The notes under the pieces: generated by a model
What the model was told of the DNA's origin: nothing
Databases searched by the model: none
Seen by the model: the letters and a program-made list of their open reading frames with translations, nothing else
Program-made: the position numbers and the translations under genes
Part shown: positions 1 to 64,000 of the stretch, piece by piece
Layout of the letters: each line of letters starts with the position of its first letter
How positions within the stretch are numbered: position 1 is the stretch's first letter
NCBI RefSeq assembly: GCF_028368855.1
Contig: NZ_JAQNCY010000003.1
Location: 310,001 to 374,000 of the forward strand
Origin: Leisingera sp. SS27
GTDB lineage: Bacteria > Pseudomonadota > Alphaproteobacteria > Rhodobacterales > Rhodobacteraceae
Length of the DNA: 64,000 bases
Reading direction: 5' to 3'

Positions 1-28
1 TGGAATAGTTGAAATAGAGCTTGGCCAT
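1..28 (-). CDS. tdk: Thymidine kinase, N-terminal tip only (partial)
   Basis: The minus strand reads ATG at 28-26 and then encodes MAKLYFNYS before leaving the window. This matches the conserved beginning of bacterial type II thymidine kinases, in which a similar aromatic-rich strand runs into the P-loop (family knowledge). Only nine codons are visible, so no catalytic residue can be checked. The enzyme phosphorylates thymidine in the dTMP salvage pathway. Any short protein with a similar N-terminus is a possible alternative. Confidence 0.55.
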
Positions 29-400
29 GGCGGCGGGTTTACCCGCAAGGGGGCGCCGGGGAAACCGGTTTCTTGGGCGGTGCGGCGGATCAGCCGGGGC
101 GCAGGAAGGCCCCCCGGGGCAGACGCGGCCAGGGTGGAACAAAACCCTTTTTGGCGGCCAACGCCATTTGCCCCGGAGAGCACAAGTTCCGGGCAGACCA
201 ATTACCCTGAAAGGCAGGACGTCACTCACCCATCCTGCTTTGCACTGGACAACAGATGCCAATTGCACCATGTCACTTGCTAAATCCCTGAAAACCTGAG
301 GGATGGATAAGGTATCGCAATTCCTCTACAACTCGGATATGGGAAATTAACTGGTTCGTTCCCCATGGGGGCACGGCGGGTCAAGCCAGGCAGGAAATTT
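29..400. other. Intergenic region between divergent genes
   Basis: About 370 bases separate the leftward tdk start from the rightward HTH-like gene. A short palindrome GCGGGTTTACCCGC lies near 34-47, and the region becomes less GC-rich towards 200-360. Both promoters presumably lie here. No ORF with convincing coding character was seen; the short ORFs that overlap it do not resemble proteins. Confidence 0.5.
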
Positions 401-865
401 ATGGCGGAAATCGGGACGTATCTGAAAAAGCACACCGAGGCGCTGGTCAAGGATGTGGGCATTGAAGCTGCCTGCCAGATCACCGGCAAATCCAAGGCCA
501 CATTGGGCCGGTATTATTCGGACAATGCCGAACATGCCGACCGGTTCATGCCGGTGGATGCGGTAGCCAAGCTGGAAAGCGCGGCCTCCTATCCGCATGT
601 GACTTCGGCGCTGGCGGATCTGAAGAACATCACGCTGTCCTACAATGGCAACGGCAGTGCTGAGGAAACCGGCCGCAGCGGCGGCGTCAATTCGGATGTG
701 ATTGCCCTCAGCCAGCGGTTTGCCCAGCTGATGTGCGAATACCAGGCCGCGATGGAAGACGGCATCATCACCGTCAACGAGGCCAAGCGCCTGTTGCGTG
801 AAACGGTGCTGCTGCAGCAGGTGCTCTTGGACATGAAGCTGCACCTGGAAGAAGAAAGTGCCTGA
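401..865 (+). CDS. Conserved hypothetical protein with HTH-like N-terminus
   Basis: A 154-residue cytoplasmic protein with no signal peptide. Residues of roughly 15-40 ([20 protein letters not shown]) look like a helix-turn-helix of the kind seen in phage CII-like or Cro-like regulators. The C-terminal part is helical, with a heptad-like leucine pattern ([19 protein letters not shown]) that suggests dimerisation. An earlier ATG at 365 would add a basic stretch unlike the rest, so the ATG at 401 is preferred. The stop overlaps the GTG start of the arsH-like gene by 8 bases, so the two are probably translationally coupled. DNA binding is an inference; no named family is recognised with certainty. 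Confidence 0.6.
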
Positions 866-1586
866 CAGCCCTGACTTGAGCGATCTGCCCGGAATAGCGG
901 CGGATCAGCTGCATCCGGCTGACGTGGACTTGCTGGCCGCACCCGGTGATCCGCGCCACCCGCCGCGCATCCTGCTGCTGTACGGCAGCCTGCGCTCGGT
1001 GAGCTACTCCCGCAAGGCCGCAGAAGAGGCGGCGCGGGTGCTGCGCGCCCTGGGCTGTGAGACGCGGATTTTCGACCCGTCCGGCCTGCCGCTGCCCGAC
1101 GATGCGGGCGCTGCGGAGCACCCCAAGGTGGCGGAGCTGCGCGAGCTGGCGGTGTGGTCCGAGGGCATGGTCTGGTCCAGCCCGGAGCGCCACGGCGCAA
1201 TGACCGGCATCATGAAGCTGCAGATCGACTGGCTGCCGCTGTCCCTGCAGGGCGGCATCCGCACCACCCAAGGCAAGACGCTGGCGGTGATGCAGGTGTC
1301 GGGCGGGTCGCAAAGTTTCAATGCCGTCAACCAGATGCGCATCCTCGGCCGCTGGATGCGGATGCTGACAATCCCGAACCAAAGCTCGATCCCCAAGGCC
1401 TGGCTGGAGTTTGAGGAAGGCGAGCGCCTGCCAGACGGCCCGTTCTACCGCCGCCTGGTGGATGTGATGGAAGAACTGGTGAAATTCACCTGGCTGGTGC
1501 GCGGCCGCAAGGCGTACCTGGTGGACCGCTACTCTGAACGGGTGGAGAGCGCGGAAGAGGTGCACAAGCGGGTCTCGCAGAAGTAA
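858..1586 (+). CDS. arsH: ArsH-type NADPH-dependent FMN reductase
   Basis: A 242-residue flavodoxin-fold protein starting with GTG. It carries the ArsH pattern: [17 protein letters not shown] (phosphate-binding loop for FMN) near residue 37, [19 protein letters not shown] near 108, and [23 protein letters not shown] in the C-terminal half. ArsH proteins oxidise trivalent organoarsenicals or act as NADPH:FMN reductases (family knowledge). No arsR, arsC, acr3 or arsB is nearby. Its partner is the overlapping HTH-like gene, so control by arsenic is unproven. A rho-independent terminator follows. Length matches ArsH. Confidence 0.85.
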
Positions 1587-1617
1587 GCGGAGCGCGTTTG
1601 CCTGCAACCAGCTTCAC

Positions 1618-1648
1618 AAAGCCCCGGCAGTGCCGGGGCTTCTTTGTT
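1618..1648 (+). terminator. Rho-independent terminator after arsH
   Basis: A perfect 10-bp stem, AGCCCCGGCA / TGCCGGGGCT, with a one-base loop is followed by TCTTTGTTT. It lies 31 bases after the arsH stop. Confidence 0.8.
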
Positions 1649-2086
1649 TGCGGATCATGCCGGGCAGCATGGGAGAGCTGCTTGCCTCTGTGCTCATCCC
1701 ATAGGTGTGGCCGGCGGTTAAGCATTTGGGCGGGCCCGGATGCCGCGCATTAGCGGGTTGTTAAGGCTTGATTGCGCCGTAATTGGGCTGCGGTGTTACC
1801 GGCGGTGCTGGGAAATGCGTGAAACCAGCGAAAACCACGGATTTTCCTCCTAACGAAACAGATCGGATTTTCCCGTGTTTTTCGGGGTTTTTTCCGAAAT
1901 TTGAGGGCACCCGTTAAGTAAATAAGGGGTTTACACGCAGCGGCAGCGGCAAAACAACCGCCTGTTAAGACACTGGTAACCCTGTCTTATTTTGCACATC
2001 TTTCTGCCTGCACGGCACCGCAGCAGGCCCCATTCCAGCCTCACAGCTCACCGACATTGGCAATGTGGGAATATGGAGTGAGTGAG
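1649..2086. other. Long intergenic region before the serine protease
   Basis: About 440 bases without a convincing ORF on either strand. It is less GC-rich than the flanks. Near 1873-1893 a small CCCG/CGGG hairpin is followed by six Ts, which looks like a weak terminator and could end a short RNA. Around 1915-1935 there is AT-rich sequence that could hold the promoter of the protease. No confirmed element. Confidence 0.35.
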
Positions 2087-2806
2087 ATGAAACGACTGCT
2101 TGGATTCGCCGCCGCCATCGCCATCGCCAGCGTCTGCAACGCAGGCAGCGCCGCCGCAGGGGGGCAGGGGGCCGCAGTGCACACGGTTCCGGGCTGGCAG
2201 GCAGTGGGCCGTCTGAATATCGGCGGCAGGGCCATGTGCACCGCCACGCTGATTGCACCGGATCTGGTGCTGACGGCGGCCCATTGCATGTTTGACATCC
2301 GCCATGGCCGCAAGGTGAACCCGCGCAGCATCAAGTTTGAGGCGGGCCTCAACGGCCGCCAGTCCACCGCAGCGCGTAAGGTGGCCAAAGCGGTGATCCA
2401 TCCCGGCTACCGCCATGGCCAGACCAGTCAGTTCCAGACCGGCACCGACATCGCCGTGCTGCGGCTGGACCGGGCCATCAGCGGCGATGTCATCCGCCCG
2501 CTGTCGCTGGCCGCGGCCCCGCAAAAGGGCGCGCAGGTGGACGTGATGTCCTATTCCCACAACCATGCCACCTCACCCCGGCTGCAAAGTGCCTGCCAGG
2601 TGATCGCCGCACGCCAGGCCTCGGTTATCACCACCTGCCGGGTCGATTTCGGAGCCTCCGGCTCGCCGGTGCTGCAAACCCGTCCGGGGCGGCTGCCAAA
2701 GCTTGTGTCGGTGATTTCCTCCAAGGCGCGGATGAGCGGCCGGGGCGTATCGCTGGCTGCACCGCTGGGCCATGAGCTGCAAGCGCTGATGCGGGAGGCG
2801 GGGTGA
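2087..2806 (+). CDS. Secreted trypsin-like serine protease
   Basis: A 239-residue protein with a Sec-type signal peptide (MKRLLGFAAAIAIASVCNAG, cleavage near the following AAA). The chymotrypsin-fold triad is visible: His66 in LTAAHC, Asp121 in GTDIAVLRL and Ser191 in GASGSP. The Cys pair beside His66 (C51, C67) and a second pair (C170, C184) could form disulfides. The protein should act in the periplasm or outside the cell. The usual GDSGG is altered to GASGS, so the Asp before the nucleophile is missing and zymogen-type activation may differ. The start at 2087 is preferred over an upstream in-frame codon at 2057 because the signal peptide begins there and a GGAGTGAGTGAG purine stretch precedes it. 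It is a single-gene unit with its own terminator. Confidence 0.85.
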   Translation: MKRLLGFAAAIAIASVCNAGSAAAGGQGAAVHTVPGWQAVGRLNIGGRAMCTATLIAPDLVLTAAHCMFDIRHGRKVNPRSIKFEAGLNGRQSTAARKVAKAVIHPGYRHGQTSQFQTGTDIAVLRLDRAISGDVIRPLSLAAAPQKGAQVDVMSYSHNHATSPRLQSACQVIAARQASVITTCRVDFGASGSPVLQTRPGRLPKLVSVISSKARMSGRGVSLAAPLGHELQALMREAG

Positions 2807-2857
2807 GGCGGGTCATTCCCCGGTCCGGACCGGGCTGATCCGCACGTGAACAGCAAA

Positions 2858-2884
2858 AAAGCCCCGGTACTTCCCGGGGCTTTA
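2858..2884 (+). terminator. Rho-independent terminator after the protease gene
   Basis: AAAGCCCCGG and CCGGGGCTTT form a strong stem around a short loop. The T-run is short on the plus side, but the element sits between two convergent genes and could serve both. Confidence 0.7.
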
Positions 2885-2885
2885 C

Positions 2886-3059
2886 TCACTTCTCTTTGCG
2901 AACACCTTTGAAAGGTGTCTTGCTGGACGTTTTCTGATCCATGAAACGGCCAGTCTTTGTGTCGCGTTTAACCCAGTTTCCGTTGGGAGCTTGGGTTTGA
3001 GAGCGGCCACGAACAGCTCCGATACGTTTGCCGTCGCCTTTGGGAGGATTTGTTGCCAT
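2886..3059 (-). CDS. Small basic protein, unknown function
   Basis: A 57-residue ORF read from ATG at 3059 to TGA at 2886. It starts MATNPPKGDGKRIGAV and ends TPFKGVRKEK. It is rich in Lys, Arg and Gly, has no membrane segment, and contains the motif WVKRDTKTGRFMD. Small proteins of this form recur in bacterial genomes (recalled resemblance, unnamed family). It begins 5 bases after the DUF3892-like ORF, so the two form a probable two-gene operon. Composition is more AT-rich than the neighbours, which suggests acquisition. The basic character would allow nucleic-acid binding, but that is a guess. Confidence 0.6.
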   Translation of the reverse strand: MATNPPKGDGKRIGAVRGRSQTQAPNGNWVKRDTKTGRFMDQKTSSKTPFKGVRKEK

Positions 3060-3064
3060 GATTG

Positions 3065-3286
3065 TTACCTCGTGTGGCAGCTCCTATTGCACCAGTAGCA
3101 ACCATCTGAGGGCGCGTAACCACGGATGCGAGCATCATTGATCGCGTCTTGGCACGTGTTGTGCCAGCCAAGATCGATGCGGTTTTCGGGTTGCGGAGGA
3201 TAGGGGCAAGAGTTGTTGTCGACGTGAACTTCATGAACCCCGTCTGATTGAGCATTTCTGTTCACATAGTATCTTTGCACAGCCAT
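3065..3286 (-). CDS. DUF3892-like small cysteine protein
   Basis: A 73-residue protein starting MAVQRYYVNRNAQSDGVHEV and ending with DGCYWCNRSCHTR. The YYVNxNAQ beginning, the central HEVH and the terminal C-x2-C-x3-CH cluster fit the DUF3892 family (recognition from memory). The Cys and His residues could bind a metal, but this is not shown. A GAAAGG purine stretch lies upstream of the ATG at 3286. Codon use is AT-richer than the surrounding core genes. It is followed after 5 bases by the 57-residue basic ORF. Function of the family is unknown. Confidence 0.65.
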   Translation of the reverse strand: MAVQRYYVNRNAQSDGVHEVHVDNNSCPYPPQPENRIDLGWHNTCQDAINDARIRGYAPSDGCYWCNRSCHTR

Positions 3287-3658
3287 CTGATAGGCCTTTC
3301 TTCATCATTATAAACGAAGGCCATCTTGACTGTACCTGCCCAAGTAGTATTCACTTGGGTTGCAAACCGGGTACTTCCGCGATGACCTTCCGGTGATTGC
3401 TGATCCTTGGATTGGCGCCGTCGAAGTCTGCACACTTCGACGGCGTTTCGAATCCAGAGATGTCATACCAGATATGGTTGACGCTTGTTAGGTGCATGTC
3501 AAGAGGGATGCGCACAGATTCTGCCATATTTGCAGAAGATCTCGTGTTACCCACAGTGTATTCCACAAGATTGTGTGTTCGTCAACAATTATTCGCAACT
3601 GAATGCTAGCGAAACCAACGAAATGTAGTGTCCCTATTGGGCTTTCGTCGCAGATATA
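3287..3658. other. AT-richer intergenic region with a 12-bp hairpin
   Basis: About 370 bases between the small gene pair and the carB terminator. At 3416-3445 a 12-bp stem (CGCCGTCGAAGT / ACTTCGACGGCG) encloses a 6-base loop. It has no T-run, so it is not a simple terminator. Two overlapping ORFs of about 70 codons cover the region on opposite strands; neither resembles a known protein and both may be chance or remnants. Confidence 0.45.
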
Positions 3659-3686
3659 GAAAACCCCGAGGAAACCCTCGGGGCAT
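3659..3686 (-). terminator. Rho-independent terminator of carB
   Basis: On the minus strand an 8-bp stem (CCCCGAGG / CCTCGGGG) is followed by TTTTC. It lies about 40 bases past the carB stop. Confidence 0.75.
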
Positions 3687-3721
3687 TCAAAGTTGCTGAT
3701 GCCATGGGGAAACGCCGTAGG

Positions 3722-7078
<3,357 letters not shown>

Positions 7079-7279
7079 GGCAGGCTTCCTTTGGTTTTTC
7101 GCGCGAGCAGGCTTTGAATCACGGGCGCTGGCGTGCGCCCAAATTGTCCTGCGTTATAGGGACCGCGCCGAAAGGTTCAAGGGGTATCGGAAACGGAATT
7201 GGAAATGCCGCATCCACCCCTTTTGTTCGCATAGCGAACAGATATATGTGGGGGCAAGAAACTCGCGGAGATTTTTTCA

Positions 7280-8491
7280 GTGCGGATTCGCTTTGACCGG
7301 GGGCCCAAGGGGGCTGGCACATGCTTTGACCAGCCGCTGCGCGTGATCCGCGCGGACGGGGTGGAAGAGGTGCCTGCCGCGCTGGCGGCGCTGGATGCGG
7401 CGCGGGACGCCGGCCATTGGCTGGCGGGCTATGCGTCTTACGAGCTGGGCTATGCGCTGGAGCCGAAACTGGCGGGGCGGATGCCAGAAGGGCGGCGGTT
7501 GCCGCTGATTTGCTTTGGGGTTTATGCAGAACCGCAGCCGCAAAACACCGAGGGCAGCGCCCGGCCCGGCGGGGTGGAAGCGAAGCGCCCGCCCCGTGGG
7601 GGGCGGGACGGGCGCTGCCCGGCCTATCGGCCGGGCGATGCAGGATTGGAGGGCATCACCCCGCGCTGGACCTTTGACCGTTACGCCGAAGCCTTCGGCG
7701 AAGTGAATCGCAATATTGGCAAGGGCGACATTTATCAGGCCAACCTGACCTTCCCGATTGATGCGGACGCCTATGGCACCGCCGAAGAGCTCTATGCCGC
7801 ACTGCAAGCCAAGCAGGCGGTCGGCTACGGCGCATTGGTCCAGCAGGACGGCCTGCCGGACCTGTTGTCGCGCTCGCCGGAGCTGTTCTTCCGCACCGGG
7901 GCGGAGGGCGTGATCGAAACCCGCCCGATGAAGGGCACTCAGCCGCGCAGCGACGATCCGGTCGAGGACGCCCGCCGCCGCGACTTCCTGCGCCAGGATG
8001 AGAAGAACCGCGCCGAAAACCTGATGATCGTCGACCTCTTGCGCAATGACATCAGCCGCGTGGCACAGACGGGCTCGGTGCAAGTGCCGGAGCTGTTTGC
8101 GGTCGAGAGCTATGCCACCGTTCATCAGATGGTCTCGCTGGTTCGGGCGAAACTGCGGCCCGATGCCGGCCTGGCAGAGATCTTTGCGGCACTTTTCCCC
8201 TGCGGATCCATTACCGGCGCGCCCAAGATCCGGTCGATGGAGATCCTGGCAGATCTGGAACCCTGGGCGCGCGACATTTATTGCGGCACCATCGGCTGGG
8301 CGGCGCCGGATGGATCGTCCGAGTTCAACGTGGCCATCCGCACCCTGATGCTGGAAGAGGGGCGCGCGACGCTCAACGTGGGCGGCGGCGTGGTCTGGGA
8401 CAGCACCGCGGAATCGGAATATGAGGAAGCCCTATGGAAAGCCCGGTTCGCCCGCGTGACGCCATCCAGAACGATCCCGCTTTCCGCCTGA
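7280..8491 (+). CDS. pabB: Aminodeoxychorismate synthase component I, with an in-frame repeat insertion
   Basis: A 403-residue chorismate-binding enzyme that forms 4-amino-4-deoxychorismate for folate synthesis. Typical motifs are GDIYQANLTFP near residue 150, RPMKGTQPR near 217, ENLMIVDLLRND near 248 and PCGSITGAPK near 311. The start is GTG at 7280 with a CGGAG stretch 9 bases upstream. The coding sequence contains a copy of a dispersed palindromic repeat at 7550-7636 (about residues 91-119), which encodes Gly, Arg and Pro-rich sequence between the N-terminal domain and the catalytic domain. The 3' end overlaps pabC by 58 bases. The core motifs are intact, so the insertion is probably tolerated in a surface loop (inference). 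Confidence 0.93.
   Translation: MRIRFDRGPKGAGTCFDQPLRVIRADGVEEVPAALAALDAARDAGHWLAGYASYELGYALEPKLAGRMPEGRRLPLICFGVYAEPQPQNTEGSARPGGVEAKRPPRGGRDGRCPAYRPGDAGLEGITPRWTFDRYAEAFGEVNRNIGKGDIYQANLTFPIDADAYGTAEELYAALQAKQAVGYGALVQQDGLPDLLSRSPELFFRTGAEGVIETRPMKGTQPRSDDPVEDARRRDFLRQDEKNRAENLMIVDLLRNDISRVAQTGSVQVPELFAVESYATVHQMVSLVRAKLRPDAGLAEIFAALFPCGSITGAPKIRSMEILADLEPWARDIYCGTIGWAAPDGSSEFNVAIRTLMLEEGRATLNVGGGVVWDSTAESEYEEALWKARFARVTPSRTIPLSA
7550..7636 (+). repeat. Dispersed palindromic repeat, copy A (inside pabB)
   Basis: An 87-base GC-rich element made of nested inverted repeats. It includes GGAAGCGAAGCGCCCGCCCC, then GGGGCGGGACGGGCGCTGCC, and ends in a GCCCGGC...GCCGGGC hairpin. It is almost identical, apart from one missing base and a few changes in the last hairpin, to the reverse complement of 61044-61131. 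It is related in architecture to 50615-50707 and 20995-21043. Its 87 bases equal 29 codons, so pabB stays in frame. Confidence 0.85.
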
Positions 8492-9087
8492 TCGAGACGC
8501 TGGGCTGGCATCCAGGGCAGGGGTTCCGGCACCTGCAGCCGCATCTGGCCCGGATGGGGCGCAGTGCGGCGGCGTTTGGCATTGCCTTTGATCCTGATGA
8601 GGCACGGGCGGTTCTGGCCGGGGCCGCCGGAGATGCACCGCTGCGATGCCGGCTGACGCTGGATGCGGCCGGCCAATTGGAGCTTGCCTCAGCCCCGCTG
8701 GGCAGCACGCCTTCCGTATGGCGCCTCGGCATCGCGGACACCCGGCTGGACGCGGATGACATGTGGCTGCAGCACAAGACGACCCGCCGTGCGCTGTATG
8801 ACACCGCGCGAGCGGAGCTGCCGGATGGCGTGGACGAACTGCTGTTCCTGAACCAGCGCGGCGAGGTTTGCGAGGGCACCATCACCAACCTGTTTGTGAC
8901 CCGCGCGGATGGCCGGATGGTCACGCCGCAGCTTTCTTGCGGCCTGCTGCCGGGCATTCAGCGGCAGGTGCTGCTGGAGAACGGTCAGTGCCAAGAGGCC
9001 GTGCTGCGCCTTGAGGACCTGAAGGGGGCAAAAGCCATTTATATGGGTAACTCCCTGCGCGGGCTGATCCCGGCACGGCTGGTGTAA
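8434..9087 (+). CDS. pabC: Aminodeoxychorismate lyase / fold-type IV aminotransferase-like protein
   Basis: A 217-residue PLP enzyme of fold type IV. Lys115 in LQHKTTRR is the expected Schiff-base lysine, and Glu147 in EGTITN is the conserved cofactor-binding residue. In pathway terms it would cleave aminodeoxychorismate to 4-aminobenzoate and pyruvate, completing the step begun by PabB. The ATG lies within the 3' end of pabB (58-base overlap), so the two are translationally coupled. It is shorter than branched-chain aminotransferases, which fits PabC-like proteins. Confidence 0.85.
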   Translation: MESPVRPRDAIQNDPAFRLIETLGWHPGQGFRHLQPHLARMGRSAAAFGIAFDPDEARAVLAGAAGDAPLRCRLTLDAAGQLELASAPLGSTPSVWRLGIADTRLDADDMWLQHKTTRRALYDTARAELPDGVDELLFLNQRGEVCEGTITNLFVTRADGRMVTPQLSCGLLPGIQRQVLLENGQCQEAVLRLEDLKGAKAIYMGNSLRGLIPARLV

Positions 9088-9336
9088 CGGGGCCGGCCCA
9101 GGCAGGGCGCTCCCGCGGACAAGAGGCCCTCCGGCTGGCGCCGGCAGGCCTTTGCCCTTTGGGCCCGGCAGCGCACCTCACGGTGCGCTGCACGCCGCGC
9201 CGTTGGCGCGGCGCCCGGCCCAACGCTTCCCGGCCGATCGCGCCAGCGATGGGGCCCGCAAGGGGCGGGAGATCCCAGATAGCGTAGGGAACCGCCGGTT
9301 TCAGGCGTTCGTCTGCGCCGAAATGGCCCTGTTTGC
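9088..9336. other. GC-rich intergenic region with palindromes
   Basis: About 250 bases after pabC packed with inverted repeats, for example GCAGCGCACC...GGTGCGCTGC at 9169-9190 and GCCGCGCC...GGCGCGGC at 9194-9213. No coding character is evident. The palindromes may terminate the pabBC transcript, although no T-run follows. Confidence 0.5.
9188..9226 (-). repeat. GTTGGGC-type palindromic repeat, copy 1
   Basis: Read on the minus strand it is GCGTTGGGCCGGGC followed by a GCGCCGCGCC / GGCGCGGCG hairpin. The layout GTTGGGC plus a short GC hairpin recurs at 16247-16282 and 48024-48059. Similarity outside the core is low. Confidence 0.4.
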
Positions 9337-9365
9337 TTGACAAGCGGCCTGCAACCTTGTGTACC
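9337..9365 (+). promoter_or_regulatory. Putative sigma-70 type promoter of aspS
   Basis: A perfect -35 hexamer TTGACA at 9337-9342 is followed, after 17 bases, by TGTACC at 9360-9365 as a poor -10. It lies about 87 bases before the aspS ATG. The assignment rests on the -35 match and spacing only. Confidence 0.45.
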
Positions 9366-9451
9366 ACCCCGGACGAATTCCGCGCCCTTTTGCGCATTTC
9401 CCGAATGACGGTCCCCAAGGACCCGCGACCCGCATAACGAAAGGCCGAGCC

Positions 9452-11236
9452 ATGCACGCCTACCGCAGCCACACCTGCGCCGAACTGAACAAATCCAACG
9501 TCGGTGAAACCGTCCGCCTGTCGGGCTGGGTCCACCGCGTCCGCGACCACGGCGGCCTGTTGTTCATCGACCTGCGCGACCACTACGGCGTCACTCAGGT
9601 CATGGCTGACCCGGACAGCCCGGTCTTTGCCGAGATCGAGAAGGTCCGCAGCGAATGGTGCATCCGCATCGACGGCAACGTCATGGCCCGCGACGAGTCC
9701 CTGGTGAACCCGAAAATCTCCACTGGCGAGATCGAGGTCTTCATCCGCGACATCGAAATCCTGGGCAAATCCGAGGAACTGCCGCTGATGGTCTTCGGCG
9801 AGCAGGAATACCCCGAGGAAACCCGCCTGCGCTACCGTTACCTGGATCTGCGGCGCGAGAAGATGCAGCGTAACATGGTGCTGCGCTCCAACATGATCCA
9901 GTCGATCCGCAAGCGGATGTGGGACATCGGCTTCAACGAATACCAGACCCCGATCATCACCGCGTCGTCGCCCGAAGGCGCGCGCGACTTCCTGGTGCCG
10001 TCGCGCCTGCATCCGGGCAAGTTCTATGCGCTGCCGCAGGCGCCGCAGCAGTTCAAGCAGCTGATGATGGTCTCGGGTTTTGACAAATACTTCCAGATCG
10101 CGCCCTGCTTCCGCGACGAAGACCCGCGCGCCGACCGTTCGCCTGCGGACTTCTACCAGCTGGATATGGAAATGTCCTTTGTCACCCAGCAGGACGTGTT
10201 TGACACCATCGCGCCGGTGATGGCGGGCGTGTTTGAGGAATTCGGGCAGGGCCGCAAGGTGGACGCCGCCGCCGACTGGCCGCAGATCTCCTACAAGGAT
10301 GCCGCCAAATGGTACGGCACCGACAAGCCGGATCTGCGGAACCCGATCAAGATGCAGGACTGCTCCGAGCATTTCCGCGGGTCCGGTTTCGCGATCTTCG
10401 CAAATCTCTTGGAAAACGAAGGCACCGAAATCCGCGCCATTCCGGCACCGACCGGCGGCTCGCGCAAGTTCTGCGACCGGATGAACAAGTTTGCCCAGGG
10501 CGAAGGCCTGCCGGGCATGGGCTATATCTTCTGGCGCGACCAGGGCGAGGGCATCGAGGCCGCTGGCCCGCTGGCCAAGAACATCGGCCCCGAGCGCACC
10601 GAGGCGATCCGTCAGCAGCTGGGCCTGGGCGTCGGTGATGCGGCCTTCTTCCTGGGCGGTAAGCCGAAGGCGTTTGAAGGCGTCGCAGGCAAGGCCCGCA
10701 CCGTCATCGGCGAGGAGCTGGGCCTCATCGATAAAGACCGCTTTGCCTTTGCCTGGATCGTCGACTTCCCGATCTACGAAAAGGATGAGGAAACCGGCAA
10801 GATCGATTTCGAGCACAACCCGTTCTCGATGCCGCAAGGCGGCATGGACGCGCTGTTGTCCGACCCGCTGGCGGTCAAGGGCTACCAGTACGATCTCGCC
10901 TGCAACGGCTATGAGCTGGTTTCGGGCGCGATCCGGAACCACAAGCCGGAGATCATGTTCAAGGCCTTTGAAATTGCAGGTTATGGCAAGGAAGAGGTTG
11001 AGAAGCGTTTTGGCGGCATGGTCAACGCGTTCCAGTACGGCGCCCCGCCGCACGGCGGCTGCGCGGCCGGCATCGACCGCATGGTGATGCTGCTGGCCGA
11101 TGAGGCGAACATCCGCGAGGTCATCATGTTCCCGATGAACCAGCGCGCCGAAGACCTGATGATGTCGGCACCAAGCGAGCCGCTGAGCGAGCAGCTGATG
11201 GAGCTGGGCCTGCGCGTGATCCCGCAGGACCAGTAA
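9452..11236 (+). CDS. aspS: Aspartyl-tRNA synthetase
   Basis: A 594-residue class II aminoacyl-tRNA synthetase. The N-terminal OB-fold anticodon-binding domain (residues 1-110) contains [20 protein letters not shown]. Class II motif 2 is seen as [11 protein letters not shown] near residue 224 and motif 3 as [10 protein letters not shown] near 535. The bacterial GAD insertion domain lies between. The ATG at 9452 is chosen because the upstream in-frame extension from 9359 is unlike any synthetase N-terminus. Alphaproteobacterial AspRS is often non-discriminating and also charges tRNA-Asn; that cannot be decided here. Confidence 0.97.
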
Positions 11237-11255
11237 CCGCCGCAAGAGTATTGCA

Positions 11256-11286
11256 GAGGCCCGGGCATATGCCTGGGCCTTTTTGC
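11256..11286 (+). terminator. Rho-independent terminator after aspS
   Basis: AGGCCCGGGC-AT-ATGCCTGGGCCT forms a near-perfect stem followed by TTTTT, 20 bases past the stop. Confidence 0.85.
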
Positions 11287-11459
11287 TTTGAAGGAGGCCG
11301 CGCTGCGGAAACGCGCTGCGGGATTTGCTTTCCGGAAAAGGTGCAGAACAGGCGACGGAACACGCAGAATCCTGCGTACCATAAGAGATTCACCTGTGGA
11401 CGAGGGCGGCGTTGCCTTAACCTGCAGGAGGGAAGGCAGTTCAGGGAGAAAGCAGGGCA

Positions 11460-12845
11460 ATGCGGTTTGACGGGGAACTGGCTGAGATCCGCTTTGGCAC
11501 CGGACTGTCGCCGCGGCTGCCGCCGCCGGTTTCAGAAGCAGACATGCTGAAGCGCCTGCAGGGGCCGGACGATGCCGCTTTGGCTTTTCCGGTTCCTGGT
11601 TTCGATGAGACAATGGCCGGGGCCCGGACCTTCTGGCAGCTGCAGAAGGAACGCAGGCAGCAGGAGGGCAAGCCCGGATACGAGGCTGCTGACAAGTCCT
11701 TTAAGAACTTCCGGCGGCTGCGCAATCACGCCCGCATCGGATGGCACGGTCAGCACCTGCTGCGCCAGATTCATTCCCGGGACGGCTTTCGCGAGCGGCT
11801 GGTGCTGTTCTGGGCCGACCATTTCACGGCGCAAGGCAAGATCGGCGCCCTGCGGGTGCTGGGGGCTCCCTATGCTGAAAGCGTGATACGTCCGCATCTG
11901 GCGGGCCGGTTCGAGGAGATGCTGATTGCCGCTGTCACCAGCCCGCTGATGCTGCACTATCTGGATCAGAAAAACTCTGCCGGCCCGGCCAGCTGGGCTG
12001 CTAAGCGGCGCAAGCGTCTGGCGGGGCTGAATGAGAATCTGGCGCGTGAGGTGCTGGAATTGCACACGCTGGGAGTAGATGGTCCTTACAGCCAGACCGA
12101 TGTGCGCCAGCTGGCTGAACTGTTCACCGGGCTTTCCTTCAGCGCCAAGGACGGGTTTGTCTTCCGGCCCGGGATGGCGGAGCCGGGCGCTGAGACGGTG
12201 CTGGAAAAGGCATACGGCGGCGGCAAGCCGGAACTGGAGCAGGTGCTGGCCGCCCTGCGCGATCTTGCCCGCCATCCCGCCACCGCGCGCCATATCGCCT
12301 GGAAACTGGCGGTGCATTTCACCGCAGACGTTCCGGATCCCGAATTGGTGGATCACATGGCAGCGCGGTATCAGGCCAGCGGCGGCAGCCTGGTGCAGGT
12401 CTATGCAGCGCTGCTTGAGCATCCGGCAGCCTGGGTGCCGGAGCTGCGCAATGTGAAGCCGCCGTTTGATTTTCTGGCCTCCGCCTGCCGGGCGCTGGCG
12501 GTGCCGCAGGCACGCATCGTCCGCCTTAAACCGGGGCAAATGAACCGCCTGCTGCTGGCGCCGCTGACACCGATGGGACAGCGCTGGGAGTTTGCTGCCG
12601 GGCCGGACGGCTGGGCGGAGGAGGATACCGCTTGGATCACCCCTCAGGCCTTGGCCGCGCGGTTGCGATGGGCGATGGCGGCGCCGCGGCAGTTGCTGCA
12701 AGACCTGCCGGACCCGCGGGAATTTGCGGAGGCTGCCTTGGGGGCATATGCCAATGAGCGCGTCCGTTTTGCGGCCCGCGCTGCCGAAACACGAACCGAA
12801 GGGGTCGGGCTGATCCTGTCCTCTCCCGCTTTTCAGCGCCGCTGA
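11460..12845 (+). CDS. DUF1800 family protein
   Basis: A 461-residue protein recognised by the DUF1800 pattern. It has a helical N-terminal half with FRERLVLFWADHFT near residue 119, the segment LHYLDQKNSAGP near 165, and NENLAREVLELHTLGVDGPYSQTDV near 195. No clear signal peptide is seen. The biochemical role of the family is unknown. It is followed after 12 bases by a DUF1501 gene, a pairing that recurs across many bacterial phyla (family knowledge). A purine-rich stretch (AGGGAGAAAGCAGGGCA) precedes the ATG. Confidence 0.88.
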   Translation: MRFDGELAEIRFGTGLSPRLPPPVSEADMLKRLQGPDDAALAFPVPGFDETMAGARTFWQLQKERRQQEGKPGYEAADKSFKNFRRLRNHARIGWHGQHLLRQIHSRDGFRERLVLFWADHFTAQGKIGALRVLGAPYAESVIRPHLAGRFEEMLIAAVTSPLMLHYLDQKNSAGPASWAAKRRKRLAGLNENLAREVLELHTLGVDGPYSQTDVRQLAELFTGLSFSAKDGFVFRPGMAEPGAETVLEKAYGGGKPELEQVLAALRDLARHPATARHIAWKLAVHFTADVPDPELVDHMAARYQASGGSLVQVYAALLEHPAAWVPELRNVKPPFDFLASACRALAVPQARIVRLKPGQMNRLLLAPLTPMGQRWEFAAGPDGWAEEDTAWITPQALAARLRWAMAAPRQLLQDLPDPREFAEAALGAYANERVRFAARAAETRTEGVGLILSSPAFQRR

Positions 12846-12857
12846 CTGGAGGCCATT

Positions 12858-14078
12858 ATGATGAACCTTACCCGACGCTCGCTGCTGACCCGGTCCGCCG
12901 CGCTGGGCTGTTCGCTGGCGGCCAGCCCGCTGCTGACCCCGGTCACCCTTGCCGCTGCGCCCTGGGACACACGGCTGGTGGTTATCATCCTGCGCGGCGG
13001 CATGGATGCGCTGGATGTGGTGCAGCCTTATGGCGATCCGGATTATCCCGGGCTGCGCCAGTCCCTAACCGGCGGCCCGGCTGCGGGGTCGGCGGATCTG
13101 GACGGGTTCTATGCCCTGCACTCGGGTCTGGCGCCGCTGCTGCCGCTGTGGCGCGCGGGGCAGCTGGGGTTCGTGCAGGCGGTCTCAACGCCCTACCGCG
13201 ACCGGCGCAGCCATTTCGACGGCCAGGATTTGCTGGAGGCAGGCACTGCAGGACTGGGGCAGGCGGATGGCGGCTGGCTGAACCGGTTGCTGCAATTGGT
13301 GCCGGGGGCTGAGGCGCGTACCGCGTTTGCGATCGGCCAGGAACGGATGCTGCTGATGGAGGGAGACGCGCCGGTGTCGCAATGGGCGCCGGGCGCCGGG
13401 CTGGTGATGAGTCCGCAGGCAGAACGGCTGGCGGGGTTCCTGATGGAAGAGGACGCGCTGTTCCACGCGGCGCTGAACGAGGCGCTGGAGCTGACGCGGC
13501 AGGACGTTTCCCTGAATATTGCGGGTGATGCAAGCGGTACTGAGGATATGATGATGTCCATGATGAAAACGCCGAAGGGCAGGGCGCATGCGGAAGTTGC
13601 CGCCTATGCGGCGCAGCAGCTGCGCGGCGACGCACGGATCGCGGCCTTCTCCATCAATGGCTGGGATACACATCAGAGGCAGGCCAATGGCCTGAAAAAC
13701 GCGCTGGGCCGGCTGGCGGAGACCATTTTGACCTTGCAGAGCGGATTGGGGCCGGAGGCCTGGGGCAGGACGGCGGTGGCAGCGGTGACCGAGTTCGGCC
13801 GCACTGTGCGGGAGAACGGCACCGGCGGCACCGATCACGGCACCGGCGGTGCGATGCTGCTGGCAGGCGGGGCCATCCGCGGCGGACGGGTGCTGGGGCG
13901 CTGGCCGGGGCTGGCGGAGGCCGATCTCTATGACCGCCGCGACCTGATGCCCACCGCAGATGTGCGCGGCCCTCTTGCCTGGCTGCTGCATGGGCTGACC
14001 GGCGCCGGGCGGAGCGGGCTCGAAACGGATGTGTTTCCCGGCTTGGAAATGGGCAGCAACCCGGGGCTGCTGCTGTAG
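12858..14078 (+). CDS. DUF1501 family protein, Tat-exported
   Basis: A 406-residue protein with a twin-arginine signal (NLTRRSLLTRSAALGCSLAAS). The mature part has DTRLVVIILRGGMDALDVVQPYGDPDY near residue 35, FSINGWDTHQRQANGLKNALGRL near 262 and AVTEFGRTVRENGTGGTDHGTGG near 304. These are DUF1501 hallmarks; the family is distantly related to sulfatases and alkaline phosphatases. The His and Asp residues of the GGTDHGTGG motif are plausible metal ligands. Export suggests a periplasmic partner role with the upstream DUF1800 product, but the substrate is unknown. Confidence 0.9.
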   Translation: MMNLTRRSLLTRSAALGCSLAASPLLTPVTLAAAPWDTRLVVIILRGGMDALDVVQPYGDPDYPGLRQSLTGGPAAGSADLDGFYALHSGLAPLLPLWRAGQLGFVQAVSTPYRDRRSHFDGQDLLEAGTAGLGQADGGWLNRLLQLVPGAEARTAFAIGQERMLLMEGDAPVSQWAPGAGLVMSPQAERLAGFLMEEDALFHAALNEALELTRQDVSLNIAGDASGTEDMMMSMMKTPKGRAHAEVAAYAAQQLRGDARIAAFSINGWDTHQRQANGLKNALGRLAETILTLQSGLGPEAWGRTAVAAVTEFGRTVRENGTGGTDHGTGGAMLLAGGAIRGGRVLGRWPGLAEADLYDRRDLMPTADVRGPLAWLLHGLTGAGRSGLETDVFPGLEMGSNPGLLL

Positions 14079-14392
14079 ACCCCTGACAGCATAAGTGCAA
14101 AGCCGGGGCAGGCGGCGGCTCCCGCCGGTTCGGCCCCGTTCGGGGAACGGTCCGCCCCGCACGGCCCGGCACGGTCTTTCAGGCGGTGCCGGGCCCAAGG
14201 CCGCCAAGCGGCACGGCGCAAGCCGTGCGGCTGCGGGCGCGGGAAGGCTGCGGGAAGTGAGGGAAGAGAAGAGGGCGCAGACGAATCCTTCCGGACCGGT
14301 GCGATATGGGCAGAACGGCGCTGAGGGATCCTGCCGGCGGCGGGTTTCTTGCTGCAGCCTGCGGAAACGGCAGCAGCCGGTTCTGTCCGGGC
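14079..14392. other. GC-rich intergenic region between convergent genes
   Basis: About 310 bases between convergent genes. It is rich in short inverted repeats, including GCACGGCGCAAGCCGTGC near 14210-14227 and GGCCCGGCAC...GTGCCGGGCC at 14162-14191. These may end transcription from both sides, but no T-rich tail is visible. No coding evidence. Confidence 0.45.
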
Positions 14393-14536
14393 TTAGTGTC
14401 TGCGCGGCAGCAGGATCAGGGATTGGCAGCGGTCAGTGCGGGTCAGGTTGCGGCGGATGGCACGGGCTTCCAGGCGGACTTGGCCATAGAGCACGATGAT
14501 CAGCGTGGCGAGGGCTATGATGCAGGCTTCCAGCAT
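14393..14536 (-). CDS. Small single-span membrane protein
   Basis: A 47-residue ORF beginning MLEACIIALATLIIVLYGQV. One hydrophobic helix (residues 2-17) is followed by a basic Arg-rich tail ending LLPRRH. The ATG sits one base after the stop of the response regulator (TGATATG), which argues for translational coupling. A small membrane partner of a response regulator is plausible, but no family is recognised. It could be a chance ORF. Confidence 0.5.
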   Translation of the reverse strand: MLEACIIALATLIIVLYGQVRLEARAIRRNLTRTDRCQSLILLPRRH

Positions 14537-14537
14537 A

Positions 14538-15257
14538 TCAGATCGCCGCGCGGCGTTGCAGCCGTTCCTGCACCAGTCCGGCCAGAGTGGCGGTGTCCTG
14601 TGTGAGCGGCTGGCCTTTCTGCCGTGACCGCGCCAGCCGGTCGGCGGCATCGGCCAGCGGCCGGTCGCCGGCGCTGCGGGCAACGCCGCCCAGGAACTGC
14701 GCCAGATAGGCCAGGGTCTTTTCTTCCTGCCCCATGTTCAGGACATCGGCGGCATGGGCCATGTCGTCGCGGTAGGCGATCAGGTCCGGCTGCACCGTTT
14801 CATCTTTCAACAAGCGCGGGCCGGCGGGCTGGCGGTCTGCGGGCATGCTGGACAGCACCGCCTGCTGGAACGCCGCAAGAGAGGTGATCGGCTTTTCCAG
14901 GAAGCCCGCGGCACCCGCCTCGATCGCAGCCTCTGCCAGGCTGGGGTCGCCGGATGTGGCCAGGATCACGCTGGGGCGCGGGCTGGCGTCCGCCAGTTCG
15001 CGGATCAGGTCCAGTCCGGAGCCGTCCGGCAGCCCGACATCGGCGATCAGCACCGAGGGGCGGTAGACCTGCAGGTGGCGGCGGGCGGATTTCAGGCAAT
15101 CGGCGCGGCGGATCCGGGCACCGCTGCGCAGGCACAGAAGGCGTAAGGCTTCGCAGGCAAAGCGGCTGTCCTCCACCACCAGGATGGTCAGCCCCAGCAG
15201 CGGGCGGCGGGTGGTGGGCAGGCGCTGGGCAGCAGCAAACAGTTCCGAATCGTCCAT
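14538..15257 (-). CDS. Response regulator with REC domain and helical C-terminus
   Basis: A 239-residue protein. The receiver domain spans about residues 22-140, with acidic pocket Glu29-Asp30, phosphoacceptor Asp73 (LIADVGLPDGSG), Thr101-Ser102 and Lys122 (LEKPIT). The C-terminal 90 residues are helical and carry no DNA-binding motif that I recognise, so it may act through protein contacts. No histidine kinase is adjacent, so it is an orphan here. It is followed by the small membrane ORF. The start ATG at 15257 gives a short N-terminal extension before the first strand. Confidence 0.85.
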   Translation of the reverse strand: MDDSELFAAAQRLPTTRRPLLGLTILVVEDSRFACEALRLLCLRSGARIRRADCLKSARRHLQVYRPSVLIADVGLPDGSGLDLIRELADASPRPSVILATSGDPSLAEAAIEAGAAGFLEKPITSLAAFQQAVLSSMPADRQPAGPRLLKDETVQPDLIAYRDDMAHAADVLNMGQEEKTLAYLAQFLGGVARSAGDRPLADAADRLARSRQKGQPLTQDTATLAGLVQERLQRRAAI

Positions 15258-15434
15258 AACATATGCTCCTTGCGGGATATGATCCGACGCTAGGGAATCG
15301 AGGCTAATTACTCGTTAACGCAGCGCGCGCTGCCGCGGGGTGCCGCGCCCCGTGCGGATTGGCGCACTTGCCGCGGCGCAGCAAAATCCCCATAACCGCA
15401 GCGGAGGAATGTTTGTGAGAGGAGCACAACAGAG

Positions 15435-15839
15435 ATGATCGGCCGTTTGAATCATGTTGCCATTGCTGTCCCCGACCTGGAGGCGGCATCCGCGCAGTAC
15501 CGCAATGCGCTGGGGGCCAAGGTCGGCGCCCCGCAGGATGAGCCGGATCACGGTGTCACCGTGGTGTTCATCGAACTGCCCAACACCAAGATCGAGCTGC
15601 TCTATCCGCTGGGGGAAAACTCCCCCATCAACGGCTTCCTGGAAAAGAACCCGGCCGGCGGCATTCACCATGTCTGCTATGAGGTCGAGGATATCCTGGC
15701 CGCCCGTGATCACCTGCAGGCCGAAGGCGCCCGGGTGCTGGGCACCGGCGAGCCGAAGATCGGCGCGCATGGCAAGCCGGTTCTGTTCCTGCATCCCAAG
15801 GATTTCAACGGCTGCCTGGTGGAACTCGAGGAAGTTTGA
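15435..15839 (+). CDS. mce: Methylmalonyl-CoA epimerase
   Basis: A 134-residue VOC-fold enzyme starting MIGRLNHVAIAVPDLEAA. The motifs KIELLYPLGENSPI, GGIHHVCYEVEDI and the C-terminal GCLVELEEV carry the His and Glu ligands expected for the divalent metal. It interconverts (2R)- and (2S)-methylmalonyl-CoA in propionyl-CoA assimilation and the ethylmalonyl-CoA pathway. MeaB, which protects the mutase of the same pathway, is encoded about 35 kb away. A DUF1467 gene follows 56 bases downstream, a common arrangement in Rhodobacterales. Confidence 0.93.
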   Translation: MIGRLNHVAIAVPDLEAASAQYRNALGAKVGAPQDEPDHGVTVVFIELPNTKIELLYPLGENSPINGFLEKNPAGGIHHVCYEVEDILAARDHLQAEGARVLGTGEPKIGAHGKPVLFLHPKDFNGCLVELEEV

Positions 15840-15895
15840 CGCTATGAGCACCCTGTCCCCGCAGCGGGGCAGGGAAAATCCGGGAGATCAGGGCA

Positions 15896-16171
15896 ATGGG
15901 CATCACATCCGCAATCGTGCTTTATGCGGTGATCTGGTTCATGACCTTTCTTGTGATCATCCCGATCCGGCTGGAAACCCAGGGCGACAAGGGCGAGGTG
16001 GTGCCCGGCACCCATGCAGGCGCCCCGGAGAAGCACTTCCTGAAGCAGAAGGCCTGGATCACCACCGGCGTCGCCGCAGTGCTGTGGGCCGCCATCTGCG
16101 CGATCATCCTGTCCGATGTGATCTCGGTGCAGGATTTCGACTGGATGGGGATGATGCCTGAGCGGCAGTGA
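15896..16171 (+). CDS. DUF1467 family membrane protein
   Basis: A 91-residue protein with two transmembrane helices (about residues 5-23 and 56-76). The conserved loop RLETQGDKGEVVPGTHAGAP typifies DUF1467. The family is alphaproteobacterial and has no known function. It lies downstream of mce and is probably cotranscribed. A GGGAGATCAGGGCA purine stretch precedes the ATG. Confidence 0.88.
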   Translation: MGITSAIVLYAVIWFMTFLVIIPIRLETQGDKGEVVPGTHAGAPEKHFLKQKAWITTGVAAVLWAAICAIILSDVISVQDFDWMGMMPERQ

Positions 16172-16504
16172 TCCGCACCAGCATCTGATAATCGGGACTG
16201 CAGGATCTCCCTCCCGGCCCGGGAGGCATTGATATGCCTCAGGGCCGGTTGGGCGTGGCGCCGCGCTGGCGCGCGGCGCGGCCAGCCCGGCGGGCTGGAG
16301 CGGGCCGGGGTGCCAATGGGCAGTCAGAAGAGATTTGCTGAGAAGCGCTTTCAATGCAGCCCTGTACTGAAAGACGCCAGTTCGAGTGTACTCAGGCCTC
16401 CACCGCGTCAAGGCTGAACCGCGCGTGCCGCGCGGCGGCTGGCGCCGGCCCTGACCCGGCACAGGCCGGAGCGCGCCGCCGACTCACCGGAGCGCGCCGC
16501 CGGC
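16172..16504. other. GC-rich palindromic intergenic region
   Basis: About 330 bases between convergent genes. It holds the hairpins CTCCCGGCCCGGGAG near 16210-16224 and GAGGCATTGATATGCCTC at 16222-16240, then a GTTGGGC-type repeat at 16247-16282 and a CCAGCCCGGCGGGCTGG hairpin. No gene was found. Transcription from both sides probably ends here. Confidence 0.5.
16247..16282 (+). repeat. GTTGGGC-type palindromic repeat, copy 2
   Basis: GGTTGGGCGTGGC is followed by a GCCGCGC/GCGCGGC hairpin. The same layout occurs at 48024-48059 and, inverted, at 9188-9226. Confidence 0.4.
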
Positions 16505-16507
16505 TCA
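16466..16507 (-). repeat. 21-bp tandem duplication at the 3' end of the EI24 gene
   Basis: Two adjacent 21-base units (16466-16486 and 16487-16507) differ at one position. Each begins, on the minus strand, with the stop codon TGA in the same frame. The gene's stop codon is therefore duplicated 21 bases further on. It looks like a local slippage duplication. Confidence 0.7.
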
Positions 16508-17194
16508 TCGACGCGCCAGCGCGTGGTAGATATGGGTGAAGGTGGCGGCGCCCAGGATCGGGATCACCAGGTTTACCAGCGGCACCGACAGCGGCACTGC
16601 CATCAGCGTTCCGGCGGCCCAGATGGTGGTGGAATGGCGGCGGCGCAGTTTCTTGGCCTCGGCGGTGCCGACACGGCGCGCGGCAGCAAGGGTGAAGTAT
16701 TCCCGGCCCAGCAGGAAGCCATTGAGGCCCCAGAAAATGAACAGCGCTGCAGGCGGAAACATCACGTAAAGAAACAGCGCCAGGATGTTGGCCGCAATCA
16801 GCAGGCCGAGGAAGTTCACCGTATCCTTGACGGCGTCCCAGAAGGGCACCTTGGCCGCCGCAGGCAGGGCGGGGTAGTGTTTGTCCTCCACCGCCTGAGC
16901 AACTTCGTCCAGGAACATCGAGGTGAAGGCCGAAGCCACCGGGATCATCAGGAACACAGATAACAGCAGCACCAGGAAAACCGAGCCGACGGACAGAATG
17001 TCGTCCAGCCAAGTGACTTCCCCCAAGAGCGGCAAGGCTGTCTCCGGCCCCACCAGCCACTGCACCAGCAGATAGAAACCCACGCAGGCCGCGATCAGCA
17101 GGGCAATGGTCAACCCCAGCCCCAGGAACAGCACCTTGCGGAAGCGCGGGTCGCCGGTCTGGCCGAGGGTCTTGAAAAAGGCGGTAAAGATCAT
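16505..17194 (-). CDS. EI24 domain membrane protein (CysZ-like fold)
   Basis: A 229-residue integral membrane protein with about four long hydrophobic regions (residues 24-48, 65-90, 125-158, 190-225). The pattern FLGLLIAANILALFLY...FFIFWGLNGFLLGREYF is like EI24/CysZ proteins, with the typical GREYF and RRHS motifs. CysZ transports sulfate, but no sulfate genes are near, so the substrate is open. The start overlaps the nitroreductase stop by 4 bases (ATGA), so the two are cotranscribed. Confidence 0.8.
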   Translation of the reverse strand: MIFTAFFKTLGQTGDPRFRKVLFLGLGLTIALLIAACVGFYLLVQWLVGPETALPLLGEVTWLDDILSVGSVFLVLLLSVFLMIPVASAFTSMFLDEVAQAVEDKHYPALPAAAKVPFWDAVKDTVNFLGLLIAANILALFLYVMFPPAALFIFWGLNGFLLGREYFTLAAARRVGTAEAKKLRRRHSTTIWAAGTLMAVPLSVPLVNLVIPILGAATFTHIYHALARR

Positions 17195-17769
17195 GCGCTC
17201 ATCCAGGTTGTGATTGCGTCGAGGTCGGGGCGCGGGCGCTCCGGCGGGGCAGAGCTTTCGGTGGCGATGTGGATGATGCCGGCAATGCGCTCGTTCTTGG
17301 CGAGGCCAAAGGCGGCTTCGCAGAAGCCCCGGTCATGGCTGGCCCAGCCGGTCAGCCAGTTGGCGCCCCAGCCGGCAGCCAGCGCCGCATTCAGAAGTGC
17401 GAGGCAGACGGCGCCGGCGGAGTAGGTCTGCTCAATGGCGGGCACCTTGGGGCTGTTCTTTTGCACCCCAACTACCACCACGGCAAGCTGGCCCTGGTCG
17501 AACTGGCTGCGGCCCTTGGCGGTATCCTCCGGGCTCTTGCCCAGGCGCTGGCCGCATTCTTCTGTCAGCTTTGCCAGCCGTGCCATAGCGGCCTGCTCCA
17601 CCACGATAAAGCGCCAGGGCTCCAGCTTGCCATGATCGGGAGAGCGGGCGGCGGCGGTCAGGACCGGCAGCAGCTCCTCGCGCGTGGGCGCTGGCGCCAC
17701 CAGCGTCTTGGCCGGGCGGGAGCGGCGCGACAGCAGAAAATCAAGGGCTGCGTCATTGCGTTCAGGCAT
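17191..17769 (-). CDS. Nitroreductase family protein (YdjA-like)
   Basis: A 192-residue FMN-dependent oxidoreductase. The N-terminal LLSRRSRPAKTL (FMN phosphate contacts), APTREELLPVLTAAARSPDHGKLEPWRF near residue 30, and GWGANWLTGWASHD near 133 match the short YdjA type. It probably works as a homodimer using NAD(P)H; the physiological substrate cannot be predicted. It is the first gene of a two-gene unit with the EI24 gene. Confidence 0.87.
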   Translation of the reverse strand: MPERNDAALDFLLSRRSRPAKTLVAPAPTREELLPVLTAAARSPDHGKLEPWRFIVVEQAAMARLAKLTEECGQRLGKSPEDTAKGRSQFDQGQLAVVVVGVQKNSPKVPAIEQTYSAGAVCLALLNAALAAGWGANWLTGWASHDRGFCEAAFGLAKNERIAGIIHIATESSAPPERPRPDLDAITTWMSA

Positions 17770-17966
17770 ATGTGAAACCTATTTACATCTGTTGCTGCCT
17801 ATCTCGGCAGCTGGGGGCGTTTTTTCAAGAGCCATTGGGCCTTGCGGGCCATCTGTGCCGGAAATGCAGCAGGCGGCGGGGCTTGGGTTTCGCTATGCGG
17901 GTGATAGCTGCCGGAAGGCGGTAAAGTCTATGGCTTTTGGCCTCTGCACAGGGCAAGTGTGGGCCT

Positions 17967-18248
17967 ATGGGAAAGCCTAGGAAGAAAGACCTGCCGGATC
18001 TGAGGCATCTGTGCATGCCAGGCGCGGAAATTGCGGTGCGCGCAACGCCCAAGGCGGCACGCAATGGCATTGTGCAGGCGGAGGGCGTGCTGAAGATCTC
18101 TGTCACCGCGGCGCCGGAGAACGGCAAGGCGACTGAAGCCATACGCAGCCTGCTGGCCACGGCAATGGGCACGGCGGCGTCGAACCTTGAATTGCGCCGG
18201 GGCGCAACCTCCCGGGACAAGGTGTTTGCCTATACCGGGCCGTCCTGA
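17967..18248 (+). CDS. DUF167 / YggU family protein
   Basis: A 93-residue protein with the DUF167 signature: AVRATPKAARNGI near residue 24, KISVTAAPENGKATEAIRSLLA near 43 and LRRGATSRDKVF near 78. It is small, cytoplasmic and of unknown function. The ATG at 17967 is preferred over an in-frame TTG at 17937. Confidence 0.85.
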   Translation: MGKPRKKDLPDLRHLCMPGAEIAVRATPKAARNGIVQAEGVLKISVTAAPENGKATEAIRSLLATAMGTAASNLELRRGATSRDKVFAYTGPS

Positions 18249-18266
18249 GAGACAGGGTCCTGAGCG

Positions 18267-18503
18267 CTAGTCTTCGCCAACCAGGCGGTAGACGCCTTCG
18301 GGCAGGTCCAGTGCGGCGGCGAGATCCCGCACCTGCAGGTGCGAGAGGGTGATTTTCTGCACACTGTCGGTGCGCGGGTCGTATTGCTCAACCGTGACGC
18401 ATTCGGCAAAGGAATTGATGGTCACGTCCTCGTTGAGCGGAACGCCGTTCTCGTCAACAAGGGTGATGACCGTCGAGTCGAATTCATGTTCGATGGTAAA
18501 CAT
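18267..18503 (-). CDS. Conserved hypothetical acidic protein
   Basis: A 78-residue acidic protein beginning MFTIEHEFDSTVITLVDENG and ending LPEGVYRLVGED. It appears to be a mixed alpha/beta fold without cysteines or membrane segments. The start at 18503 has GGGGG just upstream; the ORF extends further 5' to 18641 but that part is not protein-like. It is convergent with the DUF167 gene. No family is recognised. Confidence 0.65.
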   Translation of the reverse strand: MFTIEHEFDSTVITLVDENGVPLNEDVTINSFAECVTVEQYDPRTDSVQKITLSHLQVRDLAAALDLPEGVYRLVGED

Positions 18504-18652
18504 GCCCCCAGCCTGCACTGCGCACCGCCTGCTGGCAAGGCCTTGCAATTGCACATGATCATACCAATGTAACGGCGAACTTCCGCCGCCAGGCAATTGC
18601 CTTCCCCAAGGCTTGCGCGGTACGGTGCGGACGAATTGCAATAGGATGTGCC

Positions 18653-19366
18653 ATGCGCCGTTTTCTGTGTCTCATCGCCCTGACCGCCAGCGCCTGCAAC
18701 ATGGTGGTGGAACCCGCGCCCCAGCCTGCCCGGACCGCACCGCAGCAGCCGGTGCAGGGGCTGGCGCCGGGCGAGGCGCAAAGCGCCTTTGCCGCCGTTA
18801 CCCGCCGGGTGGAGCCGGTGGCAGAGCGCGAATGCCGCAGCCGTACTCAGGGTTTGAACTGCGATTTCCTGATCCGCATCGACCCGGATCCGAACGCCGC
18901 CCCGAACGCCTACCAAAGCCTCGACCGCAACGGCCGTCCGGTGATCACCTTCACCCGGCGGATGCTGGGGCAGATCGCCAACCACGACGAGCTGGCCTTT
19001 GTGATGTCGCATGAGGCCGCCCACCACATCCGCGGCCACCTGGCGCGGCAGGCGACGAACTCGGCGCTGGCCAGTGCCGGTGCAGGCATACTTACAGCGC
19101 TGGTGGGCGGGGATGCCGGCGCGGTATCCTCTGCGCAGGATTTTGGCGGTTTTGTCGGCGCCCGCACCTACTCCAAAAACTTTGAACTGGAGGCGGACGA
19201 GCTGGGCACAATCATCACCCATAAATCCGGCTACCGGCCCAGCGTCGGCGTGCGCTTCTTCAACCGGCTGCCGGATCCGGGCGACCGGTTCCTGGGCACC
19301 CACCCGGCCAACCCGGACCGGGTGCGGGTGGTGCAGGCGACAATTGACCGCAACAACCTGAACTGA
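18653..19366 (+). CDS. M48-family metalloprotease, exported (probable lipoprotein)
   Basis: A 237-residue protein. The N-terminus MRRFLCLIALTASACN looks like a lipoprotein signal, with Cys15 as the possible lipidated residue. The zinc site is HEAAH (His120, Glu121, His124) with Glu180 in ELEADELG as third ligand, which is the M48 layout. Related periplasmic proteases such as BepA and LoiP act in outer-membrane quality control (family knowledge), so a similar envelope role is likely. The YigZ-like gene starts 3 bases after the stop. Confidence 0.88.
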   Translation: MRRFLCLIALTASACNMVVEPAPQPARTAPQQPVQGLAPGEAQSAFAAVTRRVEPVAERECRSRTQGLNCDFLIRIDPDPNAAPNAYQSLDRNGRPVITFTRRMLGQIANHDELAFVMSHEAAHHIRGHLARQATNSALASAGAGILTALVGGDAGAVSSAQDFGGFVGARTYSKNFELEADELGTIITHKSGYRPSVGVRFFNRLPDPGDRFLGTHPANPDRVRVVQATIDRNNLN

Positions 19367-19368
19367 CC

Positions 19369-19761
19369 GTGGAGCCCAAGGATACCTCTGCTCCCGTGCT
19401 GGAAAAGCTCGGCGTGGTGCTGACGGACCGCGGCTCGAAATACGCGGTCACCGGCGCGCGGGTCACCTCGCGCGGGGAGGTGGATGCGGTGCTGGCGGAG
19501 CTGAAGTCCGAGCGTTCCTACGCCAAGGCAACCCACAACACCTGGGCAGCAATGCTGCCCACCGGCGGGCTCAAGGCCGATGACGGCGAAAGTGGCGCAG
19601 GCATGGTGATTCTGCGGATGCTGGAGCGGGAAGGGATCACCGATCACGTCATTATCGTCACCCGCTGGTACGGCGGCAAAAAACTGGGCGGTGACCGTTT
19701 CCGCCGGGTGCAGGACGCGGTGCGCGCTTATCTGGACCACCGGGGCGGGAGCGCCGCCTGA
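19369..19761 (+). CDS. YigZ/IMPACT-family (UPF0029) protein
   Basis: A 130-residue protein with the IMPACT N-terminal-type domain: ERSYAKATHNTWAAML near residue 44, DDGESGAGMVILRMLE near 71 and VTRWYGGKKLGGDRF near 101. It is shorter than E. coli YigZ (about 205 residues), because the C-terminal domain is absent. The start is GTG at 19369, three bases after the M48 stop, so the two are probably one operon. The family may bind nucleic acid or act in translation stress, but the bacterial function is unclear. Confidence 0.82.
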   Translation: MEPKDTSAPVLEKLGVVLTDRGSKYAVTGARVTSRGEVDAVLAELKSERSYAKATHNTWAAMLPTGGLKADDGESGAGMVILRMLEREGITDHVIIVTRWYGGKKLGGDRFRRVQDAVRAYLDHRGGSAA

Positions 19762-19774
19762 AATTTCCCGCCGG

Positions 19775-19788
19775 TTGACCTGAGTCAA
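19775..19788 (+). promoter_or_regulatory. Putative FNR-type binding site
   Basis: TTGACCTGAGTCAA is a perfect TTGAC-N4-GTCAA palindrome fitting the TTGA-N6-TCAA pattern of FNR/FnrL-like regulators. Its centre is 68.5 bases upstream of the ATG at 19850, suitable for a class II activator site if transcription starts about 27 bases before the gene. It suggests low-oxygen induction of the DUF6455 genes. Confidence 0.6.
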
Positions 19789-19849
19789 ATCCCTGCCTGC
19801 CGCCCGCGGCTAAGCTGCCCCTGCAATGCATGATTACGGGGTATGCGCG

Positions 19850-20113
19850 ATGACCGCCGAAGCTGATCTGAAGACCCACGCTGAACTGTTCGACCGGATG
19901 GCCTGCGCCGTTGGCCTGGATCTGGAGGAGGAGGCCGTGTCCGGCCATCTGCGCTTTGATGAGATCGCCGAGGCGGTGCTGCGCTGCACCCGCTGCGGCG
20001 GTGTCGGCGCCTGCCGCAAATGGCTGGCTGAGGGCCAGCGCCCCGGGGCAGATGCCCCAGATTTCTGCCGCAACCGCGACCTGCTCGGCTATCTGAACGA
20101 GAGCCAGGCGTAA
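19850..20113 (+). CDS. DUF6455-like four-cysteine protein 1
   Basis: An 87-residue acidic protein, MTAEADLKTHAELFDRMACA. It has a helical N-terminus and a Cys cluster RCTRCGGVGACRKWL...DFCRNRDLL. The cysteines (C-x2-C-x5-C and a later C) could hold a metal or an Fe-S cluster, which is an inference. An ATG at 19826 is an alternative start, but 19850 has a CGGGG stretch upstream and fits the family N-terminus and the FNR-like site better. It is the first of three tandem paralogues. Confidence 0.72.
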   Translation: MTAEADLKTHAELFDRMACAVGLDLEEEAVSGHLRFDEIAEAVLRCTRCGGVGACRKWLAEGQRPGADAPDFCRNRDLLGYLNESQA

Positions 20114-20127
20114 CAGGAGCGGATGCC

Positions 20128-20388
20128 ATGCAGCCGCTGGGCGATCCCCTTTACCATTTGCGCCTGATGGCCCGGATGGGCCAGGCCACCGGCGTTGACC
20201 TGTCCGCCGCCTTTGCCTCCGGCGCCATCAGCCACGAGGACTGGGCGGCAATGATCACCCGCTGCCGCGGCTGCGATGCGCCCGTGCAGTGCGAGGCCTT
20301 TCTGGATGCCAAGACCCGCGCCGGTGCGCCGATGCCCGGCTGCCGCAATGCGGACCAGCTGATGCAGCTGAAGGGCCGCGGCGCATGA
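20128..20388 (+). CDS. DUF6455-like four-cysteine protein 2
   Basis: An 86-residue paralogue of the gene before it. It shares the pattern LRLMARMGQATGVDLSAAFASGAIS, then TRCRGCDAPVQCEAFL and a final PGCRNADQL. The Cys spacing resembles copy 1. It starts 14 bases after copy 1 (AGGAG stretch upstream) and overlaps copy 3 by 4 bases. Sequence identity between copies is modest, so the duplication is old. Confidence 0.75.
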   Translation: MQPLGDPLYHLRLMARMGQATGVDLSAAFASGAISHEDWAAMITRCRGCDAPVQCEAFLDAKTRAGAPMPGCRNADQLMQLKGRGA

Positions 20389-20666
20389 AGGACATGGCAG
20401 CGGAGGCAGAGGGCCTCGGCAATATCTTCCGCCACCTGTGGCTGCTGCGCGCCGTGGCAGAGGCTGCGGGTGTTGATCTGGATGCGGCGATGAAGGCCGG
20501 GCGCCTCAGCGGTCTGGATTATGCCCGTATGGTCACCAGCTGCCGCAGCGCCGGCTGCAGCAAATCCTGCGCCCTGTGGCTCTCCGCCCGCCGCGATGAC
20601 GCGCCCGCGGCGCCTGAGTTTTGCCCCAGCGCCGGTGTCTTCAAGCGGCTGATGCCCGCCTCCTGA
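20385..20666 (+). CDS. DUF6455-like four-cysteine protein 3
   Basis: A 93-residue paralogue starting MKDMAAEAEGLGNIFRHLWL. It contains EAAGVDLDAAMKAGRLSG and the cluster SCRSAGCSKSCALWL...EFCPSAG. The Cys spacing is slightly different (C-x4-C-x3-C). The ATG overlaps the stop of copy 2 (ATGA). The three genes are close enough to be one transcript under the FNR-like site at 19775. The protein family has no established function. Confidence 0.74.
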   Translation: MKDMAAEAEGLGNIFRHLWLLRAVAEAAGVDLDAAMKAGRLSGLDYARMVTSCRSAGCSKSCALWLSARRDDAPAAPEFCPSAGVFKRLMPAS

Positions 20667-20668
20667 CC

Positions 20669-20911
20669 CTAAAGCTTGGAATGGCTGCCGTCGCAGAGCG
20701 GCTTCTTGCCCGAGTGCTTGCAGCCGCAGAAGAACACTTTGCCGTCCTTCTCCGCCTTATACTTCACCGGTTCGAAATCCGTGCCCTTGTGCGAGCCATC
20801 GCAGAACGGCTGCCGCGAGGACTTGCCGCAGGCGCACCAGAAATAGGTCTTTCCCTCCGTCACCTCAATGGGGAAGGGGGCTTTCTGGGCGATTTCCGGA
20901 GTGTCTGACAT
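20669..20911 (-). CDS. CDGSH iron-sulfur domain protein (two motifs)
   Basis: An 80-residue protein with two CDGSH-type motifs: CACGKSSRQPFCDGSH near residue 27 and CGCKHSGKKPLCDGSH near 62. Each motif supplies three Cys and one His for a [2Fe-2S] cluster, the type found in mitoNEET-like proteins. It has no membrane anchor, so it is cytoplasmic. It may act in electron or cluster transfer. It is convergent with the DUF6455 cluster, only 2 bases apart. The start at 20911 gives the family-like N-terminus MSDTPEIAQKAPFPIEV. Confidence 0.92.
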   Translation of the reverse strand: MSDTPEIAQKAPFPIEVTEGKTYFWCACGKSSRQPFCDGSHKGTDFEPVKYKAEKDGKVFFCGCKHSGKKPLCDGSHSKL

Positions 20912-20994
20912 GGCTGGGCGCTCTCCCTGGCTGGTTGCGGTTAAAGGAGAGCGTAGCAGGGAATTGGCGCGAGGGGAGGGGCAGATAGCCGCAA

Positions 20995-21043
20995 GCCCGC
21001 GCAATGCGCGGGCAGCGCCCGACTCTCCCCACGGGAGGGCGCT
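20995..21043 (-). repeat. Dispersed palindromic repeat, copy D (short)
   Basis: On the minus strand it reads AGCGCCCTCCCGTGGGG, then CGGGCGCTGCCCG and a GCCCGCGC/GCGCGGGC hairpin. The order of blocks is that of copies A and B. It is shorter and lacks the GGAAGCGAA block. It lies in the gap between the CDGSH gene and the HEPN-like gene. Confidence 0.65.
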
Positions 21044-21075
21044 GGAGAGCAGCTCCGACCTGCTAGGCGGAATAC

Positions 21076-22011
21076 TTAAATTGACGGATAAGTGTCTTTG
21101 TCAGAGGGGTAATATGATAGGCGCGCCATCTGCTTGTTGGCATATCTTTTTCTAGCTTGTTCGTGACGGCTTCTAAGGAACTCAATGCCGGAAGACGAGT
21201 ACAAGTATTCGCTTTCACCCACTACGGGGTCTACTCTTTCGATACCAAGCTTCACTTGCATGTCTTTGTGGAGGTCGTCCAAAACTTGGTAGGAACGATT
21301 GAAAATTTTGCGGGTGAAGTTGGACAGATTGTTGTTCAGCTGGCAAATTGACTGCATATAGCTTCGGGTTAGCAGTACTAAGTCGAACCTTTGGTAGCTT
21401 TCAGCCAAGAGCTCCTGTTTTGTTGCCTTGTCCCTAGCTTTCTGAGGCTGCATAGCGGTAACTGCTGATTTGCTAAGGAAGAAACCCAGCGCGACCTCTT
21501 GGGAAGGAAAGTTACCACTTCGGTCGTTTTTAATATTGGACTTCGAGTACGACACGGGAAGCGCGTGGTGTTGAGCGCTGTTCCGAACAAGTTCCATTAT
21601 TCGAAAATCGCGATCTCCATCTCGTAGCTCTGCTATTGTGTTCCCCCAAAATCTCGCACCTTCATCATTTTGGGGGAGTAACTGTGAGATTAGTCGTTTC
21701 GTCTGATCGGTGTAGCACTTAACTGCAGTCAAGAGCGCTAAGAGCCTGATATTAATTCGTATTTTGTTTTCTGAGTCGCGGGTGCGAAAATCTCTATCAA
21801 GCTTAGAAGAACCAAGAATTGTTATCCTGCTTAGTTCCTCTTCGAACTCTATGTACGTCTCATGTGCAACGATAAATAATTCATCAATCTTTTGAATTAT
21901 GCCCAGCTGTTGCTCGGCAGTCTTGACCTCTTGCAACTCGAAAACGTCTATCTCGATATACTCATTATCAAGAAAATTCCGAACTCGTACTAGTTCTGCA
22001 GCCTGCCCCAA
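21076..22011 (-). CDS. Unknown protein with a HEPN-type RNxxxH motif
   Basis: A 311-residue helical protein in clearly AT-richer DNA than its neighbours. Residues 143-148, RNSAQH in [17 protein letters not shown], fit the R-N-x3-H motif of HEPN nucleases. The C-terminal part is rich in Lys and Arg. No signal peptide or membrane segment is seen. The likely start is TTG at 22011, overlapping the end of rimO by 22 bases, with GGGGAG 7 bases upstream; no ATG exists near the N-terminus. A HEPN ribonuclease in defence or stress is a possibility, but a single motif is weak evidence. Confidence 0.6.
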
Positions 22012-23408
22012 AGGTCATACTCCCCGGCCTCATCAACCTCAACGGTCACCATATCGCCGGGATTCAACTCTTCAACCCCCTCATCAATGAACAGGTTGCC
22101 GTCGATCTCCGGCGCATCGGCCTTGGTGCGGCAGGTGGCGATGCCTTCCTCGTCGATGTCGTCGACAATCACTTGCATCGTCTGGCCGACCTTGGCTGCC
22201 AGCTTGGCTTCGGAGATCGCCTGGGCCTTCTCCATGAACCGCTCCCAGCGCTCCTGTTTCACCTCTTCCGGCACATGGTCCGGCAGGTCGTTGGAACGCG
22301 CACCGTCGACGTTTTCGTATTTGAAGCAGCCAACCCGGTCCAGCTGCGCCTCATCCATCCAGTCCAGCAGATACTGGAACTCCGCCTCGGTCTCGCCGGG
22401 GAAGCCGACGATGAAGGTGGAGCGCAGGGTGATATCGGGGCAGGTGGCGCGCCAGGCGGTGATCTCGTCCAGCGTCTTGGCCGCCGCGGCGGGGCGGGCC
22501 ATGCGGCGCAGCACGTCCGGGTGGGCGTGCTGGAAGGGGATGTCCAGATAGGGCAGCAGCGCGTTCTCCGGGTCCGCCATCAGCGGGATCAGCTCGCGCA
22601 CATGCGGGTATGGGTAGACATAGTGCAGCCGCACCCACAGGTCCTCCGCCGGGGCCAGCTTACCCAGCTCTCGGGAGAGGTCGAGGATATGGCTGCGCAC
22701 GTCGGCGCCCTTCCAGGGATGCGTGGAATACTTGCGGTCGAGCCCGTAGGCAGAGGTGTCCTGCGAAATCACCAGCAGTTCGCGCACCCCGGCCTCAACC
22801 AGTTTCTCCGCCTCACGCAGCACCGCGTGCACCGGGCGCGACGCCAGCTTGCCGCGCATGTCCGGGATGATGCAGAATTTGCACTTGTGGTTGCAGCCCT
22901 CTGAAATCTTTAGGTAACTGAAGTGCCGCGGGGTCAGCTTCACACCCGCCGCGGGCAGCAGGTCCACGTAGGGGTTCGGGCTGGGCGGCACCGCGGAATG
23001 CACCGCGTCCAGCACCTGCTCATACTGGTGCGGGCCGGTGACCGCGTGGATGCGCGGGTGATGCTCGCGGATGTAGTCCGGCTCGGCGCCCAGGCAGCCG
23101 GTGACGATCACCTTGCCGTTTTCCTTCAGCGCTTCGCCGATCGCCTCCAGGCTTTCCGCCTTGGCGCTGTCGAGGAAGCCGCAGGTGTTGACGATCACCG
23201 CGTCAGCCCCGGCGTAGTCGGGCGAGATGCCATAGCCCTCGGCGCGCAGCCGGGTCAGGATGCGCTCGCTGTCCACCAGCGCCTTGGGGCAGCCGAGCGA
23301 CACCATGCCGAGGGTCGGCTGGTCGTCACGGGGCGCCTCACGGAACTGCGGTTCCGGGGCAAGGTCAGGGCGGAGGCTGGGCGGGTTGCTGGACGGGGTA
23401 CTGGTCAT
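21990..23408 (-). CDS. rimO: Ribosomal protein uS12 methylthiotransferase RimO
   Basis: A 472-residue radical-SAM enzyme that methylthiolates an Asp of ribosomal protein S12. The auxiliary-cluster cysteines are C40 ([13 protein letters not shown]), C76 ([10 protein letters not shown]) and C105 (TGCLGAEP). The radical-SAM cysteines are C172, C176 and C179 in [10 protein letters not shown]. The C-terminal TRAM domain ends the protein. The start at 23408 ([10 protein letters not shown]) is chosen because the upstream extension is not conserved-looking. The 3' end overlaps the TTG start of the HEPN-like gene. Confidence 0.95.
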
Positions 23409-23596
23409 GCGCGCGCGTATATCAGGAATGCGGCAGGAGGCAAGGAAAACGGAGGGTGCCAGCCGTGCACCCCCTGTACACCCCCTGTGCACCGGGGAGG
23501 TGCATTTTCGCCGGATGTGCCGGGGTTCGGTGTTGAAGGCGGGGCGTCAATGCCCGTAGCCTGCACTAAAGCGGATATGCAGGACGAGAGCGATTG

Positions 23597-25243
23597 ATGC
23601 GTGACGAGAGTGAAACGCCGGAAGCCCCGGCTGCCCCGCAGCGCAAGCTGACCCCCGCCAACGAGAACCCTTGGTATGTTCTGATGACACTGTATGGAGA
23701 ACAGGAGGGGGATGAAGTCGACTGGAAGTTGCATGAGAAGAACCGCAAGGTGTGGAACGCTTGGGCGGGCCATGGACTGAGCGAGGAGGAGAGAACCGCT
23801 GCGTCTGAACAGCTAAAAATTGAACGCGCTGAGCTGGAGGCCTGGCCAGAGATTGTACCAGAGATCGGGGGACTTTTCCGTAAGGAATTTCAGAGGCGTA
23901 ATCCTGAGGCGAACGAGGTTCCGGAGCTGCCAGTCAGTTCGGAGCGAATTAATGTTTCCAACACTTCTTTCTCCAATGCTGTGGTGTTAACGCAGGCGAT
24001 ATTCGCGACCCTAGTGGACTTTCAAAAGTCGACCTTTAGGCGTGTCGTGTTTTGTAATGATGCTTTCTTTGCGAAGGGGGCCTATTTTTGTTCATCTGTT
24101 TTCGGTGAGGTGGTGAAGTTTTCAAACGCTATCTTTTCACATTTGGCGAACTTCCGGTCTGCAAGATTCATTGGAGATGCCGAGTTTACTTCAGTGAAGT
24201 TTTCACAAGTGGCAATTTTTTCTGATTCTAATTTTGTCGAGAGTGCTGGTTTTAAATCAGTTATTTTTGTTCAAAATGCTATATTTCATTGTGTGCGATT
24301 TGAGGGTGAGTGTATTTTCGCCTTTTCCAGATTTGACAGGGGAGTGAACTTCTACGGCTCAAAGTTTGAAAAAATTTCAAACTTCAGGCTGTCGAGTTTT
24401 GGACAAAATGCATACTTTTCTTTTTCTTCGTTTTCCCAGGTGGTGAACTTTCGATCAGTAATTTTTAAGCGCGGTGTTGATTTTCGCGCTACCACCTTCG
24501 GTGCGAGTGCTTACTTTGTTAAGGTTGTTTTCGGCGTGGTGGCAAATGGGGAGGCATTTAGCAGATTCGATGACTGCTTGTTCCATGGACCTACTTCATT
24601 CCGTCGAGCTCAGTTTTGGGGGCGGTACCCGACTTTTGCTGGTGCTGTAATGCACGATAATACCGTCTTTCCTGCGAGGTTCTCTCCGCGAGAAGATGAA
24701 GTTAAGCTCGACGCTAGGCTGTTGAACGTTGTTTATTGGCCGGTTGAACCTGATCAGGATCCTGCGGAAGCCCGCGAAAGCTGTGCCACCATTCGCCATA
24801 TCCTCGCCAAACAAGGCCTCCCCGAAGACGAACACTTCTTCTTCCGCCGTGAAATGCAGTTTGCCGGCAAGATCGGCTCCATCTGGCAGCGGCTGCCTTA
24901 TCTGCTGTTCGGGTTGTTCTCCGAATACGGCTATTCCATCCTGCGGCCCACGCTCTGGCTCTTGGGTGTCTGGGCCTTGGGCTTTGCCGCCTTTTGGGGC
25001 CATTTCTCCGGTTGTTGCGTCCCAGCGCCGGACACTTTGATCGAACGCCCGATGGGATCGGCGATGGCGCTCAGCTTCTCCAACCTGTTTCCGCTGTTCG
25101 GGTTCGGGCGGACGTTCCTGCTGGAGGAACTGAAGGCGCTGCCCGCCGTCCTGCAATTCTTCTCCGGCTTCCAGACCGTCGCCAGCCTGCCGCTCTTGTT
25201 CTTCCTCGGCCTGGGCCTGCGGCAGCGGTTCCGGCTGCGCTGA
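23597..25243 (+). CDS. Pentapeptide-like beta-helix protein with C-terminal membrane segments
   Basis: A 548-residue protein. Residues 1-115 are charged and helical. Residues 115-330 show repeated F-rich units (for example AIFATLVDF, AFFAKGAYF, SVFGEVVKF, ARFIGDAEF) typical of pentapeptide-repeat right-handed helices. Residues 400-548 have hydrophobic helices near 440-470 and 510-540, so the C-terminus is probably membrane-anchored. The repeat part is AT-rich, whereas both ends are GC-rich, suggesting a mosaic origin. ATG at 23597 is chosen. Function is unknown. Confidence 0.7.
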   Translation: MRDESETPEAPAAPQRKLTPANENPWYVLMTLYGEQEGDEVDWKLHEKNRKVWNAWAGHGLSEEERTAASEQLKIERAELEAWPEIVPEIGGLFRKEFQRRNPEANEVPELPVSSERINVSNTSFSNAVVLTQAIFATLVDFQKSTFRRVVFCNDAFFAKGAYFCSSVFGEVVKFSNAIFSHLANFRSARFIGDAEFTSVKFSQVAIFSDSNFVESAGFKSVIFVQNAIFHCVRFEGECIFAFSRFDRGVNFYGSKFEKISNFRLSSFGQNAYFSFSSFSQVVNFRSVIFKRGVDFRATTFGASAYFVKVVFGVVANGEAFSRFDDCLFHGPTSFRRAQFWGRYPTFAGAVMHDNTVFPARFSPREDEVKLDARLLNVVYWPVEPDQDPAEARESCATIRHILAKQGLPEDEHFFFRREMQFAGKIGSIWQRLPYLLFGLFSEYGYSILRPTLWLLGVWALGFAAFWGHFSGCCVPAPDTLIERPMGSAMALSFSNLFPLFGFGRTFLLEELKALPAVLQFFSGFQTVASLPLLFFLGLGLRQRFRLR

Positions 25244-25371
25244 CCATCAGCCGCAAACGCGCGAAGCTTTGATGCCGTGCGGGGGCTTCGTGCATTGCAC
25301 CCGCCCGCCCACGCGGTAAGCTGCGCAAAACCCGTTGGGGAACGTGGGGCAAGGCAAAAAGGAGCGGGATG

Positions 25372-27324
25372 ATGAAGCTGATTTTCCGGGTGGTGACGGC
25401 GCTGGTGCTGACGGTGGTGCTGCTGGCGGGGCTGGTGCTGCTGCTGCCGGGCGAGAAGATCGCGCGGCTGGCGGCGGATCAGCTGGAAACGCAGACCGGG
25501 CGCAAGCTGGCGTTTGGCGGCAAGGTGCGCTTTACCTTCTGGCCCACTCTGGGGGTCAAGGCCGATGCGGTGACGCTCTCCAATGCGGACTGGGCCGGGC
25601 CGGAGCCGATGCTGCAGGCCGAACGGCTGACCATCGGGGTCTCTGCCGCCGACCTGATGCAGGGCGATGTGCGGGTCACTGAGGTCTCTGCCATTCTGCC
25701 GCATCTCAACCTGGCGACCAATGCCGAGGGCGTTGGCAATTGGGTGATGGGCGGCGCCGGGGCGGCACAGGACGGCAGCGCAGGCACTGACGGCGGCGCA
25801 GGCTCAGCCGGCGGCGCGCTGCCCTTGCGGATCGAGGCGGTGGAGCTGACCGGGGCCTCGCTGCGCTATGCAGCCCACGGCGAAGCGCCGGTTGAGATGA
25901 AGAACATCGACCTCAGCCTCTTGTGGCCGGACCCGGCGGGCACTGCCAGTGCAAAGGCCACGCTGCGCCCGGCGGGGGAGCCGGTGCAGGTGGACGCGGA
26001 GATCGGCACCTTTGCGGGGTTTCTGGCCGGTGAGGTGTCCTCGATCGGGGCGACGGTGACGGCGCCGGGCGGCAAGGGGCGGTTTGACGGCCATGCCGGT
26101 ATCAATGGCGAGGCCAGCGGGCGGCTGACCTTCGGGGCGCAGGATGCCTTGAAAACCGGCGTGGCGCTGGGGGTGTTCCTGCCCGATGCGCTGGCGCAGA
26201 AGGCGGTGTTTGCGGCGGATGTGACCTATACCGCCGACGGGCGGCTGTCGATGCGCGACCTGGCGGCCGAGCTGGGCGCCAACCGGCTGACCGGCGCGGC
26301 GGACATGGAATTCAAGGACCGCCCCAAGATCACTGCCCAGCTGCAGGGCGGGGCGCTGGATTTCAGCAGCTTTGCCGGCGCACAGAGCGGCTCCGGCGGC
26401 GGGTCCAGCAGTGCAGGCGGTGCATCTGCTGCCAGCGGCTGGCCTGAGGACGCGATTGATGCCTCGGCGCTGGGGCTGGCGGATGCTGCGGTGGACCTGA
26501 GTTTCGACAGCCTGCGCACCGGCGGCGTGACCCTTGGCGCCAGCAAGCTGAACCTGACGGTGGAGCGCAGCCGCGCGGTGCTGAAATTCCTGCCAGCGGC
26601 GATGTTCGGCGGCCAGGTGCAGGGCCAGGTGGTCGCCAACAACCGGGGCGGGCTGTCGGTGGGCGGCAATCTGACCTTCAACGGCATCCGGCTGGAGCGC
26701 GCTTTGGGGGAGACCGCCGGTTATGACCGCTTGAACGGCGAGGCGCTGGGCGCGCTGGAGTTTCTTGGCTCCGGCAATTCGGTGGCGGCCATCATGCGTT
26801 CCCTCAGCGGTAAGGGCTGGCTGGAAGCAGGGAAGGGGTTTTTCACCGGCTTCGACCTGGAGCAGCTGATGCGCTCGGGCGGTAATGGCGGCAGCACCGT
26901 GTTTGACCAGCTGACCGCCAGCTACACGATTGAGGGCGGCAATCTCAGCAATCAGGACCTGCTGGTGCTGCTGAAGGGGTTCCGTGCCGAGGGCAAGGGC
27001 CGGATCGGCTTGGGCGCACGCGACATCGACTACCTGTTCTCGCCGCAGCTGGTGCGGGCGGGCAGCGATCAGGTGCTGACCATCCCGGTCCGTATCCGGG
27101 GCAGCTGGGACAATCCGGACATCCGGCCGGACTTCGGCCAGGCGCTGCAGCCGAAGATCGACGAGATCGAGCAGGAGGCCAAGGACCGGGTACGCCAGAA
27201 GCTGGCCGAGGAGCTGGATCTGGAAACCGAAATCGCGCCGGACCAGGACATCAACGATGTGCTGAAGCAGCGGATCGAACAGGAGGCCCGCGACCAGCTG
27301 CTGAAACTGCTGGGCGGCGACTGA
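25372..27324 (+). CDS. AsmA family protein
   Basis: A 650-residue envelope protein with an N-terminal membrane anchor (KLIFRVVTALVLTVVLLAGLVLLLPG). The AsmA N-terminal domain follows (RKLAFGGKVRFTFWPTLGVKADAVTLSNADW near residue 45), and the C-terminal domain ends in an acidic helix. A Gly/Ser/Ala-rich low-complexity linker lies at about 125-150 and another near 340-360. AsmA-like proteins bridge the periplasm and are implicated in phospholipid or outer-membrane assembly (family knowledge). Two adjacent ATGs exist; 25372 has better spacing to the GGAG stretch. Confidence 0.88.
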   Translation: MKLIFRVVTALVLTVVLLAGLVLLLPGEKIARLAADQLETQTGRKLAFGGKVRFTFWPTLGVKADAVTLSNADWAGPEPMLQAERLTIGVSAADLMQGDVRVTEVSAILPHLNLATNAEGVGNWVMGGAGAAQDGSAGTDGGAGSAGGALPLRIEAVELTGASLRYAAHGEAPVEMKNIDLSLLWPDPAGTASAKATLRPAGEPVQVDAEIGTFAGFLAGEVSSIGATVTAPGGKGRFDGHAGINGEASGRLTFGAQDALKTGVALGVFLPDALAQKAVFAADVTYTADGRLSMRDLAAELGANRLTGAADMEFKDRPKITAQLQGGALDFSSFAGAQSGSGGGSSSAGGASAASGWPEDAIDASALGLADAAVDLSFDSLRTGGVTLGASKLNLTVERSRAVLKFLPAAMFGGQVQGQVVANNRGGLSVGGNLTFNGIRLERALGETAGYDRLNGEALGALEFLGSGNSVAAIMRSLSGKGWLEAGKGFFTGFDLEQLMRSGGNGGSTVFDQLTASYTIEGGNLSNQDLLVLLKGFRAEGKGRIGLGARDIDYLFSPQLVRAGSDQVLTIPVRIRGSWDNPDIRPDFGQALQPKIDEIEQEAKDRVRQKLAEELDLETEIAPDQDINDVLKQRIEQEARDQLLKLLGGD

Positions 27325-27465
27325 ACCCTTCTGCCTGCGGCCGGGTCAAGGAAGGCCGGGAGGCCTCCTGGCATAGCCCGGCAAGTCCTTGAGGCGGCTG
27401 CAGGCGTCTTACACTGGAAATGGCGCATCTAAGGGCAGACCTGTCCTTAGATCGCGTCTCAGCCA

Positions 27466-27496
27466 AAGAAAAAGCGCCCGCCGGAGGCGGGCGCGG
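27466..27496 (-). terminator. Rho-independent terminator of the minus-strand capsule operon
   Basis: On the minus strand, GCGCCCGCC-TCC-GGCGGGCGC is followed by TTTTTC. It lies about 45 bases past the phosphomannomutase stop. Confidence 0.85.
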
Positions 27497-27538
27497 ATCG
27501 CCTGCGTCAGCAGGCGAAATCCCTCATGTGAACCGGGA

Positions 27539-29035
27539 TCAGATGGTCTGGTCGTAGTCACCGACCAGCGGCTCGGTGCGGATCACCGCGTCAATATCGG
27601 CAAAGATCGCCCGCATCTCGTCTTCGCTGTCGGAGCTTTCGCAAACCACCACCAGGTTCGGGGTGTTGGAAGATGCCCGCACCAGCCCCCAGGAGCCGTT
27701 GTCGAGGATCACACGTGCGCCGTTCACGGTCACGACTTCCTTGATGGCGCGGCCTGCGAACTGCTCGCCCGCCTCATGCTTGGCCACCAGCTTCTGCACC
27801 AGCCGCTCCAGCACGGTGTATTTCTCGGTGTCGGCGCAATAGGGCGACATGGTCGGGGTGGACCAGGTCTTGGGCAGCGCCTTGCGCAGGTCCGACATCG
27901 ACATATCCGGGTTGCGGTCCAGCATCTTGCAGACCTCAACCGCGACCCGCATGCCGCAGTCGTAGCCGCGGCCGACCGGTTCGGCCAGGAAGTAGTGGCC
28001 GGACTTCTCAAACCCCGCCAGGGCGCCGATTTCCTTGACCCGCCGCTTCATGTGGCTGTGACCGGTCTTCCAGTAATCCGCGGTGACGCCGTTCTTCTGC
28101 AGTTCGGGGTCGGAGGCAAACAGGCCGGTGGATTTCACGTCGGCGACAAAGGTAGAGTTCGGGTAGAGCTTCGACAGATCGCGGGCCATGATCACGCCCA
28201 CCTTGTCGGCAAAGATCTCCTCGCCTTCGTCGTCGACCACGCCGCAGCGGTCGCCGTCGCCGTCAAAACCAAGCGCCAGATCAGCGCCGGAGGCCTTCAC
28301 CGATGCCGACATGTCGTGCAGCATCTCCATGGCTTCGGGGTTGGGGTTGTAATGCGGGAAAGTGTAGTCCAGCTCGTTGTGGCTCTCGACCACCTCGACG
28401 CCGATGCGTTTGAACAGCTCCGGCGCAAAGGCGGAGGCGGTGCCGTTGCCGGTGGCGCAGACAACTTTCAGCGGGCGGGACATTTTGAAGCCGCCTGCCA
28501 GGTCGTCCAGATAAGCTTCCTTGACGCCGTCCACGAATTCGTAGGAGCCGCCGGGCGCGGGCTGGCCTTCGCCGTTCAGCACGATATCGCGCAGCTCGCC
28601 CATCTCGTCGGGGCCGTGGGTCAGCGGGCGGTCAAAGCCCATTTTGACGCCGGTCCAGCCGTTGGGGTTGTGGCTGGCGGTGACCATGGCGACCGCGGGC
28701 ACATCCAGGTGGAACTGGGAAAAATAGGCCATCGGCGACAGTGCCGGGCCGATGTCCTTCACTTGGATGCCGGCCTGCATCAGGCCCAGGATCAGGGCGT
28801 TCTTGATCGCAAGCGAATAGTCGCGGTAGTCGTTGCCCACCGCGATCACCGGTTCGATGCCGCGCTTGCGCATCTGGGTGCCGAGGCCGAGGCCCAGGGC
28901 GGTCATGCCGGGGAGGTTGATCTCCTCCGGGTACTTCCAGCGCGCGTCATATTCGCGAAAGCCGGTGGGCTTTATCATCGCGTCACGCAGGAAGCTCCAG
29001 GTGTTCGGGGTCACCTCAGGCTGCGGTTTGGTCAT
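27539..29035 (-). CDS. Phosphomannomutase / phosphoglucomutase
   Basis: A 498-residue alpha-D-phosphohexomutase. The phosphoserine is Ser121 in TASHNPNGWTG, and the Mg-binding loop is DGDGD at 258-262 (GFDGDGDRCG). The C-terminal domain carries the phosphate-binding RASSNTPNLV motif near 468. It converts hexose-6-phosphate to hexose-1-phosphate for nucleotide-sugar and surface polysaccharide synthesis. It is the last gene of a minus-strand run with kdsA, kpsE-like and kpsT, 21 bases after kdsA. PMM versus PGM preference cannot be settled. Confidence 0.9.
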   Translation of the reverse strand: MTKPQPEVTPNTWSFLRDAMIKPTGFREYDARWKYPEEINLPGMTALGLGLGTQMRKRGIEPVIAVGNDYRDYSLAIKNALILGLMQAGIQVKDIGPALSPMAYFSQFHLDVPAVAMVTASHNPNGWTGVKMGFDRPLTHGPDEMGELRDIVLNGEGQPAPGGSYEFVDGVKEAYLDDLAGGFKMSRPLKVVCATGNGTASAFAPELFKRIGVEVVESHNELDYTFPHYNPNPEAMEMLHDMSASVKASGADLALGFDGDGDRCGVVDDEGEEIFADKVGVIMARDLSKLYPNSTFVADVKSTGLFASDPELQKNGVTADYWKTGHSHMKRRVKEIGALAGFEKSGHYFLAEPVGRGYDCGMRVAVEVCKMLDRNPDMSMSDLRKALPKTWSTPTMSPYCADTEKYTVLERLVQKLVAKHEAGEQFAGRAIKEVVTVNGARVILDNGSWGLVRASSNTPNLVVVCESSDSEDEMRAIFADIDAVIRTEPLVGDYDQTI

Positions 29036-29056
29036 GTCTGAAATCTCTTTACTGGA

Positions 29057-29890
29057 TCAAATACGGATGGGGTCGGCCTTGGCCAGCGCATCAAAGCGCA
29101 TCAGGCTACCGATCAGCTGCGGCATCTGGTCAAGGTAGATCATGTTCGGCCCGTCGGAGGGGGCGTTGTCCGGGTCCTGATGGGTCTCGATGAAGACGGA
29201 AGCGATTCCCAGCGAAACGGCTGCGCGCGCCATCAGCGGTGCAAATTCGCGCTGGCCGCCGGTGGAGCCACCCTTGCCGCCGGGCTGCTGGACGGAGTGG
29301 GTTGCGTCCATCACCACCGGGTAGCCGCCCTGCGCCATCTGCGGCAGCGAGCGCATGTCTGCCACCAGGGTGTTGTAGCCGAAGGAGGTGCCGCGCTCGG
29401 TCAGCAGGATGTTCTGGTTGCCAGTGCTTTCCACCTTGGCGACCACGTTGGCCATGTCCCAGGGCGCCAGGAACTGGCCTTTTTTGATGTTCACGGCCTT
29501 GCCGGTGTTGCCCGCGGCCAGCAGCATGTCGGTCTGGCGGCACAGGAAGGCCGGGATCTGCAGGATATCGACGGCTTCAGCCGCCACCGCGCATTGCGCC
29601 TCAGTGTGGACATCGGTCAGCACCGGCACGCCGAACTCGCGGCGGATGGTGTCCAGAACCTTCAGCCCCTCGTCGATGCCCAGCCCGCGCTTGCCCGAGA
29701 GCGAAGTGCGGTTGGCCTTGTCGTAGGAGGCCTTGAACACGAACTGGGCGCCGGACTTGTCGCAGGCTTCCTTGAGCTGCCCGGCAATCATCCGGGCGTG
29801 GTCTGCGGTTTCCAGCTGGCAGGGGCCGGCAATGATGGTCAGCGGACGATCATTGCCGACTGTGAGACCGGCGATATCGATGTTTTTCAT
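29057..29890 (-). CDS. kdsA: 3-deoxy-8-phosphooctulonate (KDO-8-P) synthase
   Basis: A 277-residue enzyme condensing arabinose-5-phosphate and PEP to KDO-8-phosphate. The start of the barrel reads IIAGPCQLE, with Cys24 in the position that distinguishes the metal-dependent class (as in Aquifex) from the metal-independent E. coli class, which has Asn. The other expected ligands are the His of DATHSVQQPGG and the Glu and Asp of IETHQDPDNAPSDGPN. KDO is needed for lipid A core and for the poly-KDO linker of group 2 capsules, consistent with the kps neighbours. Confidence 0.96.
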   Translation of the reverse strand: MKNIDIAGLTVGNDRPLTIIAGPCQLETADHARMIAGQLKEACDKSGAQFVFKASYDKANRTSLSGKRGLGIDEGLKVLDTIRREFGVPVLTDVHTEAQCAVAAEAVDILQIPAFLCRQTDMLLAAGNTGKAVNIKKGQFLAPWDMANVVAKVESTGNQNILLTERGTSFGYNTLVADMRSLPQMAQGGYPVVMDATHSVQQPGGKGGSTGGQREFAPLMARAAVSLGIASVFIETHQDPDNAPSDGPNMIYLDQMPQLIGSLMRFDALAKADPIRI

Positions 29891-29905
29891 GGGTACCCGA
29901 TGGCT

Positions 29906-31564
29906 TTACGATGACACCTGCTCCCGCAGGATGGACGCGGTGAGCGAACACATCAGGTAGATACCGGAAAAGATCAGGAAAGCCAAAACGGTATTCTCGA
30001 ATTTGCGCGGATAGGAGGGTTCCTGGCTGGCGACCGGCTCCACCGCGGTGGTCAGATAGCGCACCTGGCGGTTGGCCTCCATCCGGGTGGTTTCCATTTG
30101 CTGCAAGGCCGATTGCAGCATCAGGTCGCGGGTCGCGAGATCGGCCTGGGCCATCTGGATCTGGATGCGCAGGCTGGCCAGCGAGTTTTCGCCGGCGGAG
30201 GCATCCACCATCCGGTTGTTGAGGCTGGCAATCACCGCCTCCAGCCGCTTGATGTCGGCTTCGGCGCCGGACACCTTGGCGCGGTTGGGGCGCGCGTTGT
30301 CCTGCAGCGCGGCCAGCTCCAGCCGTTTTTCCTCCAGCTGGATTTCAAAGGTGCTGATCTGCGACCGCAGCGCGGCCACCACGCCTTCGGGGTCCAGAAC
30401 CGCGCCCTGCTGCTGCAGCACCACAAGGTTGCGCTGCGCGGCCCGGCGTTTTTCCTCGGCAGCGGTCAGCGCGGCCTCGGATTCGGCCATCTGGTCGGCC
30501 CGCTTCTGCTGCGAGAGGTTGTTCACCTTTTCCTGCGCGTAGGAGATCAGCCGGCGGGAAAACTCCGCCGCGACTTCGGGATCGGCGGCCGAGACCTCCA
30601 TCCGGACCACGCCTTCGGTGGGGTCGTAACCGATTTTCACGTTGCGCTTGTAGGTGGCAAAGGCCTGCTCGTTGGTGGGGTCCGCTTCCAGCCGCTGGAT
30701 CGGATCCAGCCAGTCCTGGGTGAAATGCGTCCTGAAGCCGGATTCCGCGTCCAGCCGCAGCATTGCCTCCTTGGATTGCAGGTAATCCTGCACCGCGATC
30801 GAATCCTGGCTGGTGGCAAACTGGGTGCCGCTGAGCAGCCCGCCGACGCCGCCGCCCGCGCCGCCATCGGCCTGAAGCACCAGGAAGGCGGATTTGGAGG
30901 AGTACATCGGCGTGGCCACCGAATAGAAGTAATAGCCTGCGGCCAGCGTCGGCAGCATCACGAAGAATGCCAGACGCGCCGCGAGCAGCGACAGCTTGCG
31001 GCGGCGGCGGCGCGCAATGTCGCGCTGGATGTCCTGGATTTCGCGGGCGCGCCGCTCCGCCGGGCTCAGCTCTGCCGCCGGCAGGTTGCTGCGGCCGGCC
31101 GGAACCGTCTGCGGCAGCTGGATGGAGCCGGGGGCAGGCGGGCTGCCCGCGGGCTGCGCCTTGTTCTGGGGCACCACCAGTTCCAGCATGTTGGCGCGTT
31201 TGAACGGGTCGATGCCGCGCTCGCGCAGCATCCGCACGGCCTCAAAATCAGAGGTGGCGGGCAGGTTGTGCTTTTGCGCCATCCGCCGCGCCAGGCGCAG
31301 CTGGCGGCCGGTCAGCCCTTCCTGGCGGATCGCGTCGAGATCGGTTTCCATCTGGGTCTCGCGGGCAGAGCTGACCATGCCCGAGAGGGGGGCGGCGGAC
31401 GCCCCGGCACCGGCGGACGCAGGCGCAGCGGAAGCGGGAGCAGCGGCCGCAGGCCTTGCGGCTGCCGCGGCAGGCTTTTGCGGTGCCTGCGCCGGGGCTT
31501 CGCTGCCGTCCGCAGGGCTGCTGCGGCGGATGCGGAACTTCTTAGCTCTCGGTTTCGTAGTCAT
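29906..31564 (-). CDS. kpsE: Capsule export inner-membrane protein (KpsE/PCP type)
   Basis: A 552-residue polysaccharide co-polymerase-type protein. Two transmembrane helices frame a long periplasmic domain: residues of about 203-225 (LAARLAFFVMLPTLAAGYYFYSV) and the C-terminal VLAFLIFSGIYLMCSL. The periplasmic part has a long coiled coil (KRADQMAESEAALTAAEEKRR and after). The cytoplasmic N-terminus of about 200 residues is Ala/Pro-rich and much longer than in E. coli KpsE (about 380 residues in total). The ATG at 31564 overlaps the end of kpsT by 23 bases. It would form the envelope-spanning exporter with KpsT and an unseen KpsM and KpsD. Confidence 0.82.
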   Translation of the reverse strand: MTTKPRAKKFRIRRSSPADGSEAPAQAPQKPAAAAARPAAAAPASAAPASAGAGASAAPLSGMVSSARETQMETDLDAIRQEGLTGRQLRLARRMAQKHNLPATSDFEAVRMLRERGIDPFKRANMLELVVPQNKAQPAGSPPAPGSIQLPQTVPAGRSNLPAAELSPAERRAREIQDIQRDIARRRRRKLSLLAARLAFFVMLPTLAAGYYFYSVATPMYSSKSAFLVLQADGGAGGGVGGLLSGTQFATSQDSIAVQDYLQSKEAMLRLDAESGFRTHFTQDWLDPIQRLEADPTNEQAFATYKRNVKIGYDPTEGVVRMEVSAADPEVAAEFSRRLISYAQEKVNNLSQQKRADQMAESEAALTAAEEKRRAAQRNLVVLQQQGAVLDPEGVVAALRSQISTFEIQLEEKRLELAALQDNARPNRAKVSGAEADIKRLEAVIASLNNRMVDASAGENSLASLRIQIQMAQADLATRDLMLQSALQQMETTRMEANRQVRYLTTAVEPVASQEPSYPRKFENTVLAFLIFSGIYLMCSLTASILREQVSS

Positions 31565-32201
31565 AGAGCTGTTTCGCTTCTTCCAAAGTGTCAAACATGT
31601 GCAGCTGCCCCTGCAACAGGACGGCAGCTGAACGGGCAAATTTTTCCAGTGTCTGGGCCTGGTGCGAGACGATGATGATGGTGGTGGTCTGCAGCCGTTC
31701 CTGCAGGATCTCGCCGGCCTTGCGGTTGAACTCCACATCGGTGGTGGAGGGCATGCCTTCGTCGATCAGGTAGATGTCGAAATCCAGTGCCAGCATCAGC
31801 GAGAAGCTGAACCGCGCCCGCATGCCGGAGGAATAGGTGCCCACCGGCTGGTCGAAATATTCCTTGAGCCCGCAGAGCCAGCGGCAATAGGCCTCCACGT
31901 AATCCGGGTCCAGCCCGTAGAGCTTGGCGATGTAGCGGCAGTTCTCCATTGCCGACAGGCGGCTGATGACGCCGCCCATGAACCCGAGCGGAAAAGACAC
32001 CTTGCAGTTGCGGCGGATCTCGCCCTCATCGGGTTTTTCAAGTCCCGCCATCATGTTTATCAGGGTGGTTTTGCCGGTTCCGTTCGGGGCCAGCACGCCC
32101 AGCGATTTGCCGGGTTCAATACGGAACGACACGCGGTCAAGGATCACCTTGCGCTGGGTTCCTGTCCAAAAGGACTTGCTGACGTTCTCAAACTCAAGCA
32201 T
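31542..32201 (-). CDS. kpsT: Capsule polysaccharide ABC exporter ATPase
   Basis: A 219-residue ABC ATPase of the KpsT/Wzt type. Walker A is APNGTGKTT (residues 38-46), with the first Gly replaced by Ala. The signature is YSSGM (123-127) in place of LSGGQ, as usual in KpsT, and Walker B is YLIDE with Glu148. The size and the motif FPLGFMGGVISRLSAMENC are typical. It energises export of a KDO-linked capsule. It is the first gene of the minus-strand unit; the permease KpsM is not in the window. Confidence 0.9.
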   Translation of the reverse strand: MLEFENVSKSFWTGTQRKVILDRVSFRIEPGKSLGVLAPNGTGKTTLINMMAGLEKPDEGEIRRNCKVSFPLGFMGGVISRLSAMENCRYIAKLYGLDPDYVEAYCRWLCGLKEYFDQPVGTYSSGMRARFSFSLMLALDFDIYLIDEGMPSTTDVEFNRKAGEILQERLQTTTIIIVSHQAQTLEKFARSAAVLLQGQLHMFDTLEEAKQLYDYETES

Positions 32202-32468
32202 CGCTTGTTCCGGTACTGCCTGTACGGCCCTCTGGCGGGCTCTCTCAACTGCCTCATTGCCCAGGCGCTTGCAGGGCGCCTATGGCCCTTTCTTATCAAA
32301 AGAGTGTTAATGGCCTACGCGGTGAATTTGGCCTTATTATGTCGAATTGTGACATAAATCATCAACCAATTCTTAACCAATTTGCCGCGGATCCGGGCCG
32401 CAGGGGCCGGAAAATGCAGGCAGAAGCGGTTTGCGGGGTGCCAGGTGACTGTTTCCAGGCTCGAAACA
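32202..32468. other. Intergenic region upstream of kpsT and the UDG gene
   Basis: About 270 bases between divergent genes. The central part (32300-32385) is AT-rich and contains TGTGACATAAATCATCAACC-like sequence, so it probably carries both promoters. No ORF with coding character. Confidence 0.4.
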
Positions 32469-33062
32469 ATGAAAAGCAGCCGGCGGCTGAAGGAGCAGAT
32501 TCGCAGCTGCCGGATCTGCGCGGACCGGTTTGCCGCCACGGCCACCGCGCATGAACCGCGCCCGGTGGTGTGGTTCCGCCCCTCTGCGCGTATCCTGATT
32601 GCGGGTCAGGCGCCGGGGCTGCGGGTGCATGAAAGCGGCCGCCCCTTCACCGATCCCTCCGGCGACCGGCTGCGGGCCTGGCTGAGGCTGAGCGAGGCGG
32701 AGTTTTATGACAAGGACCGCGTCGCGGTGGTGCCGATGGGGTTCTGCTTTCCCGGCTACAATGGCAAGAAAGCCGACCTGCCGCCGCCTGCTGTCTGCGG
32801 CAGGACCTGGCATCATCAGGTGATGGACTATCTGCCGGATGTGCAGCTGAAGGTCTTGGTCGGCGCTCATGCGCAGCGCTATCATCTGGGGCTGAAGGGG
32901 CCGGTGACGGAGCTGGTCCGGGGCTGGCGGGATCATGCGCCGCAGGTCTTCCCCTTGCCGCATCCCTCGTGGCGTAATACCGGGTGGCTGAAGAAAAACC
33001 CCTGGTTCGAGGCGGAGCTGCTGCCGGTTCTGCAGGCCCGGGTGAAGGAGCTGATGCGATGA
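32469..33062 (+). CDS. Uracil-DNA glycosylase superfamily protein
   Basis: A 197-residue protein. Near the N-terminus two cysteines (SCRICADRF, residues 13-16) could belong to an Fe-S or metal site. The UDG superfamily motifs are ILIAGQAPGLRVHESGRPF (residues 42-60) and PLPHPSWRNT near 170. The active-site Asp/Asn is not obvious from sequence alone, so the substrate is uncertain; a DNA repair role in the cytoplasm is likely. The ATG at 32469 is chosen over upstream in-frame codons. The SseB gene overlaps by 4 bases. Confidence 0.78.
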   Translation: MKSSRRLKEQIRSCRICADRFAATATAHEPRPVVWFRPSARILIAGQAPGLRVHESGRPFTDPSGDRLRAWLRLSEAEFYDKDRVAVVPMGFCFPGYNGKKADLPPPAVCGRTWHHQVMDYLPDVQLKVLVGAHAQRYHLGLKGPVTELVRGWRDHAPQVFPLPHPSWRNTGWLKKNPWFEAELLPVLQARVKELMR

Positions 33063-33862
33063 CAGATGAAACCCCGCTGGATCTGGCCCATGCCGCGATG
33101 GAAGCCGCGCCCGAGGATGATGCCGCCCGGCTGCGGTTCTATGAGCGGCTGGCGGATGCAGAGCTGTTCCTGATGCTGGAGAAGGAAGCGGAGGGAGAGC
33201 AGATCTCGCCAGTGCTGTTTGACACGCCCGACGGCGCCTTTGTGCTGGTGTTCGACCGGGAGGAGCGGCTGGCGCAGTTTGCAGGCCAGGCGGTGCCCTA
33301 TGCCGCCCTGTCAGGCCGGGTGATATCGCAGATGCTGGCCGGGCAGGGGGGCGGCCAGAGAATTGGACTGGGGCTGAACCTGGAGGTGGCGCCCTCCGCC
33401 TTTCTGATCCCGGCAGAGGCCATCAGCTGGCTGCACCAGACGCTTGGCCATGCACCGGAGGAAGTCGAGGCAGGCGTCGCCGAATTCGCCGCCCCCAAGG
33501 GCCTACCGGAGGCGCTGCTGACCGCGCTGGACGCCAAGCTTGCGACTGCAGGCGGTCTGGCGGCGGCGGCCTATCTGGCCGGTGTGCGCTATGCCGGTGG
33601 CGGGCAGGGGCATCTGCTGGGGTTTGTCGGCGCCAAGGAAGCGGCGCAGGCCTCGCTCGCCAAGGCCGCCAGCGAGGCGCTGACCTTTTCGGGGATTGAG
33701 GCCGGGGCGATGGACGTGGGCTTCTTCGCCGCAGAGGACCCGGTGGCGGCCAGTCTGGCTCGCGTCGGCCTGCGCTTTGACCTGCCGCAGCCCAAGGCGC
33801 CGCAGGAAATGAAGCCCGTCACGCCCGGCAGCGACCCTGAAAAGCCGCCGCGGCTCAGGTAA
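33059..33862 (+). CDS. SseB family protein
   Basis: A 267-residue protein with the SseB N-terminal domain: PLDLAHAAMEAAPEDDAARLRFYERLADAELFLML and FDTPDGAFVLVFDREERLAQF. SseB-type proteins occur widely; the link to thiosulfate sulfurtransferase or serine sensitivity is historical and weak. The C-terminal half is Ala-rich. No signal peptide. Translationally coupled to the UDG gene (ATGA). Confidence 0.75.
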   Translation: MTDETPLDLAHAAMEAAPEDDAARLRFYERLADAELFLMLEKEAEGEQISPVLFDTPDGAFVLVFDREERLAQFAGQAVPYAALSGRVISQMLAGQGGGQRIGLGLNLEVAPSAFLIPAEAISWLHQTLGHAPEEVEAGVAEFAAPKGLPEALLTALDAKLATAGGLAAAAYLAGVRYAGGGQGHLLGFVGAKEAAQASLAKAASEALTFSGIEAGAMDVGFFAAEDPVAASLARVGLRFDLPQPKAPQEMKPVTPGSDPEKPPRLR

Positions 33863-33954
33863 GCATTTCTCGCCCTTTGCCGTTTTCGCCTTATCTGCTG
33901 CTGCAAGGGCAGGGCGGCGGCCCGTGCCCGCCACACAGCAGGGAGGGGAAAACC

Positions 33955-34368
33955 ATGTCCATCAAACAGACCGCACATGACTTCTGCGAGGCCTGCGATG
34001 CGGGCAAGGGCTGGGACGTGTGCCGCGAATGGTGCACGCCGGACGCGACATTCTCTGTCCAAGCGGATGCGCTGGCAGAGATCAGGACGATTGCGGATTA
34101 TACCGAATGGGCCAAGGGGCTGCTGACACCGATGCCGGACGCCCATGCCGAATTCAAATCCCTGATGGCGGATGAGGACAGCAACCGCGCGATCCTGTTT
34201 GCGGTGTTCCATGCCACCCATACGGTGGACGCCGGCAACGGCGCGCCGACGGGCAAGAAAGTCGCCTCGGATTATGTCTATGTGCTGGACTTCGAGGGCG
34301 GCAAGATCCGTCACATGACCAAGGTCTGGAACGACGTGCACGCCCTGACGCAGCTGGGTTGGATGTAG
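33955..34368 (+). CDS. SnoaL-like / NTF2-fold protein
   Basis: A 137-residue protein whose pattern (MSIKQTAHDFCEACDAGKGWDVC, FSVQADALAEIRTIADYTEWAKGLL, YVLDFEGGKIRHMTKVWND) fits the SnoaL-like NTF2 fold. Such proteins are small-molecule binding or isomerase enzymes. No catalytic assignment is possible. It has a GGGAGGGGAAA stretch upstream of the ATG at 33955 and stands alone. Confidence 0.75.
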   Translation: MSIKQTAHDFCEACDAGKGWDVCREWCTPDATFSVQADALAEIRTIADYTEWAKGLLTPMPDAHAEFKSLMADEDSNRAILFAVFHATHTVDAGNGAPTGKKVASDYVYVLDFEGGKIRHMTKVWNDVHALTQLGWM

Positions 34369-34376
34369 CCGAACAA

Positions 34377-34405
34377 GAAAACGCCCGCTGCGAGGCAGGC
34401 GCTTT
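34377..34405. terminator. Hairpin between convergent genes
   Basis: AACGCCCGC and GCAGGCGCTT form an imperfect stem flanked by AAGAAAA on the left and CTTTG on the right. It probably terminates both the SnoaL-like and the YghU-like transcripts. Confidence 0.5.
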
Positions 34406-34440
34406 GACTGTCTGAAACCAGCCGGTTGCAGGCGGAAAGG

Positions 34441-35316
34441 TTACTCCGCCGCTTCCAGCTTGTCCTGGGTGCGGGTCTCGAAATCGCTGGCGTCGTGGCG
34501 CTCATGCAGCTGGGTGGACGGATCGCCGGAGGTGCGGTTCACCATGCGGCCGCGCTGCGCCGCCGGGCGGGCGTCGATGGTCTTGGCCCAGCGGACCACG
34601 TTCTTGTAGCTGGCGGCATCCAGGAACTCGGCCGCATCGCCGTAGTTGCGGCCCAGAACCAGCTGGCCGTACCAGGGCCAGATGGCGATATCGGCGATGG
34701 TGTATTCGTCACCGGCAATAAACTCGCGCTCCGCCAGCTGCCGGTCCAGCACATCCAGCTGGCGTTTGGTCTCCATGGTGAAACGGTCGATCGGATACTG
34801 GAATTTCTCCGGCGCATAGGCATAGAAATGGCCAAAGCCGCCGCCCAAGTAGGGCGCGCTGCCCATTTGCCAGAACAGCCAATTCATTGTCTCGGCGCGG
34901 GCCGCGCCCTCCTTGGGCAGGAAGGCCCCGAACTTCTCCGCCAGATGCAGCAGGATCGAGCCGCTCTCGAACACCCGCACCGGCTCCGCGCCGCTGCGGT
35001 CCAGCAGTGCCGGGATCTTGGAGTTCGGGTTCACATCAACAAAGCCGGAGCCGAACTGGTCGCCGTCGCCGATCTTGATCAGCCAAGCGTCATATTCGGC
35101 GTCCGCGTGGCCTGCCGCCAGCAGCTCCTCGAACATCACGGTCACTTTCACCCCGTTCGGGGTCGCCAGCGAGTACAGCTGGAAGGGATGCTTGCCCGCG
35201 GGCAGCTCCTTGTCATGGGTCGCACCGGCGATGGGACGGTTGATGGAGGCAAACTCGCCGCCGTTCGCTTGTTCCCATTTCCAGACTTTCGGCGGGGTGT
35301 AGGGGGTGTCGCTCAT
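34441..35316 (-). CDS. yghU: Glutathione S-transferase, YghU type
   Basis: A 291-residue thiol transferase. The N-terminal thioredoxin-like domain shows PFQLYSLATPNGVKVTVMFEELL near residue 43 and SKIPALLDRSG near 97. The C-terminal helical domain carries WLFWQMGSAPYLGGGFGHFYAYAPEKFQYPIDRF near 142. YghU-type proteins bind two glutathione molecules and reduce disulfide bonds (family knowledge). The start MSDTPYTPPKVWKWE at 35316 matches the family, so the upstream extension is dropped. Confidence 0.92.
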   Translation of the reverse strand: MSDTPYTPPKVWKWEQANGGEFASINRPIAGATHDKELPAGKHPFQLYSLATPNGVKVTVMFEELLAAGHADAEYDAWLIKIGDGDQFGSGFVDVNPNSKIPALLDRSGAEPVRVFESGSILLHLAEKFGAFLPKEGAARAETMNWLFWQMGSAPYLGGGFGHFYAYAPEKFQYPIDRFTMETKRQLDVLDRQLAEREFIAGDEYTIADIAIWPWYGQLVLGRNYGDAAEFLDAASYKNVVRWAKTIDARPAAQRGRMVNRTSGDPSTQLHERHDASDFETRTQDKLEAAE

Positions 35317-35588
35317 CTGTCGGCCTTGTCCTGATTGTTTCCTGTTGCGTCTCAATCGCTCGCGCTGCGGCGACCGGTTCCGGCAGAGATAAGGGGGATT
35401 TCGGAAATTCCAATGACTGGAAGGTCTGCGCGCGGAAATTTTACAATCCGCTCACATCCTCTCGTCCCCGGACACAGAGCCGTGAGCCCCCCTTCGCATT
35501 TGCCGCTGCGGCAGTAATGTCAGTGCCAAGGCCGGTGCGTTGGACCGGAGCCCAAGTTGAAGCGATCACCGATGAAAGGGATGATTTG

Positions 35589-36107
35589 ATGAAGCGTCTT
35601 GTTTTTGCTGCTGCGGCAGCGCTGTCCTTTGCCCTGCCGGCCTTTGCCGGGGAGCAGTACGTTGATGGCACCGGTTATGCCGTGTCGGGTTATGACGTGG
35701 TGGCCTACCGCAGCCTGGAGATGAACCCGGTCGGCACCCCGCAGACCGCCCCGGTGCGCGGCAACGCGGCCTTTACCGCTGAATACAACGGTGCCACCTG
35801 GGCGTTCTCCTCGGCTGAGAACCGCGACAAGTTCGCCGCCAACCCGGACTATTACGCGCCGCAGTATGACGGCCACTGCGCCTATGGCGTCTCCAAGGGC
35901 GGTAAGGTGCCGGCCAACCCGAACCTGTGGCGCATCGTGGATGACAAGCTCTATCTGAACATCACCGATGTTGTCGTCGGCTTCTGGGAGGAGGACATCC
36001 CCGGCAACATCAACCTGGCCGAAGGCAACTGGCCGGGGATCGAGCCGAAGGCAGCGTCTGACAGCGTGATCCCCAAGTTCACGTCTGAGGGGCCGGTTGC
36101 GAACTGA
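35589..36107 (+). CDS. Secreted YHS-domain protein
   Basis: A 172-residue exported protein with a Sec signal peptide (MKRLVFAAAAALSFALPAFAG). The YHS region includes GYAVSGYDVVAYRSLE and WAFSSAENRDKFAANPDYYAPQYDGHCAYGVSKG. YHS domains are thought to bind metal through Cys/His; here one Cys lies in GHCAYG. The protein is probably periplasmic. The start at 35589 is chosen because the signal peptide begins there. A strong hairpin follows. Confidence 0.85.
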   Translation: MKRLVFAAAAALSFALPAFAGEQYVDGTGYAVSGYDVVAYRSLEMNPVGTPQTAPVRGNAAFTAEYNGATWAFSSAENRDKFAANPDYYAPQYDGHCAYGVSKGGKVPANPNLWRIVDDKLYLNITDVVVGFWEEDIPGNINLAEGNWPGIEPKAASDSVIPKFTSEGPVAN

Positions 36108-36113
36108 TTGTAG

Positions 36114-36145
36114 CTTGCAGGCAAGGCGAGGGCTTTGCCTGCAAG
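36114..36145 (+). terminator. Strong hairpin after the YHS gene
   Basis: CTTGCAGGCAAGGC pairs with GCTTTGCCTGCAAG over 14 positions around a 4-base loop. It begins 7 bases past the stop but has no T-run, so termination may be weak or it may stabilise the mRNA end. Confidence 0.65.
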
Positions 36146-36325
36146 GCGCTCAAAGTGGTTTTGAGCCTGTTTCAACTAACGCATCTAAGTGCTTAGATGC
36201 CCAATATGGGGATGTGCCTGGCGGTTGCGGATGAACGCAAGGCCCCGAAAAGGTGCCGTGAGATGCAACCGGCGCCGTCCCTGCCAGAAACAGGCACGCC
36301 GTGCCTGCGATAAGAAATCCGCGTG

Positions 36326-36706
36326 TTATTCAATTCCACCGGTCAAATCCTGCGCAAGCATCAGCGCATTGCCGTCTGGGTCGTAGAACGTTGCGGTTTT
36401 GACCATGCCCTCGACGACATCCGTTTCGCCGTCAAATCTGACTTTGGCCTGCTCCAGTTTCTGCCGGGCTGAATCCAGATCAGCGATCCCAAAAACCGGC
36501 ACGCAGTTGCCGGGGGCTGGCTTGGTGTGCTCGCCAAGGCCGATGGCGACGCCTGGTGTGTTCGTCCGGACCTCGGACCAGCCCGCCTCGTCGGCATGGT
36601 AGAGCAGTTCAAATCCCAACATGGTTTCGTACCATTTTGCGCTCGCATGGCGGTCTTTGACCGACATTGCGATGGTGATGGTTTGATCGACTTCAATAAG
36701 CGGCAT
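36326..36706 (-). CDS. VOC family protein (glyoxalase/bleomycin-resistance type)
   Basis: A 126-residue vicinal-oxygen-chelate-fold protein. It begins MPLIEVDQTITIAMSVKDRHASAKWYETMLGFEL and ends FYDPDGNALMLAQDL. Family members are lyases, dioxygenases or resistance proteins; substrate cannot be read from sequence. It is transcribed divergently from the double HxlR regulator, with 39 bases between the starts, so the regulator probably controls it. Confidence 0.85.
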   Translation of the reverse strand: MPLIEVDQTITIAMSVKDRHASAKWYETMLGFELLYHADEAGWSEVRTNTPGVAIGLGEHTKPAPGNCVPVFGIADLDSARQKLEQAKVRFDGETDVVEGMVKTATFYDPDGNALMLAQDLTGGIE

Positions 36707-36745
36707 GGGCTTCCCCTATGATTTAAAATATACTAACTATACTTT
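36707..36745. promoter_or_regulatory. Divergent AT-rich promoter/operator region
   Basis: The 39 bases between two divergent starts are very AT-rich for this genome. They contain the direct repeat TATACTAACTATAC. An HxlR-type regulator bound here could control both genes; this is inferred from arrangement. Confidence 0.45.
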
Positions 36746-37288
36746 ATGTACATTAAAACGTTTGTCAACGTCACATCAAAGGCTTGGGCAATGCCCATAC
36801 TCTCGTGCCTGCATTCGGGCGTGGCCGGACGGCAGGCGCCTCTATTGGCTGCGAGCGGTGCAGGCAGAACCGCCTTCGCGCAAAGCATGGATCATCTGAT
36901 TGAAATGCAATTGATTGAACGTAATCCCGGGTATGGCCATCCGCTGCGCCCCGAATTCCGCCTTACACAGTTGGGAATTCCGGCGGCGGCTATTGCCCAT
37001 AAGATCTACGGTGTTTCGAAGGAGGAGGACCAGCCTTTGCTGCGCCGCTCATGGACTTTGCCGATCCTGACATCGCTCCACACACCTAGCCATTTCAGCG
37101 GCATCAAGCGAACCCTGCCGGCGATAACGGACCGGGCGTTGTCCCAGTCATTGAAATCCATGGAGGCCAAAAGCTGGGTGTGCCGCAGCGTAGATGCCGC
37201 CGCCCGCCCGCCGAGGTCTATCTATCGCGCGGTGAACACCGGTGGCGTGATCAGCCAGCTCATCGCGCCTGAAATTCGGTTCATTTAG
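36746..37288 (+). CDS. HxlR-type regulator with two tandem winged-helix domains
   Basis: A 180-residue protein made of two similar halves. Half 1 (residues 1-85) has SKAWAMPILSCLHSG and ends in the wing-like FRLTQLGIPA. Half 2 (95-175) has RRSWTLPILTSLHTPSHFSGIKRTLP and RALSQSLKSMEAKSWV. HxlR regulators are usually single-domain homodimers of about 110 residues, with the core pattern xxWxxxIL. A fused tandem form is unusual. Its natural ligand is unknown, but control of the divergent VOC gene is likely. Confidence 0.75.
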   Translation: MYIKTFVNVTSKAWAMPILSCLHSGVAGRQAPLLAASGAGRTAFAQSMDHLIEMQLIERNPGYGHPLRPEFRLTQLGIPAAAIAHKIYGVSKEEDQPLLRRSWTLPILTSLHTPSHFSGIKRTLPAITDRALSQSLKSMEAKSWVCRSVDAAARPPRSIYRAVNTGGVISQLIAPEIRFI

Positions 37289-37381
37289 AAGAACCTGGAA
37301 GAAACGGCCATTCGTTGACAGATGACGAACGTCAGGAATGTCACTCATGCAGGTCATCTTGGAAGGCGGGAGGCCTTTAAA

Positions 37382-37412
37382 ACAAAAAGCCCCGGACGCA
37401 GTGCCGGGGCTT
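37382..37412 (-). terminator. Rho-independent terminator of gcrA
   Basis: A perfect 9-bp stem, AAGCCCCGG / CCGGGGCTT, with an 8-base loop is followed on the minus strand by TTTTTGTT. Confidence 0.85.
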
Positions 37413-37433
37413 CGGAACTCTGGGGCGCGCAAC

Positions 37434-38030
37434 TCAGCGGCGGCGGTCGCGGCGCGAGGACATCGGCTGGAAGGCCACGCCCACATGCGCCTCGCAATAG
37501 GGCTTGCCCTGCTGCGAGGGCAGGCCGCAGAACCAGAAGTCCTCGGTTGCGGGGTCGCCCACCGGCCATTTGCAGGTGCGCTCAGTCAGCTCCATCAGGC
37601 TCAGCTTTTTGGCTTTCTTCTCGATCTCATTGACCTTGGCCAGCGCCTCGGGGCTGATTTCATTGGCCGAGGGCTGCGGCGGCAGCGGCTGGCCGGCCGG
37701 GATGATCTGGCGGCGCGCAGGCGTTGCGGGTTTGGCGTCAGCCGCAGGCTGGGCCGCGGCCGGGCGGGCCGGTTCGGTCTTGGGCTGCGGCTTGGGCTTG
37801 GCTGCGGCGGCAGGTTTCGACGCGGCGGCCGCGGGGGCTGCTGCTGGCTTTTCCTTCGGCTCAGCCGCCTTGGATCCGCCGCTGTTGCGGTTGGACAGGC
37901 CGAGGCGGTGCACCTTGCCAATGACGGCGTTGCGGGTGACGCCGCCCAGTTCCTTGGCGATCTGGCTGGCCGACTGGCCCTCGCCCCACATTTTCTTGAG
38001 CAGTTCGACGCGCTCGTCTGTCCAGGACAT
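37434..38030 (-). CDS. gcrA: GcrA cell-cycle regulator
   Basis: A 198-residue alphaproteobacterial transcription factor. The HTH begins MSWTDERVELLKKMWGEGQS and runs through GGVTRNAVIGKVHRLGLSNR. A Pro/Ala/Lys-rich linker (about residues 50-110) separates it from a C-terminal conserved domain, TCKWPVGDPATEDFWFCGLP...PYCEAH, which resembles the sigma-70-binding part with a Cys/His cluster. GcrA works with CcrM methylation to control cell-cycle promoters (established in Caulobacter). The start at 38030 (MSWTDERV) is standard; the upstream codons are not part of the family. Confidence 0.95.
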   Translation of the reverse strand: MSWTDERVELLKKMWGEGQSASQIAKELGGVTRNAVIGKVHRLGLSNRNSGGSKAAEPKEKPAAAPAAAASKPAAAAKPKPQPKTEPARPAAAQPAADAKPATPARRQIIPAGQPLPPQPSANEISPEALAKVNEIEKKAKKLSLMELTERTCKWPVGDPATEDFWFCGLPSQQGKPYCEAHVGVAFQPMSSRRDRRR

Positions 38031-38191
38031 CTGTTGCCTTTCCAAGCTAATAGCGGCCCCAGGGGTTCTGCGGCCGCCATCATATTCCGTGTGATCGCCC
38101 TATTCTAATCACTGCGGGCGGAGTTACAAGGCATCTTGCGCCTATTGGCACAGCCGTTATGCAGTCCGGGCAGCGAAATGCAGGGGGCAGC

Positions 38192-39004
38192 ATGGCGGAT
38201 CAAGGTTATCAGGTGGAACTGGGCGCGCGCCGGTTCGGGCGGGTGAACTGGCTGGGCCTCAAGGCGCTGGCCTGGCGCGAGGTGAAGCGGTTCCTGGCGG
38301 TCTGGACCCAGACGCTGCTGGCGCCCCTGGTGACCGCGGCGCTGTTCCTGATGATCTTCAACATCGCCATCGGCCCCAAACGCGGCGACGTGATGGGGGT
38401 GCCGTTCCTGACCTTCCTGGCGCCGGGCATCATGATGATGACGGTGATCCAGAACGCCTTTGCAAACACCTCATCCTCCATCGTTATTGCCAAGGTGCAG
38501 GGCAATATCGTCGACACGCTGATGCCGCCCCTGTCGGGGCTGGAGATCCTGTTGGGCTATCTGGCCGGCGCGGTGGCGCGCGGCACGCTGGTGGCGCTGG
38601 GCATCGGGCTGGGGCTGATGGCGGTTCTGCAAATCGTGCCGGCGCACCCGCTGGCGGCGCTGGTGTTCATCGTGCTGGGCGCGGCGTTTCTGGGCGGTCT
38701 GGGCATCGTCGCCGGCGTGTTCGCCGACAAGTTCGACCAGATGGCGGCGATCACCAATTTCATCGTGACGCCCCTGGCGTTTCTCTCGGGTACTTTCTAT
38801 TCAGTGGAGGCGCTGCCGCCGGTTCTGAAAGTAATCTCGCATCTGAACCCGGTGTTCTACCTGATCGACGGGGTGCGATTCGGGGTGATCGGTACGTCGG
38901 ACAGCCCGCCCTTGCTGGGGCTGGTGGTCTGCAGCGGCGCCACCTTTGCCGTCTGCCTGCTGGCCTGGGTGATGCTGCGCACGGGATACCGGCTGAAACC
39001 CTGA
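38192..39004 (+). CDS. ABC-2 type transporter permease
   Basis: A 270-residue membrane protein with six predicted helices. The ABC-2 features are WTQTLLAPLVTAALFLMIFNIAIGP near residue 41 and FADKFDQMAAITNFIVTPLAFLSGTFYSVEALPP near 176, characteristic of the YadH/DrrB-like permease type. The ATP-binding partner is not adjacent. It resembles general drug or lipid exporters rather than the capsule permease KpsM. A CAGGGGG stretch lies 4 bases before the ATG at 38192. Confidence 0.85.
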   Translation: MADQGYQVELGARRFGRVNWLGLKALAWREVKRFLAVWTQTLLAPLVTAALFLMIFNIAIGPKRGDVMGVPFLTFLAPGIMMMTVIQNAFANTSSSIVIAKVQGNIVDTLMPPLSGLEILLGYLAGAVARGTLVALGIGLGLMAVLQIVPAHPLAALVFIVLGAAFLGGLGIVAGVFADKFDQMAAITNFIVTPLAFLSGTFYSVEALPPVLKVISHLNPVFYLIDGVRFGVIGTSDSPPLLGLVVCSGATFAVCLLAWVMLRTGYRLKP

Positions 39005-39009
39005 CGCCT

Positions 39010-40248
39010 TCATTCCGCGGGCAGGGGGTCCTCTGCAGGCGGAGGTGCCGCCTTCTTGCGCCCCAGCCGCGGATGCAGCTTGCCCGCCAGCAGCGCCGCA
39101 AAGGCCGCGGCGGCACCGCCTGCCGCAAATATCCCGGCCAGGGGCGCCACCATCAGAACCAGCCAGGCCGCCCCCGGCGTCAGAATGCCGGAGATATCGC
39201 GGTAGCTGGAATAGACCGCCGACATCTCTGTGCGCTCGGAGGGTTTCACCGCCATCAGGAACGGCAGCCCGCCGCAGATATCCAAGAGGATCAGCGCCGC
39301 AGACCCCGCCATCAGCATTCCCACCGATACCGCAGGCCAGCCCTGCAGCGCCGCCGCCGCGGCGAAACAGGCGGCAACGGTCAGAAACCCCGTGCGCACG
39401 GCCATCCGGATTGAATGCCGCTGCACCCAGCGCTGCAGCAGCGGCGCGCCGAACAGGCAGGCGTTGGTCACGGACAGAAGGATCCCGCCCAGCTCCTGCC
39501 CCAGCCCCTTTTCGATGGCAAAGATCGGCAGGTAAACCACATAGATCCACCAGCCGGCAGACCGGATCACCGCAAACAGGAAGCCGGCGATCAGCCGCGG
39601 CTGCTCCAGGAACCGCGGCAGGTATTTCAGCGGGCTGGAGGCCGGGCCGCGGGCGCGGGCGATCTGCTTGCCGTTGCCCATCCGCATCCACCAGAAGGCC
39701 GCCAGCATGAATACCGCCGCTGCGCCGGAGATAAGGAACGGGGCAGGCGGCCACCAGTCCAGCAGCAGCACCCCCGCCATCGGTCCGGCGGTCCAGCCCA
39801 GGGCTGAGTAGAACATCCGCGAGGTCTCGCATCTGCCCAGCTCGACCCGGGAAATGTAGTCCAGCACATAGGCGTTGAAGCAGATGAAGGTGGTGACCGC
39901 TGCCATGGTGTTGAGCGCCAGCGCCATCAGCACCGAACCCGGGCTTCCCTCGATGGCGAACCCTGCTGAGGCCACGAACATCGCAGCACCCAGGGAGTAG
40001 GCCCAGCGGCGCGGCACCAGCCGGACCAGCGCGGGCACCATCAGCCCGGCCAGCAGCGACAGGATGCCCACCGCGAAATAGGAGGCCGAGACCAGCCCGG
40101 CGTCCCCCAATGCCCGGTACATGATCAGCGGAAACACAGAGATCAGCGTGCCGCGCACCACAGCCTCAAGCCCCGCAAGGATGCCGAAATCCCGGACCGA
40201 GGGCACCGGCGCATGGCGCAGCCATTCGGGGATTCGCCTCTCGTGCAT
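39010..40248 (-). CDS. MFS transporter
   Basis: A 412-residue protein with twelve hydrophobic segments in two halves. The N-terminal MHERRIPEWLRHAPVPSVRDFGILAGLEAVVRGTLISVFPL and the loop RFLEQPRLIAGFLFAVIRSAGWWIYVVYLPI are MFS-like. The C-terminal tail is Pro/Lys-rich. Substrate is unknown. It faces the ABC permease end on, with 5 bases between stops. Confidence 0.82.
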   Translation of the reverse strand: MHERRIPEWLRHAPVPSVRDFGILAGLEAVVRGTLISVFPLIMYRALGDAGLVSASYFAVGILSLLAGLMVPALVRLVPRRWAYSLGAAMFVASAGFAIEGSPGSVLMALALNTMAAVTTFICFNAYVLDYISRVELGRCETSRMFYSALGWTAGPMAGVLLLDWWPPAPFLISGAAAVFMLAAFWWMRMGNGKQIARARGPASSPLKYLPRFLEQPRLIAGFLFAVIRSAGWWIYVVYLPIFAIEKGLGQELGGILLSVTNACLFGAPLLQRWVQRHSIRMAVRTGFLTVAACFAAAAALQGWPAVSVGMLMAGSAALILLDICGGLPFLMAVKPSERTEMSAVYSSYRDISGILTPGAAWLVLMVAPLAGIFAAGGAAAAFAALLAGKLHPRLGRKKAAPPPAEDPLPAE

Positions 40249-40378
40249 CTGCGCGCTCCTGTCCTGTTACAGGGCAGGGTGGCGCAGCGGACAGGCGGAA
40301 AATGCCAGTTTTCGACTTCGGCGTCGCCGCCGGGCCAGTGGCGGAAAATAACTTTTCGTGAGGGGCGGCGGCCCGGGG

Positions 40379-41290
40379 CTATTTTCCCGCGGGTGCCGCG
40401 CGGCCTGCAGGCGGCCGCATCCGGCCTTCGCGCCAGGCCAGAACGGCGGCGCCGGCCAGGATGATGACGGCGCCGAGGAAGGAGACCGCATCCGGCACCA
40501 CGCCGAAGCCCAGAAAGTCGTAGAGCGCGGCAAAGACCAGCGTGGCATAGCTGAACGGCGCCACAAAGGACGCATCGGCCCGTGCCATGCCGTTGATGAA
40601 ACAGGCCTGCGCGCAGGCCATCAAGAGCCCAAGCGCCGCCAATGCGCCCCATTGCCCGGCGCTCGGCATCTGCCAGACCGGCAGCACCGCACAGCTGGCA
40701 ATCATCATGCCCAGAAGATTGTTGAACCACAGCACCTGCAATGGCCCTTCGCGGCCTGCGAGCTTCTTGATGAAAATCAGCTCCAGCCCCATCACCGCCG
40801 CCGCGCCCAGGGCCAGCAGTGCGGCGGGCTGGAAGCTGGCGGGCGTGGGCCTCAGCAGGATCATTGCCCCCATCATCGCAATCAGCGCCGCGCTCCAGCG
40901 CCACGGTCCGACGCGCTCGCCCAGCAGCGGGATCGCCAGCAGCATGCCAAAGACCGGGTTCAGGAAGGTAATCGCGGTGGCATCGGCCAGCGGAATATAG
41001 GCCACCGAGGCAAACATCAGCGTGACCCCGGCCCAGCCGAAGGAGGTGCGCCCAATGTGATAGCCCCAATGCGGACGGATGAAGCGCGGGCGCAGGATCA
41101 GCACAGCGGTCGAAATGCCCGCGAAGGCAAACAGAAAGCGCCCGTGGCTGATCTGCAGCGGATGCAGCGGCGCGCCAAGCACATCTGTCCCCAAGGACTT
41201 GGCCAGCAGAGTGGTGCCCGCAATGAAGGTGGTGGCAGCCAGGATCAGGGCGGCGGCCAGGGCCGGGTTCTGCGGAGTGTTGCGCGTCAT
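40379..41290 (-). CDS. EamA/DMT family transporter
   Basis: A 303-residue drug/metabolite transporter with ten hydrophobic helices in two EamA halves (ISHGRFLFAFAGISTAVLIL near residue 45, LADATAITFLNPVFGMLLAIPLLGERV near 95, and FVAPFSYATLVFAALYDFLGFG near 239). ATG at 41290 is chosen: upstream codons to 41503 do not look like membrane-protein sequence. The substrate could be a metabolite or amino acid. Confidence 0.85.
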   Translation of the reverse strand: MTRNTPQNPALAAALILAATTFIAGTTLLAKSLGTDVLGAPLHPLQISHGRFLFAFAGISTAVLILRPRFIRPHWGYHIGRTSFGWAGVTLMFASVAYIPLADATAITFLNPVFGMLLAIPLLGERVGPWRWSAALIAMMGAMILLRPTPASFQPAALLALGAAAVMGLELIFIKKLAGREGPLQVLWFNNLLGMMIASCAVLPVWQMPSAGQWGALAALGLLMACAQACFINGMARADASFVAPFSYATLVFAALYDFLGFGVVPDAVSFLGAVIILAGAAVLAWREGRMRPPAGRAAPAGK

Positions 41291-41548
41291 GGCAACAGCG
41301 GTGCGGCAAGCCGCCGCGGGATGCAAGGGGAAAGGCTTCGTCAGCCGCCGTAATATGCCGCCAGGGCAGGGGGCTGCCCCGCAAGTTTGGAGAAGGAGGG
41401 GCGCTGCCCCTCTTGGCCTTAAGGCCAATTCACCCCGGAGTATTTTGCCAAAGGTGAAAGGCATGGGCAGCGTGTTGCGGCACATTGGCGGGAAGGGTTG
41501 CACAAAAGGGGTTTTCTTTCGCCAAAACCTCCACTATGGAACCACCTC
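41291..41548. other. Intergenic region upstream of the arg leader
   Basis: This region contains a GGGGCGCTGCCCC palindrome near 41399-41411, then GGCCTTAAGGCC and the block CACCCCGGAGTATTTTGCC. It must carry the promoter for the leader and argDF and the divergent EamA gene promoter. No convincing ORF is present. Confidence 0.45.
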
Positions 41549-41602
41549 ATGATCAAACGCGCATATACCTCCATCTCGCGACGCCGACGCCGCCTGGCGT
41601 AA
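41549..41602 (+). CDS. Arginine-rich leader peptide (putative arg attenuator)
   Basis: A 17-codon ORF: ATG at 41549-41551, TAA at 41600-41602, encoding MIKRAYTSISRRRRRLA. Five consecutive Arg codons (CGA CGC CGA CGC CGC) at positions 11-15, plus one at 4, give 6 Arg in 17 codons. It ends 126 bases before argD, the first gene of an arginine operon. The layout is that of amino-acid attenuator leaders (as for his, leu, phe). The Shine-Dalgarno is weak (GGAACCACC). A bulged hairpin follows the stop codon. Translation of this peptide is predicted, not shown. Confidence 0.7.
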   Translation: MIKRAYTSISRRRRRLA

Positions 41603-41728
41603 CCGGCCCTTGATCCCCTGTGCCTGCCGTGCAGCACATCCCCCATTCGAAATCCATTGATCCACCGTTGACCCAAGGCCAGGCTTCCGTCACAGCTTTG
41701 GCTTCCACCTTTGAAAAGGATGATCCCG
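41603..41728 (+). promoter_or_regulatory. Leader region with hairpins ahead of argD
   Basis: TGTG-C-CTGC-CGT-GCAG-CACA (41619-41638) folds as an 8-bp stem with a bulged C, 17 bases past the leader stop. CCAAGGC near 41672 can pair with GCTTTGG near 41695. Just before argD, CCTT-TGAA-AAGG overlaps the Shine-Dalgarno AAAGG and could block it. No T-run is seen, so a classical intrinsic terminator is absent. This suggests a translational or Rho-dependent attenuation design rather than the textbook form. Confidence 0.5.
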
Positions 41729-42910
41729 ATGATCCCGTCCGTTCTGCCGACCTACAACCGTGCCCCGCTTGAGTTCGTCAAAGGCGAAGGCGCCTGGCTG
41801 ACCACGGCGGACGGGCGCCGCTTTCTGGATCTGGGCAGCGGCATCGCGGTCAATGCGCTGGGCCATGCCCATCCGGCGCTGGTGGAGGCGCTGACCTCCC
41901 AGGCGCAAGCCTTGTGGCATGTCTCCAACCTCTACCAGATCCCGCAGCAGCAGGCGCTGGCGGACAAGCTGGTGGAGCATACCTTTGCCGACACCGTGTT
42001 CTTCACCAACTCCGGCACCGAGGCCTGCGAGCTGGCGGTGAAGATGGCGCGCAAGTATTTCTATGAAAAGGGCCAGCCGGAGCGGGTGGAGATCATCACC
42101 TTTGACGGCTCCTTCCATGGCCGCTCCTCTGCTGGCATCGCGGCGGCGGGCTCTGAGAAGATGGTCAAGGGCTTCGGCCCGCTGCTGCCCGGTTTTGTGC
42201 ATCTGGCCTTCGGCGATCTGGACGGCGTGACCAATGCCATCTCGGACAGCACAGCGGCCATCATGATCGAGCCGGTGCAGGGCGAGGGCGGCATCCGTGT
42301 GGTTCCCGATGCAGAGCTGAAGGCGCTGCGCCGGATCTGCGACGAGCATGGCCTGTTGCTGATCCTCGATGAGGTGCAATGCGGCGTCGGGCGGACCGGC
42401 AAGCTGTTTGCCCATGAATGGGCGGGCATCACCCCGGACGTCATGATGGTGGCCAAGGGGATCGGCGGCGGCTTCCCGCTGGGCGCGGTGCTGGCCACCG
42501 AGGAGGCCGCCAGCGGCATGACCGCAGGCACCCATGGCTCCACCTACGGCGGCAACCCGCTGGGCTGCGCGGTGGGCTGCGCGGTGATGGATCATGTGGC
42601 TGATCCGGACTTCCTGGCCGAGGTGAACCGCAAGGCGGGCCTGCTGCGGCAGAAGCTGGAGGGGCTGGTGGCCGACCACCCCGAGGTGTTCGAAGAGGTG
42701 CGCGGCTCCGGCCTGATGCTGGGCCTCAAGTGCGCGGCGGCGAATTTTGATGTGGTCAACGCAGGCTACGCCAACGCACTGATCACCGTTCCGGCCGCGG
42801 ATAATGTGATCCGCTTGCTGCCGCCGCTGACCCTGACGGACGAGGACATCGCCGAGGCCGTCAGCCGTCTTGATGCCGTGGCAACAACCGTTCGCATCGG
42901 TAATGCCTGA
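41729..42910 (+). CDS. argD: Acetylornithine aminotransferase
   Basis: A 393-residue class III aminotransferase. PLP-lysine is Lys243 in MVAKGIGGGFPLG, and the conserved NSGTEACELAVKMARKYF (94 onward) and ILDEVQCGVGRTG motifs are present. It transaminates N-acetylglutamate semialdehyde with glutamate in arginine synthesis, and often also succinyldiaminopimelate. The start at 41729 (MIPSVLPTYNRAPL) follows AAAGG at proper spacing; an ATG at 41720 is an alternative. It is the first structural gene of the arg unit. Confidence 0.95.
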   Translation: MIPSVLPTYNRAPLEFVKGEGAWLTTADGRRFLDLGSGIAVNALGHAHPALVEALTSQAQALWHVSNLYQIPQQQALADKLVEHTFADTVFFTNSGTEACELAVKMARKYFYEKGQPERVEIITFDGSFHGRSSAGIAAAGSEKMVKGFGPLLPGFVHLAFGDLDGVTNAISDSTAAIMIEPVQGEGGIRVVPDAELKALRRICDEHGLLLILDEVQCGVGRTGKLFAHEWAGITPDVMMVAKGIGGGFPLGAVLATEEAASGMTAGTHGSTYGGNPLGCAVGCAVMDHVADPDFLAEVNRKAGLLRQKLEGLVADHPEVFEEVRGSGLMLGLKCAAANFDVVNAGYANALITVPAADNVIRLLPPLTLTDEDIAEAVSRLDAVATTVRIGNA

Positions 42911-42988
42911 CCTTCCTCTTGCCAGAAAAATCCCGGGGGTCCGGGGGCAGGCAGCCCCCGGCCTTCGCCAGAACAAAGCGATACGACC

Positions 42989-43915
42989 ATGAACCATTTC
43001 CTCGACATCCACAAAACCAGCCCTGCCGACCTGCGCGCCATCATCGATCAGGCCAAGGCCACCAAGCAGGCGCGCCTGGGCCGCCCCAAGGCGGCGCTGG
43101 ACGATGAGCTGCCGCTGAAGGACCGGATGGTGGCGCTGATTTTTGAGAAACCCTCGACCCGGACCCGGGTGTCCTTTGACGTCGGCGTGCGCCAGATGGG
43201 CGGCCAGACCATGGTGCTGTCGGGCAAGGACATGCAGCTGGGCCACGGCGAGACCATTGCCGACACCGCCCGCGTCCTCAGCCGTTATGTGGACATGATC
43301 ATGATCCGCACCTTTGACGAGACCGTGCTGACCGAGATGGCGGAATACTCGGACGTGCCGGTGATCAACGGCCTGACCGACCGCACCCACCCCTGCCAGA
43401 TCATGGCGGACGTGCAGACCTACGAGGAGCACCGCGGCTCCATCAAGGGCAAGAAAGTTGTGTGGTGCGGCGACGGCAACAACGTCTGCGCTTCCTTCAT
43501 CCATGCGGCCGGCCAGTTCGGTTTCGACCTCACCTTCACTGGCCCGTCGCAATTGGACCCGGAGGAGGAATTCATGGGGCTTGCGCGCAAGGCAGGGTCC
43601 AGGATCACGGTTGAGCGGGATGCCTTCAAAGCGGTGGAGGGCGCCGATCTGGTGGTGGCCGACACCTGGGTTTCCATGCATGACAGCCAATCGTCGAAAG
43701 AGCGCCGCCATAACATGCTGCGCCCGTATCAGGTGAATGAAGAGCTGATGGCCCATGCGGGGCCCGACGCGCTGTTCATGCACTGCCTGCCCGCCCACCG
43801 CGAGGAAGAGGTGACAAGCGCCGTGATGGACGGGCCGCAGTCGGTGATCTTTGACGAGGCGGAGAACCGCCTGCACGCGCAGAAGGCCATCATGCGGTGG
43901 TGCCTGGGCGGCTGA
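42989..43915 (+). CDS. argF: Ornithine carbamoyltransferase
   Basis: A 308-residue enzyme that joins carbamoyl phosphate and ornithine to citrulline. The carbamoyl-phosphate loop STRTR is at residues 56-60, the segment [11 protein letters not shown] near 134, and the ornithine-binding HCLPAHR near 271. Its substrate carbamoyl phosphate comes from CarAB, encoded elsewhere in the window. It is 78 bases downstream of argD. Confidence 0.97.
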
Positions 43916-43930
43916 CGGGCTTCTGAGACA

Positions 43931-44326
43931 ATGAAGCTGAAACTTCAGATGCGCGGGCTGCCCGGTGAATACGCTGTGTCGCGGCTCGCGCCCGGTGCTG
44001 CCATGCCCGCATGGGCCAGCGGGCCGGGACTGGTGAATGTGACCCATGCCGAAGACGAAATTTCGGTTGTCTGCCTGGCCGGGCGGGTGCCGGAGGGCGT
44101 GGAATGCTCCCGCGGCTGGGCGGCTTTCCAGGTCTCGGACCTTTATGATTTTGACGCGCCGGGGGTGGTTTTGTCCGCGGTGCGGCCGGTTTCCGAGGCC
44201 GGACTTGGGGTCTTTGCCGTCTCAACCTTCTACCGCGACTACTTGCTTGTGCGGCAGGCCGAGCGCGCCGGAGCGGAAGACGCCTGGCGGGCTGCCGGGC
44301 ACCAGGTGGATGCCGCCGCCATGTAA
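43931..44326 (+). CDS. Stand-alone ACT domain protein (ACT_7/CASTOR type)
   Basis: A 131-residue protein with an ACT-like pattern: MKLKLQMRGLPGEYAVSRLAPGA, DEISVVCLAGRVPEGVECSRGWAAFQV and SAVRPVSEAGLGVFAVSTFYRDYLLV. The ISVVC strand and the GLGVFAVSTFYRDYLLV segment are typical of the ACT_7 type. In eukaryotes this domain in CASTOR1 binds arginine (established there). Here it lies 15 bases after argF, so amino-acid sensing of arginine or ornithine is a natural but unproven guess. It has no DNA-binding domain. Confidence 0.78.
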   Translation: MKLKLQMRGLPGEYAVSRLAPGAAMPAWASGPGLVNVTHAEDEISVVCLAGRVPEGVECSRGWAAFQVSDLYDFDAPGVVLSAVRPVSEAGLGVFAVSTFYRDYLLVRQAERAGAEDAWRAAGHQVDAAAM

Positions 44327-44415
44327 AAGCGGTGTAGGATGAACCGGTCCTGACGCCAAGTCTTATTCCGGTCCTTCCTTCTGGGGCACGGGTTCCAAAT
44401 TTGCGAGGTAAAACT

Positions 44416-44934
44416 ATGCCAGGAGCAAAAGGCGGATGCCTGTGCGGTGCAATACGGTATGAAATCGCGCGTCAGCCTGCCAAGGTGACCCTGTGCCATT
44501 GCAGGTTCTGCCAGCGCGCAACCGGTGCCGCCTATATGATTCAGCCAGCCTTCGCTGCCGCAGATTTCAAACTGCGCAAAGGCACTCCAAAGAACTACAG
44601 CCATATCTCAGCTGGCAGCGGCAAAGAGATACGGGTCAGGTTCTGCGGCACCTGCGGCACCAAACTGTTTCAAGCTTTCGAACGCTTCGAAGGGGCGATC
44701 GGGCTGTTTAGCGGCACGCTGGATGATCCCGGCTGGCTTGAGATCAGCCCTGTAAACAGCAAACACATCTTCCTGAAGAGCGCACGCAGCGAAACAGTCA
44801 TCCCGGCGGATACACCCGTATTCATGCAACACGCTATTTCAGTTGATGGCACGCCCTTGGTGCCAATGGTGCTGGCAACCGCTCAGAAGGCCGGGGACCT
44901 GCAGCACGAACCCTCAGGCAGCGAGACCGGATAA
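44416..44934 (+). CDS. GFA-family (glutathione-dependent formaldehyde-activating type) protein
   Basis: A 172-residue protein with the GFA zinc pattern: GGCLCGAIRYEI, LCHCRFCQRATGAAY, VRFCGTCGTKLFQ. It is a CENP-V/GFA fold. The substrate is not known; most family members have no proven role in formaldehyde handling. The start at 44416 follows a GAGGT stretch. Confidence 0.87.
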   Translation: MPGAKGGCLCGAIRYEIARQPAKVTLCHCRFCQRATGAAYMIQPAFAAADFKLRKGTPKNYSHISAGSGKEIRVRFCGTCGTKLFQAFERFEGAIGLFSGTLDDPGWLEISPVNSKHIFLKSARSETVIPADTPVFMQHAISVDGTPLVPMVLATAQKAGDLQHEPSGSETG

Positions 44935-45028
44935 GCTGTCCGGTGCCTTGCAAAATCGGTGATCTCAGCCTCTTGTGCCAGTGCCGGTTTCCCGCCAGCA
45001 TTTCCCTGGTTCGCAAGGGAGATGCATC

Positions 45029-45745
45029 ATGGACAGAACCTCAAAACCGCAAGCGCTGATCGTCGGGGCCGGGACCGGCCTGTCCGCGTCCTTTGCCAGG
45101 CAGCTCTCTGCTGCGGGCTATGCGGTGCATCTGGCTGCCCGCAACACGGACAAGCTGGAGGCGCTGGCGGTTGAGACCGGCGCTAAGCTGCACGTGCTGG
45201 ACGGCACCGATGCCGAAGGGACGTCCGCGCTCATCAGCAATCTGCCCGGCGATCTGCGGGTGGCCTGTTACAACCCCTCAGCCCGGCTGCGCGGGCCTGT
45301 GGCGGAGCTGGACCCGGAAGCGGTGAGTGAAGCAGTGGAGATCACCGCCTATGGCGCCTTTGTGCTGGGGCAGGCAGCGGCGCGGCGGATGCTGGCGCAG
45401 CAGATGGATAACGGGCGGCGCGGCACCATCCTGTTCACCGGCGCCTCGGCGGGCGTCAAGGGCTTTGCGCACTCCGCTCCCTTTGCGATGGGCAAGTTCG
45501 CGCAGCGCGGCCTGGCGCAGTCGATGGCGCGGGAGCTGCATCCCAAGGGCATCCATGTCACCTGGATTAATATCGACGGCGGCATCCGCAATGCCGCGCG
45601 GCCTGAGCGGACCGAGGCGGCAGACAACCCCGACAGCATGCTGGACCCGGAGGCCATTGCGCAGGAATACATGCATCTGATCCATCAGCACCGCTCCGCC
45701 TGGAGCGACGAGCTGGTGCTGCGGCCCTGGGTGGAGCGGTTCTAG
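45029..45745 (+). CDS. Short-chain dehydrogenase/reductase with an altered catalytic site
   Basis: A 238-residue Rossmann protein. The dinucleotide motif is VGAGTGLSASFARQLSAAG (residues 12-30). The catalytic segment, usually Ser...YxxxK, reads FTGASAGVKGFAHSAPFAMGK: Ser and Lys are present but Phe replaces Tyr. The C-terminal part is WERF-like (VLRPWVERF). It may be inactive or act on a non-standard substrate. The start at 45029 is chosen after an AAGGGAGATG stretch. Confidence 0.83.
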   Translation: MDRTSKPQALIVGAGTGLSASFARQLSAAGYAVHLAARNTDKLEALAVETGAKLHVLDGTDAEGTSALISNLPGDLRVACYNPSARLRGPVAELDPEAVSEAVEITAYGAFVLGQAAARRMLAQQMDNGRRGTILFTGASAGVKGFAHSAPFAMGKFAQRGLAQSMARELHPKGIHVTWINIDGGIRNAARPERTEAADNPDSMLDPEAIAQEYMHLIHQHRSAWSDELVLRPWVERF

Positions 45746-45765
45746 GGCTCGGGCCGTAAGGCAAA

Positions 45766-45800
45766 GAAAATCCCCCGCAGCCGGAGGGCGCGGGGGCTCT
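45766..45800 (-). terminator. Rho-independent terminator after pit
   Basis: On the minus strand CCCCCGC...GCGGGGG is followed by ATTTTC. It lies 25 bases past the pit stop and could also serve the convergent SDR gene. Confidence 0.75.
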
Positions 45801-45824
45801 GTTTGTGCGTGAAAGCGGTGCAGC

Positions 45825-47306
45825 TCAGCTGACGAAGGTGTTGAGCAGCAGGTAGATCACCGCGGACAGAAGTGCTGCGGCGGGCACGGTGATCACCCAG
45901 GCGGCCACGATGGTCATGAAGTGGCTGCGGCGCACCAGTTTGCGGCGGCGGCGCTCTTCCGGCGCGATGCGCTTTTCTGCCGGGCGGCCTGCGGCGGATT
46001 TCTTCAGGCGGCGCTCCATGTGCCACTCGCGGAAGAAGCCGACGCCGAACACCGCGCCCACCGCGATATGGGTGGAGGAGACCGGCAGGCCCAGCCAGCT
46101 GGCCACGATCACGGTGATTGCTGCGGACAGCGACACGCAGTAGGCGCGCATCGGGTTCAGCTTGGTGATCTGGCTGCCGACCATGCGGATCAGCTTGGGG
46201 CCGAACAGGAACAGGCCAAAGGAGATGCCGAAGGCGCCGATCACCATCACCCAGGTCGGGATTGCCACCTTGGAGGCAAAATCGCCGAACTCGGTGGCGT
46301 GCACGATGGCGGCAAGCGGGCCGACCGCATTGGCGACGTCATTGGCGCCATGGGCAAAGGACAAGAGGCCCGCGGAAATCACCAGCGGCAGGCCGAACAG
46401 CGCTTTCAGCGACTTGTTGCGGTTCTCCATGCCCTCGGATTGGCGCTTGATCAGCGGCGCGGTGATGACATAGGAGACCGCCCCGATACCGGCACCGATC
46501 AGCAGCGCGGTCTGCAGGTCGATCTTGACGATCTTCTTGAGGCCCTTCAGGGCCAGATAGGCACCAAAGGCGGCGGCCATGACGGCGACCAGCACCGGTA
46601 CCCAGCGCCGTGCGGCGGCGATCTTGTCGTCCTGGTAGATGATCTTGGCCTTGATGAAGGCAAGGAACAGCGCGGCGATGATGCCGCCCAGAACCGGAGA
46701 GATGACCCAGCTGGCAGCGATCTTGCCCATGGTGGGCCAGTTCACTGCGGCGGTGCCCGCGGCAGCCACACCAGCGCCCAGCACGCCGCCCACGACCGAA
46801 TGGGTGGTGGAAACCGGCGCGCCGACCCACGTCGCCAGGTTCACCCACAGCGCCGAGGAGATCAGCGCTGCCATCATCGCCCAGATGAACACGCTGCTGC
46901 TGGACACTGCGGTGGGGTCGACAATGCCCTTGGAAATGGTCGACACCACATCGCCGCCTGCCAGCAGGGCACCTGCGCTTTCACAGATGGCGGCAATCAC
47001 GATGGCGCCGCCCATGGTCAGCGCGTTTGCGCCCACCGCCGGCCCCATGTTGTTGGCCACGTCATTGGCGCCGATGTTGATCGCCATATAGGCGCCGAAC
47101 GCCGCGGCGGCGATCACCACCATGCTCATGGCGGAACCGCCGAAGAACACGCCGGCTGCAAGGCCTGCCAGCACGATGAAGGCGAGCGCAATGCCCGGCG
47201 CCACCAGCGGGCGGGAGGCATAGCTGGTCGCGAGCTCCAGCTGGGAGATCCTGTTCAGATCCTTATCCAGCGTGTTCCATTGCGGGCGCTGATCTTCGTG
47301 GCTCAT
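45825..47306 (-). CDS. pit: Inorganic phosphate transporter, PiT family
   Basis: A 493-residue PiT transporter with two signature repeats: NIGANDVANNMGPAVGA near residue 77 and SFAHGANDVANAVGPLAA near 328. The many hydrophobic helices are duplicated, and a cytoplasmic loop separates the halves. A C-terminal basic stretch (RRLKKSAAGRPAEKR) precedes the last helix. It imports phosphate by ion symport in the inner membrane. It lies downstream of the NUDIX gene, with a possible Pho-box-like sequence between. Confidence 0.95.
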   Translation of the reverse strand: MSHEDQRPQWNTLDKDLNRISQLELATSYASRPLVAPGIALAFIVLAGLAAGVFFGGSAMSMVVIAAAAFGAYMAINIGANDVANNMGPAVGANALTMGGAIVIAAICESAGALLAGGDVVSTISKGIVDPTAVSSSSVFIWAMMAALISSALWVNLATWVGAPVSTTHSVVGGVLGAGVAAAGTAAVNWPTMGKIAASWVISPVLGGIIAALFLAFIKAKIIYQDDKIAAARRWVPVLVAVMAAAFGAYLALKGLKKIVKIDLQTALLIGAGIGAVSYVITAPLIKRQSEGMENRNKSLKALFGLPLVISAGLLSFAHGANDVANAVGPLAAIVHATEFGDFASKVAIPTWVMVIGAFGISFGLFLFGPKLIRMVGSQITKLNPMRAYCVSLSAAITVIVASWLGLPVSSTHIAVGAVFGVGFFREWHMERRLKKSAAGRPAEKRIAPEERRRRKLVRRSHFMTIVAAWVITVPAAALLSAVIYLLLNTFVS

Positions 47307-47383
47307 CGTCGCGTTCCTGATTCCGGGGTCTGGGCACGCGCCTACCCCCGCTCAGGAAACGGATCAAGCTTCTGACATGAAAA

Positions 47384-47401
47384 TGTCACATAACTTTTAC
47401 A
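47384..47401. promoter_or_regulatory. Possible Pho-box-like site upstream of pit
   Basis: TGTCACA-TAAC-TTTTACA resembles the PhoB box (two 7-base TGTCACA-type repeats spaced by 4 bases); the second repeat matches 5 of 7. The palindrome TGACATGAAAATGTCA (47373-47388) overlaps it. The site lies 78-95 bases upstream of the pit start and overlaps the end of the NUDIX gene. PhoB control is inferred. Confidence 0.35.
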
Positions 47402-47855
47402 AACGGTGCAGAATGTCCCGCAGTTCCGGCTCATCGACCAGCCCGGCTGCTTCTGCAGGATTCATCCACTGGCGGGTGCGCTCGCTGGACTCCGGGTAGT
47501 CGTCCTCCAGCTGCTCCACCTCAACCTCGAAAATCAGCGTGGTCACCGGCTCTTCGGTGCCGTTGTCGTGGCGCTTGGTGAAATGATATTCGCCGATCGG
47601 CTGCGGCGTGATGCTGGCGGGTTTCACCCCGGCTTCCTCCCAGGCTTCCTGCAGCGCCGACTCCGGGCCGTCCTTGCCCTCAACCGGCCAGCCCTTGGGC
47701 AGAATCCAGCGCCCGGTGCCGCGGCTGGTGATCATCAGCACCTCCTTGCCGTCCGCGCCGGAGCGGCAGCACAGGGCGGCAACCTGCACGCGGGCAGGGC
47801 GCTGCAGCATCGGTTTGATAATCTCGTTCCAGGCGCGGGTCAGCGGGCTTGTCAT
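47397..47855 (-). CDS. NUDIX hydrolase (DIPP type)
   Basis: A 152-residue protein. The Nudix box is GWPVEGKDGPESALQEAWEEAGV, with the usual REUXEE seen as QEAWEE (Arg replaced by Gln). The beginning RVQVAALCCRSGADGKEVLMITSRGTGRWILPKG is like diadenosine or diphosphoinositol polyphosphate hydrolases. It likely cleaves a nucleoside diphosphate-X compound. It lies on the same strand as pit. Confidence 0.88.
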   Translation of the reverse strand: MTSPLTRAWNEIIKPMLQRPARVQVAALCCRSGADGKEVLMITSRGTGRWILPKGWPVEGKDGPESALQEAWEEAGVKPASITPQPIGEYHFTKRHDNGTEEPVTTLIFEVEVEQLEDDYPESSERTRQWMNPAEAAGLVDEPELRDILHRL

Positions 47856-48023
47856 GGGTGCTCAGCCTTTGTTGTTGGGGAAGTTCCCGTGTTTATGTGT
47901 GCAATTGCGGGAATCTACGCCTGATTTTCCGGTGGTGCAAGGTGATCTGCCGGTTTGCCCTGCATCAGGCCGCAGGCAGGGGCTCCCGCCCGCTGATCCG
48001 CGCATCACAGATGCACGGCCAGC

Positions 48024-48059
48024 GGTTGGGCGCGGCAGCGCGGCTGCGCCGCGCTGCGG
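48024..48059 (+). repeat. GTTGGGC-type palindromic repeat, copy 3
   Basis: GGTTGGGCGCGGC is followed by an AGCGCGGC / GCCGCGCT hairpin. It lies 5 bases past the end of hrpB and could take part in termination. Confidence 0.4.
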
Positions 48060-48063
48060 ACCG

Positions 48064-50538
48064 CTACTTGCGCCGTTTCGCGCGCAGCGTCGGGTCAGCC
48101 TCGGTCGGGTCTTCCGGCCACGGATGCTTGGGGTATTGGGCGCGCATGTCCTTTCTGACATCGGTATAGGATCCGGCCCAGAACCCCGGCAGGTCGCGGG
48201 TGATCTGGATCGGGCGCTGCGCGGGGGACAAAAGCGAGACCTTCAGCGGCACGCCGCCAACAGAGGGATGCCGGGTCACCCCGAACATCTCCTGCAGGCG
48301 GACCGAAATTTCCGGGATTTCGCCGTCATAGCTGATCGGGATCTTGCGCCCCAGGGGGGTGATGAAACTGCCAGGCGCCTCGCGGTCCAGCACCTGCGTC
48401 TGCTCCCAGCTGAGCGCGGCCTTGAGCGCAGGCAGCAGGTCAAAGCGTTTCCAGTCCTCGGCCGATTTCACCCCGTCCAGCATCGGAAGCAGCCAATCCT
48501 CCAGGCTTTCCATCAGGCCGGGGATGGAGAAGTCCGGCAAGTCATGGCCTTCCGCCCTGACCAGCTCCACCCGCGCCGCCAGCCGCGCCGCAGCGCCGGT
48601 GAGGCGCAGGCCCAGGTCGCGCACGCCGTCGAGCATGGCTTGCGCCACAGCGTCCGGCGGCACGTCCTTCCAGATGCGGTCGTCCAGCACCACGGCGCCA
48701 AAGCGTTCCTGCTGGCGCGCCACCACCCGGCGGTCGCGTTTGGACCATTCGCAGACGTCGGTCCAGATGATCTGATCCGCGAACAGCTCGCGGATCTCGG
48801 CCAGCGATATCTGCGCCGCCATCCGGATCCTGGCCTCGCGCGGGTTGCCGTCGGTGTCCAGCGCCACGATGAAGGGCGCCCCCGCCAGCGTGTCGCCGCC
48901 GTCCAATATGGCGCCCTTGCCGCCCGACAGCACAAACCGCGGCGCATCGCCCTTGCGGCGCTGGCCGATGCGGTCGGGATAGGCGAGGGCGGCCATCATC
49001 GCGGCAGACAGTCCGGCATCGCGGCGGCCTGCCTGTTTCTCCAGCCGCCGCGCTTCGCTCTTGATCCGCTCCACGACGGGGCGGTTCAGCTGATAGGGGT
49101 GGCCGCGGGTAAACCCCTTGGGGTCCCGCAGCGCCTTCAGCCGCAGCGCCTTCAGCCGCAGCGACAGATCCGCAGGCGCGCCGCGCAGCGGGTCGCGCTC
49201 GCCCAGCAGTGCCGCCAGAGGTGCGGCATCGGGGCCTGCCTGCAGCAGCATGTGGCCAAGCCGCGGATGCAGCGGCAGCGCCGCCAGCGCCTTGCCATGC
49301 TCAGTAATCCGCCCCTGCGCATCCAGTGCGCCCAGCATGGCCAGCAGCGCCTGCGCTTCCGCCAGCGCACCCGCGGGCGGCTGGGTCAGGAACATCAGAT
49401 CGTCAGGAGCGGCGCCCCACAGCGCCAGTTCCAGCGCCAGCGCGGTGAGGTCGGCGCTTTCGATCTCGGCTGGCGGAAACGCCATCAGCGCACCTTCCTC
49501 GCCCTTGGTCCACAGCCGGTAGCAGATGCCCTCCGCCACACGGCCCGCGCGGCCCTGCCGCTGGGTCGCCTCGGCGCGCGTCACCTTCTCTGTCACCAGC
49601 CGTGACATGCCGGAGCCGGGGTCGAACCGCGCGCGGCGCGCCTGGCCCATATCGACCACCACCCGGATGTCCTGAATGGTCAATGAGGTCTCGGCGATTG
49701 ACGTCGCCAGCACCACCTTGCGGCCCTGCGGTTCGGGCTGGATCGCGGCGCGCTGCTCGGCAAAGGGCAGGGCGCCGAACAAGGGGCGGATATGGCAATG
49801 GCCGGGCAGGCGCTTTTCCAGCGCGCCAGCAGCGCGGCGGATTTCGCCTTCGCCGGGCAGGAAAACCAGGATGCCGCCGCCATTGCCGGGTCCGGCAGCG
49901 CGGGTTTCCTTCTCTGCCTGCACCACGAGATCCGCCAGCGCATCCACGCGCCGCGCTTGCGCGGGCAGCGGACGCTCCAGCCAGCGGGTCTCCACCGGGT
50001 AGCTGCGGCCCTCGGAGGTGACCATCGGCGCGTCCATCAGCGCCGCCACCGGTCCTGCGTCCAGCGTCGCGGACATCGCAAGCAGGATCAGGTCATCGCG
50101 CAGCGCGCCCGCGACCTCCAGACACAAGGCAAGCCCCAGGTCGGCGTTCAGGGAGCGTTCGTGAAACTCGTCAAAGATCACCGCGCCGATGCCCGGCAGG
50201 TCCGGGTCCGACTGCAGCATCCGGGTCAGGATGCCCTCGGTCACCACTTCGATCCGCGTCGCCTTGGAGACCTTGGCATCGCCGCGCACCCGGTAGCCGA
50301 CAGTCTGGCCGGGTTTCTCCCCCAGCGTTTCCGCCATCCGCTCCGCCGCGGCACGGACAGCCAGGCGGCGCGGTTCCAGCATCACGATGCGGCCCGCGGT
50401 CAGCCCGGCCTCCAGCATCGCCAGCGGCACCCGCGTTGTCTTGCCCGCGCCGGGCGGCGCCTGCAGCACCGCACGGCCGCGGGCGCGCAGGGCGTCCAGC
50501 AGTTCGGGGAGGGCGTCTTCGATCGGCAATCTGGTCAT
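48064..50538 (-). CDS. hrpB: ATP-dependent helicase HrpB
   Basis: An 824-residue DEAH-type RNA helicase. Walker A is APPGAGKTT (27-35), motif II is DEFH (123-126), motif III is SATLD near 150, and motif VI is QRQGRAGR near 314. The HrpB-specific C-terminal domain follows. Its biological role is unclear. Near 49130-49165 a 15-base unit is repeated, giving two LKALR copies in the protein. The start at 50538 (MTRLPIEDALPELLDAL) is chosen over the upstream extension, which contains repeat sequence. Confidence 0.95.
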   Translation of the reverse strand: MTRLPIEDALPELLDALRARGRAVLQAPPGAGKTTRVPLAMLEAGLTAGRIVMLEPRRLAVRAAAERMAETLGEKPGQTVGYRVRGDAKVSKATRIEVVTEGILTRMLQSDPDLPGIGAVIFDEFHERSLNADLGLALCLEVAGALRDDLILLAMSATLDAGPVAALMDAPMVTSEGRSYPVETRWLERPLPAQARRVDALADLVVQAEKETRAAGPGNGGGILVFLPGEGEIRRAAGALEKRLPGHCHIRPLFGALPFAEQRAAIQPEPQGRKVVLATSIAETSLTIQDIRVVVDMGQARRARFDPGSGMSRLVTEKVTRAEATQRQGRAGRVAEGICYRLWTKGEEGALMAFPPAEIESADLTALALELALWGAAPDDLMFLTQPPAGALAEAQALLAMLGALDAQGRITEHGKALAALPLHPRLGHMLLQAGPDAAPLAALLGERDPLRGAPADLSLRLKALRLKALRDPKGFTRGHPYQLNRPVVERIKSEARRLEKQAGRRDAGLSAAMMAALAYPDRIGQRRKGDAPRFVLSGGKGAILDGGDTLAGAPFIVALDTDGNPREARIRMAAQISLAEIRELFADQIIWTDVCEWSKRDRRVVARQQERFGAVVLDDRIWKDVPPDAVAQAMLDGVRDLGLRLTGAAARLAARVELVRAEGHDLPDFSIPGLMESLEDWLLPMLDGVKSAEDWKRFDLLPALKAALSWEQTQVLDREAPGSFITPLGRKIPISYDGEIPEISVRLQEMFGVTRHPSVGGVPLKVSLLSPAQRPIQITRDLPGFWAGSYTDVRKDMRAQYPKHPWPEDPTEADPTLRAKRRK

Positions 50539-50897
50539 CTCAGCCTTATCGCCAAAGGGGCAGAAGAGGTCCAGCAGTGAGTCTCTTGATAGAGCGCAGA
50601 GGGGAGTGCCTGTCCGCGGGCGGAAGCGAAGCGCCCGCCGTTTTGCCGGAGGCAAACCTTCGGTTTGACGGGGGCGGACGGGTGCTGCCCGGCGTTCCGC
50701 CGGGCGAAACAGGGGTGATCGGTGAGTTCGTTCGCGTTTCAATTCAGAACACAGGCTGCGCAAACCGCACCCGCCGCGGCGGATTTGCCGCCTTTCCTGC
50801 GGCGCCTGCTGATGTAGGGTGCGCGCCAGACGGCAGGGGCTGGACTTTGCGGCATGGCTTGCGCCAAGGTCCCGCCCATTACATCAGGAAGACGCGC
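50539..50897. other. Intergenic region between hrpB and meaB
   Basis: About 360 bases between divergent genes. It contains repeat copy C at 50615-50707. Downstream of that lie ordinary GC-rich bases and the meaB promoter. No ORF was convincing. Confidence 0.45.
50615..50707 (+). repeat. Dispersed palindromic repeat, copy C (variant)
   Basis: GCGGGCGGAAGCGAAGCGCC is followed by a different central hairpin (TTGCCGGAGGCAA region) and then GGCGGACGGGTGCTGCCCGG, ending in a GCCCGGC-GTTCC-GCCGGGC hairpin. The outer blocks match copies A and B; the middle differs. Confidence 0.75.
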
Positions 50898-51875
50898 ATG
50901 GACACCGATGAACTGACACAGAAAATCCTCGATGGCGACCGCCGGGCGCTGGCCCGGGCCATCACCCTGGTGGAAAGCGGCCGCGAGGATCACCGCGCCA
51001 GGGCGGGGGAGCTGCTGTCGGACCTTGCCAAGCACAAGCGCCAGTCGCTGCGGATCGGCCTGTCGGGCACGCCCGGCGTCGGTAAATCCACCTTCATCGA
51101 AAGCTTCGGCATGATGCTCACGGGCCTTGGCCTGCGGGTGGCGGTGCTGGCGGTCGATCCCAGCTCTGCGCGCTCCGGCGGGTCGATCCTGGGCGACAAG
51201 ACCCGGATGGAACGCCTCAGCCGCGAGCGCAATGCCTTCATCCGCCCGTCCCCCAGCCAGAGCCACCTGGGCGGCGTCGCCCGCCGCTCTCGCGAAGCGG
51301 TTGCCTTGTGCGAAGCGGCAGGCTTTGACGTGGTGCTGATCGAAACGGTCGGGGTGGGGCAGTCGGAAACCGTGGTGGCAGAGATGTCGGACCTGTTCCT
51401 GCTCTTGCTGGCGCCCGCAGGCGGCGATGAGCTGCAGGGGGTGAAGCGCGGCATCATGGAAATGGCTGACCTGATCCTGGTGAACAAGGCGGACGGGCCG
51501 CTGAAACCCGTCGCCACCCGCACCTGCGCCGACTACGCCGGCGCCCTGCGGCTGTTGCGCAAGCGCCCGCAAGACCCCGAAGGCTTCCCCAAGGCGCTGA
51601 TGGTTTCCGCTGTCGAAGAGCACGGGCTGGACAAGGCCTGGGAAGAAATGCAGGTGCTGACCGCCTGGCGCCGTGAAAACAGCCACTGGGACCGCCGCCG
51701 CGCTGATCAGGCCTGCTACTGGTTCGATCAGGAGGTGCGGCAGGCACTGCTGGCACGGCTGGAAACACCGGAGGCCAAGGCGCAGATGGCGGAACTGGCG
51801 GGAACAGTGGCCGGGGGCGGCAAAAGCCCGGGCGAGGCGGCGCGGATCATGCTGAAGGCGCTTGGCGCTGCCTGA
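50898..51875 (+). CDS. meaB: Methylmalonyl-CoA mutase-associated GTPase MeaB
   Basis: A 325-residue G3E-type GTPase. P-loop is GTPGVGKS (57-64), followed by VLAVDPSSARSGGSILGDKTRM (87 onward) and the ETVGVGQSE motif near 150. The NKAD guanine-recognition motif is near 196. It protects and reactivates B12-dependent methylmalonyl-CoA mutase. The window holds mce of the same pathway, but not the mutase. Confidence 0.96.
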   Translation: MDTDELTQKILDGDRRALARAITLVESGREDHRARAGELLSDLAKHKRQSLRIGLSGTPGVGKSTFIESFGMMLTGLGLRVAVLAVDPSSARSGGSILGDKTRMERLSRERNAFIRPSPSQSHLGGVARRSREAVALCEAAGFDVVLIETVGVGQSETVVAEMSDLFLLLLAPAGGDELQGVKRGIMEMADLILVNKADGPLKPVATRTCADYAGALRLLRKRPQDPEGFPKALMVSAVEEHGLDKAWEEMQVLTAWRRENSHWDRRRADQACYWFDQEVRQALLARLETPEAKAQMAELAGTVAGGGKSPGEAARIMLKALGAA

Positions 51876-52091
51876 CACCTGCGGCGGACAGTAAAACAGG
51901 CGCCTGCAAGGGGGTTGCGGCAGGCCTGAAATGGGTGCAGTAAGCCCGGCAAGAAAGCTGAGTTGAATCACTTGACGCTGTTGCCGGTTGAGCGTAAGAG
52001 CAGCGGACCAGTTTTCGGGCGCAGCCAATGGCCGCGCCCCTTGTGATTTGGCGCCGGACTGCCGGAGCCACCAAAAACGAAGGATGAAGAT

Positions 52092-52382
52092 ATGTCGCGC
52101 CGTTGCGAACTGACCGGAAAAGGCCCGATGACTGGCAACAATGTCAGCCACGCCAACAACAAAACCAAGCGCCGCTTTCTGCCCAACCTGAACGACGTGA
52201 CCCTGCAGTCCGAAGTTCTGGGCCGTGGCGTCAAGCTGCGCATCTCCGCAGCTGCCCTGCGCTCTGTCGACCACCGCGGCGGCCTGGACGCGTTCCTGGC
52301 CAAAGCCAAGGACGAAGAGCTGTCGGCAAACGCGCTGAAAGTGAAGAAAGAGATCGCCAAGGCACAAGCCGCACAGGCTTAA
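52092..52382 (+). CDS. rpmB: 50S ribosomal protein L28
   Basis: A 96-residue ribosomal protein starting [20 protein letters not shown]. The [20 protein letters not shown] segment is typical L28. It binds 23S rRNA in the large subunit. It is a stand-alone gene, with a strong terminator after it and a GAAGGATGAAGAT stretch before the ATG. Length matches alphaproteobacterial L28. Confidence 0.98.
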
Positions 52383-52419
52383 TTCCCTGGCCTGATCCCT
52401 TCACCGGATCGGATTACGG

Positions 52420-52455
52420 ACACCGCGCAGAGGCAACTCTGCGCGGTGTTTGCGT
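52420..52455 (+). terminator. Rho-independent terminator of rpmB
   Basis: ACACCGCGCAGAG-GCAA-CTCTGCGCGGTGT is a perfect 13-bp stem followed by TTGCGTTTG. Confidence 0.85.
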
Positions 52456-52498
52456 TTGCGCAATCTGCCGCAGAGCCGGGCCTTGCGGCGGGCACGCC

Positions 52499-52870
52499 AT
52501 GGGGGCATACCTGCCTGTGATGATGCACCTCTTGCGCATATCCCTTGGCCTGTTTCTGGCCCTGACCGTTGCCTTGACGGCGCACAGCGCGGCCGCCCGG
52601 CAGGGGGAGCGCGGCGCTGCAGGCCAGATGGTGATCTGCACCGGCACCGGCCCTGTCACAATTTATGTGGACAGCGAAGGCCAGCCGGCCAAGCCGCCGC
52701 ACAACTGCCCCGATTGCGTGATGCATGTGCTGGACGCAGTGGTGCAGCCTGCGCGGCTGGTTCTGCAGGTGGAGGCTTGCGGCACCTTGACAGGGGATCA
52801 GCAGGCCGCACTGGCATCGGTGCAAAATATCCCGCAGGCCACCGCCCGGGCGCCTCCAGCGGCTGTCTGA
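52499..52870 (+). CDS. Small exported cysteine protein, DUF2946-like
   Basis: A 123-residue protein with a hydrophobic signal (LLRISLGLFLALTVALTAHSAAA) and a mature part carrying MVICTGTGPVTIYVDSEG and HNCPDCVMHVL. The VICTGxGPV...HxCPDC pattern is found in small exported proteins near copper genes in Rhodobacterales (recalled resemblance). Cys residues may bind copper. The start is uncertain: 52499, 52520 and 52523 are all in frame. The copper chaperone gene follows 56 bases later. Confidence 0.65.
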   Translation: MGAYLPVMMHLLRISLGLFLALTVALTAHSAAARQGERGAAGQMVICTGTGPVTIYVDSEGQPAKPPHNCPDCVMHVLDAVVQPARLVLQVEACGTLTGDQQAALASVQNIPQATARAPPAAV

Positions 52871-52926
52871 CCGGCCACGCACATTCCCAATTTCAAAACT
52901 GAATACCTATCCAGAGGAGACAGGAT

Positions 52927-53400
52927 ATGTCCCTGAAATCTGTTGTCATTGCAGCCGCGGCTGCCGCTGCCTTTGCCACTTCAGCCCTTGCAGGCGAAGC
53001 CATGATCAAGGTGCACGACCAATACGCGCGGGTGTCGTCCCCGACGGCCAAGGCCGGCGCTGCCTTCATGGAGATCATGAACTCCGGCGAGGCCGACGAT
53101 CAGCTGATCGATGTGCGCTCTGACGTGGCCGCCAAAGTGCAGCTGCACACCCACAAGGAAGGCGGTGACGGCGTCATGAAGATGATGCATGTGGAGGAAG
53201 GCTTTGCCGTCCCTGCAGGCGAAACCCACATGCTGATGCGCGGCGGCGACCACATCATGTTCATGGGCCTGAAGCAGGCGCTGAACCACGGTGACGTGGT
53301 CAAGGTGACACTGGTCTTTGAAAAGGCGGGCGAGGTCGAGATCGAAGTGCCGGTGGATCTGGAGCGCAAGGCCGAAGGCCACTCCGGCCATTCCAACTGA
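52927..53400 (+). CDS. Periplasmic copper chaperone PCuAC
   Basis: A 157-residue protein with a Sec signal (MSLKSVVIAAAAAAAFATSALAG). The Cu-binding motif H-x10-M-x21-H-x-M is exact: His76, Met87, His109, Met111. PCuAC proteins deliver Cu(I) to the CuA site or other parts of cytochrome oxidase in the periplasm. The tail ends in GHSGHSN, an extra His-rich end. It is probably cotranscribed with the upstream small Cys protein. A GAGGAGACAGGAT stretch precedes the ATG. Confidence 0.92.
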   Translation: MSLKSVVIAAAAAAAFATSALAGEAMIKVHDQYARVSSPTAKAGAAFMEIMNSGEADDQLIDVRSDVAAKVQLHTHKEGGDGVMKMMHVEEGFAVPAGETHMLMRGGDHIMFMGLKQALNHGDVVKVTLVFEKAGEVEIEVPVDLERKAEGHSGHSN

Positions 53401-53453
53401 TCCGGGCAGGGCGGGCGCGGCGTCAGGCCGCGCTGCAGCCCTCCTTCGCGCCC

Positions 53454-53480
53454 AAAGCCCGCCGCGTGGCGGGCTTTTTG
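53454..53480 (+). terminator. Rho-independent terminator after the copper chaperone
   Basis: AAAGCCCGCC-GCGT-GGCGGGCTTT is followed by TTG. The hairpin lies 54 bases past the stop and just before the convergent sirtuin gene. Confidence 0.8.
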
Positions 53481-53484
53481 CCGT

Positions 53485-54192
53485 CTAGGACTGGCCGAGC
53501 AGCTCCGCCACCCAGGCGGGGACAGTTTCGCTGGCCGGGCCAAAGCGGCGCTCTGCAAAGCGGGAGGCGGTGGCCGACGGCTCCAGGTTCAGCTCCACCG
53601 TACGGGCGCCTGCCAGATGCGCCTCATCGACAAAGGCCGCGGCCGGGTAAACCTCGCCCGAGGTGCCGATGGCGGCAAACAGATCCGCCCCGGCCAGATG
53701 CGCATAGATCTCCTCCATGAAATACGGCATCTCGCCGAACCAGACCACATCGGGCCGCCCGGTAGGGGCCGCGCAAGCAGGGCAGGGCTGGCCGGTCTGC
53801 ATTTCCATCGGCGCAGCCCAGCGGTGGCTGCACGCACCGCACAGCGCGCCCGCCAGTGTCCCGTGCATATGCAGAACACGTTGCGCGCCGCCGGCCTCAT
53901 GCAGCCCGTCGACGTTCTGGGTCACAATCACCACTTCTCCCGGATGCTCCCGCTGCAGCCGCGTCAGCGCCTGATGGCCCGGGTTAGGCGCGGCTCCCGC
54001 CGCCTGTATGCGCCGCGCATTGTAGAAGCCATGCACCAGGTCCGGATTGCGGGCAAAGCCTTCGGGCGTTGCCACATCCTCGATCCGGTGCTGCGCCCAG
54101 AGGCCGCCCGCGTCGCGGAAGGTTCCCAGCCCACTCTCGGCGGAAATCCCGGCGCCGGTCAGGATGACGATCTTCTGACTGCTCTTTCCCAT
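53485..54192 (-). CDS. cobB: NAD-dependent protein deacylase, sirtuin family
   Basis: A 235-residue sirtuin. The NAD-binding LTGAGISAESGLGTFRD is near residue 11, TQNVDGLHEAGG near 90 and the catalytic His in HMHGTL near 107. Four Cys in CGAC and CPAC form the structural zinc site. It removes acetyl or succinyl groups from lysines in the cytoplasm. Start at 54192 (MGKSSQK) is chosen because AGGAGG lies 10 bases upstream. Confidence 0.93.
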   Translation of the reverse strand: MGKSSQKIVILTGAGISAESGLGTFRDAGGLWAQHRIEDVATPEGFARNPDLVHGFYNARRIQAAGAAPNPGHQALTRLQREHPGEVVIVTQNVDGLHEAGGAQRVLHMHGTLAGALCGACSHRWAAPMEMQTGQPCPACAAPTGRPDVVWFGEMPYFMEEIYAHLAGADLFAAIGTSGEVYPAAAFVDEAHLAGARTVELNLEPSATASRFAERRFGPASETVPAWVAELLGQS

Positions 54193-54242
54193 AGCCGCAG
54201 AACCTCCTATCACTGACCCCGGATCACAGGAGCCCTTTGCCC

Positions 54243-54680
54243 ATGCCTACCCGTATTCTGTTTGTCTGCCTAGGAAACATCTGCCGCTCCCCCGCGGCCG
54301 AGGGCGTGTTCCGCGCGCTCTGCCCGGATGCCGAGACTGACAGTGCGGGCACTGCGTCCTACCACGTGGGTGAGCCGCCCTACGGTCCGATGCAGGCGGC
54401 AGCAACAGCGCGGGAGCTGGATATATCGGACCTGCGCGCCCGCCAATTCCGGCGCGGCGATTTTAAGAGCTTCGACCTGATCATCGCCATGGACGCCAGC
54501 AACCTGGAAAACATCGAAGCCCTGCGCCCGGCCGGCAGCGAAACCCCGGTGCGCCTGTTCACCGACTACGCGCCGGAGTCCGGCGCGGATCATGTGCCGG
54601 ATCCCTATTACACCCGCGACTTCGACGGCTGCCTGGACCTGATCGAACAGGCCGCCAAGGGCCTTAGGGCAGCGCTCTAA
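54243..54680 (+). CDS. Low-molecular-weight protein tyrosine phosphatase
   Basis: A 145-residue phosphatase. The P-loop is CLGNICR (Cys9, Arg15), and the general acid Asp120 is in VPDPYYTRDF. This type dephosphorylates protein tyrosines and in bacteria often pairs with tyrosine kinases of polysaccharide export, but none is nearby. ATG at 54243 is chosen rather than an upstream TTG. It is convergent with the LysR gene, with 1 base between stops. Confidence 0.94.
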   Translation: MPTRILFVCLGNICRSPAAEGVFRALCPDAETDSAGTASYHVGEPPYGPMQAAATARELDISDLRARQFRRGDFKSFDLIIAMDASNLENIEALRPAGSETPVRLFTDYAPESGADHVPDPYYTRDFDGCLDLIEQAAKGLRAAL

Positions 54681-54681
54681 A

Positions 54682-55647
54682 TCACTCTGCAATCACCCGG
54701 AAACCGCCCGCCAGGAACGGCATCTGCTGTACCGCCGGGTCGATCATATGGCTCTGGACGAGGCGGCGCACGGTCTCCGCCACATCCCGCGGCACCCGGT
54801 CGGCCCAGTCGGCAGCGGTGAACAGCGAGATCGTCCGCGACATCTCCCCGAACGGCAGCGGGAAGGCGTCGATCTGGTCGTGGAAGCGGCCCGCACGCAT
54901 GTATCCCAGCGGCGTGGTGATGGCCCATCCGATCCGCCGCGCCACCATTGCCATCAGCGCCAGATGCGAGCCGACCTCGAACCGGTCCTCGAACTCCAGC
55001 TTCTGGCGCCCCAGCAGCCCTTCGATTTGCTGCGAGATCAGCTGCTCGCGGGCATAGCGCAGGAACGGCAGGTCCTGCAGCTGCTCCGCCGCCTGCGCCG
55101 CATCCGAGACCGCGCCGCGCGGCGCCACCAGGATGAAGGGGTCGCGCACCAGCGGGTATTCCACCAGCCCCTCGTGCAAGCCCCCGGCGGTGGCGGCAAT
55201 GGCGATATGCAGCTCCCGTGCTTCCATCGCCCGCACAACGTCATGGCTGGAGGCGGTGATCATCTTGAACCGGCATTGCGTCAGGCTATCCGCAAGAATA
55301 GTGGCCAGCCGCGGTGTCAGATCATTGTCGAAATCGTCAATCAGCCCGATCGACAGCGCCTGCAGGTGGGTCAGGTCCATCACCGTCAGCTCGCTCTGGG
55401 CCAGCCGCAGCTCGCCCAGCACCGCCTCGGTCCGGGCCAGAAAGCTGCGCCCGGCGGCAGTCAGCACCATCGGGCGGCGGCCATGGTCGATCAGCGCGCT
55501 GTCCAGCGCCTTCTCCAGGTTGCGCATCTGCTGGCTGACGGCCGGCTGGCTCAGCCCGGTCATCTCGGCGGCCTGGGCCACGGACCCGGTCTTGGCCAAA
55601 GCCTCAAACACTTCCAGCCCGCGCAAGGAAACGCCCTTGATCAACAT
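54682..55647 (-). CDS. LysR-type transcriptional regulator
   Basis: A 321-residue regulator. The N-terminal HTH is LEVFEALAKTGSVAQAAEMTGLSQPAVSQQMRNLEKAL (11-49). The substrate-binding domain covers 90-300 (SIGLIDDFDNDLTPRLATIL and after). Ligand and targets are unknown; no divergent metabolic gene is adjacent to suggest them. The start at 55647 is typical. Confidence 0.9.
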   Translation of the reverse strand: MLIKGVSLRGLEVFEALAKTGSVAQAAEMTGLSQPAVSQQMRNLEKALDSALIDHGRRPMVLTAAGRSFLARTEAVLGELRLAQSELTVMDLTHLQALSIGLIDDFDNDLTPRLATILADSLTQCRFKMITASSHDVVRAMEARELHIAIAATAGGLHEGLVEYPLVRDPFILVAPRGAVSDAAQAAEQLQDLPFLRYAREQLISQQIEGLLGRQKLEFEDRFEVGSHLALMAMVARRIGWAITTPLGYMRAGRFHDQIDAFPLPFGEMSRTISLFTAADWADRVPRDVAETVRRLVQSHMIDPAVQQMPFLAGGFRVIAE

Positions 55648-55812
55648 ATCAACTGCTCCAATACCTTAGGCCGTTCTTTGCCGTTTGGCGCTGCGCGGTC
55701 AAGGGTGGCAATGCCGCAGTCTTTCCCCCTTGCGAAAATGCCGCAGCGCAGATGCATCAATGAAAAAGGCGCCCCGCAGGACGCCTTCAGCAAAGGTGAT
55801 TGTGACGCCGCC

Positions 55813-56124
55813 TCAGCCGCAGCTGCGTGCCGCGTGGTCGCCAAAGGCCTTGTAGCGCAGCCACAGCCGCTCGTCGCTGCGGTTGGAGGACTGGCGCACC
55901 ACCTGGGCCTGATGCGGATCGGCGAACCACTTGGAGACGGTCTTGCGCTCCGATGCGGTCAGGCTGACGTTGGCGGCCTTCTGGATGCAGTTGCAAAGGG
56001 AAGGCGAGGCCGCAGTGCGGTCCGACTGGCGGCAGGCGCGCTCAATGGCGCCGGCCTCGGCGCCTGCAGGCGCCAGTGCGGCCAGAAAACCGGCACACAG
56101 CGTGGTGGTCAGGAAAGTTTTCAT
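55813..56124 (-). CDS. Small exported protein of unknown function
   Basis: A 103-residue protein with a Sec signal (MKTFLTTTLCAGFLAALAPAGAEA). The mature part has AIERACRQSDRTAASPSLCNCIQKAANVSLTASER and ends HAARSCG, so cysteines are probably disulfide-bonded in the periplasm. Similar short proteins occur widely in Rhodobacterales, sometimes labelled arginine transporter without evidence. It stands alone. Confidence 0.75.
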   Translation of the reverse strand: MKTFLTTTLCAGFLAALAPAGAEAGAIERACRQSDRTAASPSLCNCIQKAANVSLTASERKTVSKWFADPHQAQVVRQSSNRSDERLWLRYKAFGDHAARSCG

Positions 56125-56272
56125 CTGCTCATGCCCCGTTTTGGCAAGCGGGTCTGCTGCCCGCGGAATTGTCCGCAGTATGGCGCAGTCCGGCGCCGTT
56201 TTCAATCGTGGTAAACGGGGAGAACGGGCGGCTGGAGCACCGCCTTCCGCGGCCCTCCAGCGCCGGGGTCGC

Positions 56273-56455
56273 TCAGGTCTGGTTCGGCCCGCGCATGGCG
56301 CGGACGGCCTGGCGGACGGCTTTCCAGTCTGCCGCCTCGCTGTCTTTGCCGGCCTCCTGGCAGGCGCGCATCTTCTGCGCCGCCTCGGCCTCGGCCTTGT
56401 CGCCATGCGCGCTGTAGAGCGCGCGGGCATATTCAGCGGCTTTGATTGCATCCAT
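56273..56455 (-). CDS. Small helical hypothetical protein
   Basis: A 60-residue Ala-rich helical protein, MDAIKAAEYARALYSAHGDK and onward. The ATG at 56455 has an AGGAGG Shine-Dalgarno 8 bases upstream, which supports translation. No membrane segment or known domain. It resembles short helical proteins of alphaproteobacteria. Confidence 0.65.
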   Translation of the reverse strand: MDAIKAAEYARALYSAHGDKAEAEAAQKMRACQEAGKDSEAADWKAVRQAVRAMRGPNQT

Positions 56456-56779
56456 GCGGATCGTCCTCCTTTGCTGGTGTCTTCCGTCACAGGGGCGCGC
56501 GTCTCGCGGTACGGCAGGAGTATAGCGCATTTTGGCGGCTGGTGCAGGGAGCGGGGAGAATTTGCGGGATTTTGGCGGATGGCTTAGCCTGCTGCGGAAA
56601 CGGTAGGTGCCGCTAAACGTACGGCTATTTGGTCAGCTTGGTTGAAACGATTGCGTAAACCACTGAAGAACGCGCCTGACCTCAGGGGAGGCGCAAACGC
56701 GTCTTCGTCGTGCTGAAGGCACGCTTTCGGCATGACGGGGAAGGTCAGGCGTGTTCCGGCCTGTCAGCCGGGGGTAAAG
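56456..56779. other. Intergenic region with a 9-bp inverted repeat
   Basis: About 320 bases. CGCCTGACC at 56673-56681 and GGTCAGGCG at 56743-56751 form an inverted repeat about 60 bases apart. The right part is AT-richer and joins the AT-richer gene beyond. No ORF is convincing. It may be an islet boundary. Confidence 0.4.
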
Positions 56780-58090
56780 CTAGATTTCTACCATGCTTTC
56801 TGCCGCCGCAGAGTGAGAGGGAGTTGTTTTGGAAGGCGAAGAAACGTCACCAAAAATCATGTCGCGATAGTGGGAGATGTTCTCAAGTCGGCGCTGTGTG
56901 CCTTCTATGTCACCACTCACGAACCACAGGCCGGTGCAAAGAGCCGCGTACAGTTTCCAGTCGCCCAGGCTTGTGCCCAGTTGTTTCTTGAAGGCATCGG
57001 AGAAAACCGAAGGTTCAGCGGCGTTCGCTTTCTGAAGTTCATTTTCAAGCTGAGCGACTTTTGCGTTCAGTCGGCCAATCTCTGCCCGCAGCTGATCTTC
57101 CGTTTCGCTCGCTAGAGGACCATCGCTTGGGGCCTGCTGAAGTGTTGAATTCACTGCGAGCAGCAGGGGAGGCAAAGCCGCCAGAGGCTCGAGCGCTTCA
57201 GGGAGCGCATTGGCGCCGGTTTCCGCATGAAAGCGCTCAATGCTATTGGTGACTTGCGCGGCGAGGCCTTGCAGGCTTGCAGTGGCAATAATCCGGTTTT
57301 CGAATAAGTGGCTTACGGACTTGGGTTCGTGCTTGGGGAACCTTTCCTTGCCTGGCGGCGGCGCATTGAATTCAGCCCTTATACGCTCGATTTCCGCAGC
57401 GACGGCTTCGGGACCGGATTCCCACTTCTCGACGCTTATAAGGGCTACCTGGCGCTGCAGATTCCAATCGAGTGGATCACCAGTTAGAAAGCCTCTGTAC
57501 CAATCGTACCAGTAGCTCCAATTGCCGCCGGCGTTCTTTAGCGAAAGCAGCAAGTCGCTTGGGCTATTTCTTGGGTCTCCAGGTTGCCTTGTACCTGGTG
57601 TTAGTTCGCTGGAGGCGAAGAGGTCGTTGGGATTATCCATACTTTCTGCAAAGTGAAGATCAAGCTCGACCGGGTGCCAAAGGTGCAGGAATAGCTCTCC
57701 ACGGCTCATCCTTGAGCCGATTTCCAAGGATTTGCTGCTGTATATGATCGCGTTCCGGTTCCGTAGTTTTTGTGATCGTACGTCCTTGATACAGGCATTA
57801 CCGCAAGCATAACCGTACCCGGATTCCTCATCGTTCTCGAACAGTGTCTTGAGGGGGCCTTTCGCAAATCCGACGGTCATGGGGGGAGGAGCAGCAGCCG
57901 ACCAGGCGCCAAAATAACTTTCAATTGCAGCTCGGCTGACGTCTCTGAACATTGCAAGTGCATACATGTCGTGCAAGGGCGTTCCTAAGTCGTCTAGGAA
58001 ACGTTTAGTTGTGGTCATACTGCGCATAGCAGCCCGACAGCTCAGGACCCTTACGGCCTTGTAAGGAAGCCTTTCGAGTGCTGCCTGCAA
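56780..58090 (-). CDS. Hypothetical protein, start uncertain
   Basis: A 436-residue ORF (from TTG at 58090) in DNA that is AT-richer than lepA. It has ELFLHLWHPVELDLHF near residue 135, NWSYWYDWYRGFLTGDPLDWNLQRQVALI near 190 and a C-terminal coiled coil (QLRAEIGRLNAKVAQLENELQKANA, about 335-360). There is no signal peptide. In-frame codons continue upstream to about 58144 and read like coding sequence, yet contain no ATG or ribosome site, so the 5' end may be truncated. An ATG at 58027 is an alternative. No family is recognised. Confidence 0.6.
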   Translation of the reverse strand: MQAALERLPYKAVRVLSCRAAMRSMTTTKRFLDDLGTPLHDMYALAMFRDVSRAAIESYFGAWSAAAPPPMTVGFAKGPLKTLFENDEESGYGYACGNACIKDVRSQKLRNRNAIIYSSKSLEIGSRMSRGELFLHLWHPVELDLHFAESMDNPNDLFASSELTPGTRQPGDPRNSPSDLLLSLKNAGGNWSYWYDWYRGFLTGDPLDWNLQRQVALISVEKWESGPEAVAAEIERIRAEFNAPPPGKERFPKHEPKSVSHLFENRIIATASLQGLAAQVTNSIERFHAETGANALPEALEPLAALPPLLLAVNSTLQQAPSDGPLASETEDQLRAEIGRLNAKVAQLENELQKANAAEPSVFSDAFKKQLGTSLGDWKLYAALCTGLWFVSGDIEGTQRRLENISHYRDMIFGDVSSPSKTTPSHSAAAESMVEI

Positions 58091-58190
58091 TTCGGCGTAG
58101 TTACGAATATTCCTACTATAATGCCTTAGGAGTAGGTTGGGGCCTCAACGGCGCTTGACCAAACCCCGAATCCAAATCATATGCCTCAGC

Positions 58191-60005
58191 ATGACTGACC
58201 TCGCTCACATCCGCAATTTCTCCATCGTCGCCCATATCGACCATGGCAAATCCACCCTCGCTGACCGGCTCATCCAGGAGACCGGAACGGTGAAGGACCG
58301 CGATATGAAGGAGCAGCTGCTCGACGCCATGGACATCGAGCGCGAGCGCGGGATCACCATCAAGGCCAACACCGTGCGCATCGACTATACCGCGCAGGAC
58401 GGCGAGACCTATGTGCTCAATCTGATCGACACCCCCGGCCATGTCGACTTTGCCTATGAGGTCTCCCGCTCCATGCGTGCGGTTGAGGGCTCGCTGCTGG
58501 TCGTCGACAGCACCCAAGGGGTGGAGGCGCAGACGCTGGCCAATGTCTATCAGGCGATCGACGCGGATCATGAGATCGTCCCGGTCCTGAACAAGATCGA
58601 CCTGCCGGCCTCGGACTGCGACCGGGTGGCGGAGCAGATCGAGGATGTGATCGGCATCGACGCCACCGGCGCCATCCAGGTCTCGGCCAAGACCGGCCAG
58701 GGAATCCGCGAAACGCTGGAAAGCATCGTCCAGCACCTGCCCGCGCCCGAGGGCACCCGCGACGCGCCGCTGAAGGCCATGCTGGTCGACAGCTGGTACG
58801 ACAGCTACCTCGGCGTGATCGTTCTGGTCCGCATCATGGACGGCGTCCTGAAAAAGGGGATGCGGGTCAAGTTCATGTCGAACAACACCCTGCATCACGT
58901 CGACCGCATCGGCGTCTTCCGCCCAGCCATGCAGGTGGTGGACGAACTGGGTCCGGGCGAGATCGGCTTCCTCACCGCCTCGATCAAGCAGGTGCGCGAC
59001 ACCCGCGTCGGCGACACCATCACCAACGACCGCAATGGTACCGAGGTGGCGCTGCCGGGCTTCAAACCCGCCCAGCCGGTGGTGTTCTGCGGCCTGTTCC
59101 CGGTCGACTCCGCCGAATTCGAGGACCTGCGCGACGCCATCGACAAGCTGGCGCTGAACGACGCGTCCTTCTCCTTTGAGATGGAAACCTCCGCCGCGCT
59201 CGGCTTCGGCTTCCGCTGCGGCTTCCTGGGCCTGTTGCACCTGGAGGTGATCCGCGACCGGATCGAACGCGAATACAACATCGAGCTGATCACGACGGCG
59301 CCGTCGGTGATCTACCACGTCTACATGAAGGGCAAGGATAACGAGCCCGGCGAGATGATCGAGCTGCACAACCCCGCCGACATGCCCGACCCCTCCAAGG
59401 TCGACCACATCCAGGAGCCGCGCATCAAGGCGACCATTCTGGTGCCCGACGAATACCTGGGCGACGTGCTGAAGCTCTGCCAGGACCGCCGCGGCATCCA
59501 GATGGACCTCTCCTACGCCGGCTCCCGCGCCATGGTGGTTTATGACCTGCCGCTCAATGAGGTGGTCTTCGACTTCTACGACCGCCTGAAATCGGTGACC
59601 AAGGGCTATGCCTCCTTCGACTACCAGATGACCGGCTACCGTCAGGACAACCTGGTCAAGATGTCGGTCTTGGTGAACGACGAGCCGGTCGATGCGCTCT
59701 CCACCATGGTGCACCGCGACCGCGCCGAGATGCGCGGCCGCGCCATGTGCGAGAAGCTCAAGGAGCTGATCCCGCGCCACATGTTCAAGATCCCGATCCA
59801 GGCTGCCATCGGCGGCAAGGTGATCGCCCGCGAGACCCTTTCAGCCTTACGCAAAGACGTGACCGCCAAATGCTACGGCGGCGACGCCACCCGGAAGCGG
59901 AAACTGCTGGACAAGCAGAAAGCGGGCAAGAAGAAGATGCGCCAGTTCGGCAAGGTGGATATCCCGCAGGAAGCGTTTATTTCCGCCCTCAAAATGGACA
60001 GCTGA
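58191..60005 (+). CDS. lepA: Elongation factor 4 (LepA)
   Basis: A 604-residue translation GTPase. The G1 motif is AHIDHGKST (14-22), with DTPGHVDF (G3) and NKIDLP (G4). The C-terminal domain ends with [28 protein letters not shown], a hallmark of EF4. It back-translocates or remodels ribosomes under stress. The start at 58191 ([10 protein letters not shown]) is used. An unknown gene is divergent from it, and a DUF4238-like gene follows. Confidence 0.97.
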
Positions 60006-60111
60006 GGCTGTCCATTTCCGAGGGCGCGCGGGCGAAAGCACTTGGCAATGCCAGTTGGGTGCCCGCAACTGAGTGTTGGTCAGAACACTCTTTTTGAAAG
60101 TGAATTAAGGA

Positions 60112-61023
60112 TTGGCATTAGATCATTACGTTTCTCAGGTTCATTTAAGAGAGTTCGCAGATCCTAAAACCAAAAAGCTTTTTGCTGTTAGTAAGCTGGA
60201 TTTGCGAGATTTCACTCCGAAACCCAAAAGCGTCTGTGCTATACGGGATGGGAATACAAACGAATTTCTGAAAGAGCCCCGGCTTATTGAAAAACTCCTT
60301 GAGGCTATCGAGCCCAACTACCCCTACGCTCTAAATGAACTTAGAAACCGTCGTTGCAACAACATTGTGCGAGAAACAATCGCGGGATTCATAACAGCCG
60401 TATCCATTTCTTCACCCACGTTTGACCGTCTGTGTTTTGATGGTACGCACAACCATCTCGCCGACTTCGCTAAGCACCTAGACACTAAAAGCATTCTACC
60501 CAAGTTCCCGGAAAACTCGGACAAGCGGTACTCTGGAAAGTCGATTACAGAACTGCTTGATCAAAATCTGGTGGAATTTAACATTGATATGAATATGCCT
60601 AAAGCCATGGCGACAACAAGGATGATTAATGTTGTCAAAGCTTTCTTAAATGCTCCCTGGGATATCCTCGAAAACCACACAGAACGAAATTTCCTGACTA
60701 GCGACTACCCAATGGTGCACGTCCCGACACTCAGTAGACGCTGGTCAAAGAAGTTCGTACCTCTGGCACCTGATATAGGCATAGTAGTTTATTCGCCAAG
60801 GGTTAGTATCTGGGATGGCCCTGTTGAAGTCGCGCATGTCGAAGTTTCTAGTTCATCTAAAATTTCTGAACTCAATCGGTTTGCGGTGTTTGCGGCGGAG
60901 GACCTTGTTTTCGCAGATCGCCCGTCACCTTTTCTAAGAAAGTTCGTTGCAAAGCATAGGCAAATGCAACTCGTCAACGACTCAAAGAGAAATGAGCTGC
61001 GGTACGTAAAGCGCAAAAGCTAA
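60112..61023 (+). CDS. DUF4238-like protein
   Basis: A 303-residue protein starting LDHYVSQVHLREFADPKTKKLFAVS, which fits the DUF4238 pattern (HYVPQFYLRxF). The C-terminal half has ERNFLTSDYPMVHVPTL and SPFLRKFVAKHRQMQLVNDSKRN. It is AT-richer than flanking core genes. No ATG is suitable; TTG at 60112 preserves the family N-terminus. DUF4238 proteins have no known biochemical role. It stands 106 bases after lepA and just before repeat copy B. Confidence 0.68.
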   Translation: MALDHYVSQVHLREFADPKTKKLFAVSKLDLRDFTPKPKSVCAIRDGNTNEFLKEPRLIEKLLEAIEPNYPYALNELRNRRCNNIVRETIAGFITAVSISSPTFDRLCFDGTHNHLADFAKHLDTKSILPKFPENSDKRYSGKSITELLDQNLVEFNIDMNMPKAMATTRMINVVKAFLNAPWDILENHTERNFLTSDYPMVHVPTLSRRWSKKFVPLAPDIGIVVYSPRVSIWDGPVEVAHVEVSSSSKISELNRFAVFAAEDLVFADRPSPFLRKFVAKHRQMQLVNDSKRNELRYVKRKS

Positions 61024-61043
61024 GACCCATAGCTATCGAAACT

Positions 61044-61131
61044 GCCCGGTCGCCAGACCGGGCAGCGCCCGTCCCGCCCCCCACGGGGCGGGCGCTTCGC
61101 TTCCCACCCCGCCGGGCCGGGCGCTGCCCTC
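61044..61131 (-). repeat. Dispersed palindromic repeat, copy B (intergenic)
   Basis: An 88-base element nearly identical to the pabB insert (7550-7636) on the opposite strand. The differences are one extra G in GGTGGGAAG and a few changes in the terminal hairpin. It lies 20 bases after the DUF4238-like gene. Confidence 0.85.
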
Positions 61132-61323
61132 CGCGTTCTGATCTGATGTCGGGCAATGTCCCTTAAGCGGGCAGGCTTGCACTACACTATCGGCCAACCG
61201 CCGCTCCTCTCAAAACCTTTGTGCGCCACTCTCTGCCCATCCTCGGCCTCTGCGCGCCAACCCGCTGAAAACCCACCCATTCCGTGTTATCCTCAACCCC
61301 GTTCATCTGGGGAGGATAACACC

Positions 61324-61563
61324 ATGAAACACCTGACTTTGGCCGCCGCGATCACCCTCCTGGCGTCGCCGCTCCTGGCCGGGCAATGCCCCGCCGACAT
61401 TGCCGCCATCGACGCCGCGCTGGCCGCCGGCACCGAACTGTCGGAGGCCGATCTGGCAACCGTCCAGGAACTGCGCGACGAGGGGCAAAGCCTGCATGAC
61501 AGCGGCGATCACGCCAACTCGGTTGCGACCCTTGCCGAAGCCAAGGCGATGCTGGGCATCTGA
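61324..61563 (+). CDS. Small exported protein
   Basis: A 79-residue protein with signal peptide MKHLTLAAAITLLASPLLAG. The mature part is short and acidic: QCPADIAAIDAALAAGTELS and later LATVQELRDEGQSLHDSGDHANSV, ending LAEAKAMLGI. The Cys just after the cleavage site might pair or be free. GGGGAGGAT lies before the ATG. It resembles small periplasmic proteins of Rhodobacterales. Confidence 0.7.
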   Translation: MKHLTLAAAITLLASPLLAGQCPADIAAIDAALAAGTELSEADLATVQELRDEGQSLHDSGDHANSVATLAEAKAMLGI

Positions 61564-61581
61564 CACCCCGGCCCGAAACAG

Positions 61582-61613
61582 AAAAACGCCCGGCGGGACA
61601 CCGGGCGTTTTTT
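61582..61613. terminator. Bidirectional rho-independent terminator
   Basis: AACGCCCGG / CCGGGCGTT is flanked by AAAA on the left and TTTT on the right. It can serve the small exported protein gene on plus and the entericidin gene on minus. Confidence 0.85.
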
Positions 61614-61644
61614 ATGTTTGCAGCTGCTCCCGGGACCGGGCCGC

Positions 61645-61782
61645 TCAGAAGCTGTTCTGCACGTCCTGCGCGGCGCCGCTGATGGCGTTGCCGGCCTTGG
61701 AAATGTCGCGCCCCGCGCCCTTGGCGGTCTCGCAGGCTGCCAGCCCCAGCAGCATCAGCGCGCAGGCAAAAATCCGCATCAT
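61645..61782 (-). CDS. Entericidin A/B-family lipoprotein
   Basis: A 45-residue ORF starting MMRIFACALMLLGLAACETAKG. The lipobox LAAC gives Cys17 as the lipidated residue. The mature part reads GAGRDISKAGNAISGAAQDV, matching the entericidin pattern of short antidote/toxin lipoproteins. A GAGGAG ribosome site precedes the double ATG. It is convergent with the small exported protein gene across the bidirectional terminator. It is too short for usual gene callers. Confidence 0.8.
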   Translation of the reverse strand: MMRIFACALMLLGLAACETAKGAGRDISKAGNAISGAAQDVQNSF

Positions 61783-61863
61783 TCCGGTTACTCCTCAAAT
61801 CTGCTCTCTGTTGGCAAAATGTCTAGCAAGCCATTGGGGCGCCGGCCAGAGGCTTTGATGCGG

Positions 61864-61877
61864 TTGAGCGAGGTCAA
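61864..61877 (+). promoter_or_regulatory. Putative FNR-type site upstream of TraR/DksA gene 1
   Basis: TTGAGCGAGGTCAA fits TTGA-N6-TCAA, though the inner bases are less ideal than the site at 62334. Its centre is 65.5 bases upstream of the ATG at 61936. Confidence 0.5.
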
Positions 61878-61935
61878 GGCCGTGAGGTGCGCGCCGGGCT
61901 AGGCTTCGGGCGCACAATCACGAGGAGGCAGAGCC

Positions 61936-62253
61936 ATGGACCTGAAGACCCGCAAACAGGCGCTGGAGGCGCGCCGCGCCGAGCTGACCGGGCATCTGAG
62001 CGAGGTTGAGCACACGCTGGACGCGCCGATGCCGCAGGACTGGGAGGACCGCGCGTCGGAACGCCAGGGCGACGAGGTGCTGGAAAGCCTCGGCAATGCC
62101 GAACTGGACGAGCTGCGCCGGATCGACGCTGCGCTGGACCGGATCAAGGCGGGCACCTATGGCCTCTGCGCGGCGTGCGGCGAGCGGATTTCGGAGGCCC
62201 GGCTGGACTTGCTGCCCGCCGCGCCGCTGTGCAAAACCTGCGCCGCGGGGTAG
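61936..62253 (+). CDS. TraR/DksA zinc-finger family protein 1
   Basis: A 105-residue protein starting MDLKTRKQALEARRAELTGH. The C4 zinc finger is LCAACGERISEARL...PLCKTC, and it ends soon after. It is shorter than DksA (about 150 residues), so it is closer to TraR in size. DksA-family proteins bind RNA polymerase through its secondary channel; whether this one does is not known. It has an FNR-like site upstream. Gene 2, a paralogue, lies 152 bases downstream. Confidence 0.85.
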   Translation: MDLKTRKQALEARRAELTGHLSEVEHTLDAPMPQDWEDRASERQGDEVLESLGNAELDELRRIDAALDRIKAGTYGLCAACGERISEARLDLLPAAPLCKTCAAG

Positions 62254-62333
62254 GGGCCGCAACCGGTTCTGCGGGGATTTACCAGAAATTTGCAACTTAT
62301 AAGGTAGTGCAATCCCCGTAAATCGCGAGTATC

Positions 62334-62347
62334 TTGACCTGGATCAA
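62334..62347 (+). promoter_or_regulatory. Putative FNR-type site upstream of TraR/DksA gene 2
   Basis: TTGACCTGGATCAA is a near-perfect match to the FnrL consensus (TTGAY-N4-ATCAA). Its centre is 65.5 bases upstream of the ATG at 62406, exactly as for the site at 61864 relative to gene 1. Confidence 0.7.
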
Positions 62348-62405
62348 GGAGATAGAACTGACCCGGGGGCACGTTGCGCGAAACCTGAACTGGAGGGCAT
62401 GGACT

Positions 62406-62720
62406 ATGGACTTTTCCGCCAGAAAACAAATACTTGAAGTGCGGCGCCAGCAATTGGCCGGGCTGCTGGCACGGACCGGGCAGGCACCCCGCGAACCCCG
62501 TATGGGGTCCCACCGCCAGCCGCAGTCCGAGCGTGGCGCCGGCTGCGCGATTGAGGTTCTGCCCTACGCCAGCCATGACGAGCTGCGCCGGATCGAGGCC
62601 GCACTGGCCCGTCTGAGCGACGGCTCCTACGGCTACTGCCGGATCTGCGGCGACAATATCAGCGACGACTGGCTGGACCAGCGTCCGGCCTCTCCTTTCT
62701 GCAAATCCTGCTCCCAGTAG
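62406..62720 (+). CDS. TraR/DksA zinc-finger family protein 2
   Basis: A 104-residue paralogue of gene 1 starting MDFSARKQILEVRRQQLAGLL. The zinc finger is YCRICGDNISDDWL...PFCKSC. The middle region is divergent (REPRMGSHRQPQSERG). It starts 5 bases after an ACTGGAGGGCATGGACT purine stretch. A terminator follows. Two short TraR/DksA genes in a row suggest redundant or differentially tuned control of RNA polymerase. Confidence 0.85.
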   Translation: MDFSARKQILEVRRQQLAGLLARTGQAPREPRMGSHRQPQSERGAGCAIEVLPYASHDELRRIEAALARLSDGSYGYCRICGDNISDDWLDQRPASPFCKSCSQ

Positions 62721-62762
62721 CCGCGGCGCCCTCAGCGGCGCGGAACTGCCCCTCCCTCCGAT

Positions 62763-62796
62763 TGCCAGCGGCCTGCCGGGCTGCTGGCCTTTTTGC
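62763..62796 (+). terminator. Rho-independent terminator after TraR/DksA gene 2
   Basis: CCAGCGGCC / GGGCTGCTGG pairs imperfectly and is followed by CCTTTTTG. Confidence 0.65.
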
Positions 62797-62951
62797 GCCA
62801 GCTGCGGGTTTGCTTTGGGCCTGCGCGCAGGGATCAGTTGCCTGGCAGCAGCGCCGCGCTACTTTAGCTCTCCGTGCGCACAGGCCCCGTTGCCGTGCCG
62901 GGCGGGATATGCCACAACCGGCCTGACCGACTGAACAAATGAGTTTAGCAG

Positions 62952-63605
62952 ATGCCAGAATTCACTGAGCGCCGCCGCATGATGGTGGATACCCAGATCC
63001 GTCCCTCGGATGTCACCAAATACCCGATCATTGAGGCCATGCTGGGAGTCCCGCGGGAGAAATTCGTGCCGGACGCTCAGCGCGAAGCAGCTTATGCAGA
63101 CCAGAACGTGCCGCTGGGCGGCGGCCGGGTGCTGCTGGAGCCGCGCACCCTCGCCAAGATGCTGGATGCGGTGGATCTCCAGAACGATGAGCTGGTGCTC
63201 GATGTGGCCTGCAGCTTTGGCTATTCCACCGCTGTTGCGGCGCGGATCGCGCAGATGGTGATCGGCGTCGAGGAAGACGAGGCCATGGCGGCGGATGCCC
63301 AGGAACTGCTGTCCGAGACCGGCGCCGACAATGCCATCGTGCACACCGGCCCGCTGGCCGAGGGCGCGGCGGAACACGGCGCCTATGACGTGATCCTGGT
63401 GCAGGGCGGGGCTGAGGAACTGCCCGCGGCGCTGCTGGATCAGCTCAAGGACGGCGGCCGCGTCGCCGCGCTGATGGTGACCGGCAACCTGGGTGAGGTG
63501 AAGATCGGCTACAAGACAGGCGGCCGCATTTCCTGGCGGTTTGAATTCAACGCCAGCGCTCCGGTGCTGCCGGGCTTTGCCGCGGCACGCGAATTCGCGC
63601 TCTGA
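62952..63605 (+). CDS. Protein-L-isoaspartate O-methyltransferase-like protein
   Basis: A 217-residue SAM-dependent methyltransferase of the PCMT family. The N-terminus is RRRMMVDTQIRPSDVTKYP. The SAM motif (VLDVACSFGYSTAVAARIA, about 86-104) departs from the usual GxGxGY, having ACSFGY. The acidic VGVEEDEAMA and AYDVILVQGGAEELPAAL match. It may repair isoaspartyl residues or be a non-classical member, since the canonical motif is altered. It lies directly upstream of tolC, a common arrangement in Rhodobacterales. Confidence 0.88.
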   Translation: MPEFTERRRMMVDTQIRPSDVTKYPIIEAMLGVPREKFVPDAQREAAYADQNVPLGGGRVLLEPRTLAKMLDAVDLQNDELVLDVACSFGYSTAVAARIAQMVIGVEEDEAMAADAQELLSETGADNAIVHTGPLAEGAAEHGAYDVILVQGGAEELPAALLDQLKDGGRVAALMVTGNLGEVKIGYKTGGRISWRFEFNASAPVLPGFAAAREFAL

Positions 63606-63733
63606 GCCCCAGGGCCGGGGCTGCGGCAATGCGTGCCGCAAGACAAGAAATAAGGCCGGGCGCTGCGGAAAAGGCGCCCGGGACCGGGACCAACCCACCG
63701 CGGCTGGCGGCGCGGCAAAAGATAAGGCAACCG

Positions 63734-64000
63734 ATGCGAATGAAATTTCCTGCGAGTGTGTTTAAGGCTTTTGTGTTTGCCGGCAGCGTGACAGCCACAG
63801 TGCTGATGCCCCTCAAGGCGGCTGCGGACAATCTGTCCGATGCGATGATCGGCGCTTATAAGACCAGCGGCCTGCTGGAGCAGAACCGGGCGCTGCTGCG
63901 CGTTGCAGATGAGGATGTTGCGATTGCGCTGTCGCAGCTGCGTCCGCTGATCGAATGGACCGTGACCGCCAGCCACAGCTATTCCCGCGGAGCCAACCAG
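63734..64000 (+). CDS. tolC: TolC-family outer-membrane efflux protein (partial)
   Basis: The first 89 codons are in the window. The N-terminus has a signal peptide (MRMKFPASVFKAFVFAGSVTATVLMPLKAAA) and then DNLSDAMIGAYKTSGLLEQNRALLRVADEDVAIALSQLRP, typical of TolC coiled-coil barrels. It exports substrates across the outer membrane with inner-membrane partners. Start at 63734 has AAGG just upstream; 63740 is an alternative ATG. It runs off the right edge. Confidence 0.85.
   Translation, partial: MRMKFPASVFKAFVFAGSVTATVLMPLKAAADNLSDAMIGAYKTSGLLEQNRALLRVADEDVAIALSQLRPLIEWTVTASHSYSRGANQ

Follow-up and report, generated by a model that had tools for sequence, protein, structure and literature searches.

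The argD-argF operon of Leisingera sp. SS27 is preceded by a short open reading frame with five consecutive arginine codons, and the presence of this Arg-codon leader ahead of argD is confirmed here, together with its conservation in most of the Rhodobacteraceae genera sampled. The ORF is probably leaderless and is best explained, with good confidence, as the arginine sensor of the operon; that argDF is under arginine-responsive leader control is very probable. The read-out may lie in transcription, a placement that we make tentatively, with the balance just short of even.

The arginine-codon leader and its conservation

The window, which is the whole 64,000-nucleotide stretch of DNA analysed, belongs to a genome of 4.8 Mb in 30 contigs, and the leader, the promoter-like and RNA elements around it, argD and argF lie on its forward strand. 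The leader ORF (MIKRAYTSISRRRRRLA and a stop) occupies positions 41549–41602, with 17 codons, an ATG at 41549 and a TAA at 41600–41602, and its codons 11–15 (41579–41593) form the arginine run, CGA CGC CGA CGC CGC. A gap of 126 nt separates the leader stop from the ATG of argD, which encodes an acetylornithine transaminase (41729–42910; NF002325, 3.4e-190; TIGR00707), has the Shine-Dalgarno sequence AAAAGGA at 41714–41720, and is followed by argF, encoding an ornithine carbamoyltransferase (42989–43915; NF001986, 4e-133; TIGR00658). The initial annotation had reported a 17-codon ORF with five adjacent Arg codons 126 nt 5′ of argD, in front of argD-argF; the coordinates bear out the ORF and its codon run, the profile matches confirm both genes, and the check that it proposed, conservation of an Arg-rich short ORF upstream of argD in relatives, also came out in its favor. 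We note that ATGATCCCG is present as a tandem repeat at the argD start (41720–41737), which gives a second in-frame ATG at 41720, and that an ACT_7 domain protein (43931–44326; PF13840, 7.7e-12, with PF21631) begins 15 nt after argF and may be part of the operon. The CASTOR proteins, which sense arginine, contain ACT domains of this type.

Conservation was assessed in 149 Rhodobacteraceae genomes, each from a different genus, of which 147 have argD and 145 were tested, two being excluded because a contig end cuts the upstream sequence. A short ORF that opens with ATG, runs to 24 codons or fewer, contains an in-frame tandem CGA-CGn and lies no more than 240 nt from argD is present in 114 of these (115 with one ORF added that has RRR only), as against 2/145 in the control interval from −600 to −360, 1/145 on the reverse strand, and 2.6/145 in dinucleotide shuffles. 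A requirement for four or nearly four Arg codons gives 81/145 (0, 6, and 0.0 in the same three controls), and a requirement for RRR gives 87/145 (1, 7, and 1.4). All 80 of the named argD loci, the nearest of which to the window's locus are from Leisingera, pass the CGA-CGn test. With the genomes ranked by ArgD similarity the leader is present in 47/50, 46/50, 16/25 and 6/20, and it is thus near-universal close to the window's genome and rarer in the most distant Rhodobacteraceae; by the CGA-CGn or RRR test it is absent from 30 of the 145 genera. The same ORF test is passed by four of 27 argD loci from other families, these being among the matches listed from 112 genomes of the class with a match. 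In two of the four (L282 and L291) the ORF looks like the tail of an upstream gene, in a third (L273) the Arg codons are scattered, and the fourth (L268) has a 24-codon ORF that ends CGG CGA CGA CGA and a stop, 127 nt before argD and with a Shine-Dalgarno-like sequence, which from its sequence could be an independent or distant arginine leader. Upstream of argD in L282 and L291, the −10 of an argD promoter-like element is enclosed by an inverted repeat (CCGTGG/CCACGG) that has a T-run after it.

The arginine codons are held in frame and are unusual in their composition. With the start taken as the promoter-like ATG, or where several fit as the one nearest to 30 nt before the motif, a double CGACGY motif is in frame with the start in 60/61 genomes and with no stop between; the motif is present in 63 genomes, two of which have no promoter-like ATG. 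An origin of the Arg run as a simple repeat artefact is ruled out by this reading frame together with the conservation. The leaders are 9–24 codons long, and the longest Arg run among the 115 is of four codons in 65, two in 28, three in 13, five in eight, and six in one. Among the 82 strict leaders, defined as those with four or nearly four Arg codons, 52 contain exactly CGA-CGC-CGA-CGC, and CGA makes up 38% of the Arg codons; its share is 4.3% in a set of 24 long window ORFs, which were picked by GC3 and are not annotated genes. Inosine decodes CGA poorly. A single inosine tRNA reads CGU, CGC and CGA in most bacteria (PMC3711424). The Arg codons may also be fixed by pairing with the RNA that follows the stop, and because of this the constraints on codon and on structure are inseparable here; the near-fixed CGA-CGC-CGA-CGC makes codon identity versus amino acid directly testable. 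Two-Arg subtypes (e.g. G020, G053, G099 and G127) that end in IRRA or IRRDI have ATCCGACGAGCC or ATCCGACGAGACATC in common ahead of the stop and vary in the sequence after it. A second leader with the same codon pattern was considered for the Leisingera genome, and the other five of its six CGACGCCGACGC sites fall within open reading frames 168 codons long or longer. An Rfam search gave no match at the gathering threshold and one match at chance level (E 4).

The sequence immediately upstream of the leader resembles a promoter (P1), with a weak −35-like hexamer, TTTTCT, at 41512–41517 and a −10-like TATGGA at 41535–41540, from which transcription would begin at the leader ATG or just beside it. 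A scan for consensus promoters between 41400 and 41800 called none, and the case for P1 therefore rests on conservation. Counting from the leader ATG, T at −35 and C at −1 each occur in 68 of the 82 strict leaders, with a TA-rich box near −12. Across the family, TA occurs at −15 to −9 in 100/115 leaders compared to 9% of 528 control ATGs, and C or T at −1 in 105/115. A Shine-Dalgarno-like sequence precedes the leader in 4/115 of the leader genomes, whereas one precedes argD in 111/115. Since the promoter-like sequence is aligned to the ATG and a leader Shine-Dalgarno is rare, the transcript probably begins at the leader AUG.

Leader helices and the spacer

Pairing within the leader was examined by covariation, using as the null the pairing between arms taken from different genomes, in the 82 strict leaders or in subsets of 75 or 73 that have TTGAC at its usual position; another 34 leaders were used for the Arg-codon hairpin only. 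The leader 5′ arm GATCAA (41551–41556) is complementary to a post-stop arm TTGATC (41610–41615), and leader start and post-stop sequence covary with a z of 7.7 in a focused test. In alignment A1, 95.4% of the cells of helix 1 are paired, with four of its eight pairs invariant and two changed on both sides. In the minimum-energy fold of the window, however, the leader 5′ arm pairs with the argD Shine-Dalgarno region and not with the post-stop arm. A predicted hairpin between the Arg codons and the sequence surrounding and following the stop (41583–41607) also covaries, with z values of 3.4 in the 82 strict leaders and 3.3 in the 34 others. Both of its arms are changed in several two-Arg subtypes, as GAGC/GCTC (G020, G086, G053 and G097), GAGAC/GTCTC (G127) and GACTC/GAGTC (G067), and the match is broken in G002, G098 and G099. 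The bulged hairpin that the initial annotation saw soon after the stop does appear in the predicted fold, at 41619–41638 (z 3.6 for one half against the other, 75 genomes), although the whole leader of the window folds no better than its shuffles (z −0.51). Closer to argD is hairpin D (41676–41704), predicted before the Shine-Dalgarno sequence and followed by a CTTCC-type sequence, whose outer and inner stems covary with z values of 4.3 and 5.1 in 117 genomes.

An open scan of 1134 pairs of sequence windows in 73 genomes (background mean 0.06, sd 1.20) gave leader start with post-stop sequence at the top (z 6.4, 5.5 and 4.9), along with hairpin D (4.5) and leader start with the C-rich region (4.4); isolated pairs at z 3.0–3.5 include one between leader and Shine-Dalgarno region and one between TTGAC and the argD start, among others. 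Of the cells of the named structure, 91.7% are paired across 38 aligned Ruegeria-like loci, a level reached by none of 500 shuffles, but the structure was drawn from one of those sequences, which favors it; 33 of the cells are changed on both sides (again in 0/500 shuffles), and sliding the structure along the alignment gives 21–42%. RNAalifold applied to 62 near loci returned no useful consensus.

The spacer between leader and argD contains the sequence TTGAC (41668–41672), starting 61 nt before argD, which we regard as the −35-like box of a putative ancestral argD promoter, P2. It is found within 300 nt of argD in 106/115 leader genomes and in all 30 of the genomes that have no leader ORF, and 50–69 nt before argD in 116/147 Rhodobacteraceae genomes, compared to 18 occurrences in all between −600 and −300; a CA follows it by 23 or 24 nt in 81/117. 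Among the matches listed from other families, 16 of 27 loci have TTGAC followed, at the distance expected of a promoter, by an ATA-containing box (GATACT in nine), and within the family this combination occurs in 4/30 genomes without the leader and 0/115 with it. The sequences are most simply read as a placement of the leader, together with its own promoter, 5′ of the ancestral argD promoter, the −10 of which would have been altered later. The retention of TTGAC suggests a second, leader-independent promoter. A search for the TTGAC element elsewhere, as a D-element pattern with two mismatches, found it in 36/61 genomes and its reversed control about equally often, and it was set aside; few of the matches, among the places listed, lie before argD. 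The spacer is also C-rich and G-poor, the kind of RNA that Rho uses. From the leader stop to TTGAC the median C/G is 1.85 (above 1.2 in 98% of 102 genomes) as against 1.0 at −600 to −360. Over the 20 nt immediately preceding TTGAC it is 3.07, with 1.56 in the few measurable genomes without a leader; at −150 to −60 the values are 1.72 and 1.19 with and without the leader, respectively.

Possible read-outs of the sensor

The leader has the two general attributes of amino-acid leader-peptide attenuators, a conserved short ORF and tandem codons for the operon's own amino acid. From the compared ORFs, their codons, frame, promoter position, lack of Shine-Dalgarno sequences and helices, we infer translation of the leader, stalling, the direction of the response and a termination step, as follows. 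Transcription would start at the leader ATG, as the position of P1 suggests, and a ribosome loading on the 5′ AUG would reach the tandem CGA and CGC codons, for all of which a single tRNA (ICG) is the expected decoder. If Arg-tRNA is scarce the ribosome would slow on these codons and both leader helices (leader start with post-stop sequence and Arg codons with post-stop sequence) would stay open, whereas with ample arginine it would finish and leave, and the leader would fold. The state of the leader would then set the passage of RNA polymerase through the 126-nt spacer into argD, with termination perhaps by Rho on the C-rich, G-poor spacer or perhaps at hairpin D, such that argD-argF is induced by arginine shortage. 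As the termination step Rho is a speculative candidate, less likely than not, and one point weighs against it: a ribosome paused on the Arg codons would leave the C-rich part uncovered, and its stalling does not by itself account for Rho being stopped. Hairpin D as terminator is unlikely, a little more so than Rho. Several observations also weigh against the model as a whole: TTGAC is kept in the spacer, no consensus promoter was called, the fold of the whole leader is no better than that of its shuffles, the other arg genes examined in this genome have no such leader, and 30 of the 145 genera are without one.

Transcription attenuation in its classical form would employ the same sensor, with hairpin D as an intrinsic terminator and the RNA freed after the stop as an antiterminator that pairs with D, and this too we consider unlikely. 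The covariation of hairpin D speaks for it, as does the two-stem and U-run arrangement of the Rhodobacterales cysS leader (PMC8632094). Between the stop and argD, a hairpin of −8 kcal/mol or lower before 4/8 T is found in 67% of 82 leaders (mean best −8.4 versus −4.7 in shuffles), and one before 5/8 T in 33% (−4.9 versus −1.2); because these values exceed those of single-base-composition shuffles, an intrinsic terminator is weakened and not dismissed. However, the tests revealed no pairing in competition with hairpin D (z −1.6 for the post-stop sequence and −2.9 for the mid region), and there is thus no classical antiterminator. A terminator scan from 41400 to 41800 found none and no U-run follows hairpin D in the window; TTTT occurs within 12 nt after D in 2/38 aligned loci and 7/102 family leader genomes, and at least 5/8 T just after it in 3/38 and 29/102. 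When a stalled ribosome is modeled by ensemble folding in 75 genomes, the pairing of hairpin D hardly changes. The mutually exclusive antiterminator and terminator hairpins of trp- and his-type attenuators were accordingly not found, nor was a U-run terminator before the gene in the window. The same sensor might alternatively act on translation, the state of the leader deciding whether the argD Shine-Dalgarno sequence is paired, and the initial annotation had preferred such control to an intrinsic terminator on the strength of a CCTT/AAGG stem. That stem is possible in the window, as CCTTT-GAA-AAGG, but is not conserved: CCTT lies 3–18 nt before AAGG in 12/85 family loci and 14/75 named loci with an AAGG Shine-Dalgarno. 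The Shine-Dalgarno nucleotides do have some probability of pairing with hairpin D and the argD start in the ensemble fold, the minimum-energy fold joins them to the leader start, and a few of the 1134 pairs in the open scan link leader windows to this region (z 3.1, 2.6 and 2.5). Against this, pairing of the spacer with the Shine-Dalgarno is below the cross-genome null in two tests (z −1.9), that of the whole leader is at −0.7, and modeling of a stalled ribosome by ensemble folding in 75 genomes hardly shifts it. A conserved stem over the target Shine-Dalgarno, as expected of a sequestering attenuator, was thus not found beyond single scan windows of up to z 3.1, and this read-out is improbable; the hiding of the Shine-Dalgarno proposed in the initial annotation is unsupported. 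In its textbook form neither switch fits, since the focused tests reveal no pairing that rivals hairpin D or covers the Shine-Dalgarno, and the window has no U-run terminator.

Two further alternatives dispense with codon-level starvation or with the sensor itself. The nascent Arg-rich peptide might arrest the ribosome or sense a ligand, as the SpeFL peptide senses ornithine. Polybasic chains slow translation and the Arg run is often directly before the stop, but the run varies from two to six (only two in 28 of the 115), the rest of the peptide varies also, and codon choice is near-fixed while the peptide changes, which leaves this explanation a slim chance. Alternatively the leader could be an independent small RNA or peptide gene with argD driven mainly by P2, as might be imagined from the action in trans of peTrpL in Sinorhizobium (PMC7298713). 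The TTGAC and ATA-containing boxes of other-family loci and the persistence of TTGAC in leader genomes are in keeping with a P2-driven argD, whereas the lack of the ATA-containing box from all 115 leader genomes fits expression passing through the leader, and the proposal is improbable to much the same degree as Shine-Dalgarno pairing. With both textbook switches misfitting and the spacer C-rich, transcription attenuation is favored, with Rho narrowly preferred to hairpin D; its standing against the remaining readings taken together is about even. The fullest version of the preferred reading, in which a leaderless sensor with a 5′ AUG and hypersensitive CGA codons came to lie 5′ of an ancestral argD promoter that then changed in its −10 and kept its −35, works through Rho or another step with neither antiterminator nor Shine-Dalgarno hiding, and takes the place of ArgR, is more doubtful than likely as a whole.

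Comparison with known leaders and arginine regulation

The suggestion in the initial annotation that this could be an undescribed arginine attenuator holds insofar as the open PubMed Central literature, with most subscription papers outside the search, yielded no arginine leader for arginine synthesis in the Alphaproteobacteria; it is qualified by leaders in Salmonella and Staphylococcus aureus that sense arginine through Arg codons. Our best reading is that the general kind of sensor is known, whereas this one, for arginine, is undescribed and has an unusual read-out; on present evidence it is an amino-acid leader sensor outside the classical terminator and Shine-Dalgarno-hiding classes. If this is so, arginine synthesis joins the pathways under leader control, and the leader provides a leaderless test case with a read-out that seems to need neither textbook switch.

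The Sinorhizobium trpL leader is similar in being an alphaproteobacterial leaderless ORF that starts at the 5′ AUG of its transcript, but it is a tryptophan attenuator of trpE (PMC10117765). Also among the closest known systems is the orf34-speF leader of Salmonella, a short leader ORF whose consecutive Arg codons sense arginine by ribosome pausing, with alternative RNA structures after the stop and Rho-dependent termination within the leader. It differs (PMC6386406) in encoding a conserved peptide of 34 residues with two Arg codons in tandem, in having a Shine-Dalgarno sequence and a transcript start 516 nt away, and in controlling ornithine decarboxylase rather than arginine synthesis, whereas the argD leaders have runs of two to six Arg codons in 9–24 codons and no Shine-Dalgarno, and stand before arginine-synthesis genes in Alphaproteobacteria. 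The orf34/SpeFL product is the conserved DUF2618 peptide (PF10940) upstream of speF, while the gene downstream here is argD. The cysS leader uORFC-8-2 comes from the same bacterial order, Rhodobacterales, and is likewise a short ORF with tandem cognate codons in a first stem and a second stem before the gene, but these (PMC8632094) are Cys codons upstream of cysS with a U-run terminator, where the present leader has Arg codons upstream of argD and no U-run in the window. Rare Arg codons in the leader peptide of S. aureus rbfL likewise sense arginine limitation (PMC13009471); that leader lies at the ribosome site of its target, and arginine limitation lowers expression of a biofilm regulator rather than acting on arginine synthesis.

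Arginine synthesis genes are elsewhere under repression by ArgR, which is a DNA-binding repressor and not a leader, and which a comparative study (PMC5343134) describes as a conserved gammaproteobacterial regulator that other classes lack. An ArgR DNA-binding domain was found in none of 61 Rhodobacteraceae genomes, compared to nine of 14 control genomes, and a codon sensor in about four-fifths of the sampled genera would, if real, explain how arginine synthesis is adjusted where no ArgR is found. In the Leisingera sp. SS27 genome, the regions upstream of argG, argH, argJ, argC and carA contain no such leader; argC was located by a profile match below its cut-off, and a short two-Arg ORF overlaps its start.
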